Virus record (IMG/VR): IMGVR_UViG_3300027969_000148
Location: 1-49,305 of that record
Origin: a virus
Reading direction: 5' to 3' (one strand)
DNA length: 49,305 nucleotides
The notes beneath the pieces were generated by a model. The model ran no database searches. It worked only from the letters and a program-made list of their open reading frames with translations, and was not told the origin of the DNA. Within the stretch, counting starts at the first letter, position 1. Each line of letters begins with the position of its first letter. Made by a program: the position numbers and the translations under genes. Of this stretch, positions 1 to 49,305 are shown in pieces.

Positions 1-93
1 ATTACAATAACACAACAAATGCAAACTTTAAACATATTACTTACGATAGCAGGAACTGAGGGTAGAGATACAACTTGGAAGCAGATGGTATGA
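1..93 (+). CDS. 3' end of a coding sequence cut by the window edge
   Basis: Frame 1 is open from the first base to a TGA at 91-93 and encodes about 30 residues ending TTWKQMV. It is followed by an intrinsic terminator, which supports its being the true 3' end of a rightward gene. The fragment is too short to assign a function. Confidence 0.6.
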   Translation: MTITQQMQTLNILLTIAGTEGRDTTWKQMV

Positions 94-120
94 TATATAT
101 TTAAGTAAAAAAAATATTCA

Positions 121-154
121 AAAATCCATCTTCAAAAAAGGTGGATTTTTTTTT
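121..154 (+). terminator. Intrinsic terminator after the left-edge gene
   Basis: AAATCCA and TGGATTT arms form a hairpin followed by a run of T. It separates the partial left-edge gene from the promoter at 163-193. Confidence 0.75.
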
Positions 155-162
155 ACATTATA

Positions 163-193
163 TTTGGAGAATTAAAATAAAGTATTATCTTTG
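163..193 (+). promoter_or_regulatory. Bacteroidota-type promoter
   Basis: TTTG at 163-166 and TATCTTTG at 186-193 are 19 bases apart, matching the Bacteroidota -33/-7 consensus. The start codon at 218 lies 24 bases downstream. Confidence 0.75.
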
Positions 194-217
194 TACCGAA
201 TTAAAAATGTAATTATT

Positions 218-367
218 ATGTCGGACAAAAAAACGATGAATGAAGAGTTAGGGATGGAATATTCTCCCATTTTAGGTGTAACATACGGATTGGTAAATGT
301 CACTCCGGAAGAAGACCAAGGACCTGAATACGATAGTGCAGGATTTTCTATAGAAGATAGAGAATAA
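218..367 (+). CDS. Small acidic protein, 49 aa, unknown
   Basis: ATG at 218 opens a 49-residue frame starting MSDKKTMNEELGMEY and ending FSIEDRE, directly downstream of a host-like promoter and upstream of a second one. The protein is acidic and soluble, with no recognisable domain. A longer frame on the opposite strand covers the same bases but has no promoter and crosses this promoter region. I do not recognise the family. Its position at the head of the tRNA array suggests an early small phage protein. Confidence 0.6.
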   Translation: MSDKKTMNEELGMEYSPILGVTYGLVNVTPEEDQGPEYDSAGFSIEDRE

Positions 368-382
368 AAAAAAATTAAAAAG

Positions 383-413
383 TTTGGTATAATAAAATAA
401 AGTATTATCTTTG
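383..413 (+). promoter_or_regulatory. Promoter of the tRNA array
   Basis: TTTG at 383-386 and TATCTTTG at 406-413 with a 19-base spacer. No start codon of note follows. The first product downstream is the tRNA-Glu at 460, so this probably drives the tRNA operon. Confidence 0.75.
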
Positions 414-459
414 TACCATCAAAATGAGATAAGTTATTTGAAATATTGGTAATACACAC

Positions 460-531
460 GCTGCCATCGTCTAACGGTCAGGACATTAGGTTTTCATCCT
501 AAAAATCGGAGTTCGATTCTCCGTGGCAGTA
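460..531 (+). tRNA. tRNA-Glu (UUC)
   Basis: The cloverleaf is clear: acceptor GCTGCCA pairs with TGGCAGT with a G1-U72 wobble, the anticodon stem is TTAGG/CCTAA around loop TTTTCAT, and the T-arm is CGGAG-TTCGATT-CTCCG. CCA is not encoded. It is the first tRNA after the promoter at 383-413. Confidence 0.9.
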
Positions 532-536
532 CTTTT

Positions 537-606
537 GGGTCAGATGACAACGGCAGTCCAACTGATTTGCAATCAGATTGTTTGGGTTCGACTCCCACTG
601 TATCCA
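537..606 (+). tRNA. tRNA-Cys (GCA), irregular acceptor stem
   Basis: The anticodon arm CTGA-TTTGCAA-TCAG gives anticodon GCA, the D-stem is GAC/GTC and the T-arm is TGGG-TTCGACT-CCCA. The acceptor pairs only if a T at 601 bulges: GGGT and CAG pair with ATCC and CTG around it. The discriminator reads A. CCA is not encoded. The fold is close enough to be functional, but the bulge and the four-pair T-stem make it doubtful. Confidence 0.65.
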
Positions 607-617
607 CTTTGAAAAAT

Positions 618-696
618 AGTCCTATGAGCCCCATTGGTAGGGGAATTGCACTGTCACTGCTCTAAAATGAGGGTTCGAAACCCTCTAGGACTGCCA
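618..696 (+). tRNA. tRNA-Asp (GUC)
   Basis: Acceptor AGTCCTA/TAGGACT, discriminator G and an encoded CCA at 694-696. The anticodon loop CTGTCAC is the canonical Asp loop and the T-arm is GAGGG-TTCGAAA-CCCTC. The upper anticodon stem pairs poorly, and the D-arm is C/G rich. Confidence 0.85.
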
Positions 697-759
697 AAAA
701 AAAATATAAATTTCTGTCCCTTTTTAAGGGTTCGAGATATTTATAATAAAAGACATATT

Positions 760-1428
760 ATGAGATATTCTAAAGAAATTTTAGAAAAAATTGTTAATTC
801 ATCTAACAATTATTCGGAAGTGACAAAAAAATTAGGTTTACAACCATTTTACGGTAATAGACAAACAGTTAAAAAATATATTAATTTATTTGAAATTCCT
901 ACAAATCATTTTAGGTTAACATCATCCGGTAGTGGAAATAGGAAAAAGATTGAATTGAAGGATGTTTTAATTAAAGATTCTCAGTATCTATGGACAACTA
1001 ATCTTAAAGAAAGGTTGTATAAAGAAGGTCTTAAAAATAAATGTTGTGAAATTTGTGGTCAAGATGAAAATTGGATGGGTAATAAAATTAGTTTAATTTT
1101 AGACCATATAAATGGTGTTAATAATGACAATAGAATTGAAAATTTAAGAATTGTTTGTCCTAACTGTAATGCAGGATTACCTACTCACGGGGGTAGAAAT
1201 GTGAAACATCTTGATAAAGTTATTCATAAATGTGAATGTGGTAATCCAACTTTTGAAAAAAATAAAAATTGTGTTAAATGTTCTCAAATTAAACAACGTA
1301 AAGTTGAGAGACCTAATTACTTTCAATTGATTGATGAAATTAATTCTTTAGGGTATAGAGGATGTGGAAAAAAATATGGTGTTAGTGATAACACTATTAG
1401 AAAATGGAAAAAAAATTACGAAAAATAA
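760..1428 (+). CDS. HNH homing endonuclease, 222 aa
   Basis: The reading frame is open upstream through the tRNA-Asp, but the ATG at 760 follows a TATTTATA motif (738-745) and avoids that overlap, so I use it. An N-terminal helix-turn-helix-like region (about 1-50) precedes an HNH core: Cys96 and Cys99, the DHING motif at 115-119, the ENLRIVC stretch near 127-133, and Cys133/Cys136. The C-terminal part carries a second Cys cluster near 155-175. This is the composition of free-standing phage HNH homing enzymes, which nick DNA and spread into neighbouring sites. It lies between tRNA genes, a favoured target for such elements. Confidence 0.85.
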   Translation: MRYSKEILEKIVNSSNNYSEVTKKLGLQPFYGNRQTVKKYINLFEIPTNHFRLTSSGSGNRKKIELKDVLIKDSQYLWTTNLKERLYKEGLKNKCCEICGQDENWMGNKISLILDHINGVNNDNRIENLRIVCPNCNAGLPTHGGRNVKHLDKVIHKCECGNPTFEKNKNCVKCSQIKQRKVERPNYFQLIDEINSLGYRGCGKKYGVSDNTIRKWKKNYEK

Positions 1429-1434
1429 TACATC

Positions 1435-1508
1435 GCGAGTGGGGGGCATAGAGTTTCCGCAAGTCTCATAAACTTGACATAAGGCAGGGGCGGTACCTGC
1501 ACTTCGCT
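1435..1508 (+). tRNA. tRNA-like element with Met (CAU) anticodon, probably degenerate
   Basis: A perfect anticodon arm CAAGT-CTCATAA-ACTTG carries the loop found in Met tRNAs. The acceptor pairs GCGA/TCGC and GTG/CAC only around a bulged T. The T-stem GCAGG/CCTGC encloses GGCGGTA instead of the conserved TTC loop, and the D-arm is weak. It may be a decayed tRNA left next to the inserted HNH gene. A complete Met tRNA lies at 3066. Confidence 0.5.
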
Positions 1509-1531
1509 ACTAATTTAATAACTAAATCCGT

Positions 1532-1705
1532 ATGGCTACAGCAGCAAAAAGGTCAAGACAATCAAGAGTATTGTCTATGTTAGAATACCAACTGAAAAGT
1601 GGTGTGAAGACACAAAAGAAAACAAGGGACGTAAAAGTTCCGTTAACAGATTCTGACAAGAGAAGAATCGAAAAAGAGATGGGGATTCTCCAATCTAAGT
1701 TATAA
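1532..1705 (+). CDS. Small basic protein, 57 aa, unknown
   Basis: ATG at 1532 opens 57 codons beginning MATAAKRSRQSRVLSML and ending MGILQSKL, with a TAA at 1703-1705. It is Lys/Arg-rich and predicted largely helical, consistent with nucleic-acid binding, but no family is recognised. It sits inside the tRNA array between two tRNA-like elements. The opposite-strand frame over the same bases is longer but extends into structured RNA and has no initiation context. Confidence 0.6.
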   Translation: MATAAKRSRQSRVLSMLEYQLKSGVKTQKKTRDVKVPLTDSDKRRIEKEMGILQSKL

Positions 1706-1711
1706 AAAAAT

Positions 1712-1786
1712 AGATGAATAGACCGCACCTAGGGTTAGTGATTTAATTAAAGGGTCTCATTCGGTACACAAGTCCGAAGTTCATCT
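1712..1786 (+). other. tRNA-sized structured element, unassigned
   Basis: Seven perfect pairs, AGATGAA (1712-1718) with TTCATCT (1780-1786), close a 75-base element the size of a tRNA. Inside are an AGACC/GGTCT helix and a TTCGG/CCGAA hairpin at the T-arm position. No TTC T-loop or convincing anticodon arm is seen. It directly precedes tRNA-Gly and may be a strongly altered tRNA. Confidence 0.4.
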
Positions 1787-1792
1787 AAACAG

Positions 1793-1867
1793 GCAGATAT
1801 CGTATAGTGGTTATTACTCCAGACTTCCAATCTTGAGACGAGAGTTCGATTCTCTCTATCTGCTCCA
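1793..1867 (+). tRNA. tRNA-Gly (UCC)
   Basis: Acceptor GCAGATA/TATCTGC, discriminator T and an encoded CCA. The anticodon loop CTTCCAA reads UCC, and the T-arm is GAGAG-TTCGATT-CTCTC. All arms are regular. Confidence 0.92.
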
Positions 1868-1871
1868 AATT

Positions 1872-1945
1872 GCCTCTATAGTTTAACGGAAGAACATATC
1901 TCTTCTAAAGATAGAGTCGAGGTTCGAGTCCTCGTAGGGGTACCA
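1872..1945 (+). tRNA. tRNA-Arg (UCU)
   Basis: Acceptor GCCTCTA/TAGGGGT (G-U at the first pair), anticodon arm TATCT-CTTCTAA-AGATA giving UCU, T-arm CGAGG-TTCGAGT-CCTCG, and CCA encoded at 1943-1945. UCU reads AGA, a favoured Arg codon in these AT-rich genes. Confidence 0.92.
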
Positions 1946-2008
1946 TTTTTTTTTGTTATTTCGTTATAATTTTTTATTGACAACAGATGGGTTAAAGTCC
2001 CATCAAAT

Positions 2009-2081
2009 GCCCCGGTGGTGGAACGGTAGACACGCTTGTTTTAGGCACAAGATTTTGAGGGTTCGAGTCCCTCCTGGGGTA
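2009..2081 (+). tRNA. tRNA-Leu (UAG) lacking the long variable arm
   Basis: Acceptor GCCCCGG/CTGGGGT, a typical Leu D-arm (GGTGGAACGGTAGACACG), and anticodon arm CTTGT-TTTAGGC-ACAAG reading UAG. The T-arm is GAGGG-TTCGAGT-CCCTC, with discriminator A. Only five bases (ATTTT) separate the anticodon and T stems, so the class II variable arm normal for bacterial tRNA-Leu is missing. The Leu tRNA at 2537 keeps it. No CCA is encoded. Confidence 0.85.
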
Positions 2082-2099
2082 CAATACATTATCATAACT

Positions 2100-2231
2100 C
2101 GGTGTGATACACCGCCAAACTACCTCCTTAAACAACGTGGGAACTGCGGTTCTCCCAATGTGGCCGAAGTGATGATGTTAAAATAGTAGTTTAAGAGACA
2201 GAGCTGACTTCTACTTTAAAAAAATGCTCTG
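2100..2231 (+). ncRNA. Structured spacer RNA with a predicted H-type pseudoknot
   Basis: Between tRNA-Leu and tRNA-Thr lie a perfect hairpin CGGTGT-GAT-ACACCG (2100-2114) and a hairpin around 2132-2163 (GGGA/TCCC and AC/GT). A pseudoknot follows: AGTAG (2185-2189) pairs with CTACT (2211-2215), while CAGAGC in its loop (2199-2204) pairs with GCTCTG (2226-2231). The last loop is A-rich. The region has no coding frame that avoids tRNA bases. It may be a small ncRNA, a processing signal or decayed tRNA. Confidence 0.45.
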
Positions 2232-2237
2232 CGACAG

Positions 2238-2309
2238 GCTGGTAAAACATAAATGGTGATGTATTCGGTTTGTACCCGAAAAAATGGGGTTCGATTCCTC
2301 ATACCAGCT
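2238..2309 (+). tRNA. tRNA-Thr (UGU)
   Basis: Acceptor GCTGGTA/TACCAGC, anticodon arm TTCGG-TTTGTAC-CCGAA reading UGU, T-arm TGGGG-TTCGATT-CCTCA, discriminator T. CCA is not encoded. It begins six bases after the pseudoknot-forming spacer. Confidence 0.88.
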
Positions 2310-2536
2310 CGAGTCGTTTTTTGTGGGTTCAGTCTGTGAGTTCTGTTTTTCTGTTGTTAAGAAAAATCAGTGGGAAGTGGATAGTTTGTTAGAAGTTTCT
2401 TTGTCTTAAAAGAAAGGATGGTTCGGTTTAGGATGAGATTGACGATACTTATTGGGAAATCTTTCAAAAAAATGGAAAAATGGTAACGACTAACTCAAGT
2501 CAAAGATGGAGAACGTGTCCATCAGTTTTTCCGAAC
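2310..2536 (+). other. Non-coding spacer with several hairpins
   Basis: These 227 bases between two tRNAs hold no supported gene. Hairpins are visible: TTTTTC/GAAAAA near 2350-2375, TTTCTTT/AAAGAAA near 2397-2417, and GATGGA-GAACGTG-TCCATC near 2505-2523. A GTTCGG/CCGAAC pair could span much of the second half. The strand is G/T-rich. I cannot name an RNA family. Confidence 0.35.
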
Positions 2537-2621
2537 ATCCGGGTGGTGGAATGGTATACACGCTAGACTTAAAATCTAGTTTTCTGAAGAGAAATTGAGG
2601 GTTCAAGTCCCTTTCCGGATA
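2537..2621 (+). tRNA. tRNA-Leu (UAA)
   Basis: Acceptor ATCCGGG/TCCGGAT (last pair G-U), anticodon arm CTAGA-CTTAAAA-TCTAG reading UAA, and a normal long variable arm TTTTCTGAAGAGAAA. The T-arm has loop TTCAAGT. Discriminator A, no encoded CCA. The D-arm closely resembles that of the UAG tRNA. Confidence 0.92.
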
Positions 2622-2636
2622 CTAAATATTATCAAT

Positions 2637-2726
2637 ATGGGAAAAAAAATTATTAAGGTAATAAAGATAATACTACTAATAACAGTATTTTTTTTAACTT
2701 GGAGATTTAGACATCATTTTATCTAA
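2637..2726 (+). CDS. Predicted membrane micropeptide, 29 aa
   Basis: ATG at 2637 opens a 29-codon frame: a basic start (MGKKIIKVIK), one hydrophobic segment (IILLITVFFLTW) and a basic tail, ending TAA at 2724-2726. This charge pattern fits a single-pass inner-membrane peptide. It lies 15 bases after tRNA-Leu, and no family can be named. A frame this short can occur by chance in AT-rich DNA. Confidence 0.4.
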   Translation: MGKKIIKVIKIILLITVFFLTWRFRHHFI

Positions 2727-2744
2727 AAAATTAAATTAACTAAT

Positions 2745-2792
2745 ATGAAAAACCAAAACCCGAACTCCACGTAGTACTTGATTATTCAAGTA
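2745..2792 (+). promoter_or_regulatory. Leader mini-ORF followed by a start-occluding hairpin
   Basis: A nine-codon frame (MKNQNPNST, 2745-2774) ends exactly where a hairpin begins: TACTTGA (2775-2781), loop TTAT, TCAAGTA (2786-2792). The hairpin stops two bases before the ATG at 2795. Ribosomes on the mini-ORF could melt the hairpin, so the layout resembles translational coupling or attenuation. This is inference from geometry only. Confidence 0.4.
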
Positions 2793-2794
2793 TT

Positions 2795-3025
2795 ATGACT
2801 CAGAAATTGAGAATTTGGAGAGTAGTTCCCGTTAGAAACGGTGTTCAGGCTCCCACGTTTTTCGTAGAAACTACGGAAGACGGACGTGAGAAGGCAGAAG
2901 AATCTGCGATTAAACAAGCACGAATGAAATCGGGCTTAGGAAAGTTCAAACAATGGAACTTTAGATTGGAGAAACTCTCTGTGAGGGTTGATAAATTTGG
3001 TAGGTATATCAAACACCACCAATAG
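2795..3025 (+). CDS. Small basic protein, 76 aa, unknown
   Basis: ATG at 2795 opens 76 codons starting MTQKLRIWRVVPVRNGVQ and ending DKFGRYIKHHQ. The protein is basic, with alternating beta-like (RIWRVVPV, FFVETT) and helical segments, reminiscent of small RNA-binding or ribosome-associated proteins, but I recognise no family. Its start codon sits directly behind a hairpin (2775-2792). It lies between tRNA genes, so it is probably expressed with the array. The opposite-strand frame here is a shadow. Confidence 0.7.
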   Translation: MTQKLRIWRVVPVRNGVQAPTFFVETTEDGREKAEESAIKQARMKSGLGKFKQWNFRLEKLSVRVDKFGRYIKHHQ

Positions 3026-3065
3026 TTAATCAAGTGTTTTATGGGTACACTAAAAACCCATAAAA

Positions 3066-3141
3066 GTCCTATTAGCTCAGCCCGGTCAGTAGCGGTTCGC
3101 TCATAACGAAAAGGTCACAGGTTCGAATCCTGTATAGGACA
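3066..3141 (+). tRNA. tRNA with CAU anticodon (Met or Ile2)
   Basis: Acceptor GTCCTAT/ATAGGAC, D-stem GCTC-type, anticodon arm TTCG-CTCATAA-CGAA reading CAU, T-arm ACAGG-TTCGAAT-CCTGT, discriminator A. No CCA encoded. Sequence alone does not separate elongator Met from lysidine-modified Ile2. Confidence 0.9.
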
Positions 3142-3188
3142 CAATATAAAGTCATAATTATATTTTTAAATTTTTTATCATTTGTTTT

Positions 3189-3217
3189 AACCCCCACCTT
3201 TAAGTGGGGTTTTTTAT
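3189..3217 (+). terminator. Terminator of the tRNA array
   Basis: CCCCAC (3192-3197) and GTGGGG (3204-3209) form a GC-rich stem followed by seven T. It closes the first tRNA region. Confidence 0.85.
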
Positions 3218-3250
3218 TTACAATAAAATAAATCATCCTTATATTTATTA

Positions 3251-3263
3251 CTGAAACCTTGTT
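3251..3263 (+). repeat. 5' arm of a 13-base inverted repeat flanking the next gene
   Basis: CTGAAACCTTGTT here is the exact reverse complement of AACAAGGTTTCAG at 4418-4430. The two arms bracket the gene at 3356-4405: one just after a TATTTATT motif (3242-3249), the other just before its terminator. The mRNA could therefore form a 5'-3' panhandle. Confidence 0.6.
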
Positions 3264-3355
3264 GCTGAGGTTCTCGTGTCCACAGAGGCATTTGAGTTGG
3301 AATTGATACCAACGAAGAGAAGTTCAATAAACATAAAAAATAAAATAAGGAAATT

Positions 3356-4405
3356 ATGTATTACCAAACAAAAACAGGTACGCCTTGTGCGTACATCTCA
3401 AAAGACAGAAAACGTCTTAAACAATTTGGACAAACTGTCTATCTAAACAACGGGGACGAATTCCAATTGGAATTATTCAACCCATCATCAACCACAGTAT
3501 TAGCGAAAATCAAACTTGACGGAAGTTATATCTCCGGAGGAGGAATTGTTCTTAAACCGGGACAAAGAGTATTTCTTGAGAGATATCTTGACGACGCTCG
3601 TAAATTTAAGTTTGAAACTTATGAGGTTGACGGAACATCAAATGAGGTATTGGATGCCATCGCCGGAAATGGGGATGTTGTTATTGACTTCTTTGATGAA
3701 TATAAACAACCGGTGTTGAATAACCCTATAACTTATGTTGGTGGTTCTTATTTTAATGGAAACACTTACACACCACCTACATATGTTGATAATCCTTACA
3801 CAGTAAATGGGGGTGTATCAACATTCACAACAACAAATGTAAATTATTCATCAACTAATACAGGTGGTATTAGTTTTAATACCGCGTCAAGTAATACTTT
3901 TGCTGGACCAAACATTAGAAGTAAAAGAGGTATATTAAAATCTAAACCTAATTCTCGTAGTGAGGTTACTATGGATATGTTATCTATGGACTCTATTGAA
4001 ACCGGTAGAGTTGAAAAGGGGGGTTCATCTGACCAATCATTTCAAACAGTAAATAAAACTTTTAATCATCACACTTGTGCAACATCGATATGGAAGATTC
4101 TTCCGGTATCACAAAAGGTATACGAGAAACAAGACTTAAAAGTGTATTGTACTAACTGTGGGAAAAAAAGAAAAAAAGATTCCGATAAATTTTGTTCTTC
4201 TTGTGGGAACAAATTCTCAACACAATCTGAAACAAAAATTATATACACCGATAATGTTGATTATATATACGAAGGAAAAAGATATGTTATGTCCGAGTTT
4301 AAACTTACATTAGATAAATTGATTGAGTTACATAAAAACAAAACAATTGTCATAATGAAGTCATCATTATCTGAAAATAGGTTAAGAGCAGTTATAATAG
4401 ATTAA
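3356..4405 (+). CDS. Phage protein with C-terminal zinc ribbon, 349 aa
   Basis: The ATG at 3356 follows a roughly 100-base leader. Residues 1-125 look like a compact beta-rich domain (YLNNGDEFQLELFNPSS and LKPGQRVFLERYLDDARKF). A Ser/Thr/Asn/Gly-rich low-complexity stretch (about 130-195) links it to a C-terminal zinc ribbon (CTNCGKK ... FCSSCGNKF, near 262-287). The fold of the N-terminal part and the function are unknown to me. A virion or DNA/RNA-binding role are both possible. The gene stands alone, with 13-base inverted repeats flanking it and its own terminator. Confidence 0.8.
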   Translation: MYYQTKTGTPCAYISKDRKRLKQFGQTVYLNNGDEFQLELFNPSSTTVLAKIKLDGSYISGGGIVLKPGQRVFLERYLDDARKFKFETYEVDGTSNEVLDAIAGNGDVVIDFFDEYKQPVLNNPITYVGGSYFNGNTYTPPTYVDNPYTVNGGVSTFTTTNVNYSSTNTGGISFNTASSNTFAGPNIRSKRGILKSKPNSRSEVTMDMLSMDSIETGRVEKGGSSDQSFQTVNKTFNHHTCATSIWKILPVSQKVYEKQDLKVYCTNCGKKRKKDSDKFCSSCGNKFSTQSETKIIYTDNVDYIYEGKRYVMSEFKLTLDKLIELHKNKTIVIMKSSLSENRLRAVIID

Positions 4406-4417
4406 AAATAAACAAAT

Positions 4418-4430
4418 AACAAGGTTTCAG
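4418..4430 (+). repeat. 3' arm of the 13-base inverted repeat
   Basis: AACAAGGTTTCAG is complementary to 3251-3263 and lies between the stop codon (4405) and the terminator (4434-4467), so both arms would be in the same transcript. Confidence 0.6.
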
Positions 4431-4433
4431 ATT

Positions 4434-4467
4434 AAATCCATCATTTTTTTTCGTGATGGATTTTTTT
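4434..4467 (+). terminator. Intrinsic terminator
   Basis: AAATCCATCA (4434-4443) pairs with TGATGGATTT (4454-4463), followed by T residues. Confidence 0.85.
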
Positions 4468-4483
4468 ATTTCAAAAATTTGTT

Positions 4484-4491
4484 TATCTTTG
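4484..4491 (+). promoter_or_regulatory. Host-like promoter -7 element
   Basis: TATCTTTG at 4484-4491 lies 17 bases before the ATG at 4509. A clean TTTG is not seen at -33; a T-rich run occupies it. Confidence 0.6.
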
Positions 4492-4508
4492 TATCAAAAT
4501 TAAATAAT

Positions 4509-4979
4509 ATGGAAAATAATATGAAACCCCCTTGTAGAATATATCTTGATGATGTGAGAACACCAACAGGAGATAATTGGATTGTTGTAAGAAATTACGA
4601 TGAATTTGTAATTAAAGTTAATGAGATTGGATTGGAGAATATTGATATAATTTCTTTGGACCACGATTTGGGTGATACCGCGATGAAAGAATATTTTGAT
4701 AATGTTTCTCCAAATTATGAATTAAACTACGATAACATTGAGGAGAAAACCGGGTATGACGCTATTAAATTTTTGGTAGCATTATTTCATAACACAAATG
4801 AGGAAAGATTTAATATGAGTAGAAGTGAAAGAAAGTCTCATAAATTTGTGTTCCCAATTGTGTATGTTCATTCAGCCAATCCAATCGGGGCGAGCAATAT
4901 AATGGGTTTTTGTAACAATTTTTATATGAATGAGGGTCAAGCACAAACTTGTGTGAGAGTCCGAATACCACATAATTAA
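4509..4979 (+). CDS. cREC-type receiver-like protein, 156 aa
   Basis: I start at 4509 because the more upstream ATG in frame lies within the promoter. The protein opens with RIYLDDVRTP (Asp14, Asp15), and after about 35 residues has IISLDHDLGD (Asp51-His52-Asp53), then GYDAIKFL. This pattern, LDDxRxP followed by SLDHDLG, marks the receiver-fold family proposed to process cyclic-phosphate RNA ends (cREC). The catalytic claim for that family is itself a prediction. It fits with the RNA ligases and phosphoesterase that follow. Confidence 0.75.
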   Translation: MENNMKPPCRIYLDDVRTPTGDNWIVVRNYDEFVIKVNEIGLENIDIISLDHDLGDTAMKEYFDNVSPNYELNYDNIEEKTGYDAIKFLVALFHNTNEERFNMSRSERKSHKFVFPIVYVHSANPIGASNIMGFCNNFYMNEGQAQTCVRVRIPHN

Positions 4980-5045
4980 ATAAACATATTGTTAATACGA
5001 ATTTAAAAACTTTTACAAAGTTTAATATATTTATATATAAAAGAT

Positions 5046-6014
5046 ATGGTAACTTGTAAAATTTGTGATAAAGAATTCAATAACTTAAAATCATTATCAA
5101 CACATTTAAATGTTGTTCACTCTCTATTATCTAAAAATTATTACGATAATTTCTTAAAAAAAGATGGTGATGGACAATGTTATGTCTGTGGTGAAGAAAC
5201 AACTTATAGGAATATAAATGTGGGTTACTTAAGTAATTGTTCAATAGAATGTAGGAATAAAAATAAATCAATTAAACGTGATTATTGGAAGGGTAAAAAA
5301 CAATCTGAAAAAACAATAAATAAACGTATAAATAATACTAATCAGATTGAAAAACAAAAAACACTGGAATTAAATAATATTATACGTTATGGTGTTAAAA
5401 ACGTTGCGGAATTAGAAACTATAAAAAATAAAATTAGTGTCTCAAACCAAAATAAAGTAAAAAGTAGAACACCTGAATGGCAACAAAACATTATTAACTC
5501 CAAAAGAACAAATGGTACACTGAATCATAATGATTTAACAAAAAAAAAGATAAGTGATAAACTTAACAAGTATCATCAATATAATTTGGATAGAGAAAAA
5601 TATATAAATACTTCCGGTAATATGAATCATATCTGTGGTTGGTATTGTGGGATGTATTTTAGAAGTTCTTTAGAACTTTCTTTTTTAGTTAATAATAGTG
5701 ATAAAAAATTTGAAACTTGTGAAAAAAATAAATACAAGATAGTATATGAAAAAAATAATAATAAAAAAATATATTATCCTGACTTTACCGATGGAGAATT
5801 TATTTACGAAATTAAACCAAGTAAATTATTGTTATATAAAGATAATGATATAAAAATAAATAAAGGTTTTGAAATTTATGGTGATAAATTTAAAGTTATT
5901 ACTGAAATAATATGTCCTTATATTACTAAATCTAAAATTTTAGAGTTAATAACCGATGGTTCTGTAATTATGAATCAAAAATCTTTGGAAAAACTAAAAA
6001 AATATAATTTTTAA
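5046..6014 (+). CDS. Zinc-finger homing endonuclease with PD-(D/E)XK-like domain, 322 aa
   Basis: Residues 4-25 form a C2H2 finger (C-x2-C-x12-H-x4-H). A second Cys4 cluster (45, 48, 65, 69) follows. The middle has Lys-rich motifs common in DNA-binding parts of mobile endonucleases. The C-terminus shows RSSLEL (206-211), YYPDF (243-247) and YEIKP (254-258), consistent with a Glu ... Asp ... Glu-x-Lys nuclease core of Vsr/very-short-patch-like homing enzymes. A TATTTATA motif lies at 5028-5035. Its codon use is more AT-rich than its neighbours, in line with an inserted selfish gene. The exact family is uncertain. Confidence 0.7.
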   Translation: MVTCKICDKEFNNLKSLSTHLNVVHSLLSKNYYDNFLKKDGDGQCYVCGEETTYRNINVGYLSNCSIECRNKNKSIKRDYWKGKKQSEKTINKRINNTNQIEKQKTLELNNIIRYGVKNVAELETIKNKISVSNQNKVKSRTPEWQQNIINSKRTNGTLNHNDLTKKKISDKLNKYHQYNLDREKYINTSGNMNHICGWYCGMYFRSSLELSFLVNNSDKKFETCEKNKYKIVYEKNNNKKIYYPDFTDGEFIYEIKPSKLLLYKDNDIKINKGFEIYGDKFKVITEIICPYITKSKILELITDGSVIMNQKSLEKLKKYNF

Positions 6015-6046
6015 TTTGGTTATTTATAAAACATTATATATCTTTG
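6015..6046 (+). promoter_or_regulatory. Host-like promoter
   Basis: TTTG at 6015-6018 and TATCTTTG at 6039-6046, 20 bases apart. The ATG at 6073 follows. A TATTTATA motif (6021-6028) lies in the spacer. Confidence 0.75.
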
Positions 6047-6072
6047 TGTCTTAATTATAAAAATAAAAAAAA

Positions 6073-6570
6073 ATGAATATTTTTTTCTTAGACGAAAACC
6101 CTAAATTAAATGCTCAATATCATAATAATTCCCACTGTATCAAAATGATACTTGAAACGGCTCAGTTATTATGTTCGGTTCATCACGTAACCGACCAAAA
6201 TATAGACCAAGTACCCTACAAGTTGTCACATAAAAATCATCCTTGTGCGGTGTGGGCTCGTCAGAGTTTATCAAATTATTTGTATTTGTGTGAGTTGGGA
6301 TTGGAATTGGGTAAAGAATATACCCACAGGTATGGTAAAAGACACAAATCAATAGATGTGATTAATTGGTGTATTATAAATAAACCAAACATCCCGGACA
6401 TTGGTTTTACTAAACCGGCTATGGCGATGCCGGACGAGTTTAAGGTAGATTCTGTTGTGGAATCTTACAGAAATTATTATATGGGTGCTAAAATTAGTTT
6501 GGCATCTTGGAAAAACAGAGACAAACCTTTTTGGTTTGGAAAAAAAGAATTAGATTTACAGTATGATTAA
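6073..6570 (+). CDS. Conserved phage protein (YKLSHKNHPCAVW family), 165 aa
   Basis: The sequence starts MNIFFLDENPKLNAQYH and contains the motifs HCIKMILETAQLL (about 22-34), SHKNHPCAVWARQS (52-65), EYTHRYGKRHK (82-92) and PAMAMPDEFK (about 121-130). I recognise this arrangement from a family widespread in tailed phages and usually annotated as hypothetical. The conserved His, Asn and acidic residues hint at an enzyme, but no reaction can be stated. It is the first gene of an overlapping operon: its 3' end overlaps the phosphoesterase start by eight bases. Confidence 0.75.
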   Translation: MNIFFLDENPKLNAQYHNNSHCIKMILETAQLLCSVHHVTDQNIDQVPYKLSHKNHPCAVWARQSLSNYLYLCELGLELGKEYTHRYGKRHKSIDVINWCIINKPNIPDIGFTKPAMAMPDEFKVDSVVESYRNYYMGAKISLASWKNRDKPFWFGKKELDLQYD

Positions 6571-7225
6571 GATAGAAAAAAATAAAAAAGTTTTTGTTAC
6601 ATCCGACACACATTACGGACACAAGAATATTTGCCGTGGAGTAACGGCTTGGAGATTACCGGATGGTAGTATTCCAATAGACCAAACAAGAGATTTTGAT
6701 ACGATAGAACAAATGAATGAATCTATCATAAGTGGAATCAATAGTGTTGTTGGTGAAGATGATGTGTTAATTCACTTGGGAGACTGGTCTTTTGGTGGAT
6801 TTGAAAACATTCAAAAATTCAGAGATAGAATTGTGTGTAAAGAGATTCACCTTATATTAGGTAACCACGACCACCACATTCAAAATAACAGAGGTGATTG
6901 TCAGGAGTTATTTGCTAGTGTTAATCGTTCAACTACGATGAGTTATAAATCAACAACATTTGAGTTGTTTCACTACCCAATATCATCTTGGGAGAACCTA
7001 AATAGAGGTGTTATTCACCTTCACGGACACGTTCATCTCCCAACAAATCTGAGATTTGGTAAAGGTAAAAAAATGGATGTTGGTGTTGACGGTCACCCAA
7101 CGTTTGGTGTTTATGATATGGACGATATCATAAGAATGATGGATAAACGTGAGATTGTGTCAGATATGTTATTTGACCACCACACGGATGAGGTTGAAAC
7201 TGAAGACGGTAAAAAAAGAAAATAA
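6563..7225 (+). CDS. Calcineurin-like metallophosphoesterase, 220 aa
   Basis: All the metal-binding motifs are present: TSDTHYGH (Asp15, His17), HLGDWSF (Asp74), LGNHDHH (Asn101, His102), FHYP (His137) and HLHGHVH (152-158). The family hydrolyses phosphomono- or diesters using two metal ions. Phage members act on nucleic-acid ends or nucleotides. Its operon position beside RNA ligases and a kinase-like protein suggests RNA-end processing, for example removal of a 2',3'-cyclic phosphate, but this is inference. Confidence 0.9.
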   Translation: MIKIEKNKKVFVTSDTHYGHKNICRGVTAWRLPDGSIPIDQTRDFDTIEQMNESIISGINSVVGEDDVLIHLGDWSFGGFENIQKFRDRIVCKEIHLILGNHDHHIQNNRGDCQELFASVNRSTTMSYKSTTFELFHYPISSWENLNRGVIHLHGHVHLPTNLRFGKGKKMDVGVDGHPTFGVYDMDDIIRMMDKREIVSDMLFDHHTDEVETEDGKKRK

Positions 7226-7226
7226 T

Positions 7227-7490
7227 ATGTTAAACACAAGAGTAGAAGACAACCACTTTAATGAAGATGGTTCATTAATATCGTCACGGATTATAATTGA
7301 GGTTCCATTATCTCACGAAATGTTACAAGATTGTTATTCGTATGCAGCAATGGATGCACCATCTGAAATTAAAAGAATGTTGATGGAATTTCTTGGTGAT
7401 ACAATTGATGAAATCATTTTAGGTAAAAGACCTGATAATGTTGATGAACAATGGTTAAGAAGAAAACTAATAGAAGTAAAAGTAATATGA
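7227..7490 (+). CDS. Hypothetical acidic protein, 87 aa
   Basis: The ATG at 7227 lies one base after the upstream stop. An earlier in-frame ATG would overlap the phosphoesterase by almost 80 bases, so it is not used. The protein (MLNTRVEDNHFNEDGS ...) is acidic with a C-terminal helical region and no recognised domain. Its TGA overlaps the ATG of the next gene, which indicates translational coupling. Confidence 0.7.
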   Translation: MLNTRVEDNHFNEDGSLISSRIIIEVPLSHEMLQDCYSYAAMDAPSEIKRMLMEFLGDTIDEIILGKRPDNVDEQWLRRKLIEVKVI

Positions 7491-7777
7491 GAATTAAACA
7501 AACAAAAAAAGATTTATTTGTGTGTTCCTGTCATAACACGGAACATCAAATGGTTGTCCTATATGATGAGGACGATATTGATGGTGTAAGATTTCCGATG
7601 GTTTATGTCCATACGCATTTGGTTAAACGACCATTTTGGCAAAGAGTTGGTTATGGTTTGAAATATATTTTTGGACATCAATCAAGATACGGAGCGTTTG
7701 ATGAGTTTATCATCAACCCGGATGATGTTGAAGGTATTGAAAAAATTGTTAAACATCTAAAAGAATGTGAATTATGA
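7487..7777 (+). CDS. Hypothetical protein, 96 aa
   Basis: The start is taken at the ATGA overlap with the previous stop (7487). The sequence has a CSCHNTEHQ motif near 14-22, suggesting metal binding, then DEDDIDGVRFPMVYVHTHLV and a positively charged WQRVGYGLKYIFG segment. I recognise no family. It overlaps the kinase-like gene by four bases and therefore belongs to the same operon as the RNA-repair genes. Confidence 0.7.
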   Translation: MRIKQTKKDLFVCSCHNTEHQMVVLYDEDDIDGVRFPMVYVHTHLVKRPFWQRVGYGLKYIFGHQSRYGAFDEFIINPDDVEGIEKIVKHLKECEL

Positions 7778-8172
7778 AAGAATTATTTTTATTAAGAGGA
7801 TTACCGGGAAGTGGTAAATCAACGTTGGCGGAATCATTAGGTGGTGTTCATTACGAAGCCGATATGTATTTTATGGAAGATGGTGAATATCAATTTGATG
7901 TTACTAGATTAAAAGATGCTCACCAGTGGTGTCAAAATTCTGTTGAGACCGTTATGAAAGGTTGGGGTAACGTGTTACCGGCAAGCAAAGTTATTGTCTC
8001 AAACACATTCACCCAAGAGTGGGAAATGAAACCATATTTTGAATTGGCCGAAAAATATGGGTATAAAACTTATTCAATTATCGTAGAAAATAGACACGGT
8101 GGAGTCAATGAACACGGGGTTCCGGAAGATAAGTTGGAAATAATGAAAAATCGTTTTGAAGTTAAACTTTAA
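7774..8172 (+). CDS. P-loop kinase-like protein, 132 aa
   Basis: The N-terminus MKELFLLRGLPGSGKSTLA carries a perfect Walker A motif (residues 9-16). VIVSNTFTQEWEM (about 72-84) is typical of the polynucleotide kinase-like / NEDD4BP2-like P-loop family, and the C-terminus has ENRHGG with an Arg that may act as a lid residue. At 132 residues it equals the kinase domain alone. A polynucleotide 5'-kinase or related small-molecule kinase is likely. Next to two RNA ligases, an RNA 5'-kinase is the most economical reading. Confidence 0.8.
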   Translation: MKELFLLRGLPGSGKSTLAESLGGVHYEADMYFMEDGEYQFDVTRLKDAHQWCQNSVETVMKGWGNVLPASKVIVSNTFTQEWEMKPYFELAEKYGYKTYSIIVENRHGGVNEHGVPEDKLEIMKNRFEVKL

Positions 8173-8177
8173 TGTTA

Positions 8178-8185
8178 TATCTTTG
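8178..8185 (+). promoter_or_regulatory. Host-like promoter -7 element
   Basis: TATCTTTG at 8178-8185, six bases after the stop codon of the kinase-like gene and 20 bases before the ATG at 8206, giving an internal start for the ligase segment. Confidence 0.6.
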
Positions 8186-8205
8186 ACCCACAAAATTATT
8201 TAATT

Positions 8206-8589
8206 ATGGAAAATATTTTTAAGGTTGCGAAATACAAACAAACAGAAACCGGATTTACACATACAGGTTATGACGAATATGTTATTACCTATTGTAAATC
8301 TAAAAAAGTTCATTTACTTAGGATTATAGTTAATGGTCAATTCACAGAACATACCATAAATTTAATTGATGGTAATAGTGGATATAAAAACAATATCCTT
8401 AAAGCGATTAGTGATTATAAAAATGGTAGGCTAAAAAGTAATCCTGACCATATTGTAAAAAAAACTATAACATTCAGCGCTATTGCTCAGATTTATAGTA
8501 AACCAATTGTTAGTAATGTTAAGAATTATTTAATGGGTATTAACAAAGAAGAAAAAAGAGATAGATTAACCAAATATGAATTAATATAA
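8206..8589 (+). CDS. Hypothetical protein, 127 aa
   Basis: MENIFKVAKYKQTETGFTH opens a basic, mixed alpha/beta protein without recognised motifs. It has its own TATCTTTG element and its stop codon overlaps the ATG of the RNA ligase (TAATG at 8587-8591), which indicates coupled translation with the ligase. A substrate or partner of the ligase is possible but unproven. Confidence 0.7.
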   Translation: MENIFKVAKYKQTETGFTHTGYDEYVITYCKSKKVHLLRIIVNGQFTEHTINLIDGNSGYKNNILKAISDYKNGRLKSNPDHIVKKTITFSAIAQIYSKPIVSNVKNYLMGINKEEKRDRLTKYELI

Positions 8590-9677
8590 TGGAAAGAAAA
8601 TTAGCGTCAATTAGACGAATTAGTGATATTCAACCGATTGATGGTGCCGATATGATTGAATTGGCCATCGTGGATGGTTGGAAAGTAGTTGTGGCAAAAG
8701 AAGTTGGTCACAAAATTAATGATTTGGTTGTGTATTGTGAGATTGACTCATTCTTACCAATCAGAGAAGAGTTTGAGTTCTTACGTAAGAGTTCATTTAA
8801 GAAAATGGGAGACCAAGAGGGGTTCCGTTTGAAAACAATTAGATTAAGAGGTCAGGTATCTCAGGGATTGATTTTACCTTTATCTGTTTTATTTGAAGGT
8901 TATGGTTATAGAGTTTCCGAGACATTATTAAATGAGAACGTGGCATTAGAACCAAACAGAAGTGTTATTTCACCATCAGATATGATTGAATTGGTTCCGG
9001 GGACTGATATAACTGAAAAATTGGGTATCGTTAAATACGAACCACCAATCCCGGCGGAACTAGCCGGAAAGGTTAAAGGGTTGTTCCCATCTTTCATCCG
9101 TAAAACTGATGAGGAAAGAATCCAAAATTTGGCGGATGAATACGACGAAATGAAAAAACATACTTACTATGTAACAGAAAAGTTAGATGGTTCTTCTGCG
9201 ACATTCTACTTTAATAATGGTGAATTCAGTGTTTGTTCTCGTAATTTAGAACTATTGGAAACCGAAGGTAATACGTTTTGGAAAGTTGCTCGTGAGTTAG
9301 ATTTGGAGAATAAATTAAAAGAATATGGTATTAACTTATCAGTTCAGGGTGAGTTGATTGGTGAGGGTATCCAAGGGAACCCATACAAAATTAAAGGTCA
9401 AACCGTGAGATTCTTTAACTTGTTTGATATTGATTTACAAGTATATCATTCATTAAATGTGTTCCAACAAACTATGGAAGTTTTAGGGTTGGAGACCGTA
9501 CCGGTATTAGACACACATTTTCATTTACCTGAAACTATTGACGAGTTATTGTTAATAGCGGAATCTAAATCAGAATTGAATCCAAACTTTGATAGAGAGG
9601 GTATTGTGATTAGAAGTTTGGATAGAAAAATCTCATTCAAAGTGATTAGTAATAAATTCTTATTAAACGAAAAGTAA
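8589..9677 (+). CDS. RNA ligase, DRB0094/Rnl5-like, 362 aa
   Basis: Unlike T4 ligases, the protein begins with an OB-like N-terminal domain (KLASIRRISDIQPIDGAD ... CEIDSFLP, residues 4-57), followed by a nucleotidyltransferase core. The core shows motif I EKLDGSS with the nucleophile Lys198, motif IIIa/III SVQGELIGEG (Glu255), motif IV DREGIVIR (about 335-342) and motif V SFKVISNKFL (Lys351). This order matches the Deinococcus DRB0094 type that seals nicked RNA, especially 3'-OH/5'-phosphate in duplexes. It likely repairs cut tRNA or joins RNA ends during infection. Confidence 0.88.
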   Translation: MERKLASIRRISDIQPIDGADMIELAIVDGWKVVVAKEVGHKINDLVVYCEIDSFLPIREEFEFLRKSSFKKMGDQEGFRLKTIRLRGQVSQGLILPLSVLFEGYGYRVSETLLNENVALEPNRSVISPSDMIELVPGTDITEKLGIVKYEPPIPAELAGKVKGLFPSFIRKTDEERIQNLADEYDEMKKHTYYVTEKLDGSSATFYFNNGEFSVCSRNLELLETEGNTFWKVARELDLENKLKEYGINLSVQGELIGEGIQGNPYKIKGQTVRFFNLFDIDLQVYHSLNVFQQTMEVLGLETVPVLDTHFHLPETIDELLLIAESKSELNPNFDREGIVIRSLDRKISFKVISNKFLLNEK

Positions 9678-9678
9678 T

Positions 9679-10002
9679 ATGGAAAAACATACGTTAGAAT
9701 ATTACGATTGGTCTGATATCCAAAAAGAAATCTGTAAAGAGATGGGTATTGAAGAACAGTACTTCAGAGATTACCATAAAGTAGTTGGTGGGGAATATAA
9801 AGATTGTTGGCACATTTGGTTGGAGTATTTTGACTCTAATGTTACAAATGATACTATAGTTCATAATAATTGTGATGAACGAATGGACATTAAAATTGGA
9901 TGGGTAACCGAAGAAGGTGATGAATGGGCTGTCCCATTCGTGGAAGCTGTTTACCGAGTGTGGGATAAATTTGGAGTTGAATATATAAAATATTGTTGGT
10001 AA
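9679..10002 (+). CDS. Hypothetical acidic protein, 107 aa
   Basis: Starts two bases after the ligase stop (MEKHTLEYYDWSDIQKEICK). It is rich in Trp, Tyr and acidic residues, with motifs CWHIWLEYFD and EWAVPFVEAVYRVWDKFG. This pattern is shared with many small phage proteins, but I do not recognise a function. It lies between two RNA ligases and a membrane protein in one operon. Confidence 0.7.
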   Translation: MEKHTLEYYDWSDIQKEICKEMGIEEQYFRDYHKVVGGEYKDCWHIWLEYFDSNVTNDTIVHNNCDERMDIKIGWVTEEGDEWAVPFVEAVYRVWDKFGVEYIKYCW

Positions 10003-10003
10003 T

Positions 10004-10369
10004 ATGATATCATTCACAACATTAGTATTCGTATTGTTAATTCACTTTTTAGCGGATTTTGGATTACAGACACACGACCAAGCAACCGGTAAAAGTACCA
10101 GTCTAAAATGGTTAACCTACCACGTTGGGGTTTATTCAATAATGTGGTTGTTGGCATCTTGGTTTTACTTTGATTATTTTTGGATTGCTTTAATCTTTTC
10201 ATCCATAACATTTATATGTCATTGGGTTACAGATTGGTTAACTAGTAGAATTGGAAAACCGTTTTGGGATAAACAAGATTTTCACAACGGATTTGTGGTA
10301 GTCGGATTTGACCAAGTATTACATTATGTACAATTAGTTGGAACACTATTATTCTGTTCCACATTATAA
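10004..10369 (+). CDS. DUF3307-like membrane protein, 121 aa
   Basis: The sequence has the DUF3307 hallmarks: HFLADFGLQTH near the N-terminus, a second His-rich helix (LTYHVGVYSIMWLL), HWVTDWLTSRIG and FDQVLHYVQLV at the end. About four membrane-spanning helices are evident. The family is found in bacteria and phages, with unknown function. Conserved intramembrane His and Asp residues suggest metal binding or enzymatic activity. Confidence 0.85.
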   Translation: MISFTTLVFVLLIHFLADFGLQTHDQATGKSTSLKWLTYHVGVYSIMWLLASWFYFDYFWIALIFSSITFICHWVTDWLTSRIGKPFWDKQDFHNGFVVVGFDQVLHYVQLVGTLLFCSTL

Positions 10370-10380
10370 AATAAAAAATT

Positions 10381-11406
10381 ATGTTAGAAAAACTAAACAA
10401 ATATTACGAAGACGGATTACTTTACAAACAAGTACATCCATCACTTCCATTAACCATATGGAATTATACTGAAAAAGTTCAGTACGAGAACCTGTGGGAT
10501 GAGGTGACCCTGATGTGTAGAGGTTTAGTTACCGACGACACCGGAGATATAGTTGCAACCCCATTCCAAAAGTTCTTCAACATAGAAGAAGGAAAATTTG
10601 AACCAACTGAAAAGTTTGAAGTTTATGAAAAAATGGACGGTTCACTAGGTATTGTATTTTGGTATCGAGGTCAATGGGTGGTTGCCACTCGTGGTTCATT
10701 CACCTCTGACCAAGCTATCAAAGCGAGAGAAATCCTAAAAAAATATAACACCGACATAATGTTCAGACATCTGACTTTCTGTTTTGAAATCATATATCCG
10801 GAAAACAGAATTGTTTTGGATTATGGTACCGATGAGAAACTAGTCCTATTAGGTACTTTTGACAAAAACGGAAAAGAAATGGATGTGGAGATATGGTCAC
10901 AGTGGGGATTTGATGTAGTTAAAAAATACGATGGTATTAAAGACTTCAAAGAACTTAAAATGATGGTTAAAGATGACCAAGAAGGGTTTGTGGTGAAGTT
11001 CTCCAATGGGGATAGAGTCAAAGTTAAAGGTGTTGAGTATCTTCGTCTTCACAAAATAATGACCAACGTTACCACAACCGGTGTTTGGGAGTATTTGAGA
11101 AATGGTGAGGATGTTATGGAAATATTAAAAGATGTCCCGGATGAATTTTACGACAAGATAAAGACTTATGTTAGAGATTTAAAATATTCTTATTTTCAAA
11201 TATCTGAAGATGTTGGTAAAAAGTTTGACGGTAAGATGTACGGTAAATATAACGACAAAGAACCTATAGAAGATAGAAAAGAGTTTGCGGAATGGGTGTT
11301 CACTCAACCTAAACATTTATCAGGGATATTATTTAGGATGTTCGATAAAAAAGATTACACTGAAATCATATGGAACTTAATCAGACCGGAATTTAAAAAA
11401 TTGTAA
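10381..11406 (+). CDS. RNA ligase, T4 Rnl1-like, 341 aa
   Basis: The N-terminal LMCRGLV and PFQKFFNIEE (61-70) segments are typical of Rnl1. Motif I is EKMDGSLG with nucleophile Lys84. CFEIIYPENRIVLDYG matches motifs III/IIIa, EGFVVKF is motif IV and VKVKGVEYLRLHK motif V. T4 Rnl1 restores tRNAs cut in the anticodon loop by host PrrC, together with polynucleotide kinase/phosphatase. The kinase-like (7774) and phosphoesterase (6563) genes upstream could supply those end-healing steps here. The gene closes the rightward block with a shared terminator. Confidence 0.9.
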   Translation: MLEKLNKYYEDGLLYKQVHPSLPLTIWNYTEKVQYENLWDEVTLMCRGLVTDDTGDIVATPFQKFFNIEEGKFEPTEKFEVYEKMDGSLGIVFWYRGQWVVATRGSFTSDQAIKAREILKKYNTDIMFRHLTFCFEIIYPENRIVLDYGTDEKLVLLGTFDKNGKEMDVEIWSQWGFDVVKKYDGIKDFKELKMMVKDDQEGFVVKFSNGDRVKVKGVEYLRLHKIMTNVTTTGVWEYLRNGEDVMEILKDVPDEFYDKIKTYVRDLKYSYFQISEDVGKKFDGKMYGKYNDKEPIEDRKEFAEWVFTQPKHLSGILFRMFDKKDYTEIIWNLIRPEFKKL

Positions 11407-11407
11407 T

Positions 11408-11437
11408 AAAGTGGGACATTAGTTCCACTTTTTTTAT
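11408..11437. terminator. Bidirectional terminator between convergent blocks
   Basis: AAAGTGG (11408-11414) pairs with CCACTTT (11425-11431) and has T and A runs on either side. It ends the rightward RNA-ligase operon and the leftward tail-fibre operon. Confidence 0.8.
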
Positions 11438-12370
11438 TTAAAAAGAAATAATAATTACTAAACCATCACCACCATCACCACCTCTTCCACCTGTACCAGC
11501 GTTTGCCGTACCTCCTGCACCACCACCTGAACCTATACCACCTTTTCCACCATTACCGGCAACACCTCCCTGTGTGTAAGTGTTTCCACCACCTGCTCCA
11601 CCTGTTGAAAAAAATGGCTTCCAAGATGTAAACCCATCCGCTCCATTTCCACCAACTAATGAACCACCTGTTCCTCCGGATATAAACGGGGATATTGATG
11701 TTGCGTTTATTCCAGCACCACTAAATGGTGTTGCTGTCCCATTATATGGCGCACCGGCACCACCACCCATAACTATATGTGAAATTAAAGGGTCGATATT
11801 TACGGGTTGTGTGGTAATAAAACCCCCTGTTGAAGCTCTACCAGCTAATGATATAAAGTTTGTTAATCCTATTAAATAACTGCTTGTCAATGAAGATGCT
11901 AAAGCACCATTAACTCCTGTACCGGCATTACCTCCTTGAGCTCCTGTATTTCCACCTATAAAACTACTCGCTTGATTACTGTTATTTTGTGAAGACGCGT
12001 TTGGTAAACAAAATACTCCTGATGATTCTCCTACACTACCGGAATTAAGACTACTATCATTACCAGTACGTTGTGCACCACCTAACCCCCCTTTTCCAAC
12101 TTTTACATAAAGAACGTCAGGAACAAAACTTGAATTTATTAATGCTCTATTGGATGCTCCACTTCCACCACCAACAGTATTAACATTTCCTGACACATTA
12201 AGAATAGTCGAACCACCTGAGGCACCACCGCCACCCCCATCAATAGATAGAATATATACGAAATTACACTTTCTTGGTTTTCTCCAAGTTTGATAGGCGG
12301 TATTTCCTGAATTTGCGTAAAAAATTTGTATGTCTTGTTGACTATTTGGTATGTTAAATAAATCTATCAT
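11438..12370 (-). CDS. Glycine-rich tail-fibre-like protein, copy 3, 310 aa
   Basis: The N-terminus MIDLFNIPNSQQDIQIFY, the TWRKPRK motif near 29-35 and DGGGGGASGGS mark the glycine-rich fibre-tip domain found in phage adhesins. The rest consists of Gly/Asn/Ser/Thr-rich segments ending in GGRGGDGGDGLVIIISF. Such domains form polyglycine-helix sandwiches that bind receptors. It is the last of three tandem paralogues and the most diverged, with Lys-Cys-Asn replacing the GAKM after the PR motif. The operon reads leftwards. Confidence 0.8.
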   Translation of the reverse strand: MIDLFNIPNSQQDIQIFYANSGNTAYQTWRKPRKCNFVYILSIDGGGGGASGGSTILNVSGNVNTVGGGSGASNRALINSSFVPDVLYVKVGKGGLGGAQRTGNDSSLNSGSVGESSGVFCLPNASSQNNSNQASSFIGGNTGAQGGNAGTGVNGALASSLTSSYLIGLTNFISLAGRASTGGFITTQPVNIDPLISHIVMGGGAGAPYNGTATPFSGAGINATSISPFISGGTGGSLVGGNGADGFTSWKPFFSTGGAGGGNTYTQGGVAGNGGKGGIGSGGGAGGTANAGTGGRGGDGGDGLVIIISF

Positions 12371-12373
12371 AAA

Positions 12374-13240
12374 TTATAAACTTGTTGTTATTATTACAAA
12401 TCCGTCACCACCTCGACCACCATTTCCTGCATTTACTCCTATATTTGTAGAAGTTCCACCACCCGCACCGCCACATCCGGGGGCACCATTTCCTCCATTA
12501 CCTCCGTTTGCTCCACCTACTCCACCTCTACCTCCATATAACATTAAGATTGGTTTATAGTAAATTGGTCCATCTTGACCATTTGCTCCGGCTGTAGTTA
12601 CCGCTGGTAATCCCGGAAAAACTCCTGTTGCTGTAACAGCACCGTTTGAACCACCTCCTCCTCCACCAGCACCAACTAAAAAATTTGATGGTGTTGTGTT
12701 TACAGTATTAACAAACCAACCTCCTTGACCTATCACTCCAGCTTGAAAAGTAAATGTTCCTAAATTTGCAAATATGTTATTTGCTATTACCGATATTGTT
12801 TCAGCGGCTCCCGCAGAACCACCTGCTGTTGTACCTGGTCCTCCTGCTGTTGCAGGTGTAGTTCCTGAACGTAAAACAACATTTGATACTGAAGTTGTAC
12901 TAGGAATTAAAGTTACAAAACTGGTTTGTCCTGAAGTACCTGCTGTTGCAGGTGCTCCTCCTAGTCCACCTGTACCACCTATACCGGGAAGTATATAAAG
13001 TATATCAGGAAGTAATTTTGCATCTATAGTTAATCTTGCAGTAGCTCCTGAACCTCCACTACCTCCTCCACCTCTTGTACCTGTACTCTGTAATCCACCT
13101 CCTCCTCCTGCTCCTGAACCTTGACAAATGATATTAACCATTTTAGCACCTCTTGGTTTTATCCAAGTCTGCCAAGTTCCTCCATTGAAGAAACCTTGTA
13201 CATTTGAGTTTTGATTTTGAAAATATGATAAATCTAACAT
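12374..13240 (-). CDS. Glycine-rich tail-fibre-like protein, copy 2, 288 aa
   Basis: It shares with its neighbours the layout xFxx-QxW-TWIKPRGAKMVNI (about 23-37), a long Gly-rich body (GSGAGGGGG, GAGGGGGGSNG) and a C-terminal GNGGRGGDGFVIIT. The spacing to both flanking paralogues is two to three bases, so the three are co-translated. It is probably a receptor-binding tip or fibre decoration. Paralogue divergence in the mid-region (about 100-220) is where binding specificity would be expected. Confidence 0.8.
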   Translation of the reverse strand: MLDLSYFQNQNSNVQGFFNGGTWQTWIKPRGAKMVNIICQGSGAGGGGGLQSTGTRGGGGSGGSGATARLTIDAKLLPDILYILPGIGGTGGLGGAPATAGTSGQTSFVTLIPSTTSVSNVVLRSGTTPATAGGPGTTAGGSAGAAETISVIANNIFANLGTFTFQAGVIGQGGWFVNTVNTTPSNFLVGAGGGGGGSNGAVTATGVFPGLPAVTTAGANGQDGPIYYKPILMLYGGRGGVGGANGGNGGNGAPGCGGAGGGTSTNIGVNAGNGGRGGDGFVIITTSL

Positions 13241-13241
13241 A

Positions 13242-14126
13242 TTATGATATTACTGTTATTATGATTAATCCGTCACCACCATTACCACCATTACCACTTG
13301 GGTTTCCTCCACCACCTCCGGCACCACCACAACCATAATATCCGTTTCCCCCATTACCACCTGTTGATGTAGGTGAACCGGCACCACCGGCTCCTCCTGT
13401 ACCACAAAATGGTGATAATGAACCGTAACCGTTATCACCATCCATATTAATGGCTGGGTTACTACCTAAACCTCCTGAAACCGTTGATGTTAATATTACT
13501 GTTGCAGGTGTTACAGTTCCTCCACTAGCGTATGCACCGGTGTTTTTTCCACCTCCACCTGCACCACCTGTAACTAAATTAGTACCTAAAGCGGTTTGAT
13601 TTCCTCCCGGCGTTGGTGTAAGAGCTCCGCCTGTACCACCAACTACTCCTGCGATAGCCGTAAATAAACCTAAATTACCAAAGGCTGATAATGATATTAC
13701 AGATATTGTTGCTGCAGCACCTGCTGTTGAGGCGGAACCTCCATTAGCTGTTGCGGTTGATGATTTACAAATAAGTGTTTGTTCCGATGTCGAGGCAATT
13801 AATGATACGTAACTAATACCTCCGGCAGTTCCTGCAGTTCCGGTTGCCGCACCACCAACACCACCTTTACCTACTAATATGTAAAGCGTGTCAGGTAGTA
13901 AAAATGCGGGTATAATTCCTCTAACAATTCCAGCGGAACCTCCTCCCCCACCACCACCACTATTACCGGCAGCATTTGTGGTTCTAGCTCCACCACCTCC
14001 ACCGCCTAAACAGAATATCTCTATCATTTTGGCACCACGAGGTTTATTCCACGTCTGCCAGTTACCTGTAGCGTAGAATGTAAAGGTTTGTTGTTGTTGG
14101 GAGGGTATGTTAAAAACGTCAATCAT
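13242..14126 (-). CDS. Glycine-rich tail-fibre-like protein, copy 1, 294 aa
   Basis: The first of three paralogues in reading order: MIDVFNIPSQQQQTFTFYATG, TWNKPRGAKMIEIFCLGGGGGGA, Gly-rich segments, ending GNGGDGLIIITVIS. Its ATG overlaps the stop of the 59-residue gene upstream (TAATG). Like the others it is predicted to be virion-exposed. The function is inferred from composition and the conserved TWxKPRGAKM entry motif. Confidence 0.8.
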   Translation of the reverse strand: MIDVFNIPSQQQQTFTFYATGNWQTWNKPRGAKMIEIFCLGGGGGGARTTNAAGNSGGGGGGGSAGIVRGIIPAFLLPDTLYILVGKGGVGGAATGTAGTAGGISYVSLIASTSEQTLICKSSTATANGGSASTAGAAATISVISLSAFGNLGLFTAIAGVVGGTGGALTPTPGGNQTALGTNLVTGGAGGGGKNTGAYASGGTVTPATVILTSTVSGGLGSNPAINMDGDNGYGSLSPFCGTGGAGGAGSPTSTGGNGGNGYYGCGGAGGGGGNPSGNGGNGGDGLIIITVIS

Positions 14127-14305
14127 TATTCAGCCCAACTTGGTTTAGGTGGATTTGCATCCACAACATATCCTTCAACAGGAAAGTCAGGATATGTTAA
14201 TGTATTACCGTCTAAATCAGTTATTCTAACTAAATTTCCATTACTAATTTCTTGATACGCTTGAAAATCCCATCCAAGAGTAAATTGTATTAAGATATAT
14301 TCCAT
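14126..14305 (-). CDS. Small structural-block protein, 59 aa
   Basis: Reading leftwards from ATG at 14303-14305: MEYILIQFTLGWDFQAYQEI ... ending NPPKPSWAE. Both ends overlap neighbours through TAATG junctions (14303-14307 and 14124-14128), strong evidence for a real, coupled gene. The NPPKPSW tail resembles the ends of small tail-fibre accessory or chaperone-like proteins, but the role is unknown. Confidence 0.75.
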   Translation of the reverse strand: MEYILIQFTLGWDFQAYQEISNGNLVRITDLDGNTLTYPDFPVEGYVVDANPPKPSWAE

Positions 14306-14724
14306 TAGTATTTCCCTCCTATAACTGATACATAATAACCCGCAGCAACTGTTGTCCCAAGTGTTACATTTAATTTATAACCGGGTGGTAATGCGAAGTT
14401 TAATGGTAATTCATAAACCGCTAAAGCCGCCACTTCTGAAAGTGTGGTTGCGGCTAATGTAATCTCATCATATAAGATATTATTTGCGGGAGTTGAGTTT
14501 GCGGAACCATTGTTTATAAAAACACGAGCTACCGTAGCAATGTTTGTACCGGCAGCCCTAAATCTTATTCTTTGAACAAAACCCCCGTTTGTTGCGTCTG
14601 CGGTAAAAACATTTAGAACTGTCCCTGTTCCATCCTTTGCTGTATTGAGTGTTGTAAGAACTGTTGTCCCCCATTGTATGTCTCCTAAACTTGAAAATAT
14701 TGGTTGTGTATTTGCTGTTGGCAT
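14305..14724 (-). CDS. Predicted virion surface protein, 139 aa
   Basis: A beta-rich, Ala/Thr/Asn-rich protein: MPTANTQPIFSSLGDIQWGT, RIRFRAAGTNIATVARVFINN, and ending YYVSVIGGKY. The regular strand pattern fits a jelly-roll-like decoration or fibre-associated protein. Similar small proteins accompany tail-fibre genes in many phages. It is coupled by overlap to the 59-residue gene. Function is inferred from context. Confidence 0.7.
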   Translation of the reverse strand: MPTANTQPIFSSLGDIQWGTTVLTTLNTAKDGTGTVLNVFTADATNGGFVQRIRFRAAGTNIATVARVFINNGSANSTPANNILYDEITLAATTLSEVAALAVYELPLNFALPPGYKLNVTLGTTVAAGYYVSVIGGKY

Positions 14725-14727
14725 AAT

Positions 14728-15390
14728 TTATAGTTTTAAATTAAATTTATATTTTTTTATATATCTTGAAATAGTCCCTTGGTCTGTATTAAAATGGTTT
14801 GCAACTTCTATTTGTTTTAAACCTTTTTGTAATAATTTTTCCATTAAACCTAAATCAAATCTTGTCTTACCTTTATTAGGCGGTGAGTAATTTATTTTAG
14901 AAATTTTTAATTTTTCAATATGTTCTGATGATAACTTTTTCCCCGTATTCCAACTTTTTTTACCTTTAAGCGAATTACTAATTTTAAATTTAGATTCTTC
15001 TGAATGTCTTTTATTATAGAAACTATTATTAACACCTAACCTATCTTTAGACATTTTTAATTTAGTTTCTTCTGTATGAGTTTTATTTGCCATAGGCGCA
15101 TTACCCCCAATGGTTGAATTTGTTAATCTAAACCCTTTATTTTTATATTCATCAATATAATAAATCTCTAATTCAAATGCTTTTGATAATGATAAGTCCT
15201 TTTCAATTATCTCTAATAAAGGTTGTTTATTATTTTTAATTAAACTATTAACCCACCTTTGTTTATACGACGATATTTTATCTTTAATATGTTCTTGGTA
15301 TCTGTTATTAACATTACAAGATAAACCAACATATCTTATTTCAAAAGTTATAGGGTCTTTTAATACATATATTGAATACTTTTTTTCCAT
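14728..15390 (-). CDS. GIY-YIG homing endonuclease with NUMOD-type repeats, 220 aa
   Basis: The N-terminal GIY-YIG domain is evident: YSIYVLKDP (5-13), RYVGLS (19-24), then NRYQEH (29-34) and the acidic FELEIYYIDEY segment. It is followed by DNA-binding modules of NUMOD3 type (HTEETKLKMSK, HSEESKFKIS, SSEHIEKLKIS) and a C-terminal helix-turn-helix (KQIEVANHFNTDQGTISRY). It is a Seg-like free-standing mobile enzyme wedged between the large fibre gene and a small virion gene, consistent with selfish insertion into a conserved tail locus. Confidence 0.9.
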   Translation of the reverse strand: MEKKYSIYVLKDPITFEIRYVGLSCNVNNRYQEHIKDKISSYKQRWVNSLIKNNKQPLLEIIEKDLSLSKAFELEIYYIDEYKNKGFRLTNSTIGGNAPMANKTHTEETKLKMSKDRLGVNNSFYNKRHSEESKFKISNSLKGKKSWNTGKKLSSEHIEKLKISKINYSPPNKGKTRFDLGLMEKLLQKGLKQIEVANHFNTDQGTISRYIKKYKFNLKL

Positions 15391-15398
15391 TTTTAATT

Positions 15399-18300
15399 TT
15401 AAAATATATTTTGATATCCTATGGATGTTGCCACAATTAAACCATAAGGTGAAATCGATGGGCTTGTTATTGTTGTTGCTGAAATTGTATTTGCTGTTAA
15501 TCCTCCTGTAAATATTGTTGCACCTGAAACAGTTCCACCGGTAAAACTTCCACCACCACTTGACGTTATCCCTGTAACACTAAATGTTCCTCCTGAATTA
15601 TTTGTGAAAGTGATTGAACTTGACCCTGTATCATAAGTACCACCGGTAACAAACGTATCCGTAAGACCTGTTAAAGTAAATGTTCCACCTGTATTATTTG
15701 TGAATGTTGCAACATTTCCTGATTTGGTTGCTCCTGTAACAAAGACATCTGTTCCACCAGTATATAACCCTGTTACATTAAATGTTCCTCCGGTGTTATT
15801 TGTGAATGTTGCGGTTCCATTTGAATAAGTTCCTCCGGTAACACGAATATCTGTTGGTAAATTTAAATATGTTGTTGCGGAAATTGTTGTTGCCGTTAAA
15901 CCTGAATTAATAATTAAATCACCTGTTATAGTTCCACCACTTTTATCTAACTTATTTGATAAATTAGTTTGAATTGTTTGAATGATACTACATCCACTTA
16001 ATGTATCACAAGTTAAACCTTGTTGAGTTGGTATTGTTGAAACTACATATGAATAATGTTGAGAACCTTCAGTTACCAAAGTTATTATATGTGATTGGTT
16101 ACTTGTATTAGTTGCTCTAACTACTGCAACTATACTATCACTAACTGATAATGGTGTTCCACTAAAATAACCATCACTAAGTTGCATTGACGGATTAGGT
16201 GAATTTGTTGTTACTGGAGTAGGGTCTGTGGTAAATAAAAGTGTTTGAGTTCCACCACTTGTTATTTTATATAACTCAACAAATATATTAAACGATGCGT
16301 TTGTATTTTGTTTATATGAATGTAAATAAAAACTCCAAATACCTCCCGGTAATAGTGTTGTATTTAACGGTTGTGACTGAAAAGAAGATATAGTACTTGT
16401 CACACCATTACTAATGGTTACACCGGTTGATTGTTCTGACGCGGTGCTAGCGGTTGTACTTAATAATCTATTTCCGTTTTGCGATTGTGATAAGTTTAAA
16501 TAAAATATTTGACCACCACCACTACCAATTGGGAATCCTGATACGGTAAATGTTCCTCCTGAATTATTTGTGAATATTGCATTACCTGAGGTGTATGTAC
16601 CACCGGTAACAAAAATATCTTTAGGTAAATTATAATATGTTGTGGCGGATATTGTATTTGCACTTAATCCATCTGTGAAATTTGTTGCCCCTGAAACAGT
16701 CCCTCCGGTAAATGATGTCCCTGTACTTGTACTAAATCCTGTTACCGTAAATGTACCTCCTGTATTATTTGTAAATGTCGCACTACCGTTATTATAAGTT
16801 CCTCCGGTGACAAATACGTCTTTAGGTAAATTAAAATATGTTGTTGCAGATATTGTTGTAGCAGTTAAACCACCTGTAAAACTTGTTGCTCCGGTAACAG
16901 TTCCTCCTGTAAATGGTGTTGTTAATCCGGTAACATTAAATGTTCCACCGGTATTATTTCTAAACGTTGCCGTACCATTAGTATATGTCCCACCGGTAAC
17001 TCTAATATCAATTGGTAAATTTTGATATGTTGTTGCAGATATAGTGTTAGCTGTTAATCCGTTTGTAAATATTGTTGGTCCTGTCACAGTACCTCCGGTA
17101 AATGTTCCTCCACCACCTGATGAAATCCCGGTAACATTAAATGTTCCACCTGAATTATTAGTAAATGTTATAATACCCGACCCTGAACTATACGTACCAC
17201 CGGTAACAAAAATATCAATAGGTTTTGTAACTTCAACTAAACGATTATTAATTTTTCCAATATATACCGGTGCCGTATCATCGTTTACTAAGTTATGAAT
17301 AAAATATAAATCAGTTTGAGGTGAAATCGAAGGATAACTTGACCAATCTATATCATAACCTTTTACTGTTATATTTGTTTGGGATTCACTAAAACCGTTA
17401 GATTGTGAACCTTTATCCATATAGATAAATTCTTGGTGAACCCCTACCAATGTACAATTATATTGGAAAGAATAATTATTAAAATTAAAATTTTGTTGAT
17501 AATCATCAACCTCCAATTCAAACGTGTCCATATATGAACCGTTGTTAAAAACAAAATCTCTTTGATAAGAACCATTACCAAAAATACCGGTTGTTATGTA
17601 TGAATTATTAGATAGAAAAATTCTAGATTGATATGCACCTCCAGCTGTTGACATATTTATCTCATCAATATACGAATTATTATCTAATATAATTTCATTT
17701 TGAAACGCTCCTCTATCTAATATTATATTTGATATAAATGAATTATTAGATAATTTTATATTTGATTGGTAAGAAGCATTTCTAACCAAAGTAATTGAAT
17801 CAATATAAGAATAATTTTCTAGTATTATACCATCTTGATAATTTCCTTCATCAAAAGAACTAATAATATTTTTTTGATACGAATGATTTTCAAAATGTAG
17901 GTTAATTTGATATCTACCATTATAATTTATATTTTCGTTATATGAATTAACAATTGTTTGATTACCAATACCTCTGTTATTACTAGTAAATAAGTTACCC
18001 CACTGAAAAGCTTTGATTGGGTTATATAATGACATTTCATTCTTCCAATATTCAATATTTTCATAAGTTGTACTTACAATATTTGAATTTTGTTCATTTC
18101 TGTATATAATTTTATCGTTGGTGTAATCGTAAATTATATCGTCGTATTGTATATTATACAATCCTGTGATATAAGAATCACTACTTTCAAATGGATATAT
18201 AATTTCAAATCCATTAGGGTCTAAAGTGAAAATATCAATACTTGTATATGTTCCAAATTGAATACAATTCCAAACATACCCACCCCAAATAACTCTTTGG

Positions 18301-19400
18301 TCTTGAGTATACGAATTACCATCAACAAAAATAGGTCCCTCACTATATTTTGGTGTATAAAACTCACCAATACCAGTTTCAGACAGTTTGTTATTTTCAA
18401 GACCCATTAAATAAATTGAAGTATAAACAGGGACACCTCTTCCATTGATTCCATTATCGTATAACCTAGAATCACATCCTGATATTTTATATGTTTTTCC
18501 TCGTATTATCCACCTACTAGCAATTAAAGAATCGATTTCAGATTTAGTTACGGGTGAAATATTCACCAAATTAGATATGGTGACATTTGTTGAGTCACTT
18601 CTAGTTAGTATTAATGAATTATCTGCGTTATCACTAGGTCCGTGGTCAACTGACCCGCCAGTAACATAAATGTCATTAGATGGTGTAAAATATCCTGTTA
18701 CGGTAAAAGTACCACCTGTGTTGTTTCTAAATGTAGTGGTTCCACCAGTTAATGAGTGTGTACCACCGGTAACAAAAACATCGGTTAAACCCGTTAAGGT
18801 GAATGTACCTCCTGTACTATTTTTAAATGTGGCAACACTACCTGATTTAGTTGCACCTGTAACAAAAACATCTGTTAATCCTGTTAAAGTAAAAGTACCT
18901 CCGGTATTATTTGTAAAAGTCGCAACACTACCTGATTTGGTTGCTCCGGTAACGAAGGTGTCAGTTAAACCTGTTAAGGTGAATGTACCTCCGGTATTAT
19001 TTGTAAAAGTCGCAACACTACCTGATTTAGTTGCACCTGTAACTCTAATATCTATAGGTAAACCAAGATATGTTGAGGCAGAAAATGTGTTTGCAGTTAA
19101 ACCACTTGTAAATATTGTTGGTCCTGTAACTGTTCCCCCACTTAATGATAAATAATCACCTGAAGAACTACCTGAAACAGGTCCCCAACTTGCGTTACCA
19201 AAAGCGTCAGTAATTAAAACAAATCCGGGTTGTTCGGTTCCGTTACTATAATTAAAATTAGTATTAATTGTTAATCCCGATAAAAATTTTGGGTTAACAG
19301 GAATTCCCCCTCCAATACGGTATACAATACCGGTTGAAAGGTCAGATTGGAGGACATAATTATAAGAATCCTTAATTAATTGATTAGAAATATCAGACAT
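15399..19400 (-). CDS. Giant repetitive tail fibre, 1333 aa
   Basis: The N-terminus (MSDISNQLIKDSYNYVL) probably attaches to the virion. It is followed by tandem 30-residue beta repeats of the type TFVTGATKSGSVATFTNN / TGGTFTLTGLTD (about 105-235) and by modules SGLTANTxSATTY with LP(I/K)D. A central region (about 460-650) has short Asn/Ser/Tyr repeats resembling a beta-helix. A second set of repeats leads to a globular C-terminal part. Long, repetitive, Thr/Gly-rich sequence of this kind is typical of tail fibres. It is the first gene of the leftward fibre operon, driven from the divergent region at 19401-19438. Confidence 0.85.
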   Translation of the reverse strand: MSDISNQLIKDSYNYVLQSDLSTGIVYRIGGGIPVNPKFLSGLTINTNFNYSNGTEQPGFVLITDAFGNASWGPVSGSSSGDYLSLSGGTVTGPTIFTSGLTANTFSASTYLGLPIDIRVTGATKSGSVATFTNNTGGTFTLTGLTDTFVTGATKSGSVATFTNNTGGTFTLTGLTDVFVTGATKSGSVATFKNSTGGTFTLTGLTDVFVTGGTHSLTGGTTTFRNNTGGTFTVTGYFTPSNDIYVTGGSVDHGPSDNADNSLILTRSDSTNVTISNLVNISPVTKSEIDSLIASRWIIRGKTYKISGCDSRLYDNGINGRGVPVYTSIYLMGLENNKLSETGIGEFYTPKYSEGPIFVDGNSYTQDQRVIWGGYVWNCIQFGTYTSIDIFTLDPNGFEIIYPFESSDSYITGLYNIQYDDIIYDYTNDKIIYRNEQNSNIVSTTYENIEYWKNEMSLYNPIKAFQWGNLFTSNNRGIGNQTIVNSYNENINYNGRYQINLHFENHSYQKNIISSFDEGNYQDGIILENYSYIDSITLVRNASYQSNIKLSNNSFISNIILDRGAFQNEIILDNNSYIDEINMSTAGGAYQSRIFLSNNSYITTGIFGNGSYQRDFVFNNGSYMDTFELEVDDYQQNFNFNNYSFQYNCTLVGVHQEFIYMDKGSQSNGFSESQTNITVKGYDIDWSSYPSISPQTDLYFIHNLVNDDTAPVYIGKINNRLVEVTKPIDIFVTGGTYSSGSGIITFTNNSGGTFNVTGISSGGGGTFTGGTVTGPTIFTNGLTANTISATTYQNLPIDIRVTGGTYTNGTATFRNNTGGTFNVTGLTTPFTGGTVTGATSFTGGLTATTISATTYFNLPKDVFVTGGTYNNGSATFTNNTGGTFTVTGFSTSTGTSFTGGTVSGATNFTDGLSANTISATTYYNLPKDIFVTGGTYTSGNAIFTNNSGGTFTVSGFPIGSGGGQIFYLNLSQSQNGNRLLSTTASTASEQSTGVTISNGVTSTISSFQSQPLNTTLLPGGIWSFYLHSYKQNTNASFNIFVELYKITSGGTQTLLFTTDPTPVTTNSPNPSMQLSDGYFSGTPLSVSDSIVAVVRATNTSNQSHIITLVTEGSQHYSYVVSTIPTQQGLTCDTLSGCSIIQTIQTNLSNKLDKSGGTITGDLIINSGLTATTISATTYLNLPTDIRVTGGTYSNGTATFTNNTGGTFNVTGLYTGGTDVFVTGATKSGNVATFTNNTGGTFTLTGLTDTFVTGGTYDTGSSSITFTNNSGGTFSVTGITSSGGGSFTGGTVSGATIFTGGLTANTISATTITSPSISPYGLIVATSIGYQNIF
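18670..19060 (-). repeat. Tandem ~90-bp repeats within the fibre gene
   Basis: About four consecutive units of 90 bases encode near-identical 30-residue repeats (VFVTGATKSGSVATF, then TNNTGGTFTLTGLTD). Related but more diverged units recur near 15540-15850 and 16540-17220. The DNA identity of adjacent units makes them substrates for homologous recombination and length change. Confidence 0.75.
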
Positions 19401-19424
19401 ACTACAATTTTACAAATTTTTAGT

Positions 19425-19436
19425 TATTTATAAATA
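19425..19436. promoter_or_regulatory. Palindromic TATTTATAAATA between divergent genes
   Basis: A perfect 12-base palindrome in the 38-base gap between the leftward fibre operon and the rightward gene at 19439. It contains the TATTTATA motif in both directions, so it could serve as a bidirectional late promoter. TATAAATA is the T4 late promoter core. Confidence 0.45.
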
Positions 19437-19438
19437 GT

Positions 19439-19771
19439 ATGGGAAGCATTTGTTATTCTTGGGATGATACACCTTTCGCGTGGATGGAGACACCATTTAC
19501 GTGGAAAGAAGGGTGCGTAATTCAAAAAATTGTTGAGAGGGGTGTTGGAGGACCTTCTCCAAGAGTTAGAGAAAGGTTAAAAAAATTAACGGATGATGAA
19601 AAACAAACCTTAATTGGATTATTTGTTAGATTAGATGTTGATGAGATTGTTTTTGAAACAAAAGTTAATAAAACTAAGAACAATAAAGTAACTGTAAAGC
19701 TAAAAGATGTGGAAATATTAATGAAAGAACAGAAAAATATTAAAGTAGATGTGACAATTATAAAAGATTAA
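19439..19771 (+). CDS. Predicted structural protein, 110 aa
   Basis: The N-terminus MGSICYSWDDTPFAWMETPFTWKE has a Trp-Thr-Pro repeat (W-DDTPFAW, METPFTW), followed by a helical, Lys/Glu-rich part (SPRVRERLKKLTDDEKQ) and a beta-like C-terminus. I do not recognise the family, but small proteins with W-x-TP-x-W motifs occur near tail genes in Bacteroidota phages. It lies opposite the giant fibre across a 38-base promoter region. Confidence 0.65.
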   Translation: MGSICYSWDDTPFAWMETPFTWKEGCVIQKIVERGVGGPSPRVRERLKKLTDDEKQTLIGLFVRLDVDEIVFETKVNKTKNNKVTVKLKDVEILMKEQKNIKVDVTIIKD

Positions 19772-19785
19772 GATATTTATTTGGT

Positions 19786-20334
19786 ATGAGTTACTTATTA
19801 TATACTGACAAACCAAACAAATTCAATTGTAATATACAAATTGAAGGAACTTCTTTAGCAAAATCTAAAGTAAGATTAGTTATTGAGACAGACGAAATGT
19901 CTTATATGTTTAATGGAGCAATCGAAAACACCGGAGTGTGTGAAGTAATTATTCCAAAAACTAAACATTTTTTACCTGAAGGAACAAAAGGTAATATGAG
20001 ATTAGAGGTTATTGCCGATGATGTCTATTTTGAACCTTGGAGTTCTGACTTTGGTGTAAAAACAAATAAAAAAGTTAATGTTGTGGTTTCAGAACAAGAA
20101 GAGGAAAAACCAAGATTAACTGTTGAGGTTTTCCAACAGGAAGAACCAATTATTGAAGAACCAAAAGTTAAAGTGGTTGAAAACCATAAACCTAAAGTTG
20201 TTGAACTTCCGAAGAAAAAAATTGTTGAATCTGTAATTAAAAAACCTGAAATGATGATTATTAAAACTAAAAGTGGTCAAAAATTACAAATTACTAAGGA
20301 ACAATTTCTAAAAAACTTTGGTAGTTTAAGATAA
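19786..20334 (+). CDS. Predicted structural protein, 182 aa
   Basis: The N-terminal half (1-95) is beta-rich (KFNCNIQIEGTSLAKSK, RLVIETDEMSYMFNGAI), resembling a small virion or chaperone domain. The middle is Glu/Pro/Lys/Val-rich and likely extended. The C-terminus (MMIIKTKSGQKLQITKEQFL, then KNFGSLR) is conserved-looking and may be a docking tag. A TATTTATT motif is at 19774-19781. Function unknown. Confidence 0.65.
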   Translation: MSYLLYTDKPNKFNCNIQIEGTSLAKSKVRLVIETDEMSYMFNGAIENTGVCEVIIPKTKHFLPEGTKGNMRLEVIADDVYFEPWSSDFGVKTNKKVNVVVSEQEEEKPRLTVEVFQQEEPIIEEPKVKVVENHKPKVVELPKKKIVESVIKKPEMMIIKTKSGQKLQITKEQFLKNFGSLR

Positions 20335-20339
20335 AAATT

Positions 20340-20945
20340 ATGAGTGTATCAATAATAGTAGCGTTTATCACGGGGGTGATAGGACCTCTTCTAGTATTAT
20401 TTATTAAAAATAAATTAGATAAAAAAGCGGAAAAACCGGATATGGTATTGGAAACATTAAAAGTTAGTGAACTTGTAATGACCAAATTAGACCATATTAA
20501 AGAGGAATTCAAATCAGATAGAGTTTGGATAACTCAATTTCATAATGGGGGAAACTTCTATCCAACAGGAAAATCAATTGCAAAATTTAGTATTATGTAT
20601 GAAGTTGTTGGTCCTGGAATATCATCAGTTCAATCCAATTTTCGTAACATTCCTGTTAATTTATTTAGCCGTTCAATAAATCAATTATTAGAATATGAAA
20701 CTATTGAAATCCCTGATTATAAGGATGAGACGGTTGCCACTTATGGTTTAAAATATATCGCTGAAGATACAGGTTGTAAATCCGGATATTTATTCGCAAT
20801 AAAAACTATCGAAGGTAAATTTATAGGAACATTAGGTTTAGATTATACAAAAAGAAAAACTAAATTAGATGACGATTCAATAAATAATTTACAACATCAG
20901 TCGGCTTTAATTGGTGGTGTTTTAATGACACATTTACAACAATAA
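20340..20945 (+). CDS. Membrane-anchored GAF-like protein, 201 aa
   Basis: A single N-terminal transmembrane segment (SIIVAFITGVIGPLLVLFI, about 3-22) is followed by a charged linker and a domain with GAF-like features (VWITQFHNGGNFYPTGKS, then GYLFAIKTIEGKFIGTLGLDY). GAF domains bind small molecules. In phages such TM-GAF-like proteins are seen near lysis genes, and this one sits directly before an endolysin. It could sense conditions for lysis or be a holin partner, but neither is shown. Confidence 0.65.
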   Translation: MSVSIIVAFITGVIGPLLVLFIKNKLDKKAEKPDMVLETLKVSELVMTKLDHIKEEFKSDRVWITQFHNGGNFYPTGKSIAKFSIMYEVVGPGISSVQSNFRNIPVNLFSRSINQLLEYETIEIPDYKDETVATYGLKYIAEDTGCKSGYLFAIKTIEGKFIGTLGLDYTKRKTKLDDDSINNLQHQSALIGGVLMTHLQQ

Positions 20946-20946
20946 T

Positions 20947-21558
20947 ATGAAAAAATTAATAACATTAATCGAAGCGATAGAAAAAGTTGATACTTCAAAA
21001 TATTCCAACATAAAATGGGAAGGAGCCGCATCATCAGATAAGATAAATTCTTCTTTATTGGCAGAAATTAATGCGGCGGCTAACGCGGCCGATATTATGG
21101 TGACCATCACAACGGCAAATACCGGTCATAGAACAAATACATCATCAGGTAACGTAAGTAGACATAAAACCGGTGAGGCCGTAGACATTTCAAAAATAAA
21201 TGATATAAAGTGGTCAAGTAAACAAGACGCTCAATCTAAAAACATCTTAAGTCAAATTGAAAGTTTTGTTGGTAAATTATCTAGTGCGGGGTATAAAGTT
21301 AATAGTGAATCAGGTAATATTAAATCAGTCTTATATTTTGGTTTCCCGGAACATAATGACCATATTCACGTTTCTAGTCAAGCAAATGACACTACACTTT
21401 CATCAGATTTAGCAAGTGATACTTCTTCGTCACGACAAGATGTTGGTCAAAATTTTGTGGTAGATTTAATTTCAAAGGCTGCTGAAACTATGGGTCTCAC
21501 TGAAAGTAAAAAAAATAGAATAATTCAAAATATAGAAAAAATCAAAAACTTATTATAA
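20947..21558 (+). CDS. M15-type peptidoglycan peptidase (endolysin), 203 aa
   Basis: The metal-binding motifs of the M15/VanY family are present: SRHKTGEAVDI (His73, Asp80) and HNDHIHVS (His139 and His141, preceded by a likely catalytic acid Glu135). The family cleaves D-Ala-D-Ala or L-Ala-D-Glu bonds in peptidoglycan. The N-terminus lacks a signal peptide, so export would need a holin, possibly the TM protein upstream. The C-terminal 50 residues form a Ser/Asp-rich linker and a Lys-rich helix, perhaps a binding tail. Confidence 0.88.
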   Translation: MKKLITLIEAIEKVDTSKYSNIKWEGAASSDKINSSLLAEINAAANAADIMVTITTANTGHRTNTSSGNVSRHKTGEAVDISKINDIKWSSKQDAQSKNILSQIESFVGKLSSAGYKVNSESGNIKSVLYFGFPEHNDHIHVSSQANDTTLSSDLASDTSSSRQDVGQNFVVDLISKAAETMGLTESKKNRIIQNIEKIKNLL

Positions 21559-21561
21559 TAA

Positions 21562-21590
21562 AAAACCCCTCCGAAGAGGGGTTATTTGTT
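21562..21590. terminator. Bidirectional terminator
   Basis: CCCCTC (21566-21571), loop CGAA, GAGGGG (21576-21581), with A and T tracts on either side. It separates the rightward endolysin from the leftward lipoprotein gene. Confidence 0.85.
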
Positions 21591-21767
21591 TTACTTCACT
21601 TGTGTAGTATCTACTTTGGTAGTGTCTACGGCTGTTGTATCTACTGATACTGAATCAACCGATGTTGAATCACAACAAACTTCTGTTGATTCTTCTGTGT
21701 TTACTTGTTTACAAGATGTTACCGTCAATGTTCCGATAATTGCTAAAGCTAATAATACTTTTTTCAT
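21591..21767 (-). CDS. Small lipoprotein, 58 aa
   Basis: Reading leftwards from ATG at 21765-21767: MKKVLLALAIIGTLTVTSCK, a textbook lipoprotein signal with Cys19 at the lipobox TVTSC. The mature part is Ser/Thr/Val/Asp-rich with repeats of the type VDTTKVDTTQVK. It ends at the bidirectional terminator. Bacteroidota surface lipoproteins often start this way. Short phage lipoproteins can act in superinfection exclusion by blocking receptors, a plausible role here. Confidence 0.8.
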   Translation of the reverse strand: MKKVLLALAIIGTLTVTSCKQVNTEESTEVCCDSTSVDSVSVDTTAVDTTKVDTTQVK

Positions 21768-21903
21768 AATACTTTTTTTTTTAAATTAATGTTTAAGTTC
21801 GTTAAATAAATAGTTATTTAAAACCACTAAGTCAAACATTATGCCAAAAAAAATTTACGTAATCGTTATAGTAAAAAATATTTTTAAAAATTTTTAAAAT
21901 AAA

Positions 21904-21934
21904 TTTGGTAGAACAAAAAATAGGCGTATCTTTG
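21904..21934 (+). promoter_or_regulatory. Host-like promoter
   Basis: TTTG at 21904-21907 and TATCTTTG at 21927-21934, 19 bases apart, ahead of three small genes at 21958-22920. Confidence 0.8.
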
Positions 21935-21957
21935 TATCGGATTTAAAACTAATCATT

Positions 21958-22212
21958 ATGGCAAAAGAGAAATTGTATAGAAATGTTAACGGTGAATACC
22001 TATATTTATTTAATTGGATTGGTGGTGGATTTAATGATGTGTGGGCTCCAAGTAAAAGAGAGGCTTACGCTAAGGTGGTGAGAGAACACAAAGAGCACGA
22101 GAAAAAATACCCAACACACGTTAAGTTGAGACCGGACTATAAGACAATGAGAAAATGTACTTATACTGAGTATCAAGCACAGAATCGAATGGGTTGGATG
22201 ATGAGTATGTAA
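21958..22212 (+). CDS. Hypothetical protein, 84 aa
   Basis: MAKEKLYRNVNGEYLYLFNW begins a basic, aromatic-rich protein with WAPSKREAYAKVVREHKEHEKK (helical) and ending NRMGWMMSM. No domain is recognised. It is the first gene after a strong host-like promoter and is followed within 13 bases by a lipoprotein gene, so it is probably expressed early with two exported proteins. Confidence 0.7.
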   Translation: MAKEKLYRNVNGEYLYLFNWIGGGFNDVWAPSKREAYAKVVREHKEHEKKYPTHVKLRPDYKTMRKCTYTEYQAQNRMGWMMSM

Positions 22213-22225
22213 AAAATAAAAAATT

Positions 22226-22411
22226 ATGAAAAAAGGTTATTTAGTTTGGGTATTGGGGATTATCTTCCTAAGTTCGGTTACATTAACATCTTGTGGTTCA
22301 CATTGTTCAAGAACCAAAAGATATTGGAGAAATCACAGATGTGTTGATGTGAATCAAACATTAAAGTATTTTAATAAAAAAATAAAAAAAACAAAAGTTC
22401 AATTAGGATAA
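22226..22411 (+). CDS. Small lipoprotein, 61 aa
   Basis: MKKGYLVWVLGIIFLSSVTLTSCGSHC carries a lipoprotein signal with lipobox LTSC (Cys23). The mature part is short, Cys-containing and strongly basic (RTKRYWRNHRC, KKIKKTKVQLG). It lies in one operon with a signal-peptide protein. An envelope role such as superinfection exclusion is possible; the family is unknown. Confidence 0.75.
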   Translation: MKKGYLVWVLGIIFLSSVTLTSCGSHCSRTKRYWRNHRCVDVNQTLKYFNKKIKKTKVQLG

Positions 22412-22413
22412 AA

Positions 22414-22920
22414 ATGAAAAAGATTTTTATTACATTATCGTTATTGTTGGCGTTAAACTCAACATATTCTCAAAATAGAAAAGTGGTTATTGATAAATGT
22501 ATCAATAAATCTGAGATTTACGGGCCAACCGGAATGGTTTGTTCCAATTTGGATAAAAACAAATGGTTTACAATGACTCCGGTATATCAATTAGATGGGA
22601 ATAGATTGTCTTGTTATGGGTTATGGGTGATTAGAATGGATATTGGTAATTTAAGTAAAGAAGACCAAATATTTATAACATTTGCAGACGGTAGTAAATT
22701 ACGTTTGGAATCCGGAATTGAATTGACTTCAGAAAAATCAATATATTTCAAATTAACTGATTTGGAATTTACAATTTTAAAAAGTAAAGAAATACAATCG
22801 GCTCGATATATAAACGGAAATGATTTTTGTTCATTTCAATATAATATGACCGGTGATGAAAAAACGTATTTTACAAATTTATTCAACAACTATTATATCC
22901 GAGAGGTATATTGTGATTAA
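22414..22920 (+). CDS. Secreted protein, 168 aa
   Basis: The N-terminus MKKIFITLSLLLALNSTYSQ is a Sec signal peptide, probably cleaved near residue 19 or 20 (AxS-Q type usual in Bacteroidota). The mature part has five Cys and a beta-rich pattern (LSCYGLWVIRMDIGN, FITFADGSKLRLESG) similar to small host-like periplasmic proteins. It starts two bases after the lipoprotein stop. Function unknown. Confidence 0.75.
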   Translation: MKKIFITLSLLLALNSTYSQNRKVVIDKCINKSEIYGPTGMVCSNLDKNKWFTMTPVYQLDGNRLSCYGLWVIRMDIGNLSKEDQIFITFADGSKLRLESGIELTSEKSIYFKLTDLEFTILKSKEIQSARYINGNDFCSFQYNMTGDEKTYFTNLFNNYYIREVYCD

Positions 22921-22942
22921 ATAAAAAAAATTAAAAAAAAAG

Positions 22943-22974
22943 TTTGACAGATTAAAATAAATATCTTATCTTTG
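22943..22974 (+). promoter_or_regulatory. Promoter of the permuted tRNA-like cluster
   Basis: TTTG (22943-22946, within TTTGACA) and TATCTTTG (22967-22974) with a 20-base spacer. The first structured RNA starts about 30 bases downstream and no gene follows, so the product is non-coding. Confidence 0.8.
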
Positions 22975-23011
22975 TAGAAGAATTAAAGTTCTTAAAATTA
23001 TTGAAGAGATA

Positions 23012-23086
23012 GGTGGACGTTGTGTCGAGGATTCAAATCCCTCCGGTCTTAACCCCGTAGCTCAGATGGTAGAGCATACGTCCACT
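23012..23086 (+). ncRNA. Circularly permuted tRNA-like element 1
   Basis: The T-arm part (GAGGA-TTCAAAT-CCCTC, 23027-23043) comes first and the D-arm part (TAGCTC-AGATGGTA-GAGC, 23058-23075) second, reversing tRNA order. The two outer ends pair as an extended anticodon stem: GTGGACGT (23013-23020) with ACGTCCAC (23078-23085). Positions 28-31 and 39-42 fall inside this helix. The acceptor region is a short hairpin with no free ends. No conventional anticodon loop can be read. A functional tRNA would require cutting and rejoining. It could instead be a tRNA mimic. Confidence 0.6.
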
Positions 23087-23096
23087 AACTTATAAT

Positions 23097-23187
23097 GGTA
23101 TTGTAGCTCAGTGGGGGATTTATCTCTCTTGGTAGAGCAGGAGTAACGAAATACTCTGTGCCGCAGGTTCGAACCCCGCCGATACCA
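23097..23187 (+). tRNA. tRNA-like element with 17-base D-loop insertion
   Basis: Normal order and a good acceptor: GGTATTG with CGATACC. D-stem GCTC/GAGC, T-arm GCAGG-TTCGAAC-CCCGC (one mismatch), discriminator A. The D-loop is 25 bases long: GGGGGATTTATCTCTCT interrupts an otherwise standard AGTTGGTA. The anticodon stem (GGAGT/ACTCT) encloses eight bases, AACGAAAT, with no T at position 33, so no anticodon can be assigned with confidence. It lies between two permuted elements. Confidence 0.55.
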
Positions 23188-23188
23188 C

Positions 23189-23283
23189 AAAATGTGTAGT
23201 GTAGAGTCGTTGGTTCGATTCCAACAACCGTAATCGTAATGACCAAGGTTTAGCTGCAGTGGTAGAGCTTACACACACATTTT
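23189..23283 (+). ncRNA. Circularly permuted tRNA-like element 2
   Basis: A perfect T-arm (GTTGG-TTCGATT-CCAAC, 23209-23225) precedes the D-arm half (TAGCTGCAGTGGTAGAGC, 23251-23268). The anticodon stem is made by the outer ends: GTGTA (23199-23203) with TACAC (23270-23274). It continues outward as nine more pairs (AAAATGTGT 23189-23197 with ACACATTTT 23275-23283) past one bulged A at 23198. Such exact tRNA spacing in permuted order is hard to reach by chance. AACC/GGTT forms the inner part of an acceptor-like helix. Confidence 0.65.
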
Positions 23284-23309
23284 ATTTTAAAAAAAAGTTT
23301 TATAAAGTG

Positions 23310-23340
23310 CTTGACAAATGAAAAAAATCACTTATCTTTG
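23310..23340 (+). promoter_or_regulatory. Strong promoter of the ornate RNA
   Basis: CTTGACA (23310-23316) and TATCTTTG (23333-23340) with the CTTG-to-TATC spacing at 19 bases. It combines the Bacteroidota -33/-7 signals with a TTGACA, and is one of the best-matched promoters in the window. Confidence 0.85.
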
Positions 23341-23345
23341 TAAAA

Positions 23346-24262
23346 CAAATTAGGGAAACCTAATACGTTCTTAGAAATTTTAGATTATCCATTACACACT
23401 TCGGTGTTGTAAAAAACGATAATAGGTGGCTTATCATCTTTAAATAAACTGCGAAAGCAGGATAAACCGAAATTAGTTGTGTTACTGATTTTGGGGTTTG
23501 GGAAACCGAACTCGAGTAAGCAAGTGAGATATCAGTGAGCCTGTAGTACCGAGGATAACTTCGTAGGGAAATGGATTACTGACCGGGAGATGTGGGTCTT
23601 TCGGTTGAGGGGGGAACCCCAAACTAAGAATAACTCATAGGGATTATGTAAAAAATAAAGTCATCCAACTTTATGATTGCGAGTTCCAAAATTAGAGGGG
23701 TCTTAACGCCGAAAGGCAAGATAAGGTGACAGGTGGTGCTGGCTTTATCCTTATCAAACATCTACCAAGATGTTGATTTGAAGAATTCTTGAAATTTGGA
23801 GATAGGGATATCTCATCGAGAAGTTTAGTATTTTGTCTCTCAAAAGGAGACGAAGCTTATGGTAGACTACTTCTTGAACACATCCACAACACAATTACTA
23901 TTTTCAATATGGTGAAAAACTAAAAGAAACATAGCAAAAATGTCTACCCGATGTCATTGACAAGTTGCCTACTTAGTAACGAGATGTTCGTTGCACAGGA
24001 TGACCGCAAGTCTGAATGTATTCTTACCAAAAACCTCTACGGAGTCGAATCCGGAGTCAGGTCGCAAGCTTGAAGAGAGTTGAATAATGAGAGAGTAGAT
24101 GATATCGTAAGGAGTGATTGGTCTAACCAATCGGCAATGAGGATTACACCCCAAAAGGATGTGGAAAAGAAGTCAAACAATAAAACTTCCAAAGATTCTC
24201 AATAAGACGAGTATTCTCATCGTATTAAGCCAAAAGGTGGTACATTAATTTGTATCACCTTT
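23346..24262 (+). ncRNA. Large ornate structured RNA, ~0.9 kb
   Basis: About 900 bases without a credible gene, bounded by a strong promoter and an intrinsic terminator. Hairpins with stable tetraloops recur: TTAGG-GAAA-CCTAA (23350-23363), C-TTCG-G (23399-23404), CTGC-GAAA-GCAG (23449-23460), GGGG-GGAA-CCCC (23609-23620), GCC-GAAA-GGC (23708-23717) and GAGATA-GGGA-TATCTC (23799-23814). Further helices are GATAAGG/CCTTATC (23720-23755), AACATC/GATGTT (23757-23774), GTCTC/GAGAC (23835-23851) and GATTGG/CCAATC (24116-24132). Size, GNRA density and location beside phage tRNA-like genes resemble the giant ornate RNA classes GOLLD and ROOL. Membership cannot be decided by eye; it may be a new family. 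Confidence 0.8.
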
Positions 24263-24268
24263 TTTTGT
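24231..24268 (+). terminator. Terminator of the ornate RNA
   Basis: AAAGGTGGTACA and TGTATCACCTTT pair over their length with one G-U, around a TTAATT loop, and are followed by T residues. Confidence 0.9.
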
Positions 24269-24294
24269 TTATATCAATTTTTATATTATCTTTG
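24264..24294 (+). promoter_or_regulatory. Promoter of smpB giving a leaderless or near-leaderless mRNA
   Basis: TTTG at 24264-24267 and TATCTTTG at 24287-24294, 19 bases apart. The smpB ATG at 24299 is only four bases after the -7 element, about where transcription should start. Confidence 0.75.
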
Positions 24295-24298
24295 TCGT

Positions 24299-24736
24299 AT
24301 GAAAAAATCAGTTAGTATAATCAATAAGAAAGCGAAGTTTGAATACGAGTTCCTTCAGACAGAAACTTGTGGAATTCAACTAGTAGGTTCGGAAGTGAAA
24401 TCAATCCGGGGTGGTAAAGCATCCATCTCTGAGGGTTATTGTTATTTCAACAACGGAGAGTTATTTGTTAAGGGAATGAATATATCCGATTATGGATATG
24501 GTTCTTCTCACGATACAACCCGGGACCGAAAACTTTTACTTAAACGAAAAGAGTTAAACAACTTGGAGAACCAACTCACCAACGGATTAACCATCATCCC
24601 GTACCGATTGTTCCTGAACGATAAAGGATTGATTAAAATGGAGATTGCTTTGGCTCGTGGTAAGAAACTCTACGATAAACGAAATAGTATAAAATCTAGA
24701 GATATTGACCGGGATATGAAAAGGGACTTGAAATAG
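24299..24736 (+). CDS. smpB: SmpB, tmRNA-binding protein, 145 aa
   Basis: Full-length SmpB: NKKAKFEYEF (9-18), GIQLVGSEVKSIRGGKASISEGYC (two conserved blocks, about 25-48), NNGELFVKGMNIS, RDRKLLLKRKELNNLE, and the C-terminal ALARGKKLYDKRNSIKSRD tail that enters the decoding centre. SmpB binds the tRNA-like part of tmRNA and delivers it to stalled ribosomes. A tmRNA is encoded 480 bases away on the other strand, so the phage has both parts. The stop codon lies inside the terminator hairpin. SmpB genes are unusual in phages. Confidence 0.95.
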   Translation: MKKSVSIINKKAKFEYEFLQTETCGIQLVGSEVKSIRGGKASISEGYCYFNNGELFVKGMNISDYGYGSSHDTTRDRKLLLKRKELNNLENQLTNGLTIIPYRLFLNDKGLIKMEIALARGKKLYDKRNSIKSRDIDRDMKRDLK

Positions 24737-24747
24737 TCCCTTTTTTT
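24721..24747 (+). terminator. Terminator overlapping the smpB stop
   Basis: AAGGGACT (24721-24728) pairs with AGTCCCTT (24735-24742), then T residues. The TAG stop is within the hairpin loop and arm. Confidence 0.85.
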
Positions 24748-24758
24748 ATTATATTTTA

Positions 24759-24772
24759 TTATCAGTTCAAAT
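24759..24772 (+). repeat. 5' arm of a 14-base inverted repeat flanking the next gene
   Basis: TTATCAGTTCAAAT is the exact reverse complement of ATTTGAACTGATAA at 25167-25180, on the other side of the 24798-25157 gene. Confidence 0.65.
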
Positions 24773-24797
24773 AAACAAATTAAAAAAAACAGAAATT

Positions 24798-25157
24798 ATG
24801 GTAGATTTAACATCGTTCATTATGGGTATAGGTTTGGTTCTCGGGGTACTGGGAGTTGGAGTTGTGGTTATGATGTACATTCAGATTAAAAGATTGAAAA
24901 ATAAATGTGCTCAATTGGAGCAAGTTCAAGGACATATCTTTGATAATATAAACAGAACAGAAGAAACTTTACATCGTCGTATAGATGGTGAAATTGGTAG
25001 AACAGATAACTTATATGCTGAGGCCAATAGATACATCAATGCTAGAGTTGAGGACACACACAAAGGTCTTGAAGAGGTATATAGAACTATGGATTCAAGA
25101 TTAGATAAATTAGTAACTAAATTAAATCCAGCAAAAAAGGATTTATTGCAAGATTAA
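24798..25157 (+). CDS. Membrane-anchored coiled-coil protein, 119 aa
   Basis: An N-terminal transmembrane helix (FIMGIGLVLGVLGVGVVVMMYI, about 7-28, split here as FIMGIGLVLGVL and GVGVVVMMYI) is followed by a basic stop-transfer patch and about 80 residues of heptad-rich helix (LKNKCAQLEQVQGHIFDNI, RRIDGEIGRTDNLYAEA). It probably forms a parallel membrane-tethered coiled coil. A spanin-like, holin-like or membrane-scaffold role could be imagined; none is supported. The gene is bracketed by a 14-base inverted repeat, allowing its mRNA ends to pair. Confidence 0.7.
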   Translation: MVDLTSFIMGIGLVLGVLGVGVVVMMYIQIKRLKNKCAQLEQVQGHIFDNINRTEETLHRRIDGEIGRTDNLYAEANRYINARVEDTHKGLEEVYRTMDSRLDKLVTKLNPAKKDLLQD

Positions 25158-25166
25158 AAAATAAAC

Positions 25167-25180
25167 ATTTGAACTGATAA
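25167..25180 (+). repeat. 3' arm of the 14-base inverted repeat
   Basis: ATTTGAACTGATAA is complementary to 24759-24772 and lies between the stop codon and the terminator. Confidence 0.65.
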
Positions 25181-25186
25181 CAAAAA

Positions 25187-25210
25187 AACCCATCGTATGA
25201 TGGGTTTTTC
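25187..25210. terminator. Bidirectional terminator shared with the tmRNA
   Basis: ACCCATC-GTAT-GATGGGT with an A tract on one side and T tract on the other. It ends the rightward coiled-coil gene and, read leftwards, lies just after the tmRNA 3' end. Confidence 0.9.
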
Positions 25211-25213
25211 TTT

Positions 25214-25609
25214 TGGTGGAGGTAGAGGCTTCGAAGCCTCGTGTTGTTCACCCTAAGTGTTCAGGACTACACGTTTAGGACATTGTTTGAGCTAACAATC
25301 CGAAATTTCACAATTCCCTTATTTTTAGAGTGGTTCGGTTTACTGAGAACTAATCCTCCACTTGTACCTTTTCGGATAGGTACCACACCTTTGTAAGGAC
25401 TCCTGTTACTGGGTATATGTCCACCGACCCTAATGTGTGTTTGCTTACGCTACGTTCACAAGCTCATCTTGACGTACAAGACCTACTAGAGCCATTTTGT
25501 TTAAAATGTTGCCATTTATAATTTTGTCATCCATAGATTTAAGTGATAGGAAACTTCTCACTACGTGCCCCAAATAAGTAGATATGCCAGTCAATACCAT
25601 TTTACCCCC
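25214..25609 (-). ncRNA. ssrA: tmRNA, about 396 nt
   Basis: Read leftwards from 25609: GGGGGTA (25609-25603) pairs with TACCTCC (25224-25218), giving a seven-pair acceptor with a G3-U70 wobble, the alanine identity element of tmRNAs. Discriminator A and an encoded CCA (25216-25214) follow. The conserved 5' region TGGTATTGACTGG (25599-25587) resembles the universal TGGATTCGACGGG. The T-arm is GAGGC-TTCGAA-GCCTC, with a six-base loop. An AGTGA/TCACT helix lies where the first pseudoknot is expected. An open frame ends in LVNVA-TAA (stop at 25447-25445), the likely tag end; the resume codon is not certain. Confidence 0.85.
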
Positions 25610-25623
25610 CTATTATTACTCCA

Positions 25624-25654
25624 CAAAGATAATATATAAATTGGAAAAACCAAA
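25624..25654 (-). promoter_or_regulatory. Promoter of the tmRNA
   Basis: On the minus strand TTTG (25654-25651) and TATCTTTG (25631-25624) are 19 bases apart. The -7 element ends 14 bases before the mature 5' end, leaving a short leader for RNase P to remove. Confidence 0.85.
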
Positions 25655-25686
25655 CTTTTTTTATATTTATATTAAAATAAATATCT

Positions 25687-27039
25687 ATGCCTGATACAAA
25701 GGACTTTCACGGAATGAAAAACATATTATTAGACAATGACGATTGGATGGTTGTTGACCCTTTGGACTACGACGCCTTTGTATATTACGCTCCGGAACAT
25801 ATGAAATCTGAATGGAATACATTTAGAGAAGGTGACACTTACTTTGTTATAGATAAAAATAACCAATTAAAAAATGGTTTTGTTACTTATGCTATTCATA
25901 AAGAGGATGGTAAGATTCATTATTACAATGCCTATGGAGCTGCTCGTCCAAAAAGTGATATTTTATCTAAATTTCCTGATGAGGTAAAAAATGTTCTTGA
26001 CAATATTGTTGGTTCTGACATATATAAGTTATTAGTCAAAATTAATAATGGTGAAGTGGTTAGTTCTCGTGAGATGGAAAACTCTGACGAATTTATTTAC
26101 GATTTCAAATATACACCAAAAGCACCATTTAAAAGTAAGATAACATTTAGATTTGATGACAATGAGTATATCAAATTATTTGACCCTAGTGATGATGATT
26201 TGTGGTATTATAACGTAATCACTAGTCGTTATGATTCATATGAGTTTGTGGATAGTTATCAGGCGACCCAAGATTTTCGAGATGGATATATTGAACAATT
26301 TTTTAGAGGTGAAAATATTGTAAAATTAAAAGAAATACTTTCAATCGTTTTACCGGATGCTGTAGATTTAGATACCGACACAAAAAGAGAAAATGCCGGT
26401 AAAAAATTATATGAGATGTTTGAAGACGAGATTGATTATATCATCAGTGATTATACGGCAGAAGAAAATCAGTGTAAAACTAGAGCGTTTGAAAAAATGA
26501 TTAAAGATGATTTTTGTAACCCATTTGAAAATTATGGTATTTTTACAAGACATTGTCTTACCGAATATTATACAAGTGCTGGAATATTATTGGATTTATA
26601 CGATACAATAGGTGATAAATCGTTAACTATAAAAGAATTATTATTTAATATTGGTTCTGATATGAATATTGCGAATTGGAGTGATTACATCTATGAATTG
26701 GATTGTGATGATTTTGATAATGAATCAGTTGATAGATATGTGTCCGATTATTTAGATAAAATAATAGAAAAACTTGAAGATGAGTCTCAATATATTGACA
26801 TCTACGAATATTCAGAATTATATAATAGACTTGATTTAAAATTCAAACTAAATAAAGTATATCCCACCAAATATAAAACAGAATTTTTATATAAAGGAAT
26901 TAATCCGGAGGACAATAAAATAACTATTCAGGTGTTTAAAAAAGATGGTAGTTTAGAAGATAGAAGTTATACTGAGGATGAATTTAATAACTTTTTAGTG
27001 TCACCGGAATTATTTGAGGGATTTATAAGAATTAATTAA
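25687..27039 (+). CDS. Unknown phage protein, 450 aa
   Basis: An acidic protein beginning MPDTKDFHGMKNILLDNDDW. The N-terminal domain (about 1-110) has WMVVDPLDYDAFVYYAPEH and FVTYAIHKEDGKIHYYNAYG, repeating the look of small phage domains that evaluate activity scores or coordinates. The middle and C-terminal parts are Asp/Glu/Tyr-rich and helical. I cannot assign a fold. A TATTTATA motif at 25664-25671 lies 15 bases before the ATG, in the style of the virion genes. It is expressed divergently from the tmRNA. Confidence 0.75.
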   Translation: MPDTKDFHGMKNILLDNDDWMVVDPLDYDAFVYYAPEHMKSEWNTFREGDTYFVIDKNNQLKNGFVTYAIHKEDGKIHYYNAYGAARPKSDILSKFPDEVKNVLDNIVGSDIYKLLVKINNGEVVSSREMENSDEFIYDFKYTPKAPFKSKITFRFDDNEYIKLFDPSDDDLWYYNVITSRYDSYEFVDSYQATQDFRDGYIEQFFRGENIVKLKEILSIVLPDAVDLDTDTKRENAGKKLYEMFEDEIDYIISDYTAEENQCKTRAFEKMIKDDFCNPFENYGIFTRHCLTEYYTSAGILLDLYDTIGDKSLTIKELLFNIGSDMNIANWSDYIYELDCDDFDNESVDRYVSDYLDKIIEKLEDESQYIDIYEYSELYNRLDLKFKLNKVYPTKYKTEFLYKGINPEDNKITIQVFKKDGSLEDRSYTEDEFNNFLVSPELFEGFIRIN

Positions 27040-27046
27040 AATAATA

Positions 27047-27077
27047 TTTGTAATTTACATTATTTTTCCTATCTTTG
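27047..27077 (+). promoter_or_regulatory. Host-like promoter
   Basis: TTTG at 27047-27050 and TATCTTTG at 27070-27077, 19 bases apart. The ATG at 27082 is four bases further on, so the mRNA should be leaderless or nearly so. Confidence 0.8.
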
Positions 27078-27081
27078 CTAA

Positions 27082-27900
27082 ATGGAAAGAGATTATCAAT
27101 TATTAAAAGATGTTTTGTCGGTTCCGACAGTAACATATCAAGAAGACAGAATGGTAGAATTTCTAATCGATTGGTTAGAGAAAAATGGGATTCCCTTCAA
27201 TGTGGATGAGTATAATAACATTTATGCCATCAAACAAACTGATGAAGATGTGGAATATTTCCCTTGTGTGATTGCTCATACCGATACGGTTCATAATATT
27301 GAAACGATTAACATTCGTGAGGAAATGTTACAGAATACTCAGTATGAACTTAAACCGGCTTTAAAGGCGTATAACGACTTGGGTAACCCAACCGGAATCG
27401 GTGGTGATGACAAATGTGGTGTTTACGCTTGTTTGGAATTATTAAAAGAATTACCAAATTTGAAAGCGGCGTTTTTCGTATCAGAAGAAACCGGATGTCA
27501 CGGGTCCAAGAAAGCTGACCCAAATTTCTTTGTAAATGTTGGATATGGGATTCAGTTTGACGCTCCCGGTAACAGAATGGTTACAGAAGTTTGTATGGGG
27601 ACAAGATTATTTGAGAGAGATAGTGAATTTTTTGAAACTTGTAATGGTGTGTTAAACGAAAGTTTTGATGGAAAACAAGAATACTTTTCTAATCCTTACA
27701 CAGATGTTTACGCATTAAAGAATAAGTTTGACTTCTCCTGTATCAATTTTGCGATAGGTTATTACGATTATCACACAAGAAATGAGTATGTGGTTGTCGA
27801 GGATGTTTATAATGGAATAGAGACCGGTAAAAAGATGATTCAAGAGTTAGGTTATAAGAAATATTCATATAAGGTTGAATCAAAATTTAAAATGTTTTAA
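27082..27900 (+). CDS. M20-family zinc peptidase-like protein, 272 aa
   Basis: Metal ligands and catalytic residues of the M20/M28 clan are visible: VIAHTDTV (His66, Asp68), GIGGDDKCGV (Asp109/Asp110), SEETGCHGS (Glu135/Glu136) and GIQFDAPG (Asp160). A C-terminal YYDYHTRNE supplies the last His. It resembles peptidase T-like aminopeptidases but is about 130 residues shorter, apparently because the lid/dimerisation domain is missing or reduced. It likely processes peptides or amide-linked small molecules in the host cytoplasm. Such enzymes are uncommon in phages. Confidence 0.85.
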   Translation: MERDYQLLKDVLSVPTVTYQEDRMVEFLIDWLEKNGIPFNVDEYNNIYAIKQTDEDVEYFPCVIAHTDTVHNIETINIREEMLQNTQYELKPALKAYNDLGNPTGIGGDDKCGVYACLELLKELPNLKAAFFVSEETGCHGSKKADPNFFVNVGYGIQFDAPGNRMVTEVCMGTRLFERDSEFFETCNGVLNESFDGKQEYFSNPYTDVYALKNKFDFSCINFAIGYYDYHTRNEYVVVEDVYNGIETGKKMIQELGYKKYSYKVESKFKMF

Positions 27901-27924
27901 GAGACTTCGGTCTCTTTTTTTTTT
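27899..27924 (+). terminator. UUCG-loop terminator
   Basis: AAGAGAC-TTCG-GTCTCTT followed by T residues. The same sequence recurs at 31456-31482. Confidence 0.92.
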
Positions 27925-27951
27925 ATATGATATTTATAAATAAAATATTTT

Positions 27952-28782
27952 ATGAAAAAATTATATTTCTTAAATGAAGAAGAAAAAAATAGAATTTTAA
28001 ACCTTCACCAAAGTGCTATAAAACGTCAATATTTGGGTGAACAATCTGTTGTAGGTGCACCTAATCAAGGAGTTATAAATACCCCAAAAGCTGCTCCAAA
28101 AGCTGCTCCAAAAGCTGTACCAAAAGCTGCTCCAAAAGCTGCTCCAAAAGCCGAATTAGATAAAAGACAATCTCGTTGGGATTCTGATTTAAATTGTGTT
28201 AAAAAACAACCTAACGCAAAATTAATTACTTTGGCGGATAAAACCACCGCTTACCAAATTGGTAAAATTATCTATTATAATACCGGAAGAAAAAAACTTG
28301 AGAACGGTACAATGGCCGGATATACTTGTGCAACTGAATTTAAATCAGGTGTATCTACTGAAGACAAGGCAAAAAAGGCACAACAATATAAACAACAAGT
28401 TGTTACTAAAACAAGTGATACTACAAAACAAATTCAAAAATTGTTAGGTCTGCCTGAAACAGGTAATATGGATTCTGCGTTATTACAAAAAATTAATGAT
28501 AAATTAAATGGTGGTGAAAAAGCATCAACTCCGGCATCCGCATCAACTCAGACATCCGCATCAACTCAGACATCCGCGTCAACTCAGTCATCCGCATCAG
28601 CTCCGGCATACAATTTCAATGTTGACCCCAATATAGGTAAAAGTGGGGTTGGGTTTAATCAGATGACACCGGAAGAAAAAGTTCAGGGTGTTCTATCCGC
28701 AACACCACCTAAAGTACCTACAAGGGACGAATTAATTGCCAAGGCTAGAGCTGATTTAAAAGCTGCCAGAAAAATGAAATAA
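27952..28782 (+). CDS. Putative head-packaged protein with leader and repeats, 276 aa
   Basis: The N-terminus (FLNEEEKNRILNLHQ, about 6-20) is nearly identical to that of the gene at 29486 and ends at YLGE-Q (Glu30), a site of the Leu/Ile-x-Glu type cut by T4-like prohead proteases. It is followed by a Pro-Lys-Ala-Ala linker (PKAAPKAAPKAVPKAAPKAA), a small domain and a TKQIQKLLGLPETGNMD segment similar to peptidoglycan-binding repeats. There is also a Ser/Thr/Ala/Gln low-complexity linker (STQTSASTQTSASTQ). A TATTTATA motif is at 27931-27938. A packaged, peptidoglycan-interacting protein is likely. Confidence 0.7.
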   Translation: MKKLYFLNEEEKNRILNLHQSAIKRQYLGEQSVVGAPNQGVINTPKAAPKAAPKAVPKAAPKAAPKAELDKRQSRWDSDLNCVKKQPNAKLITLADKTTAYQIGKIIYYNTGRKKLENGTMAGYTCATEFKSGVSTEDKAKKAQQYKQQVVTKTSDTTKQIQKLLGLPETGNMDSALLQKINDKLNGGEKASTPASASTQTSASTQTSASTQSSASAPAYNFNVDPNIGKSGVGFNQMTPEEKVQGVLSATPPKVPTRDELIAKARADLKAARKMK

Positions 28783-28800
28783 AATTAATAAAGTAAGATA

Positions 28801-29484
28801 ATGAAAAAAGTTATATTAGAAGAAATTGAAAATATGAAATATCTTTTGGGGTATAAACGAGGTGTTGTGATTTCTGAACAAGAAGAAAAAAATGATATGA
28901 TTGATAAATATTCATCTAAATCAATTAGTAATTCTATTGATTCAGGGAATTACGGAAATTTAGACCCAAAGGTTGCTGATGTAATTAAACAAGCTCAGAA
29001 TGCGTTGGGTGGTCAATCTGTTTTAACTAATCCTACAACAGGAGCACCGACAACAGGAGCACCGGCAGCAGGAGCACAGGCAGCAGGAGCACAAACAGCA
29101 GGGGCGACCACACCACCGACATCAACAGCTCCGGTAACACCAATAAAAATAGGTGTAAAATACCCTGATATAGAGAAATTACAAAATACGTTAAACACTA
29201 AATTTCAATCAGGATTAACTCCGGATGGTAAGTATGGTCCTAAAACCGCTGCGAGTGTTTTAGCTGCGTTACAAAAAGCTCAAACAAATACTCCTGAAAC
29301 AAATAATCCACCAAATATTGTTGTTGGTGGTGACGCATCATCTGAGGCAATTAAGAAAACGGCTGAGGCAAACGCACCAAATAATGTTGCGGCAAATAAT
29401 ACAAATAATAATACAAATAAAGAAACTCAACAACCTGCAGGTGGTGCTAATTTTGCGGAAGTTGATGGTAGTGAATTCTCATAA
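28801..29484 (+). CDS. Putative packaged protein with peptidoglycan-binding domain, 227 aa
   Basis: Leader MKKVILEEIENMKYLLGYKR ending VISE-Q (Glu26), a possible prohead-protease site. A repetitive TGAPTTGAPAAGAQAAGAQ linker follows. Residues about 120-165 match the peptidoglycan-binding-1 fold (YPDIEKLQNTLNTKF, LTPDGKYGPKTAASVLALQ-like). The C-terminus is Asn/Ala-rich. It lies between two other leader-bearing genes, so the set probably acts together on the cell wall at DNA entry or on release. Confidence 0.75.
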   Translation: MKKVILEEIENMKYLLGYKRGVVISEQEEKNDMIDKYSSKSISNSIDSGNYGNLDPKVADVIKQAQNALGGQSVLTNPTTGAPTTGAPAAGAQAAGAQTAGATTPPTSTAPVTPIKIGVKYPDIEKLQNTLNTKFQSGLTPDGKYGPKTAASVLAALQKAQTNTPETNNPPNIVVGGDASSEAIKKTAEANAPNNVAANNTNNNTNKETQQPAGGANFAEVDGSEFS

Positions 29485-29485
29485 T

Positions 29486-30814
29486 ATGAAAAATTTATTT
29501 TTAATTAACGAAGAAGAAAAAAATAGAATTTTAAATCTTCACGAAACGGCAACTAAAAGACATTATTTACCTGAACAAGGTAATAAGTCGTTTGATATTA
29601 CCAACCCATTTAATATGGGGAATACAATAACCCCATTTGATTTTACCGGTATCTCACAAGGTCCTGCAGGAGACCCATATCAGTATAGATTTCAGGGAGA
29701 TAAAGTTTATTACGCAAAAAAAAATGAAGGGGCATTTCCAAAATGGATTTTAGTTAAAAACCCTAAAGGTATTGAGGCGATTAAAACTAAAATCTTTAAG
29801 TCCCAGAATACGTCAGTTGAAATACCTAAGAAAAAAACAAATACTGTAAAGAAAGATACTGTAAAGAAAGATACCGTAAAACAAGATTCTAAAACATCAA
29901 ATAAAAAAGTTAAAAAAGAAAAAATATCTGAATATAAATTTACACCAAGAATAGATAATGAGTTAAAATATATAATTGATAGAGATTTGGATGATAAACC
30001 ATTTTTTATTTATGATGGTAAAGACAATTTACTTTATTTATTTGATATGGCTAAAGGTAATTGGTTCTCACCAGTCCCACCAATGTTAGTTGATTATACT
30101 TCTGTTGTTGATGGTGCTGATGTTCAACAACAAGATGCGGAACCATTTACTCGTGAAGATTGGTGTAAAGTGAGTGGTTTAGATATAACTCCAAAATTAT
30201 GTACCAATACTAAAGCTAAAACTTTTGATGCTTGTATGGCTGCGGGTAAAGATAAACACCCTCATTTTGATTCAAAAACACAAACTTGTTCATATGGAGC
30301 GTCTTATGGGTCACTTATAAAAATTGCCAAAAGATTTTTACCAAAAGGAATTTATAGCGTTAATCGTCTTGGTAGAGATGAGGGTTATGTTGGTTCCGGT
30401 GTAAATCAGTTTGGTTTAAAATCGTCTGATGGTGAAAATGTCGCCGCAGCCATTCACGGAATACCAGCGGGATTACCTGAAAGATTAACAGCAAGTAAGG
30501 ATTTAGAATCATTATTAAAAAAAGACATTTCTTCAGGAAAAGTTCCTCAAAAATATTTAGAGGCAACAAAACAAATTGCATATGCTAATCAAAGTTTTGG
30601 ATGTATAGGTGTACCCGCAAAATTCATAGATAACCCTAAAGTTCAAAAGTTAGCCAAAGGTGCGAGAGTTTTTGTAATGGGTCAATCTAATCAAGATTTT
30701 TTGGTTCAAAATTCTTCGGAATTTTTTGATAAATTACACGGAGACGGACAACAATGTGTCGACCCAATTATGTTAGCTCAAAGTTTAGGTGATAATAATT
30801 CTGCTGTGGCTTAA
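29486..30814 (+). CDS. L,D-transpeptidase-like virion protein, 442 aa
   Basis: The frame is open further upstream, but ATG at 29486 follows the previous stop and begins the shared leader MKNLFLINEEEKNRILNLHE, with YLPE-Q (Glu30) as a probable cleavage site. A Lys-rich repeat (VKKDTVKKDTVKQD) links to a C-terminal catalytic region: AIHGIPAGLPERL (His324, Gly325) and QSFGCIGVP (Ser370, Cys373), the His-Gly ... Ser-x-Gly-Cys pattern of murein L,D-transpeptidases. It may cross-link or cut peptidoglycan at the infection site. The leader argues for packaging in the head or virion. Confidence 0.8.
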   Translation: MKNLFLINEEEKNRILNLHETATKRHYLPEQGNKSFDITNPFNMGNTITPFDFTGISQGPAGDPYQYRFQGDKVYYAKKNEGAFPKWILVKNPKGIEAIKTKIFKSQNTSVEIPKKKTNTVKKDTVKKDTVKQDSKTSNKKVKKEKISEYKFTPRIDNELKYIIDRDLDDKPFFIYDGKDNLLYLFDMAKGNWFSPVPPMLVDYTSVVDGADVQQQDAEPFTREDWCKVSGLDITPKLCTNTKAKTFDACMAAGKDKHPHFDSKTQTCSYGASYGSLIKIAKRFLPKGIYSVNRLGRDEGYVGSGVNQFGLKSSDGENVAAAIHGIPAGLPERLTASKDLESLLKKDISSGKVPQKYLEATKQIAYANQSFGCIGVPAKFIDNPKVQKLAKGARVFVMGQSNQDFLVQNSSEFFDKLHGDGQQCVDPIMLAQSLGDNNSAVA

Positions 30815-30819
30815 TTTTT

Positions 30820-30850
30820 TTTGGTAAATTAAATAATTTTCATATCTTTG
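30820..30850 (+). promoter_or_regulatory. Host-like promoter
   Basis: TTTG at 30820-30823 and TATCTTTG at 30843-30850, 19 bases apart. The ATG at 30855 is four bases further on. Confidence 0.8.
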
Positions 30851-30854
30851 TGGT

Positions 30855-31457
30855 ATGAAAAATTTATATAAAATATTTGCAGTATTATTGACTCTAGTTA
30901 TATCAACAAGTTATATCGGGTTAAAACCACAATCAAAAGAAATTTCTATTGTGGTTATTGGTGAGTTCCCTAAAAAAGATGTGGAATTTGTTCAAAAGAA
31001 CTTAAAAAAATTTTACAATTGTAAAGTTAATATTTTACCAAAAATTGATATTCCGGTAAATTGTAAAGTTAAAGGGTTACGAAAATATTCTTCAGTTAAA
31101 ATTGTTGAGTTGTTAAATTCAAAATTTAAAAACGTTGATGGTAAAGTAGTTGCTCTAACACAAGTTGATATTTGTACCGACAGGAAATTAAATGGTAAAA
31201 CTTTTAAAAATTGGGGTGTAATTGGATTATCATTGTTGGGGACCAAATCTTGTGTGGTATCTAACAAACGAATGGAAACCAATTATTATGGTAAATTAGA
31301 AAAAGTTTCTATTCACGAAATAGGACATTCTTTAGGAATACCACACTGTGAATCTAATAGTAAATGTTTAATGAATGATGCTAAAGGTAAAGGGTCCAAA
31401 ATTGATGAAGAATTATTATGGATGTGTGATGATTGTAAAAATAAAATAAAATATTAA
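30855..31457 (+). CDS. Archaemetzincin-like secreted zinc protease, 200 aa
   Basis: An N-terminal hydrophobic segment (IFAVLLTLVISTSYIGL, about 7-23) is a signal peptide or anchor. The catalytic centre HEIGHSLGIPHC (154-165), the downstream CLM (Cys171, Met173) and a final CDDC (191-194) reproduce the archaemetzincin pattern HExxHxxGxxxC...CxM...CxxC. Characterised members are cytosolic aminopeptidase-like enzymes. Here an export signal is added. It has its own promoter and terminator, apart from the leader-bearing genes on either side. Likely role: cleavage of envelope proteins. Confidence 0.88.
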   Translation: MKNLYKIFAVLLTLVISTSYIGLKPQSKEISIVVIGEFPKKDVEFVQKNLKKFYNCKVNILPKIDIPVNCKVKGLRKYSSVKIVELLNSKFKNVDGKVVALTQVDICTDRKLNGKTFKNWGVIGLSLLGTKSCVVSNKRMETNYYGKLEKVSIHEIGHSLGIPHCESNSKCLMNDAKGKGSKIDEELLWMCDDCKNKIKY

Positions 31458-31482
31458 GAGACTTCGGTCTCTTTTTTTTTTT
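31456..31482 (+). terminator. UUCG-loop terminator
   Basis: AAGAGAC-TTCG-GTCTCTT then T residues, identical in stem and loop to 27899-27924. Confidence 0.92.
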
Positions 31483-31525
31483 GATATATTTATGTATAAA
31501 CATAAACTAAAAAAAAACAAACAAT

Positions 31526-31780
31526 ATGTCAAAAGTAATGAGATTGACTGAAAGAGACTTAACCAGATTAGTTAGTAGAATAATTAATGAACAACCTATT
31601 CGTCCAAAATTAGACGCTTATGGGGAAAAAATACCTAAACACCCCATTGATACTAAGTTGTGGAAAGATATGCACCTAGAAATTGAAGGTGAAGGTGTTG
31701 AAATAATTAAAGAAACACCAAATCAATTAATTATTGATGGTATTTCAGGTATTTGGACTATAACATATAAAAGAGGATAA
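31526..31780 (+). CDS. Small protein with putative capsid-targeting leader, 84 aa
   Basis: The first 23 residues (MSKVMRLTERDLTRLVSRII, then NEQ) form an amphipathic helix ending at INE-Q, again a Leu/Ile-x-Glu site. RLTERDL-RLV-like starts are common in phage internal and structural proteins. The remaining 60 residues are beta-rich (GEGVEIIKETPNQLIIDGIS, then GIWTITYKRG). A TATTTATG motif is at 31487-31494. Its cargo function is unknown. Confidence 0.65.
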   Translation: MSKVMRLTERDLTRLVSRIINEQPIRPKLDAYGEKIPKHPIDTKLWKDMHLEIEGEGVEIIKETPNQLIIDGISGIWTITYKRG

Positions 31781-31792
31781 AAAACTAACAAT

Positions 31793-32263
31793 ATGAAAAA
31801 TTTATTTAATAACATTTCTCAGGAAGAGAAAAATAGAATCCTTGAGATGCACTCAAGTAAAAAAAATGTAATGACAGAACAACCTATTGATGGCGCGATT
31901 GATTGGGTTAAGGATAAAGTTAAAAGTATTTTACCTAATTCAGGTATTAAGGATAAAGTTAAAAGTATTTTACCTAATTCTAGTAGTTCTTTTAAAGCTG
32001 ATGCAACTGTTGAAGATGATATGGTTATGGAATTCCCTGTTATTAAATTTCACTATGATAATAATGGTGTTGAGATGTTTATCAAAGATGGTAATAAAAC
32101 ATTATACGTTTCTAGTTCGGACACAGAATTCAAAGGACCTATATTTGATGCACAATCGGATAAGGAAATATATACGGACTCAATTTTTACTAATATAGAT
32201 ACTACAAATTGGAAAGCTATTGCGAAAAAACATAACATACCGGTATCCAAAATTACGGTGTAA
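31793..32263 (+). CDS. Protein with putative capsid-targeting leader, 156 aa
   Basis: Leader MKNLFNNISQEEKNRILEMH shares EEKNRIL with the genes at 27952 and 29486 and ends MTE-Q (Glu29). It is followed by a duplicated DKVKSILPNS segment (two copies, about 42-65) and a beta-rich domain (MVMEFPVIKFHYDNNGVEMF). I do not recognise the domain. It ends at a terminator shared with the leftward ClpC-like gene. Confidence 0.65.
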   Translation: MKNLFNNISQEEKNRILEMHSSKKNVMTEQPIDGAIDWVKDKVKSILPNSGIKDKVKSILPNSSSSFKADATVEDDMVMEFPVIKFHYDNNGVEMFIKDGNKTLYVSSSDTEFKGPIFDAQSDKEIYTDSIFTNIDTTNWKAIAKKHNIPVSKITV

Positions 32264-32280
32264 TAAAAAAATAATATAAA

Positions 32281-32309
32281 AAAAGAGGACTATTTGTCCT
32301 CTTTTTTCT
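32281..32309. terminator. Bidirectional terminator
   Basis: AAAGAGGAC-TATTT-GTCCTCTTT between convergent genes. On the minus strand the hairpin overlaps the last codons of the ClpC-like gene. Confidence 0.85.
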
Positions 32310-34335
32310 TTCTACTCTTTTTTACCTCTTCCGGTTTAACCACCACTTCTTTCTCTACGGAGATAAGGGTGTATGGAACACCCTCCACCATATTTCCTTT
32401 GATAATCTCTTCGGATACAAAATCCTCAATCTTATCTTGGATTGCTCTTTTAATTGGTCGAGCCCCATAGGTCTCATCAAACCCAACTTCAGAGATTAGG
32501 TCTAAAATAGTTTCATCGAATGTGATGTCGTATTTTAATCCAACCAATCTTTTGGATAATTTATCCAATTCCAAAGTTACAATTTTTTTAACATCTTCTT
32601 TAACCAAAGAGTTAAAGATAACAACCTCATCAATTCTGTTTAAGAATTCCGGTGTAAAGAATTTTTTAAGTTCTTTTTTAAGAGTCTCACGTTTGTATTC
32701 CTCTTCCGCGTAAGAACTATTACCCGTTTTGAATCCAACACCTGAACCAAAATCCTGTAATTTTTTAACTCCCACGTTTGATGTCATAATGATGACACAA
32801 TTTTTGAAGTTAATCTTTCTCCCCATACCATCGGTAAGGTGACCATCGTCTAATACTTGAAGTAGAGTACCAAAAATATCTTTGTTGGCTTTCTCAATTT
32901 CATCAAATAGAATTACAGAATAAGGTTTGTTTTTCACTTGTTCGGTTAATTGTCCGCCTTCATCATATCCAACGTATCCCGGAGGTGCTCCAATTAATCT
33001 TGAAATGGTGTGTTTTTCTTGATACTCGGACATATCCACACGAATCATATTATCTTCGCTACCGAACATTTGTTTCGCTAGTTGTTTTGCCAAGTATGTT
33101 TTACCAACACCTGTTGAACCTAAGAAGATGAATGAACCGATTGGTTTGTTCGGGTCTTTGATACCAATTCTGTTTCTACGGATTGATTTTGCAATTTTTG
33201 AAACTGCTTCAGATTGTCCAATAACTTTATCAGATAGGTTTTTTTCCATATCGGATAATAATTTGGTTTCATCCGCGTTTAATTTGGTTACCGGAATTTT
33301 GGTCATATTGGAAACCACTTCATAAACCAAATCTAATGTGATTTCTTTTTTGTTGGTTAGAGATTCCTCCTCAAACTTTTTCTTTTCAGTTTCAAGTTTG
33401 TTTAAGATACGTTTTTCTTTATCACGTAGGTTTGCTGCCTCTTCATAACGTTGTTGTTTAACAACATTTACCTTCTCTTGTTTTATATCGGACGCTTGTT
33501 GTTTTAACTTCTCGATTGATTCCGGCATTTTTACTTCTACCTGACTTCTTGCTCCTACCTCATCGATAATATCAAACCCTTTGTCCGGGAATTCTCTATC
33601 GGTGATATAACGGTCTGCCAAATCAACACACACAGACAATACCTCATCCGTGTAAGATACCTTATGGAAGTTCTCGTATTTGTCTTTTACGTTTTTAAGG
33701 ATTTCCAAAGTTTCTTCTTTGGTTGCGGCATCCACGACAACTTTTTGGAAACGTCTTTCTAATGCTCCGTCTTTCTCGAAGTTTTTTCGGTATTCATCTA
33801 ATGTTGTTGCTCCAACACATTGAATCTCTCCACGAGCAAGTGCCGGTTTGAAGATGTTTGATGCGTCCATTGAACCTGATGAATTACCTGCTCCAACTAT
33901 TGTGTGGATTTCATCAATGAATACGATGATGTTTGGTGCGTTCTGAAGTTCTTCAATAATAACTTTCATTCTTTCCTCAAATTGTCCACGATATTTGGTT
34001 CCGGCAACAATTGATGTCATATCTAATGATACGATACGTTTGTCCATTAAGTTTCTTGGACATTCCCCATTATAAATCATAATGGCGAGACCTTCCACGA
34101 TTGCTGTTTTACCACAACCGGGTTCTCCAATAATGATTGGGTTGTTTTTCTTTCTACGTGAAAGAATTTGTGCGATTCTTGTAATTTCTTGTTCTCTACC
34201 AATTACCGGGTCAAGTTTACCTTCCTCGGCTAATTTAATAAGGTCTCTACTAAAATTGTCTAATACAGGAGTTGACGAATCAGTCTTAACTGATTTGTTT
34301 CCACCATTACTTCCGCCATCCATAGATTCTATCAT
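32290..34335 (-). CDS. ClpC-like AAA+ unfoldase without N-domain, 681 aa
   Basis: Two AAA+ modules are intact: Walker A1 GEPGCGKT (70-77), Walker B1 IVFIDEIH (about 137-143), Walker A2 GSTGVGKT (406-413) and Walker B2 ILFDEIEKA. Between them a UVR-like helix ([17 protein letters not shown], about 294-310) marks the ClpC branch. The usual ~140-residue N-terminal adaptor domain is missing; a short Ser/Gly-rich tail replaces it. The second module keeps the tripeptide VGF (533-535) in the loop that docks ClpC-type ATPases on ClpP. It is therefore a candidate to feed selected proteins to host ClpP, or to act as a chaperone. Confidence 0.92.
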
Positions 34336-34447
34336 AATTAATTGTTTTATTTAAGTATAAGGATTATTTTCACTTTTTCAAATGATTGGGACAAAAGTAA
34401 TGTATTATTTTAGATTGACAAAACAATTTTCAAATATATTTATTGTA
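34336..34447. other. Divergent intergenic region
   Basis: 112 bases between the leftward clpC-like gene and the rightward gene at 34448. Read leftwards, a TTTG (near 34382) and TATACTTA lie at about promoter spacing before the clpC start, a weak match to the host consensus. Read rightwards, TATTTATT at 34437-34444 lies three bases before the ATG. No gene is seen. Confidence 0.4.
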
Positions 34448-34789
34448 ATGGAACACAAAAAACCTTGGCAAAAATTTATGGACGAACTTAATCCGGAATC
34501 AAAATTAATTTCGGTGTATATAAAACTACGTCACGCATTTAATAGGGAAGGTTGGAGTGAAGAAGATTTGGAGAGACCACCCTATTATCCTCAGGATATT
34601 ATGAATGGATATCAAAAAATGTCTTATTTAATTAATGATTTAAAAAGTGAATTAATATCTTATTTTGGTGATATTGACAATGAAGAGCTTACTGATTATA
34701 TTATTAGTAAATTAAAAGATATAGATTTAGAAATACCTTTAGAAAATGGCAATATTAAAAGAGACAATTCAAGGAACGAAGATTATTAA
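34448..34789 (+). CDS. Hypothetical protein, 113 aa
   Basis: I use ATG 34448 (MEHKKPWQKFMDELNPESKL); an upstream in-frame ATG lies inside the divergent promoter region. The protein is acidic and helical, with PPYYPQDIMNGYQKMSYLIN and YFGDIDNEELTDYIISKLKD. It is not recognised. It overlaps the KTSC gene by 44 bases. Confidence 0.65.
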   Translation: MEHKKPWQKFMDELNPESKLISVYIKLRHAFNREGWSEEDLERPPYYPQDIMNGYQKMSYLINDLKSELISYFGDIDNEELTDYIISKLKDIDLEIPLENGNIKRDNSRNEDY

Positions 34790-34988
34790 CGAAATCCAAT
34801 CGTCAAATGTTAAGAAAACCGAATACGACACTATAACTAAAATAATGTTGGTTGAGTTCAATAATGGACAAAAATATGAATATTCTGAGGTTCCCCACCA
34901 AGTATATACCCAATTCAGAATGGCTGAATCACAGGGGAAATTCTTCTCGTCAAAAATAGTTAAAACTTACACTCACAAAAAAATCTAA
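34746..34988 (+). CDS. KTSC-domain protein, 80 aa
   Basis: IQSSNVKKTEYDTITKIMLVEF, read as SSNVKKTEYD and IMLVEFNNGQKYEYSEVPHQVY, with a C-terminal FRMAESQGKFFSSKIVKTY, are the conserved features of the KTSC domain. This small beta-rich domain is found in phages and next to bacterial lysyl-tRNA synthetase genes; its function is unsettled. Its start lies in the 3' end of the previous gene, in another frame. Confidence 0.82.
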   Translation: MAILKETIQGTKIINEIQSSNVKKTEYDTITKIMLVEFNNGQKYEYSEVPHQVYTQFRMAESQGKFFSSKIVKTYTHKKI

Positions 34989-35018
34989 CAATTATAGATA
35001 TTTAACTATTTATAGTTA

Positions 35019-35753
35019 ATGAGTAATCTTAAAAGTATATTATCTAGTTTTCATTTACAGGACGAACTAAATCCTAAAATTTGGGAATCATCTAATAAGA
35101 TGTCACCCAAAGTTAGAGAACGTCTGTTAGAAATCGCCTATGAGTTCATAGAATTCTTAGGTGTTGATGTTATTATATCTGATGTGGTTATGACCGGTTC
35201 ATTGGCGAATTATAATTGGTCAAAATATTCTGATGTTGATTTACACTTAATTGCCGACTTTGAGCAATTCTCAGAAAGAGAACTTCCTCTATATGAAGAA
35301 CTTTTTAAATTAAAAAAAACTTTATTTAACGACAAACACAACATCAAAATCTATGGTTATGATGTAGAACTATATGTTCAAGATGATGTTAAATCTTTTA
35401 GTAGTGGGGAATATTCTGTTTTATTTAATGAATGGAAATCCAAACCATCAAAAGAAAAAATTGAGATTGACACTAATTTAATTAAAACCAAATCTGAACA
35501 TTGGATGAAAATAATTGACGATGTTATTGAGGATGTTCAAGAACAACCATTACAGTCCGGACTTGAGAGTATGAATAAGGTTAAGGATAAATTAAAGAAA
35601 TATAGAGTTGCCGGACTAGAAGAAGGTGGTGAAATGTCCGATGAAAATTTAGTATTTAAAGTTTTGAGACGAAATGGTTATATTGAAAAACTATTTAACT
35701 TTAAAACTGAATATCAGGATAAAAAACTTTCTTTAAAAGAAAAATTAAGATAA
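35019..35753 (+). CDS. Nucleotidyltransferase-fold protein, 244 aa
   Basis: TGSLANYNWSKYSDVDLHLI (59-78) contains the Gly-Ser helix start and the Asp-x-Asp pair (Asp72, Asp74) of the polymerase-beta-like nucleotidyltransferase superfamily. A third acidic residue could come from VELYVQDD. The C-terminal half is helical and charged. Similar proteins are common in T4-like phages near packaging genes, but their substrate is unknown. Options include nucleotidyl transfer to tRNA, protein or an antibiotic-like small molecule. TATTTATA lies at 35007-35014. Confidence 0.8.
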   Translation: MSNLKSILSSFHLQDELNPKIWESSNKMSPKVRERLLEIAYEFIEFLGVDVIISDVVMTGSLANYNWSKYSDVDLHLIADFEQFSERELPLYEELFKLKKTLFNDKHNIKIYGYDVELYVQDDVKSFSSGEYSVLFNEWKSKPSKEKIEIDTNLIKTKSEHWMKIIDDVIEDVQEQPLQSGLESMNKVKDKLKKYRVAGLEEGGEMSDENLVFKVLRRNGYIEKLFNFKTEYQDKKLSLKEKLR

Positions 35754-35836
35754 TTAATAATAAACCCCCCGGAATTACAACATTTTTAATTCCGAATATA
35801 TTTATATATAAAATAATTCCAAAAAAACAAATAAAA

Positions 35837-37336
35837 ATGGGAAACAATTTAAAACCGGTTGGTAGCGAAAAACTACAAGGAATGGAGAAAATTCAACGTA
35901 TTATGGAAATCGCTAGATACAAAGAAAATATTCCTACATCGATAAATGAAGATAAATCAACTGAATATACTAAAGTTTTAGCTGATGGTAGAACTTATAA
36001 AATCGACAAGGAAAAGAATGGTTATGTTCTTAAAAGAAGTTTGACTGAATCAACCTCCGAGTTTGATTATATGGAACCGATGAAAAATAGAAAATATTAT
36101 TCATCTTACTCACAAGCGTTCAAAAGACTTAATTTAGTTGCTAAAGAAATTAACATTAACGAAGGTAACGAAAAGAATGTTAATTTATTTTATGAAAGTC
36201 CTGAAGAAGCCACAAAATACATTTTAAAAATGGGTGGTGAGACTAAAGAACAAGCCGCACCTGCTCCGGCACCCGCACCCGCTCCGGCACCCGCACCAGC
36301 TCCTGCACCTGCTCCGGCACCTGCACCCGCTCCGGCTCCTGAAGATATTGACGTTGACGTTGATTTAGACGATAGTGATGACGATAGTGATGACGATAAC
36401 GAAGATGTTACTTTAAAATCTATTCAAAAATTAACAGGTAAATTGGCTCAAAAATTAAGAGCTTTCCAAGAAACGGAAGAAGGTCAACAAGAAATGACTT
36501 CTCAAGATTCAAAATATGTAATCAACTCAATTTTATCGGCATTAGACTTGGACTCTATGGACGAGGAAGATAAAGAAGAAATTGTTGACAAAATCGAAGG
36601 AAATGATGAAGAAGGTATGGATGATTTTAATCCGGACGATATGGGTGATGAAATGGGTGATGAAATGGGTGACGATATGGGTGATGAAGAACCGATGGCG
36701 CCTGAAGGAGAAATGGGTGAAGGATATGATGAATTAGATGAAGAGTCTAAATATTTTGGGTCATTTGATGATGAAGAATGGACTGGTGAGGATAATAAAA
36801 AATATGGTTCAAATGACTTTAACTTTGACTTTGATGTTGAAGAATTTGATGATATTGACACATTTAGAGGAAAACATCCTGATATGAATTGGTTTGAAAA
36901 AGGTCCAAGAGACTCTGACTTCTTTAACAAATATAAAGAAAAACATAATTCACCATTAAAAGTTAGAACAAGAAAAAGTTTAAACCATAAAGATATTGGT
37001 GAGGAACATTCAGGTCGTCTTGAAGATATGATTGAAGGAATCTTTACTGAATCAAAAGTTGATAAAATTATTGAGGGTTATTTCAAAATAGATTCTAATG
37101 AAAAAAAATTATTAGAGTCTAAGAAAAAACAAACAAAAGTAATTTCTGAGAGTAAAAAAGTTAAAATTAATAAAATCAAACAATTATCTGAAAGTATTTC
37201 TCAAGAAGTTGGTGCAAGAAAATTGATGGAAAAATATCCAAACGCAAAATTGGTTGGTAAAACAAACAGATTAAATTTGGTATTTGAAATGAATAACAAA
37301 CAATTAAGAGTTAATACTAAAGGTCAGATAATCTAA
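35837..37336 (+). CDS. Acidic structural or scaffold-like protein with Pro-Ala repeat, 499 aa
   Basis: The N-terminal 100 residues are basic and helical, with a possible cleavage site PTSINE-D. A long alternating Pro-Ala rod (about residues 141-168) leads to an Asp/Glu-rich body (DVDLDDSDDDSDDDNED, MGDEMGDEMGDDMGDE). The C-terminus is basic, with VKINKIKQLSESISQE and MEKYPNAKLVG. Alternating acidic and basic parts and location before terminase/portal suggest a prohead core or internal head protein. A TATTTATA motif is at 35799-35806. Confidence 0.65.
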   Translation: MGNNLKPVGSEKLQGMEKIQRIMEIARYKENIPTSINEDKSTEYTKVLADGRTYKIDKEKNGYVLKRSLTESTSEFDYMEPMKNRKYYSSYSQAFKRLNLVAKEININEGNEKNVNLFYESPEEATKYILKMGGETKEQAAPAPAPAPAPAPAPAPAPAPAPAPAPAPEDIDVDVDLDDSDDDSDDDNEDVTLKSIQKLTGKLAQKLRAFQETEEGQQEMTSQDSKYVINSILSALDLDSMDEEDKEEIVDKIEGNDEEGMDDFNPDDMGDEMGDEMGDDMGDEEPMAPEGEMGEGYDELDEESKYFGSFDDEEWTGEDNKKYGSNDFNFDFDVEEFDDIDTFRGKHPDMNWFEKGPRDSDFFNKYKEKHNSPLKVRTRKSLNHKDIGEEHSGRLEDMIEGIFTESKVDKIIEGYFKIDSNEKKLLESKKKQTKVISESKKVKINKIKQLSESISQEVGARKLMEKYPNAKLVGKTNRLNLVFEMNNKQLRVNTKGQII

Positions 37337-37746
37337 TGAGTTATTTAATATATGTTAATGAATTAGGTCCTAATTATAAAGGTGATAACATATATGAATT
37401 TATTTTCTCGAATAGTATAGAAGATGTTTGGGGTGAAGCTTGGGAATCAAAACCATCAAATGGTTATCCCCTCCCACCGGACATAGAACATATTAAAAAT
37501 GTAGGAGTTTTGAAGAATGACCAAATCACAATGTCAGTAATTCAAAACTCTGACTATTTTTCGATGATAGATTCAATGGATGATATAATCGCATTATGTT
37601 GGGAAAACGAAAGTGAAGACGTTGACTTCACACATCAAAGAAGATTGGTTTTCAAGTTTGGAGAAACTGAACAATCAGTCAAAGATAAATTATACGAGAG
37701 AGATATCGTATTAGAATTTGAAAAGAAAATCGAATATGAACACTAA
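37336..37746 (+). CDS. Conserved phage protein, 136 aa
   Basis: The ATG overlaps the last base of the previous stop (TAATG). The sequence is MSYLIYVNELGPNYKGDNIY ... EDVWGEAWESKPSNGYPLPP ... IALCWENES, aromatic and acidic. I recognise it only as a type of small protein found with head genes of T4-like phages. Function unknown. It overlaps the next gene by 11 bases. Confidence 0.72.
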   Translation: MSYLIYVNELGPNYKGDNIYEFIFSNSIEDVWGEAWESKPSNGYPLPPDIEHIKNVGVLKNDQITMSVIQNSDYFSMIDSMDDIIALCWENESEDVDFTHQRRLVFKFGETEQSVKDKLYERDIVLEFEKKIEYEH

Positions 37747-38674
37747 TCAGAAAAAATTAAAACTAGTGATGGAGGGAATTAAAGCGTCCACTCTAAATAA
37801 AATGACTGATACTCAGGTTGATGTGTTATTCAGTAAATTACAAGAACAAGTTACAACCACAACTAAACAAGTTAAAACAATTATGGTACCTCAAAATATT
37901 GCAAAAAGTACAGGTGCCGACATTGGTAATGTAAATGTTAAAACAGATGCAGATGGTAATGTAATTGCTACTGAAATGACCGAAGACGATACATTAAAGG
38001 TGGTTCAAGACCCTGACGCAACTGAGGATGGTATGGGTATGATGGAAGAAAAAGAAATTGATGAAAAATTTGAATCAAAAAAACAACAAAAATATTTCTT
38101 CGCTAAATGTGGTGACGGAAAAACAAAAGAACAAAAAAAATGGTGTAAAATGGCTGATGAGTTTGGGAAAAAAACTAACTTTGCCAAACTTCCTGAAAAG
38201 AAAAAAGAAACCAAAGAAAATTATCAAAAAATGATTAGTGGTGCATTAAATAAGATAGCACAATCTAAATTAGGTGAGATAAAACCAACTGTTGCTATGG
38301 GAGAAAGTCAAATAGAAAAACAAATTATGAGATTAGTTGAGAAACACATTACACCAAAAATGAAAAAAGAAGATTTATTAAGTTTAATTGAAGGTGATAC
38401 TAAAACCGCACCGGCAAAACCAAAAGAAAGAGAAAAAGAAAAAAAACCGGGTCATCCATTCAATCCGGACCCTAATAAAAAAGGAGCTCCAAAAGCGATG
38501 AAAAAAGAAATGGATGAGGATACGAAAACTGCTCCGGCAAAACCAAAGGTTAGACCAAACACAACACCAAAACACCCATTCCAACCCAATCCTGATAAAA
38601 AAGGAGCCCCAAAAGCAGTGAAAAGAGAATTACCAAGTTTTTTAACATTTAACGCGTTAGGTCTTAACAAATAA
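37736..38674 (+). CDS. Basic head-associated protein with duplicated tail motif, 312 aa
   Basis: I start at 37736 (MNTNQKKLKLVMEGIKAST). An FSKLQE-Q site near residue 36 resembles a prohead-protease target. The middle contains QKYFFAKCGDGKTKEQKKWC, and the C-terminal third has a duplicated unit DTKTAPAKPK, then HPF-P-P-KKGAPKA-K-E. The mix of Lys-rich linker and small domain suggests a DNA-contacting internal head protein. It is in tight array with packaging genes. Confidence 0.65.
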   Translation: MNTNQKKLKLVMEGIKASTLNKMTDTQVDVLFSKLQEQVTTTTKQVKTIMVPQNIAKSTGADIGNVNVKTDADGNVIATEMTEDDTLKVVQDPDATEDGMGMMEEKEIDEKFESKKQQKYFFAKCGDGKTKEQKKWCKMADEFGKKTNFAKLPEKKKETKENYQKMISGALNKIAQSKLGEIKPTVAMGESQIEKQIMRLVEKHITPKMKKEDLLSLIEGDTKTAPAKPKEREKEKKPGHPFNPDPNKKGAPKAMKKEMDEDTKTAPAKPKVRPNTTPKHPFQPNPDKKGAPKAVKRELPSFLTFNALGLNK

Positions 38675-38679
38675 TAATT

Positions 38680-40059
38680 ATGAGTGCAAATTTAAGAATG
38701 GAAAAAATATTACAAGTCAAAAGTGACTTGGACAAAAAATTAATTAATGAAGGTTTGTCTAAAAACCAACAAAAAATGTTAAATGAGATTAATCGTCGTT
38801 TAAATGAAGCGCCTGTTAGTTATGATGGACCTGAGAGAATGGAACCGGGTATTGAGAGAAAAATTAATCAAAGACAAACACCGTATGCCGAAAACCCTAT
38901 GTTACCACAAGATGGTGATAGAGATTTTATTGAGTTAATTACATCACAAAGATTTAAGGACTCAGTAGAGAAGGTAAGAAGGTTTTTAGGTAATACTACA
39001 CCAATACAAGGAAATAATCCAATGATGGGACTAATGAGTTCTATTATGGGTAGTTTACAACAAATCAAACAAGTTGAAATTCAAAATAAAGAATATCTTG
39101 AAAACTTAGCGGTTGATTTAGTTAAAAAAGAATTAGGTATTCCGGAAGGTCAATTACAATTTGATGTGGAATTAGTGAGTGGTATGATGGGTGCTGCTGA
39201 AGGTATGCAGACACAACCACAAGAACCGGATGAAGAAGATGTTGAAGAGGCATTTAAAGAAGGTGAAGAACACCAAGAAGAAATGGAAGACTTTATGGAT
39301 TCTATGGAAAAATTCAACTTAGAAAAGGCAAAAAGAAGAATGATTAACTCATTAGTTCAAGGTGCCGCTTTTAAAGGTGGACATATGTATACTTTGGTTA
39401 GTGATGAAATAAATAGATTGGACCCTAATATATTAAATTTATATGGTATAACACAATCATTAATGGAGCACTTATATTGGTTATATCCTGATATGGAAGC
39501 AATGGCAGGTTCCGGTGGTGGTCAAATGGGGCAATCAGAATCTGACCCTACAACTGACCCCCCAACAATTAAAGCAAAGGCATTCACATTCCCTTTATTG
39601 GTTCACGAGATAGTTAAAGGTATTTATTCATTATATGGAGACCAAGGATTACCTAACGACCCTGTTCAAAGAAGTATGGTTGTTAGAGCCGAAGATACAT
39701 TACCGGGTGAAGTTTGGGATTCAAGATTAGGTCCAATCTTTTGGGAGAAATTCAGAGATTCTTGGCCGGACACTTTATACGATGATGACAAAAGACATCT
39801 TCAACAATATTTATTTATGAAATTGTCTAATTTAGAGGCAAAAGATTTTATAAATTTAGCTAAAGCAATTTTAGCTGATAAACCAGAAGCAAAACAGGTA
39901 ATTCAAAGAATGGTTAATGAAATCGTTGAAATCTTAAAGAAATACGAATACGAATCTAAAATGTCTGATGATGATGACGATGATGATAGTAATGATGGTT
40001 ATAACGATGACGATTTTGATGATTTAGATGATATTGATTTATCTTCATTAGGATTCTAA
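38680..40059 (+). CDS. Predicted head or neck structural protein, 459 aa
   Basis: Starts five bases after the preceding stop (MSANLRMEKILQVKSDLDKK). The N-terminus has several Leu/Ile-Asn-Glu sites (INE, LNE) that could be processed. The body is helical (YTLVSDEINRLDPNILNLYG, EHLYWLYPDMEAM), and the C-terminus is a poly-Asp/Ser tail (MSDDDDDDDSNDGYNDDDFD). The family is not identified. Location immediately before terminase fits a small-terminase partner, a neck protein or a head component. Confidence 0.65.
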   Translation: MSANLRMEKILQVKSDLDKKLINEGLSKNQQKMLNEINRRLNEAPVSYDGPERMEPGIERKINQRQTPYAENPMLPQDGDRDFIELITSQRFKDSVEKVRRFLGNTTPIQGNNPMMGLMSSIMGSLQQIKQVEIQNKEYLENLAVDLVKKELGIPEGQLQFDVELVSGMMGAAEGMQTQPQEPDEEDVEEAFKEGEEHQEEMEDFMDSMEKFNLEKAKRRMINSLVQGAAFKGGHMYTLVSDEINRLDPNILNLYGITQSLMEHLYWLYPDMEAMAGSGGGQMGQSESDPTTDPPTIKAKAFTFPLLVHEIVKGIYSLYGDQGLPNDPVQRSMVVRAEDTLPGEVWDSRLGPIFWEKFRDSWPDTLYDDDKRHLQQYLFMKLSNLEAKDFINLAKAILADKPEAKQVIQRMVNEIVEILKKYEYESKMSDDDDDDDSNDGYNDDDFDDLDDIDLSSLGF

Positions 40060-40080
40060 AAATTACCGACAACATTATGT

Positions 40081-41850
40081 ATGTCGAATTTAACAAGAGA
40101 ACAAGTACTTATAGAGTACGTAAAATGTAATAGAGATACGGAATACGCATTAAGAACGTATTTGGAAACGTATGATAACACGGTGAAAAAATATGTTCCT
40201 TTGGAACTTTTCCCGGACCAAATTACTCTATTAGACGATTACGAAAACTACAACGAAAATATTGCATTAAAATACAGACAGGCCGGGGTATCAACAGTTA
40301 CCGCGGCTTGGATGTCTAAACGACTTGTATTTGCAAGAAAAGAAACTCCCGAGAAAATATTGATAATTGCCAATAAGTTAGATACTTCATTGGAAATGGC
40401 AAACAAAATTAAATCGTTTGTTGGTCAATGGCCATCTTGGACAGGTATAGATTTTGATAAAGCAAAAAATTCCCAAAGACACTATAAATTAACAAATGGG
40501 TGTGAGGTTAAGGCCGTTGCAACATCTAAGGATGCCTTGCGTGGATTTACACCGACCATACTTGTATTTGACGAGGCCGCGTTTATCGAGGCTGATAGTG
40601 ATTTTTGGTCTGCCTGTATGGCGTCCCTATCTACGGGGGGTAAAGTAATTGTGGTGTCAACACCTAATGGTTATGACGCAATTTACTATGAAATTTATGA
40701 CCAAGCATTACGTAATATGAATGATTTTAAAATTACGGAAATGTTTTGGTACAGAGACCCAAGATATACAAAAGATTTATATTTTGTTAAAACAGAGAAT
40801 ATAATTCATTACCTTTTAAATAAAGAAGAATATGACCCTAATGATTTTATTGATTGGGGTAGTAAATCTTACGACGCAAGAAACTTTGATGATGTTAAAT
40901 TATTAATGAATGACGGATATAAACCTTGTTCATCTTGGTTTGAGGCGATGGTGAAGAAATTAAAATACGACAAACGTAAGGTTTCTCAGGAGTTGGAATG
41001 TAACTTCTTAGGTTCCGGAGATAACGTATTTGATTCTCTTATGATGCAAGATATCCGTGAAAATCAAATTCAAGAACCTATTAACAAATTGATGGGAAAT
41101 GCTCTTTGGATTTGGAAGGAACCTGTTGTTGGACATAAATACATTATGGGTGTCGACGTTTCTCGTGGGGATTCTGAAGATTTTAGTTCATTCCAAATTA
41201 TTGATTTTGATACCCAAGAACAAGTTGCTGAATATGTTGGAAAACTCCCTCCGGATACTATGGCAGAGATTTGTCATAAATGGGCGACAATTTATTCTTG
41301 TTTCGTGGTTATTGATATCACCGGTGGAATGGGAGTTTCAACGTCAAGAAAATTACAAGAAATGAATTATAGGGATTTATACGTTGATGGTGTCGATTTG
41401 GCTAACAAATGGAAATACGACCCAAAAGCTATGGATAAAATCCCGGGAATAAACTTTAATAATAAACGTGTCCAAATTATTGCATCTTTTGAAGAGGCGA
41501 TGAGACATAAGTTTAGAATTTATAGTGCTCGTTTATATAACGAGATGAATACCTTTGTTTATATAAATGGTCGTCCTGACCACCAAAAAGGACATCACGA
41601 TGACTTGATTATGTCAATTGCGATGGCGACATATGTTGCCGAATCTTCATTTAGTAAATTGACTAAAGTTACCGAACAAACCAAAGCTATGATTGACTCT
41701 TGGTCTGTTAACAATAATGAGGCGATTAAAGAAAATATTAATTTTGACCCAGTAATCCCACATTACCAAGACAGAATAAATCAATTCAATAGCCAACAAG
41801 TTAGTCGTGAGGATTATCAAAAATACGGATGGTTATTTGGAGTTAGGTAA
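40081..41850 (+). CDS. Terminase large subunit (gp17-like), 589 aa
   Basis: The ATPase half has a Walker A-like YRQAGVST (66-72) preceded by an adenine-binding DQITLLDDYE region, and Walker B with catalytic Glu, LVFDEAAFIE (161-170). A coupling motif VVSTPNG (191-197) follows. The nuclease half supplies GVDVSRGDSEDF (Asp359), VVIDITGG (Asp412) and KGHHDDLIMS (Asp507/Asp508). It pumps DNA into the prohead through the portal and cuts concatemers. The domain order and length match T4 gp17. Confidence 0.95.
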   Translation: MSNLTREQVLIEYVKCNRDTEYALRTYLETYDNTVKKYVPLELFPDQITLLDDYENYNENIALKYRQAGVSTVTAAWMSKRLVFARKETPEKILIIANKLDTSLEMANKIKSFVGQWPSWTGIDFDKAKNSQRHYKLTNGCEVKAVATSKDALRGFTPTILVFDEAAFIEADSDFWSACMASLSTGGKVIVVSTPNGYDAIYYEIYDQALRNMNDFKITEMFWYRDPRYTKDLYFVKTENIIHYLLNKEEYDPNDFIDWGSKSYDARNFDDVKLLMNDGYKPCSSWFEAMVKKLKYDKRKVSQELECNFLGSGDNVFDSLMMQDIRENQIQEPINKLMGNALWIWKEPVVGHKYIMGVDVSRGDSEDFSSFQIIDFDTQEQVAEYVGKLPPDTMAEICHKWATIYSCFVVIDITGGMGVSTSRKLQEMNYRDLYVDGVDLANKWKYDPKAMDKIPGINFNNKRVQIIASFEEAMRHKFRIYSARLYNEMNTFVYINGRPDHQKGHHDDLIMSIAMATYVAESSFSKLTKVTEQTKAMIDSWSVNNNEAIKENINFDPVIPHYQDRINQFNSQQVSREDYQKYGWLFGVR

Positions 41851-41870
41851 TATTTATCTAAAAAGAATAA

Positions 41871-43451
41871 ATGGGTATCTCAGATAGAAAGAGAAGTATT
41901 GATGTTCCGGTTAGTATAAATCTAGATTTAAATCAAGAACCAAAACCAAACCAATTTTTAATTGATAATAATTTAAAGGGGGGTGATTTTGTTAGTAGAA
42001 AAAAATCCGGAAATGTATTTGCTGGCTCAAAACTTAATGTGGATGGTCAAGGGATTTTTAATGTAAAAAATATAACTCCTGATTTATTCAAAAAATTCCC
42101 AAAACAAACTCCTGTAAGTGGGGGTAATCCACCTACACCAACACCAACAATGACTCAAACACCAACACCAACATTACCACCATCATTCATATCAACTTGG
42201 CAAACAGATAATGAAGGTGTTACTAATAATAATCAAATTGGTATTGTGTTAGACTCATCAGGAACTTTTGATTTTGTAATTGATTGGGGTGATGGTAATA
42301 CAGATACTATCACCACTTGGGACCAACCTGAACTTATACATACTTACGATGAAATAGGTGTATATACTATTACTATGACGGGCGTGATTGACGGGTTTTT
42401 TGTTGGAAATTATTATGGTCTTGGTGGTGGAGATTATGGTAAAATTTTAAGTGTTCAACAGTGGGGTAATGTTAAATTAATAGATTTCGGTTATCAATTT
42501 TATCATTGTTATAATTTAGATTTATCAACGGTAAACGATATATTAGACACATCAAACCTAACGGATATTTCATATATGTTTGGTGAATGTTATGGATTAA
42601 CAACTATAAATAATATTGAATTATGGGATGTTTCTAATATTATTAATATAAGTACTATGTTTTATGAATGTTCATTGTTTGACCAACCATTAAATAATTG
42701 GGATGTAAGTAATGTGACAAATATGAGTGCTATGTTTTATGAATGTTCATTGTTTGACCAACCATTAAATAATTGGAATGTTAGTAGTGTAACCAATATG
42801 GGATTTATGTTTTATGCGTGTTCATCATTTAACCAACCATTAAATAATTGGAATGTTAGTAGTGTAACCAATATGGAAAATATGTTTGTGGGAACACAAT
42901 TTAACCAACCATTAAATAATTGGAATGTTAGTGGTGTAACTATTATGAGTGGAATGTTTGGAGCATCACCTTTTAATCAAAATATTAATGATTGGGATGT
43001 GTCTAATGTTTTAAATATAAATTTAATGTTTGAAGATACACCATTTAACCAACCATTGTCTGGTTGGAATGTTAGTAATGTAACACAAATGTATAGAACA
43101 TTTAAAAATTCACAATTCAATCAACCAATAGGAAATTGGGACGTTTCAAAGGTTACTACTATGAACTCAATGTTTGATATATCATTATTTAATCAAGATA
43201 TCGGAAATTGGAATATATCAGGTGTAACTGACTTTAGTTTTTTTATGGGTGGAAAAACACCATTAACATTATCAACCATAAATCTTGACGCTATTTATAA
43301 TGGATGGTCAACCAAAAATCCGAAACCCAATAAAATTATACAATTCGGAAGTGCTAAATATAGTTCAGCAAGTTCAGCAGGAAAAGCAATCTTAACAGGT
43401 TCAACAGGTAGTGGTGGTTACGGATGGGCAATAAACGATGGAGGAATATAG
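41871..43451 (+). CDS. BspA/DUF285-repeat surface protein with PKD-like domain, 526 aa
   Basis: The first 80 residues are virion-like; a Thr-Pro linker (TPTPTMTQTPTPTLPP) leads to a PKD/beta-sandwich-like domain (FDFVIDWGDGNTDTITTWD, about 137-156, then HTYDEIGVYTITMTG). About ten DUF285 repeats of the form FNQPLNNWNVSSVTNMxxMF follow. Such repeats make leucine-rich-repeat-like solenoids used as adhesins in Bacteroidota and protists. In a phage this is a likely virion-displayed binding protein. It is inserted, unusually, between terminase and portal. TATTTATC lies at 41851-41858. Confidence 0.88.
   Translation: MGISDRKRSIDVPVSINLDLNQEPKPNQFLIDNNLKGGDFVSRKKSGNVFAGSKLNVDGQGIFNVKNITPDLFKKFPKQTPVSGGNPPTPTPTMTQTPTPTLPPSFISTWQTDNEGVTNNNQIGIVLDSSGTFDFVIDWGDGNTDTITTWDQPELIHTYDEIGVYTITMTGVIDGFFVGNYYGLGGGDYGKILSVQQWGNVKLIDFGYQFYHCYNLDLSTVNDILDTSNLTDISYMFGECYGLTTINNIELWDVSNIINISTMFYECSLFDQPLNNWDVSNVTNMSAMFYECSLFDQPLNNWNVSSVTNMGFMFYACSSFNQPLNNWNVSSVTNMENMFVGTQFNQPLNNWNVSGVTIMSGMFGASPFNQNINDWDVSNVLNINLMFEDTPFNQPLSGWNVSNVTQMYRTFKNSQFNQPIGNWDVSKVTTMNSMFDISLFNQDIGNWNISGVTDFSFFMGGKTPLTLSTINLDAIYNGWSTKNPKPNKIIQFGSAKYSSASSAGKAILTGSTGSGGYGWAINDGGI
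42620..43250 (+). repeat. DUF285-type tandem repeats
   Basis: Repeated blocks of 60-75 bases within the adhesin gene. Several are nearly identical at DNA level (TTTGACCAACCATTAAATAA and TTAACCAACCATTAAATAAT versions), pointing to recent duplication or recombination. Confidence 0.8.
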
Positions 43452-43499
43452 AATAAAGTAAACTATTTATATAAGGAAAAATATATTTAAATTTAAAAT

Positions 43500-45362
43500 A
43501 TGGAAAATAATCAAAATACCGATTTAACAGTATGGCAGAGGCTATCACAAGCCTTTGGTCCAAATTCGTTATTAAATCAAGATTACCCAACATATAAGTT
43601 GGACAAAAAAGAGTTATTAAAAACAACTTCTCAGGCAGAATACGAGAGAGAAAAATTACAAGCGCAACAAACTTACTACTTATCCAATCAATGGACAAAA
43701 ATTGAAAGTAATTTATACACTCAAGCCGTATATTACGAACCAACTCGTTTAGCATCATTCTACGATTACGAATCTATGGAATATACACCAGAGATATCTG
43801 CAGCATTAGACATTTATGGTGAAGAATCAACAACAGTTGATGAGAATGGATATATGTTACAAATTTATTCTGAATCAAAAAGAATTAAATCAATACTAGC
43901 CGATTTATTTAACAATGTGTTAGATATTAATACAAACTTAACTATGTGGACAAGGAATACTTGTAAATATGGTGATAACTTTGTGTACCTAAAATTAGAT
44001 TCTGATAAAGGTATTGTTGGTTGTATGCAATTACCAAATATTGAGATTGAACGTTTGGAAAGAGGTATGGCCGCCAAATCTGCAAATCTTGAAGAACCAG
44101 CAGAAAATAAAGGATTAAGATTTAAATGGAAGGCCAAAGATATGGAGTTTAACTCTTGGGAAATTGCGCATTTCCGTTTATTAGGTGATGATAGAAAACT
44201 TCCTTATGGTACTTCTATGTTAGAAAAAGCAAGACGTATTTGGAAACAATTATTATTATCTGAAGATGCGATGTTGATTTATAGAACTTCAAGAGCACCT
44301 GAAAGACGTGTATTCAAAGTATTCGTTGGTAATATGGATGACAAAGATGTTGAAGCGTATGTACAACGTGTCGCAAACAAATTTAAACGTGACCAAATTG
44401 TTGACGCTAAAACGGGTAATGTGGATATGAGATTTAATCAAATGGCGGTTGACCAAGATTATTTTATCCCTGTTCGTGACCCGGCAGCAACAATGCCAAT
44501 TGAAACTTTACCAGGCGCTCAAAATTTAGCAGAGATTGCCGATATTGAATATATCCAAAAGAAATTATTAACGGCACTTCGTGTTCCTAAAGCGTTTTTA
44601 GGGTTTGAAGAAACCGCTGGTGATGGTAAAAATTTATCTTTAATGGATATTCGTTTCGCAAGAACTATTAATAAGATTCAAAAATCTATGATTGCCGAAT
44701 TAAATAAAATTGCAATTATACATTTATTTTTATTAGGTTTTGAAGATGAATTATCCAACTTTACACTAGCATTAACAAATCCATCATCTCAAGCGGATTT
44801 ATTAAAAGTTGAACTTTGGAAAGAAAAAATAGGATTATATCAACAAGCTGTTGCGGCAATTGCCGGTATCGCACCGGTATCAGTATCTTGGGCTAAGAAA
44901 CACATTTTAGGATTCTCAGATGAAGATATTAAATTAGATTTACAACAACAAAGAATTGAAATGGCGGTTGGTGCAGAATTAACCAATACCGCAACAATCA
45001 TTACTCGTACAGGTATATTTGATAATATTGATAAATTATATGGTAACTCAACATCCGGAGCAACTGCCGGTGGAGCGGCGCCACCATCATCACCACCGCC
45101 ACCAGGAGGTGGAGGAGGATTCGGAGGAGGTGGAATGGAAGATTTAGGAGCTCCTGAACCGGGTGGAGCACCTGAGGCACCTCCGGGACCTGAACCGGGA
45201 GGTGAAGCCGGTGTAACACCTGAGTCGTTTAAACGAGATAATCTAAAAATATTAGTTGAACAAAGTACTCTAACAGAAGATGAATCATTTATAGATTTAT
45301 CCAAGGGTAAAAATTCTTTAGGAGATATTGAATCTCAATTAAGTAAACTTTTAAAAGACTAG
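43500..45362 (+). CDS. Portal protein (gp20-like), 620 aa
   Basis: The region RLASFYDYESMEYTPEISAA (about 81-100) followed by LDIYGEEST and the central MWTRNTCKYGDNFVYLKLD block are typical of T4-like portal proteins. So are EIAHFRLLGDDRKLPYGTSM and the SRAPERRVFKVFVGN segment. The C-terminus adds a Pro/Gly-rich part (PPSSPPPPGGGGGFGGGG) and KILVE-Q. The portal forms the dodecameric vertex through which terminase packages DNA. It lies two genes after terminase, the adhesin intervening. TATTTATA is at 43464-43471. Confidence 0.93.
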   Translation: MENNQNTDLTVWQRLSQAFGPNSLLNQDYPTYKLDKKELLKTTSQAEYEREKLQAQQTYYLSNQWTKIESNLYTQAVYYEPTRLASFYDYESMEYTPEISAALDIYGEESTTVDENGYMLQIYSESKRIKSILADLFNNVLDINTNLTMWTRNTCKYGDNFVYLKLDSDKGIVGCMQLPNIEIERLERGMAAKSANLEEPAENKGLRFKWKAKDMEFNSWEIAHFRLLGDDRKLPYGTSMLEKARRIWKQLLLSEDAMLIYRTSRAPERRVFKVFVGNMDDKDVEAYVQRVANKFKRDQIVDAKTGNVDMRFNQMAVDQDYFIPVRDPAATMPIETLPGAQNLAEIADIEYIQKKLLTALRVPKAFLGFEETAGDGKNLSLMDIRFARTINKIQKSMIAELNKIAIIHLFLLGFEDELSNFTLALTNPSSQADLLKVELWKEKIGLYQQAVAAIAGIAPVSVSWAKKHILGFSDEDIKLDLQQQRIEMAVGAELTNTATIITRTGIFDNIDKLYGNSTSGATAGGAAPPSSPPPPGGGGGFGGGGMEDLGAPEPGGAPEAPPGPEPGGEAGVTPESFKRDNLKILVEQSTLTEDESFIDLSKGKNSLGDIESQLSKLLKD

Positions 45363-45384
45363 ATATTTATAATAAAAATTAGAT

Positions 45385-46104
45385 ATGAAAAATTTTGGTT
45401 TATTAAAAACAAAGATAGAAAATGTGTTGTTAGAATCATATGCTAACGATACATTCAAAAACGAATTAAAAACATTTAAGAAACTTGTTATAGAAAATAA
45501 AAACATTAGTAAATTATTTTACCTATACGATGAATTAAGTTCTCCTAAGTCATTAAATGAATCTTATTGTAATGAATATATTAACGAATGTATTAAAATT
45601 TACGAGAATACCGTAAACAAAATTAAACAATCCGACATCAATAAATTAGTTGATTGGGTTGGAAATAAAAATGTTGAAAGTAACTATACCGATATTGATA
45701 CTTTATTTTCTACAGATGTTTTAACTATTGAGTCAAAAATTAAAAGTAGAAAAGTTATTGCGGAATCTCTTAAAAAATTAACAGTAACAAAAACTGAAGG
45801 TATTGACCTACCATTATCAACTATGGTAAGTGTTGCAAATAAAACTATTAAAAGTTATATTGATGGTTTAAATGAATCCGATAAAAAAGAACTAATTGCT
45901 TTATTGTCAGAAGATGATTCAACTTTGAATGAAAAATATAACACACTTAAAGAAGGTGTTGTTATTAAACTAACGGAAATGAAAAATGATAGCACTGACT
46001 CTTCAATGCAAACAAGAATTGATGAAACAATCTCAAAAGTAATTTCTGAAAAATACGACAAACTAACTTACTTCAAACTTAAAAATCTAAAAGAAAATCT
46101 TTAA
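45385..46104 (+). CDS. Predicted head-associated helical protein, 239 aa
   Basis: A Lys/Glu/Asn-rich, almost entirely helical protein: MKNFGLLKTKIENVLLESYA, then KLFYLYDELSSPKSLNESYC and a Ser/Asp/Glu-rich C-terminal half. Position between portal and protease matches T4 small head-core or neck genes, but no similarity can be named. It follows a TATTTATA motif (45364-45371). Its stop codon overlaps that of the convergent bS21 gene by three bases. Confidence 0.65.
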   Translation: MKNFGLLKTKIENVLLESYANDTFKNELKTFKKLVIENKNISKLFYLYDELSSPKSLNESYCNEYINECIKIYENTVNKIKQSDINKLVDWVGNKNVESNYTDIDTLFSTDVLTIESKIKSRKVIAESLKKLTVTKTEGIDLPLSTMVSVANKTIKSYIDGLNESDKKELIALLSEDDSTLNEKYNTLKEGVVIKLTEMKNDSTDSSMQTRIDETISKVISEKYDKLTYFKLKNLKENL

Positions 46105-46304
46105 TTATCGTTTGATTTAAATTTTTTCTGAACATACTTAGCTTTTGAAAGACCGTCACGTTTAATTACTGACGGTTTTTTAAATTCTTTTCTTTTTGAC
46201 AATTCAGAACTTTGACGGGTTTTAATTACTTTACTTTTATAGAGTTTTAAAGCTTTCTCAATTGTAAGGTTATTATTTAATTTTACTATTAGCATATAAT
46301 ACAT
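46101..46304 (-). CDS. rpsU: Ribosomal protein bS21 homologue, 64-67 aa
   Basis: MLIVKLNNNLTIEKALKLYK, KSKVIKTRQSSELSKRKEFK and KPSVIKRDGLSKAKYVQKKF line up with bS21 of Bacteroidota (MLI- start, ALK-YK, R-R-EF-KPSV-KR, K-YVQK). bS21 sits near the anti-Shine-Dalgarno end of 16S rRNA. Two starts are possible: 46304 (AGGA nine bases upstream, at 46314-46317) and 46295, which gives the conserved MLIV end. I keep 46304 as the outer limit. It is the only leftward gene in the head block and probably has its own control. Confidence 0.85.
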   Translation of the reverse strand: MYYMLIVKLNNNLTIEKALKLYKSKVIKTRQSSELSKRKEFKKPSVIKRDGLSKAKYVQKKFKSNDN

Positions 46305-46389
46305 ATATCTTCTTCCTACAAAAAAGTTTTGACATTACATATAAAAATACCTATTATTTTTAAAAATAAACGGGAAAATATGAAAATTA

Positions 46390-46860
46390 ATGAAAAAGGG
46401 AAAAACTTCTTTCCTACAAGGTTTCAAAACAGCAAAAATTGTTTATGGAACGGTGGATTCAATCAATCTTAAATCTCTCTACTTAAACATCCAAACTTGG
46501 GTCGAACCAATTTACGAATGTGATAATTGGACAAGAACAGTTCTTAACCTAAGTAGAAGTATCAAACACTCAATATACGAGTCGATAAACAAACAAATAT
46601 TTGATGATAAATTTATTGTTGATTTAGATTTAAGGTCCAGCGGACTCAATTTAAATAAAAAATCATTTATGAACCTCGAAATAAATTTTTATATATCACA
46701 AGAAGATTTGGATTTCAAAGGTAATGAAATTAAACAAAGTTTACAAAATATAACAGAAAAAATTTTTAAAGACAATTTCTTAAACAATGAAAATTTTAAT
46801 TTTTATTTAACCAAAAAAAGTAAAATCAATAAAGAATCGTTACAAACCGAGAATGTTTAA
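46390..46860 (+). CDS. Conserved phage head-region protein, 156 aa
   Basis: MKKGKTSFLQGFKTAKIVYG begins a protein with LKSLYLNIQTWVEPIYECDN, a long amphipathic helix, and a beta-rich DLDLRSSGLNLNKKSFMNLE region. The position before the prohead protease recalls T4 gp67/gp68-type head genes, but sequence similarity is not evident. A second ATG ten bases upstream is in another frame. Confidence 0.65.
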   Translation: MKKGKTSFLQGFKTAKIVYGTVDSINLKSLYLNIQTWVEPIYECDNWTRTVLNLSRSIKHSIYESINKQIFDDKFIVDLDLRSSGLNLNKKSFMNLEINFYISQEDLDFKGNEIKQSLQNITEKIFKDNFLNNENFNFYLTKKSKINKESLQTENV

Positions 46861-46883
46861 TATTTATTATTAAAACATTCAAA

Positions 46884-47612
46884 ATGAATTTAAAAATTAA
46901 CACCAATAATGAGTTAAATAAAAAATCAATTCTTATTGAGTACGACGCAGGTTATATTAACCCAACGGAATCTCGTAATGTTGAAATCATACGAGAATCT
47001 AATGGAATGTTAGACCACTCAAAACCTATTGAATTTTATGCTGTATTACAAAAATATAACACCCCAAATAGAAATGGTAGAACATATCCTGAACGAATAT
47101 TAAAAAGAGAAGCTGAAAATTATAAAAAAATGATTACAAAGGGTACTGCTCTATCTGAGTTAAATCACCCGGAATCATCTCTAATCGATTTAGATAGAGT
47201 TTCTCACGCTATCACCGAAGTATGGTGGGAAGGAAATGTATTAATGGGTAAAATTAAATTACTCACATCTCCGGGTTATCACGAAAGTGGAATTTGTTCA
47301 ACAAAAGGTGACTTAGCGGCTAACTACCTTAGACAAGGAGTTACGTTAGGTATCTCTTCAAGAGGTGTTGGTTCCCTAAAAAAAGTGGGTGAACAAAATG
47401 AAGTACAAGACGATTTTGAATTAATTTGTTTTGACTTAGTATCATCACCATCAACTCCGGGAGCGTACCTATTCTTAAATAAAGAGGATAAACAACTATA
47501 CGACGAGAACTTAGAAGAAGAGAAAAAAATGAGTGTTGAAAGACACGTTGGAGATTCAGGTAATAAATCTCTTGACTTAATGAAAAAATTAAACGATTAT
47601 TTAGGTTATTAA
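46884..47612 (+). CDS. Prohead protease (gp21-like, S78), 242 aa
   Basis: The conserved NRNGRTYPE (62-70), ALSELNHPE with catalytic His95, and GISSRGVGS with catalytic Ser158 or Ser159 are those of T4 gp21-type serine proteases. It degrades the scaffold and trims head proteins after Leu/Ile-x-Glu sites during maturation. Several proteins in this window carry such sites close to their N-terminus. It precedes the scaffold-like gene, as in T4. TATTTATT lies at 46861-46868. Confidence 0.92.
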   Translation: MNLKINTNNELNKKSILIEYDAGYINPTESRNVEIIRESNGMLDHSKPIEFYAVLQKYNTPNRNGRTYPERILKREAENYKKMITKGTALSELNHPESSLIDLDRVSHAITEVWWEGNVLMGKIKLLTSPGYHESGICSTKGDLAANYLRQGVTLGISSRGVGSLKKVGEQNEVQDDFELICFDLVSSPSTPGAYLFLNKEDKQLYDENLEEEKKMSVERHVGDSGNKSLDLMKKLNDYLGY

Positions 47613-47631
47613 TCTAAATTAAAAAAAAAGT

Positions 47632-47841
47632 ATGGACGAAAAGTATTTCATTGCAAAAATTGCCGTAGAAACCGTAGATAACGAGTCAGGTAAAGTTAAA
47701 GTTAAAAGAGAAGAAAAATTAGTTAGTGGTTACAATCCAACAGATGTAGAGGCTAAAGTTACTAAAATTTTCGAAAATTATACAATGGAGTGGAGAATCA
47801 CGGCAATTGTAGAAAGTAAAATTGGTGAAGTGATTGAATAA
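47632..47841 (+). CDS. DUF4494-like protein, 69 aa
   Basis: MDEKYFIAKIAVETVDNESG, KVKVKREEKLVSGYNPTDVE and a C-terminal WRITAIVESKIGEVIE match DUF4494, a short domain known from Bacteroidota genomes and their phages. Its function is unknown. It follows the protease with a 19-base gap and is closed by a terminator. Confidence 0.8.
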   Translation: MDEKYFIAKIAVETVDNESGKVKVKREEKLVSGYNPTDVEAKVTKIFENYTMEWRITAIVESKIGEVIE

Positions 47842-47863
47842 TCAAAATATCAATAATTAAACA

Positions 47864-47890
47864 AAAGAGGACTATATGTCCTCTTTTTTT
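47864..47890 (+). terminator. Intrinsic terminator
   Basis: AAAGAGGAC-TATAT-GTCCTCTTT followed by T residues. It separates the protease unit from the scaffold gene, which has TATTTATA motifs at 47912-47919 and 47979-47986. Confidence 0.9.
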
Positions 47891-48008
47891 ATGCTTTTAT
47901 TTTTTTGGATATATTTATAATAGTATAAAAAACCTGATGTGATTTTAGTTTAAATTAAACTTTTTTCATATTGGGAGATATTTATATATTAAAAACTATA
48001 TAAAAACA

Positions 48009-49305
48009 ATGGCAAAAGAAAAATCTTTAGTTGAAGAGGCTATCATCCAAATGAAAAATTTGGAAGAAGCGGTAGCTGAAAATGCAAAAGGAATACTTGC
48101 TTCTACAATGAAACAAGAAATCAAAGACCTAGTAAAAGAATCTTTATCAGAACAAGCTGATGATGAGATTGAAACTGATGACGTTGAAATGGATGAACCT
48201 ATGGGTTCTGATGATATCGCTGATATGGATATGGGCGACGATTCAGACGAAGAAGGTGACGAAATGGATACTGATGATATGGACGACGAAGACGATATGG
48301 ATTTTGGTGACGAAGACGATATGGACGACGAAGACACTATCGACTTAACTGACGCTGACGATGAGGAAGTACTTAGAGTATTCCAACTTATGGGACCGGA
48401 TGACAATATTGTCGTAACAAAAGACGACGAAGGAAACATTAACCTTAAAGATGAGGAAACCGGTAAAGAGTATATGATTGTTGGAGAAGGTGAAGAAGAA
48501 ACCTATGAAGAATGGAACGAATCTGAAGGAATGGATGATGAACTTTACGAAGACGATATGATGGGTGGAGAAACTATCGAAGATATTGTTGACAGAATGT
48601 TTTCTGATGACAATGATGAAGAAAGTGAATTCTCATTTAGTGAGTTTGACGAAGAAGAAATGTACGATGAAGGAATCGTTTATGAAATCGAAATGGATGG
48701 AGATGACTCTGAAGGATATCTTGATATGGAAGAGGATGACTCTTATGATATGGAAGACCAAGTTATGGAATCTAAAAAAATGTCAACGACACGTAAAGGA
48801 ACCGGATTTGGGAACGCATCTAAATTCAAATACGACAAAGCACCAAATTTAGGTACAGGTTTTAAAACAGATATGAAACAAGGAACTAGAGGTGTTGGTA
48901 TGGGTAAACCTAGATTCACGTACAAAGATGGTGAAAACGCCGGAAGTAAATTAGGTACAAACAAAATTGTTAAGAAAACTGAAACAAAAGAAGGTTCGAT
49001 TAGAAAACCAATGGTTAAAAAAGTTGAAACAAAAGAGGCATCACGTACTTTAGGTAATGGGTCTAATTTTAGAAAAGGTGGTTTACCAAAACCAAGAGCT
49101 CATTCATCTTTTAATACTGCCATAAAAGAAAGTTCTTCAAATAAAGAATTACAAATTCTTAGAGAAAAAAATGAAGAATACAGAAAAGCACTTAATGTTT
49201 TTAGAAGTAAATTAAACGAGGTTGCAGTATTCAACTCAAACTTAGCTTACGCTACACGTTTGTTCACTGAACACTCAACATCAAAACAAGAAAAAATTAA
49301 CATTT
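48009..49305 (+). CDS. Scaffold/prohead core-like protein, 5' part (432+ aa)
   Basis: The frame is open from ATG 48009 to the window end. The N-terminus (MAKEKSLVEEAIIQMKNLEE) is helical and is followed by a very acidic Asp/Glu/Met region (about 45-255). A basic, Gly/Lys-rich segment follows, then a long helix (ELQILREKNEEYRKALNVFR) near the end. Strong charge segregation, location after the protease, and a KESLSE-Q site near residue 47 fit a T4 gp22-like core scaffold. The major capsid protein gene would be expected just beyond the edge. Confidence 0.8.
   Translation, partial: MAKEKSLVEEAIIQMKNLEEAVAENAKGILASTMKQEIKDLVKESLSEQADDEIETDDVEMDEPMGSDDIADMDMGDDSDEEGDEMDTDDMDDEDDMDFGDEDDMDDEDTIDLTDADDEEVLRVFQLMGPDDNIVVTKDDEGNINLKDEETGKEYMIVGEGEEETYEEWNESEGMDDELYEDDMMGGETIEDIVDRMFSDDNDEESEFSFSEFDEEEMYDEGIVYEIEMDGDDSEGYLDMEEDDSYDMEDQVMESKKMSTTRKGTGFGNASKFKYDKAPNLGTGFKTDMKQGTRGVGMGKPRFTYKDGENAGSKLGTNKIVKKTETKEGSIRKPMVKKVETKEASRTLGNGSNFRKGGLPKPRAHSSFNTAIKESSSNKELQILREKNEEYRKALNVFRSKLNEVAVFNSNLAYATRLFTEHSTSKQEKINI

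Follow-up and report, generated by a model that had tools for sequence, protein, structure and literature searches.

The window analyzed here is the whole of IMG/VR virus record IMGVR_UViG_3300027969_000148, 49,305 bases in length, and appears to be part of a huge phage with a Bacteroidetes host. This reading of the sequence is preferred because the window is enriched for a Bacteroidetes-type promoter motif class (14 found versus 1.8 expected) and because its closest named DNA relatives are uncultured phages of 634-642 kb, which match it in the GOLLD region only. Its RNA and smpB island contains the following features:

22944-22974, + strand: Bacteroidetes-type promoter (TTGACA-N-TATCTTTG), lying 38 nt before the E1 stem
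23013-23085, + strand: E1, a permuted tRNA-like element (fold, alignment of relatives, weak YrlA match)
23097-23188, + strand: E2, tRNA-like in normal order, with a D-loop hairpin insert and an abnormal anticodon arm (ARAGORN, RF00005, alignment of relatives)
23189-23283, + strand: E3, a second permuted tRNA-like element (fold z = -3.0, weak match by the E1 model)
23311-23340, + strand: another Bacteroidetes-type promoter, where the GOLLD unit begins (motif scan)
23816-24223, + strand: GOLLD RNA, conserved 3' domain (RF02032, 285 bits)
24299-24736, + strand: smpB gene (Pfam PF01668, E = 1.8e-49)
25214-25609, - strand: tmRNA gene (RF00023, 45.6 bits, E = 4.5e-16, slightly below the cut-off of 47)

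E1 has an 8-bp closing stem (GTGGACGT at 23013-23020 with ACGTCCAC at 23078-23085) that encloses a T-arm (GAGGATTCAAATCCCTC, 23027-23043), a hairpin at the acceptor position (CGGTCTTAACCCCG, 23044-23057) and a D-arm (TAGCTCAGATGGTAGAGC, 23058-23075). A sequence-only reading had described this permuted order at 23012-23086, and direct inspection and the predicted fold agree on it: the minimum-energy RNA fold of 22985-23100 consists of exactly these helices. The fold energy is unexceptional (z = -1.3) and is uninformative by itself. In most copies the acceptor hairpin has 3-4 bp and a loop of 4-8 nt. The GGT-CTTA-ACC hairpin first proposed for it is possible as an alternative register, but the relatives favor CGG/CCG as the conserved pairs. 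There is no anticodon loop, the acceptor is closed, and a paired 8-bp stem occupies the anticodon position. E1 also carries, in sequence only, a target-like U55 and a D-loop U; being a substrate of the tRNA-modifying enzymes TruB and DusA is a trait of bacterial Y RNAs. The window copy can form a weak outer stem (ATTAT/ATAAT), which is AT-rich and not convincingly conserved.

A search with the neighboring SmpB protein fetched 53 viral loci, and a script that sought a T-arm, a D-arm and a closing stem upstream of smpB identified about 25 loci with E1 and about eight with E3. A pattern scan raised the E1 tally to about 40 IMG/VR contigs, beside GOLLD and smpB. We collected 16 distinct E1 sequences and aligned 14 distinct ones for covariation. 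The closing stem is paired in all 14. Three of its eight pairs are doubly changed, giving 15 doubly changed cells that are not all independent events, as two of the pairs change together; none of 500 shuffles reached that number, and the count falls to none when the partner strand is slid by one to three columns. E1 is therefore not a chance arrangement. The first three acceptor pairs likewise hold in 14 of 14, each sequence in its own register, and they include G-C to U-A double changes in L116, a distant copy on contig L012 whose acceptor helix is CTTG/CAAG instead of the CGGA/TCCG found elsewhere. At the tertiary T-loop/D-loop elbow pair 19/56, 13 sequences have G-C and L116 has U-A; this swap, in one contig only, points to a real tRNA-like elbow. 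The double compensatory changes in the closing stem and the acceptor pairs are the pairing-preserving substitutions that the earlier reading had asked for, and together with the existence of relatives they bear out its claim of a conserved RNA class rather than an accident.

For comparison, some 40 other places where a T-arm meets a D-arm, most of them in tandem tRNAs, were considered, and only two have a similar closing stem: a Y RNA that adjoins a phage Ro60 gene, and a junction that lacks a true D-arm. When the pattern was scanned for additional E1 variants, only L117 came back, which is the same contig as L012. E1 was not found in a collection of genome contigs, and E1-E3 gave no convincing match in a phage collection (best E = 0.3), in which the hits listed fall on E2 and those with an annotation are tRNA genes.

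Relatives provided 20 distinct sequences upstream of E1, and 19 of these retain the promoter, at a distance of 40-48 nt from the TGTGTC linker that precedes the T-arm; its spacer in the window is one base longer than the scanned pattern. Because this conserved promoter lies just upstream, E1 is taken as the first element of its transcript. With one promoter before E1 and the next after E3, a single transcript carrying E1, E2 and E3 is plausible. GOLLD is present after E1 in all 13 E1 loci tested, with smpB following GOLLD, and an opposite-strand tmRNA scores above the cut-off in 9 of 13 relatives tested. A GTTCTT leader comes after the E1 promoter and again after the GOLLD promoter (window positions 22988-22993 and 23367-23377) and also precedes stable RNAs in relatives; we take it to resemble a boxA antitermination element. 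The island of predicted RNAs is modular. Three relatives (L016, L018 and L024) have an extra structured-looking insert of about 130-190 nt between E1 and E2, in which no Rfam family matched at the gathering threshold, and four others (L009, L032, L072 and L079) have a different module in the place of E3.

E3 is the other of the two permuted elements that had been claimed for this region. Its closing stem (23189-23203 with 23270-23283) is imperfect and has 13-14 bp, its T-arm and D-arm lie at 23209-23225 and 23251-23268, and its acceptor pairs are AACC (23226-23229) and GGTT (23247-23250). A covariance model built from E1 gives a weak hit on E3, whose fold has a z score of -3.0 and whose relatives are too alike for a covariation test. 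The intervening E2 is called tRNA-??? by ARAGORN and scores 36.6 bits with RF00005. Because its anticodon loop has 6 nt or is otherwise abnormal in place of the normal 7 nt, and because the anticodons called by ARAGORN differ among relatives, E2 is probably not a decoding tRNA. Its D-loop contains a hairpin insert (GGGGGA-TTTA-TCTCTC) that appears to covary in relatives. In two phages of 634-642 kb, tRNA-like genes immediately upstream of GOLLD (L057, 3770-3895; L058, 3660-3760) also have long D-loop insertions.

The part order of E1 is that of the tRNA-like module of the bacterial Y RNA YrlA (RF02553), and it is thus not a new design. In YrlA, a stem formed by the 5' and 3' ends holds Ro60, and the other domain resembles three tRNA arms (D, T and acceptor; PMC8394870); YrlA has been reported as carried by phages (PMC7765460). 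E1 shares with this domain the succession of stem, T-arm, closed acceptor-position hairpin, D-arm and stem, in which the arms lie within the end-joining stem, as well as tRNA-like T- and D-loops and a similar length. A relaxed-threshold Rfam search matches 23000-23099 to YrlA with 30.8 bits. Tested E1 contigs match the model end to end with 30-41.5 bits, with a weaker score of 21.5 bits for the L012 variant, and all fall below the RF02553 gathering score of 69 bits. This cut-off is too strict for phages, because the Y RNAs beside phage Ro60 genes fail it too (32-53 bits). Such cross-hits are weak evidence when taken alone, because tandem-tRNA junctions, including those of control genomes, also match the YrlA model, and one tandem junction scores 30.8 bits with R1, a covariance model built from E1 only.

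Loci that encode Ro60 provide a more direct comparison. We fetched 43 loci using phage Ro60 (TROVE) proteins as queries, and Pfam confirmed the Ro60 assignment for four of these phage proteins. At distant TROVE loci, the permuted module of E1 recurs in RNAs that adjoin the Ro60 gene. R1 finds Y RNAs adjoining TROVE genes in six of them (L152, L153, L154, L158, L162 and L165), with scores of up to 38.5 bits versus 30.8 for the best tandem-tRNA junction, a modest margin that leaves much weight on their position beside Ro60. The Ro60-adjacent RNAs (for example, those of L143, L153, L154 and L165) resemble E1 in being phage-borne and in having the permuted module in several copies, sometimes in tandem, and the TGTGTC linker before the T-arm is common to E1 and the Y RNAs of L154. 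The claim of a novel RNA class accordingly stands in part: the permuted order is already that of the YrlA module, but the Ro60 side is missing and the genomic setting differs.

The clear permuted Y RNAs that lie next to phage Ro60 genes all have the motif UACUUC (TACTTC in DNA) on the 5' side of the T-arm, and their acceptor hairpins are 7-9 bp long; in a group of huge phages whose Y RNAs lie just upstream of Ro60 the motif comes after GTAGTGA. We derived UACUUC from these Ro60-adjacent copies, and it would mark the Ro60-binding base of phage Y RNAs. E1 differs in each respect. Its acceptor hairpin has 3-4 bp, TACTTC occurs in none of the 16 distinct sequences, and GTAGTRA...TACTTC was not found in eight E1 contigs. 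A profile search of the E1 contigs tested, which may be incomplete, found no TROVE gene, and a query with phage Ro60 protein found none in the four largest (308-322 kb). Two of these four, G001 and G010, have long collinear blocks in common, as well as scattered homologues elsewhere, although their gene order differs; each probably covers much of one genome. E1 also stands before GOLLD, in company with the tRNA-like E2. E1 scores under the family gathering threshold and is found with neither UACUUC nor a TROVE gene. Under the membership rule that we applied it is not classed as a Y RNA; its form is that of the Y RNA effector module.

We consider it fairly probable that E1, and probably E3 as well, is a stand-alone tRNA-elbow mimic of the YrlA type, freed from Ro60 or never attached to it, that binds an elbow-recognizing protein; the kinship is one of form, and convergence from a tandem tRNA pair, in place of descent from YrlA, could have produced it. 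The main competitor, which we judge unlikely, is that both E1 and E3 are diverged but otherwise ordinary Y RNAs. They would bind Ro60 from the host, or from a divergent gene of the phage, and tether it to a nuclease as in D. radiodurans. The common order of the effector module and the end-to-end YrlA matches are consistent with such RNAs, Ro60 genes do occur in relatives from the wider group (LR745206 and G027) and in many huge-phage contigs, and the window copy can form the weak outer stem. Against it, the tested E1 contigs have neither the GTAGTGA...UACUUC signature nor a TROVE gene, UACUUC itself being absent from 16 of 16 sequences, and the AT-rich outer stem is not maintained convincingly.

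The tRNA-like T- and D-arm sequences, and the fact that tandem tRNAs produce the same juxtaposition of arms, could also be explained if E1 were a tandem-tRNA junction in decay, retained by chance. This is highly improbable, as decay would break both the closing stem and the acceptor hairpin, which are instead maintained by double compensatory changes, and we reject decay on this covariation. An origin from tandem tRNAs followed by selection is possible. More improbable still is a circularly permuted tRNA gene, in which the acceptor loop would be cut and the ends joined at the anticodon to give a working tRNA. Such genes are known from algae and archaea and have the same order of parts (PMC3978253, PMC3218864), but they mature to decoding tRNAs, whereas E1 has only 3-4 acceptor pairs in place of a 7-bp acceptor stem, and its would-be anticodon loop is an 8-bp stem without the U33-anticodon arrangement. 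No bulge-helix-bulge site was noticed in E1, and this candidate is rejected on the acceptor length and the paired anticodon position. Least probable of all is a permuted, two-piece tmRNA with E1 as its tRNA-like domain. E1 resembles that domain in order and smpB adjoins it, but its D-arm is a full tRNA D-arm and its acceptor is too short for charging. The permuted tmRNA model RF04321 gives no match to E1 up to E = 10, and a regular tmRNA is present in the window and in relatives; on these two grounds a permuted tmRNA tied to smpB is rejected.

If E1 is a stand-alone elbow mimic, it would come first in the transcript of a stable-RNA operon that also includes E2 and E3 and lies ahead of GOLLD. 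An RNase P cut at the 5' end of E2 and a further cut at its 3' end would release E1 and E3. Because they have no anticodon loop and a closed acceptor, E1 and E3 cannot be charged or decode, and the elbow, which is read by TruB, DusA and other tRNA-binding proteins, would remain as their functional part. During infection, E1 would probably engage an elbow-recognizing protein of the host or phage, which could be a tRNA-modifying enzyme, an exonuclease or a nuclease. A decoy or tether role would be the most natural reading. Y RNAs are understood as tethers that join Ro60 to a nuclease, and a tRNA-mimic half that is conserved in the absence of the Ro60 half would mean that the mimic does a job by itself, and would offer a small, testable handle on that job.

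A broader proposal, which is possible but doubtful, is that the permuted tRNA mimics of huge phages form a class independent of Ro60, in which stand-alone modules beside GOLLD cages, an E2-type mimic, smpB and tmRNA act as decoys for host nucleases or modifying enzymes that attack or read tRNAs, or are carried as cargo of the GOLLD cage. GOLLD makes RNA cages and occasionally has phage tRNAs within its linker (PMC12286853). That arrangement is also a stable-RNA island with tRNA-like elements beside GOLLD, but here the elements are tRNA mimics, not tRNAs, and they have their own promoter. A link between the mimics and the cage is conceivable. Here a GOLLD locus lies within an island of tRNA mimics, with a ribosome-rescue system (smpB and tmRNA) beside it, and this setting offers a lead on the role of GOLLD.

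Upstream of Ro60 in seven of the fetched loci (L119, L123, L125, L129, L133, L137 and L139) there are two consecutive RNAs with UACUUCG motifs. The second of these runs into a structured-looking RNA of about 300 nt that has a terminator-like hairpin at its end.

Follow-up and report, generated by a model that had tools for sequence, protein, structure and literature searches.

Two permuted tRNA-like RNAs, probably Ro60-less mimics of the YrlA type, in a stable-RNA cassette of a giant phage

Introduction

Bacterial Y RNAs are regarded as partners of the Ro60 protein, and the role of their tRNA-like end is unsettled. In YrlA (Rfam RF02553), this end engages PNPase and the basal stem holds Ro60; the RNA presents a T-arm, a capped acceptor hairpin and a D-arm in this order, its ends close in a long stem, and it cannot be a tRNA. 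Two other kinds of RNA share part of this design. Circularly permuted tRNA genes, which are found in red algae and some archaea, place the T-half ahead of the D-half and have to regain an acceptor stem of seven pairs together with an anticodon loop, and the tRNA-like domain of tmRNA is a tRNA mimic in which a long helix replaces the anticodon stem. GOLLD, an RNA that forms a nanocage and has no known function, occurs near phage tRNAs.

YrlA RNAs are 90–150 bases in size, hold Rsr/Ro60 by their long terminal stem, and possess a tRNA-like domain, which undergoes modification by DusA and TruB and is the part that engages PNPase (PMC8394870, which cites PDB 6CU1 for Salmonella YrlA). Ro60-like genes have been described in jumbo phages (PMC7765460, PMC7824862). 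In PMC12282133, which cites Chen 2014, Y RNAs are reported from mycobacteriophages and called tRNA mimics, which runs against the view of the initial annotation of the present locus that such an arrangement is not known from phages.

Here we describe an RNA, designated perm-3, encoded at positions 23189–23283 (plus strand) of a 49,305-nucleotide DNA stretch, the window (IMG/VR record IMGVR_UViG_3300027969_000148). The source is a giant phage of Bacteroidetes-type bacteria; its capsid genes are T4-like and the best matches of its portal include Flavobacterium phages. Huge Bacteroidetes phages of 634–642 kb have been reported, as has the presence of tmRNA and SmpB among huge phages (PMC7162821). 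Judged by sequence, fold, conservation and covariance-model match, perm-3 is in our opinion probably a small structured RNA of the YrlA type, a tRNA mimic without Ro60, and one of two paralogues within a stable-RNA unit of the phage.

Structure of perm-3 and its sister perm-1

The element noted in the initial annotation is real. Its T-arm half precedes its D-arm half and its 5′ and 3′ ends pair at the position of the anticodon stem, as can be read directly from the sequence. The basal helix has the 14 pairs ascribed to it but is not continuous: the inner five (GTGTA, 23199–23203, with TACAC, 23270–23274), which occupy the anticodon-stem position, are separated by a single bulged A at 23198 from the outer nine (AAAATGTGT, 23189–23197, with ACACATTTT, 23275–23283). 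The helix encloses a canonical T-arm (23209–23225, GTTGG-TTCGATT-CCAAC), an acceptor hairpin in which AACC (23226–23229) pairs with GGTT (23247–23250) across a 17-base loop, giving four pairs instead of the seven of a tRNA, the dinucleotide TA (23251–23252) at tRNA positions 8–9, and a D-arm (GCTGCAGTGGTAGAGC, 23253–23268) whose stem consists of three pairs and one more beyond a bulged G.

A sister RNA of the same permuted order, perm-1, is located 180 bases upstream on the plus strand (23013–23085) and is recognised by its minimum-energy fold, its homologues and a match to the Rfam YrlA model below the curated cut-off. Its basal helix joins 23013–23020 and 23078–23085 (strands GTGGACGT and ACGTCCAC), and is followed inwards by a T-arm (23027–23043, GAGG-ATTCAAATC-CCTC), an acceptor hairpin (23044–23046 with 23055–23057, CGG...CCG), the dinucleotide TA and a D-arm (GCTCAGATGGTAGAGC, 23060–23075).

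The minimum-energy fold of perm-1 is exactly the permuted structure of T-arm, acceptor hairpin, D-arm and basal helix. The folding energy of perm-3 is −26.1 kcal/mol (z −2.97; none of 200 shuffled sequences was as good), and the minimum-energy fold of the isolated RNA retains the basal helix, with a mean pair probability of 0.94, and the T-arm, without the acceptor and D-arms; the complete permuted cloverleaf, at −20.7 kcal/mol, is weaker by 5.4 kcal/mol. A scan of the plus strand for T-halves preceding D-halves with a paired base returned two strong cases, perm-3 (15 pairs counted) and the element at 23027 (9 pairs). Since a closing helix of at least 14 pairs also arose in 6 of 600 dinucleotide-shuffled windows, the sequence of perm-3 by itself is suggestive and would not settle the matter, which is decided by conservation.

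Homologues, conservation and covariation

Relatives were found through the smpB gene of the phage, which led to 53 viral loci. The alignment of perm-1 comprises 15 distinct homologous sequences, to which a divergent sixteenth from locus L012 can be added; perm-3 is present in eight further contigs, with six distinct phage sequences aligned, and a search for more divergent copies with looser DNA patterns returned the same eight contigs. In four other phages, perm-3 is 94–97% identical to the copy in the window (89–92 of 95 bases), whereas the neighbouring smpB genes of the same phages are 74–89% identical. The permuted order and the arms recur in every homologue of both RNAs. The initial annotation had named a local rearrangement of an ordinary tRNA, or decay lacking compensatory changes, as what related phages might reveal; instead, not a single homologue has the ordinary order, and compensatory changes are present.

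In the joint alignment of perm-1 and perm-3, for which the structure served as a guide, both partners vary without loss of pairing in 14 of 22 pairs, 98.9% of the basal-helix cells are paired, and 71 cells carry double changes compared to 21 in shuffles, a signal that is lost once the partner is slid by one to three columns. When perm-1 was aligned separately and without reference to structure, 17 double-change cells were counted against 8, and none of 500 shuffles reached as many. The compensatory changes of perm-1 fall in the basal stem, the acceptor stem and, once, the tertiary elbow pair, position 19 with 56, which in tRNA joins the T-loop to the D-loop. This single case is the sequence from L012, in which G19-C56 is replaced by U19-A56, the acceptor reads CTTG/CAAG, and the basal stem exists in a third version (GTGAGTGT/ACACTCAC). 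The alignment of perm-3 alone is very uniform and contains one compensatory pair (10-25, G-C to A-U in L016), so that its acceptor and D-arms are not proven by its own variation. As judged from the alignments, selection is shown to act on the permuted tRNA-like architecture, where it affects the arms and, in a single instance, the elbow pair.

Relation to YrlA and to RNAs adjacent to Ro60 genes

A covariance model trained exclusively on perm-1 sequences (R1) finds perm-3 in the window with 31.2 bits (E=1.6e-4) and in six phages altogether, with 28.5–35.4 bits in the other phages. The next matches are RNAs located beside Ro60 genes in two unrelated phages, csAssE-Sib and Arthrobacter phage Atuin (24.8 and 24.3 bits), both RNAs being also marked by the Rfam YrlA model, and ordinary tandem tRNAs reach at most 20 bits. 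The latter values bear on the idea that the elements are relics or chance arrangements of adjacent tRNA pieces that pair by accident. Tandem tRNAs trivially yield the order T before D, and the shuffled windows described above occasionally supply the closing helix; against this, two such elements lie within 300 bases of each other, both are conserved with compensatory changes, and real tandem tRNAs stay below the R1 scores of the mimics. The homologues already refute this idea, and we regard it as very improbable.

In a permissive search, the Rfam YrlA model matches perm-1 with 30.8 bits (E=1.6e-4), below its curated cut-off of 69, and over the full length of perm-1 it yields about 31–41 bits across seven phages, with 38–40 bits in five relatives, again below 69 throughout; perm-3 is not matched by this model. 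Phage RNAs adjacent to Ro60 genes obtain 28.5 and 31.7 bits, about the level of perm-1, and since they too fail the cut-off, it is strict for phages. As the YrlA model also gives weak cross-reactions in all but one of 14 control genomes, the scores of perm-1 below the cut-off are support and not proof. With regard to architecture, both mimics have the succession of T-arm, acceptor hairpin and D-arm as well as a long terminal stem built from the 5′ and 3′ ends, as is characteristic for YrlA, and perm-3 may by analogy be likened to the tRNA-mimic end of a Y RNA, comprising tRNA-like domain and stem. They differ from YrlA in that two copies flank a tRNA upstream of GOLLD, in their scores below the Rfam cut-off and in having neither a detected Ro60 gene nor the motif of the RNAs adjacent to Ro60 genes. 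The Y RNA candidates of Atuin (L117, 5073–5165) and csAssE-Sib (L113, 2511–2615) share the permuted tRNA-like core of the mimics but have a Ro60 gene at a distance of no more than about 0.5 kb and contain the motif GATACTTC.

This motif is an octamer (GATACTTC/GTTACTTC) derived from the non-coding DNA beside Ro60 in five phages (L113, L114, L117, L118 and L119), where it occurs in two to four copies. It is likely a tag of phage Y RNAs and may mark the Ro60-binding site. In a Bacteroides crAss-like phage (L114, 4674–4817), a tRNA-like match with a large insertion containing GTTACTTC directly follows the Ro60 gene and may be a tRNA that harbours a Y RNA.

Profile and tblastn searches for a TROVE/Ro60 gene were negative in the window and in 20 contigs of relatives, of which four long ones together extend about 281 kb to the upstream side of the locus and 290 kb to the downstream side. 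The genomes are fragments, and a Ro60 gene may therefore be unseen. Ro60 is frequent in phages (93 records), including a related phage of 635 kb (LR745206), and is also present in contig G021; among bacterial genomes, a search by peptide pattern retrieved a single MAG. It is thus conceivable that the mimics are full bacterial Y RNAs whose Ro60/Rsr comes from the host or from a region of the phage genome not seen here, and which gate Ro60 or tether it to PNPase. Besides the frequency of phage Ro60, this would agree with the domain order and long terminal stem shared with YrlA and with the single bulged base that is conserved within the basal helix. We nevertheless consider it unlikely in view of the negative gene search, the absence of the octamer from all copies of perm-1 and perm-3, and the two relatives that do possess Ro60, LR745206 and G021, in which R1 detects neither mimic. 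As no Ro60 gene was found and the motif is absent, perm-3 is not filed as a full Y RNA, and the reading as a Ro60-less mimic is preferred.

Comparison with permuted tRNA genes and tmRNA

The initial annotation pointed to circularly permuted tRNA genes and regarded excision and circularisation as imaginable with two phage RNA ligases; on this reading, the transcript of a permuted gene would be cut and rejoined, perhaps by these ligases, into a working tRNA. The T-half does precede the D-half, and the window does encode two RNA ligases (8589–9677, PF09414; 10381–11406, T4 Rnl1-type, PF09511), which are real; nothing ties them to perm-3. Neither RNA can form a 7-pair acceptor or an anticodon loop, however: the acceptor is a capped hairpin of three to four pairs, with caps as short as four bases (CGGA-UUUA-UCCG in the perm-1 homologues of L014 and L033), the helix passes, in all homologues, through the place that an anticodon loop would take, and neither a CCA end nor a separable linker exists. 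On this acceptor and anticodon geometry the interpretation was rejected, and we attach almost no credence to it; perm-1 and perm-3 probably imitate tRNAs and are not tRNA genes in scrambled form. Of the readings offered in the initial annotation, the best fit is its fallback, a decoy or mimic of tRNA.

Two related candidates were also dismissed. Perm-3 was considered as part of a permuted two-piece tmRNA, but its match to the tmRNA model is confined to the T-arm (8.6 bits, E=0.46), an mRNA-like domain is missing and a complete tmRNA is encoded elsewhere. The mimics thus share with the tRNA-like domain of tmRNA the long helix in place of the anticodon stem, but lack both an mRNA domain and an acceptor end. 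Crosswise pairing of perm-1 and perm-3, as in one tRNA with an intron, was judged by eye, and the acceptor halves pair no better in this way.

The RNA cassette of the phage

Upstream of perm-1, a promoter-like site for the unit of perm-1, tRNA and perm-3 (22944–22972, plus strand; TTGACA-17-TATCTT) is recognised by consensus match only; the TG behind it is a feature of Bacteroidetes promoters. A second such site, likewise a consensus match only, precedes GOLLD (23311–23338, plus strand), and a strict Bacteroidetes promoter pattern with fixed spacer missed both. Before perm-1, a leader conserved in relatives (GTTCTTAAAATTATTGA, 22988–23004, plus strand) resembles boxA and is presumably an antitermination signal of the rRNA type; boxA leaders occur in rRNA operons. 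The conserved ATTGAA before perm-1 had been considered as a Ro60 site and was dropped as part of this leader. The boxA-like sequence GTTCTT..AAATATTGAA starts several stable-RNA units (22988–23004 and 23367–23381 in the window, near 5370 and 5930 in L003), and such a leader precedes GOLLD both in the window (23367–23381) and in L003.

Between the mimics lies a tRNA of ordinary order (23097–23187, plus strand; Rfam tRNA 36.6 bits, ARAGORN "tRNA-???"), whose two ends adjoin them. Of its 27 pairs (96.7% paired), 12 show double changes; its D-loop holds an additional covarying hairpin as a fifth arm, and its anticodon loop has eight bases of the form NNNGAA(A/C)N, in which U33 is mostly lacking; arm and loop form are kept in relatives, and a Phe-like GAA could be readable on the sequence of the loop. 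In L014, a different tRNA without D-loop insertion takes its place.

Downstream follow the conserved 3′ domain of GOLLD (23816–24223, plus strand; RF02032, 285.4 bits), whose 5′ domain extends back to about 23345, and the phage smpB (24299–24736, plus strand; PF01668, E=1.8e-49). The tmRNA is encoded on the minus strand (25214–25609); its 45.6 bits (E=8.5e-17) are just below the cut-off of 47, which is exceeded in eight relatives, and ARAGORN misses the copy in the window. The order of the cassette is modular, some relatives lacking perm-3 or having other structured stretches in its place. Three structured-looking modules without Rfam match swap in and out: TATATTCTAATT...GTTAGGATTA between perm-1 and the tRNA (L016, L018, L024), TCTGTGATAAGATAGCAGATAGACC...GGTCTTATCACAGATT after the tRNA or perm-3 (L008, L014, L025), and AAACCATAATTTGG...GGGTTTA after the tRNA (L009, L012, L032). 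Similar RNAs near SmpB were sought in four other huge-phage records (LR756501, LR756504 and two Lak phages), and none was convincing. Further upstream, the window contains a set resembling RNA-repair genes (4479–4979, 6563–7225, 8589–9677 and 10381–11406), which comprises a cyclic-phosphate-processing receiver domain protein, a calcineurin-like phosphoesterase and the two RNA ligases.

Proposed mode of action

The ends of the intervening tRNA could serve as cut sites of RNase P and RNase Z, and such cuts would release the two mimics almost precisely at their ends. The liberated RNA would fold with a tRNA-like elbow, the D-loop resting on the T-loop; without acceptor end and anticodon, it cannot translate. 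It may then bind a protein that recognises the tRNA elbow, which would thereby be kept from real tRNAs or be tethered. Since the Ro60 end is seemingly missing, the mimic probably acts alone on an elbow-binding factor of host or phage, for which PNPase, a tRNA-processing or tRNA-cleaving enzyme and SmpB are candidates.

A more specific variant would be a decoy that distracts a host defence enzyme which cleaves tRNAs, as a counter to anticodon nucleases or tRNA toxins. It gains some plausibility from the tRNAs, the two RNA ligases and the cyclic-phosphate-processing domain protein, a combination like that of RNA-repairing phages, and a role as competitive inhibitor of an anticodon nuclease has been suggested for YrlA, which the nuclease studied does not cut (PMC7790460). 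Besides this lack of cleavage, the missing anticodon loop, which would confine competition to elbow contacts, and the lack of a defence gene linked to either mimic make such a decoy rather improbable, and the broader reading as a Ro60-less mimic of the YrlA type is retained.

Conclusions

With some reservation, perm-1 and perm-3 may represent a Ro60-independent class of Y-RNA-type mimics, carried in a jumbo-phage cassette with a five-arm tRNA, GOLLD, SmpB and tmRNA and possibly acting on factors of tRNA handling or trans-translation during infection. For phage elements in which the T-half precedes the D-half, a mimic of the YrlA type is a better reading than a permuted tRNA gene. Concrete candidates for partners are suggested by the setting beside GOLLD, phage SmpB and tmRNA, and as these phages seemingly keep only the tRNA-like end of a Y RNA, the function of this end would become testable without Ro60.
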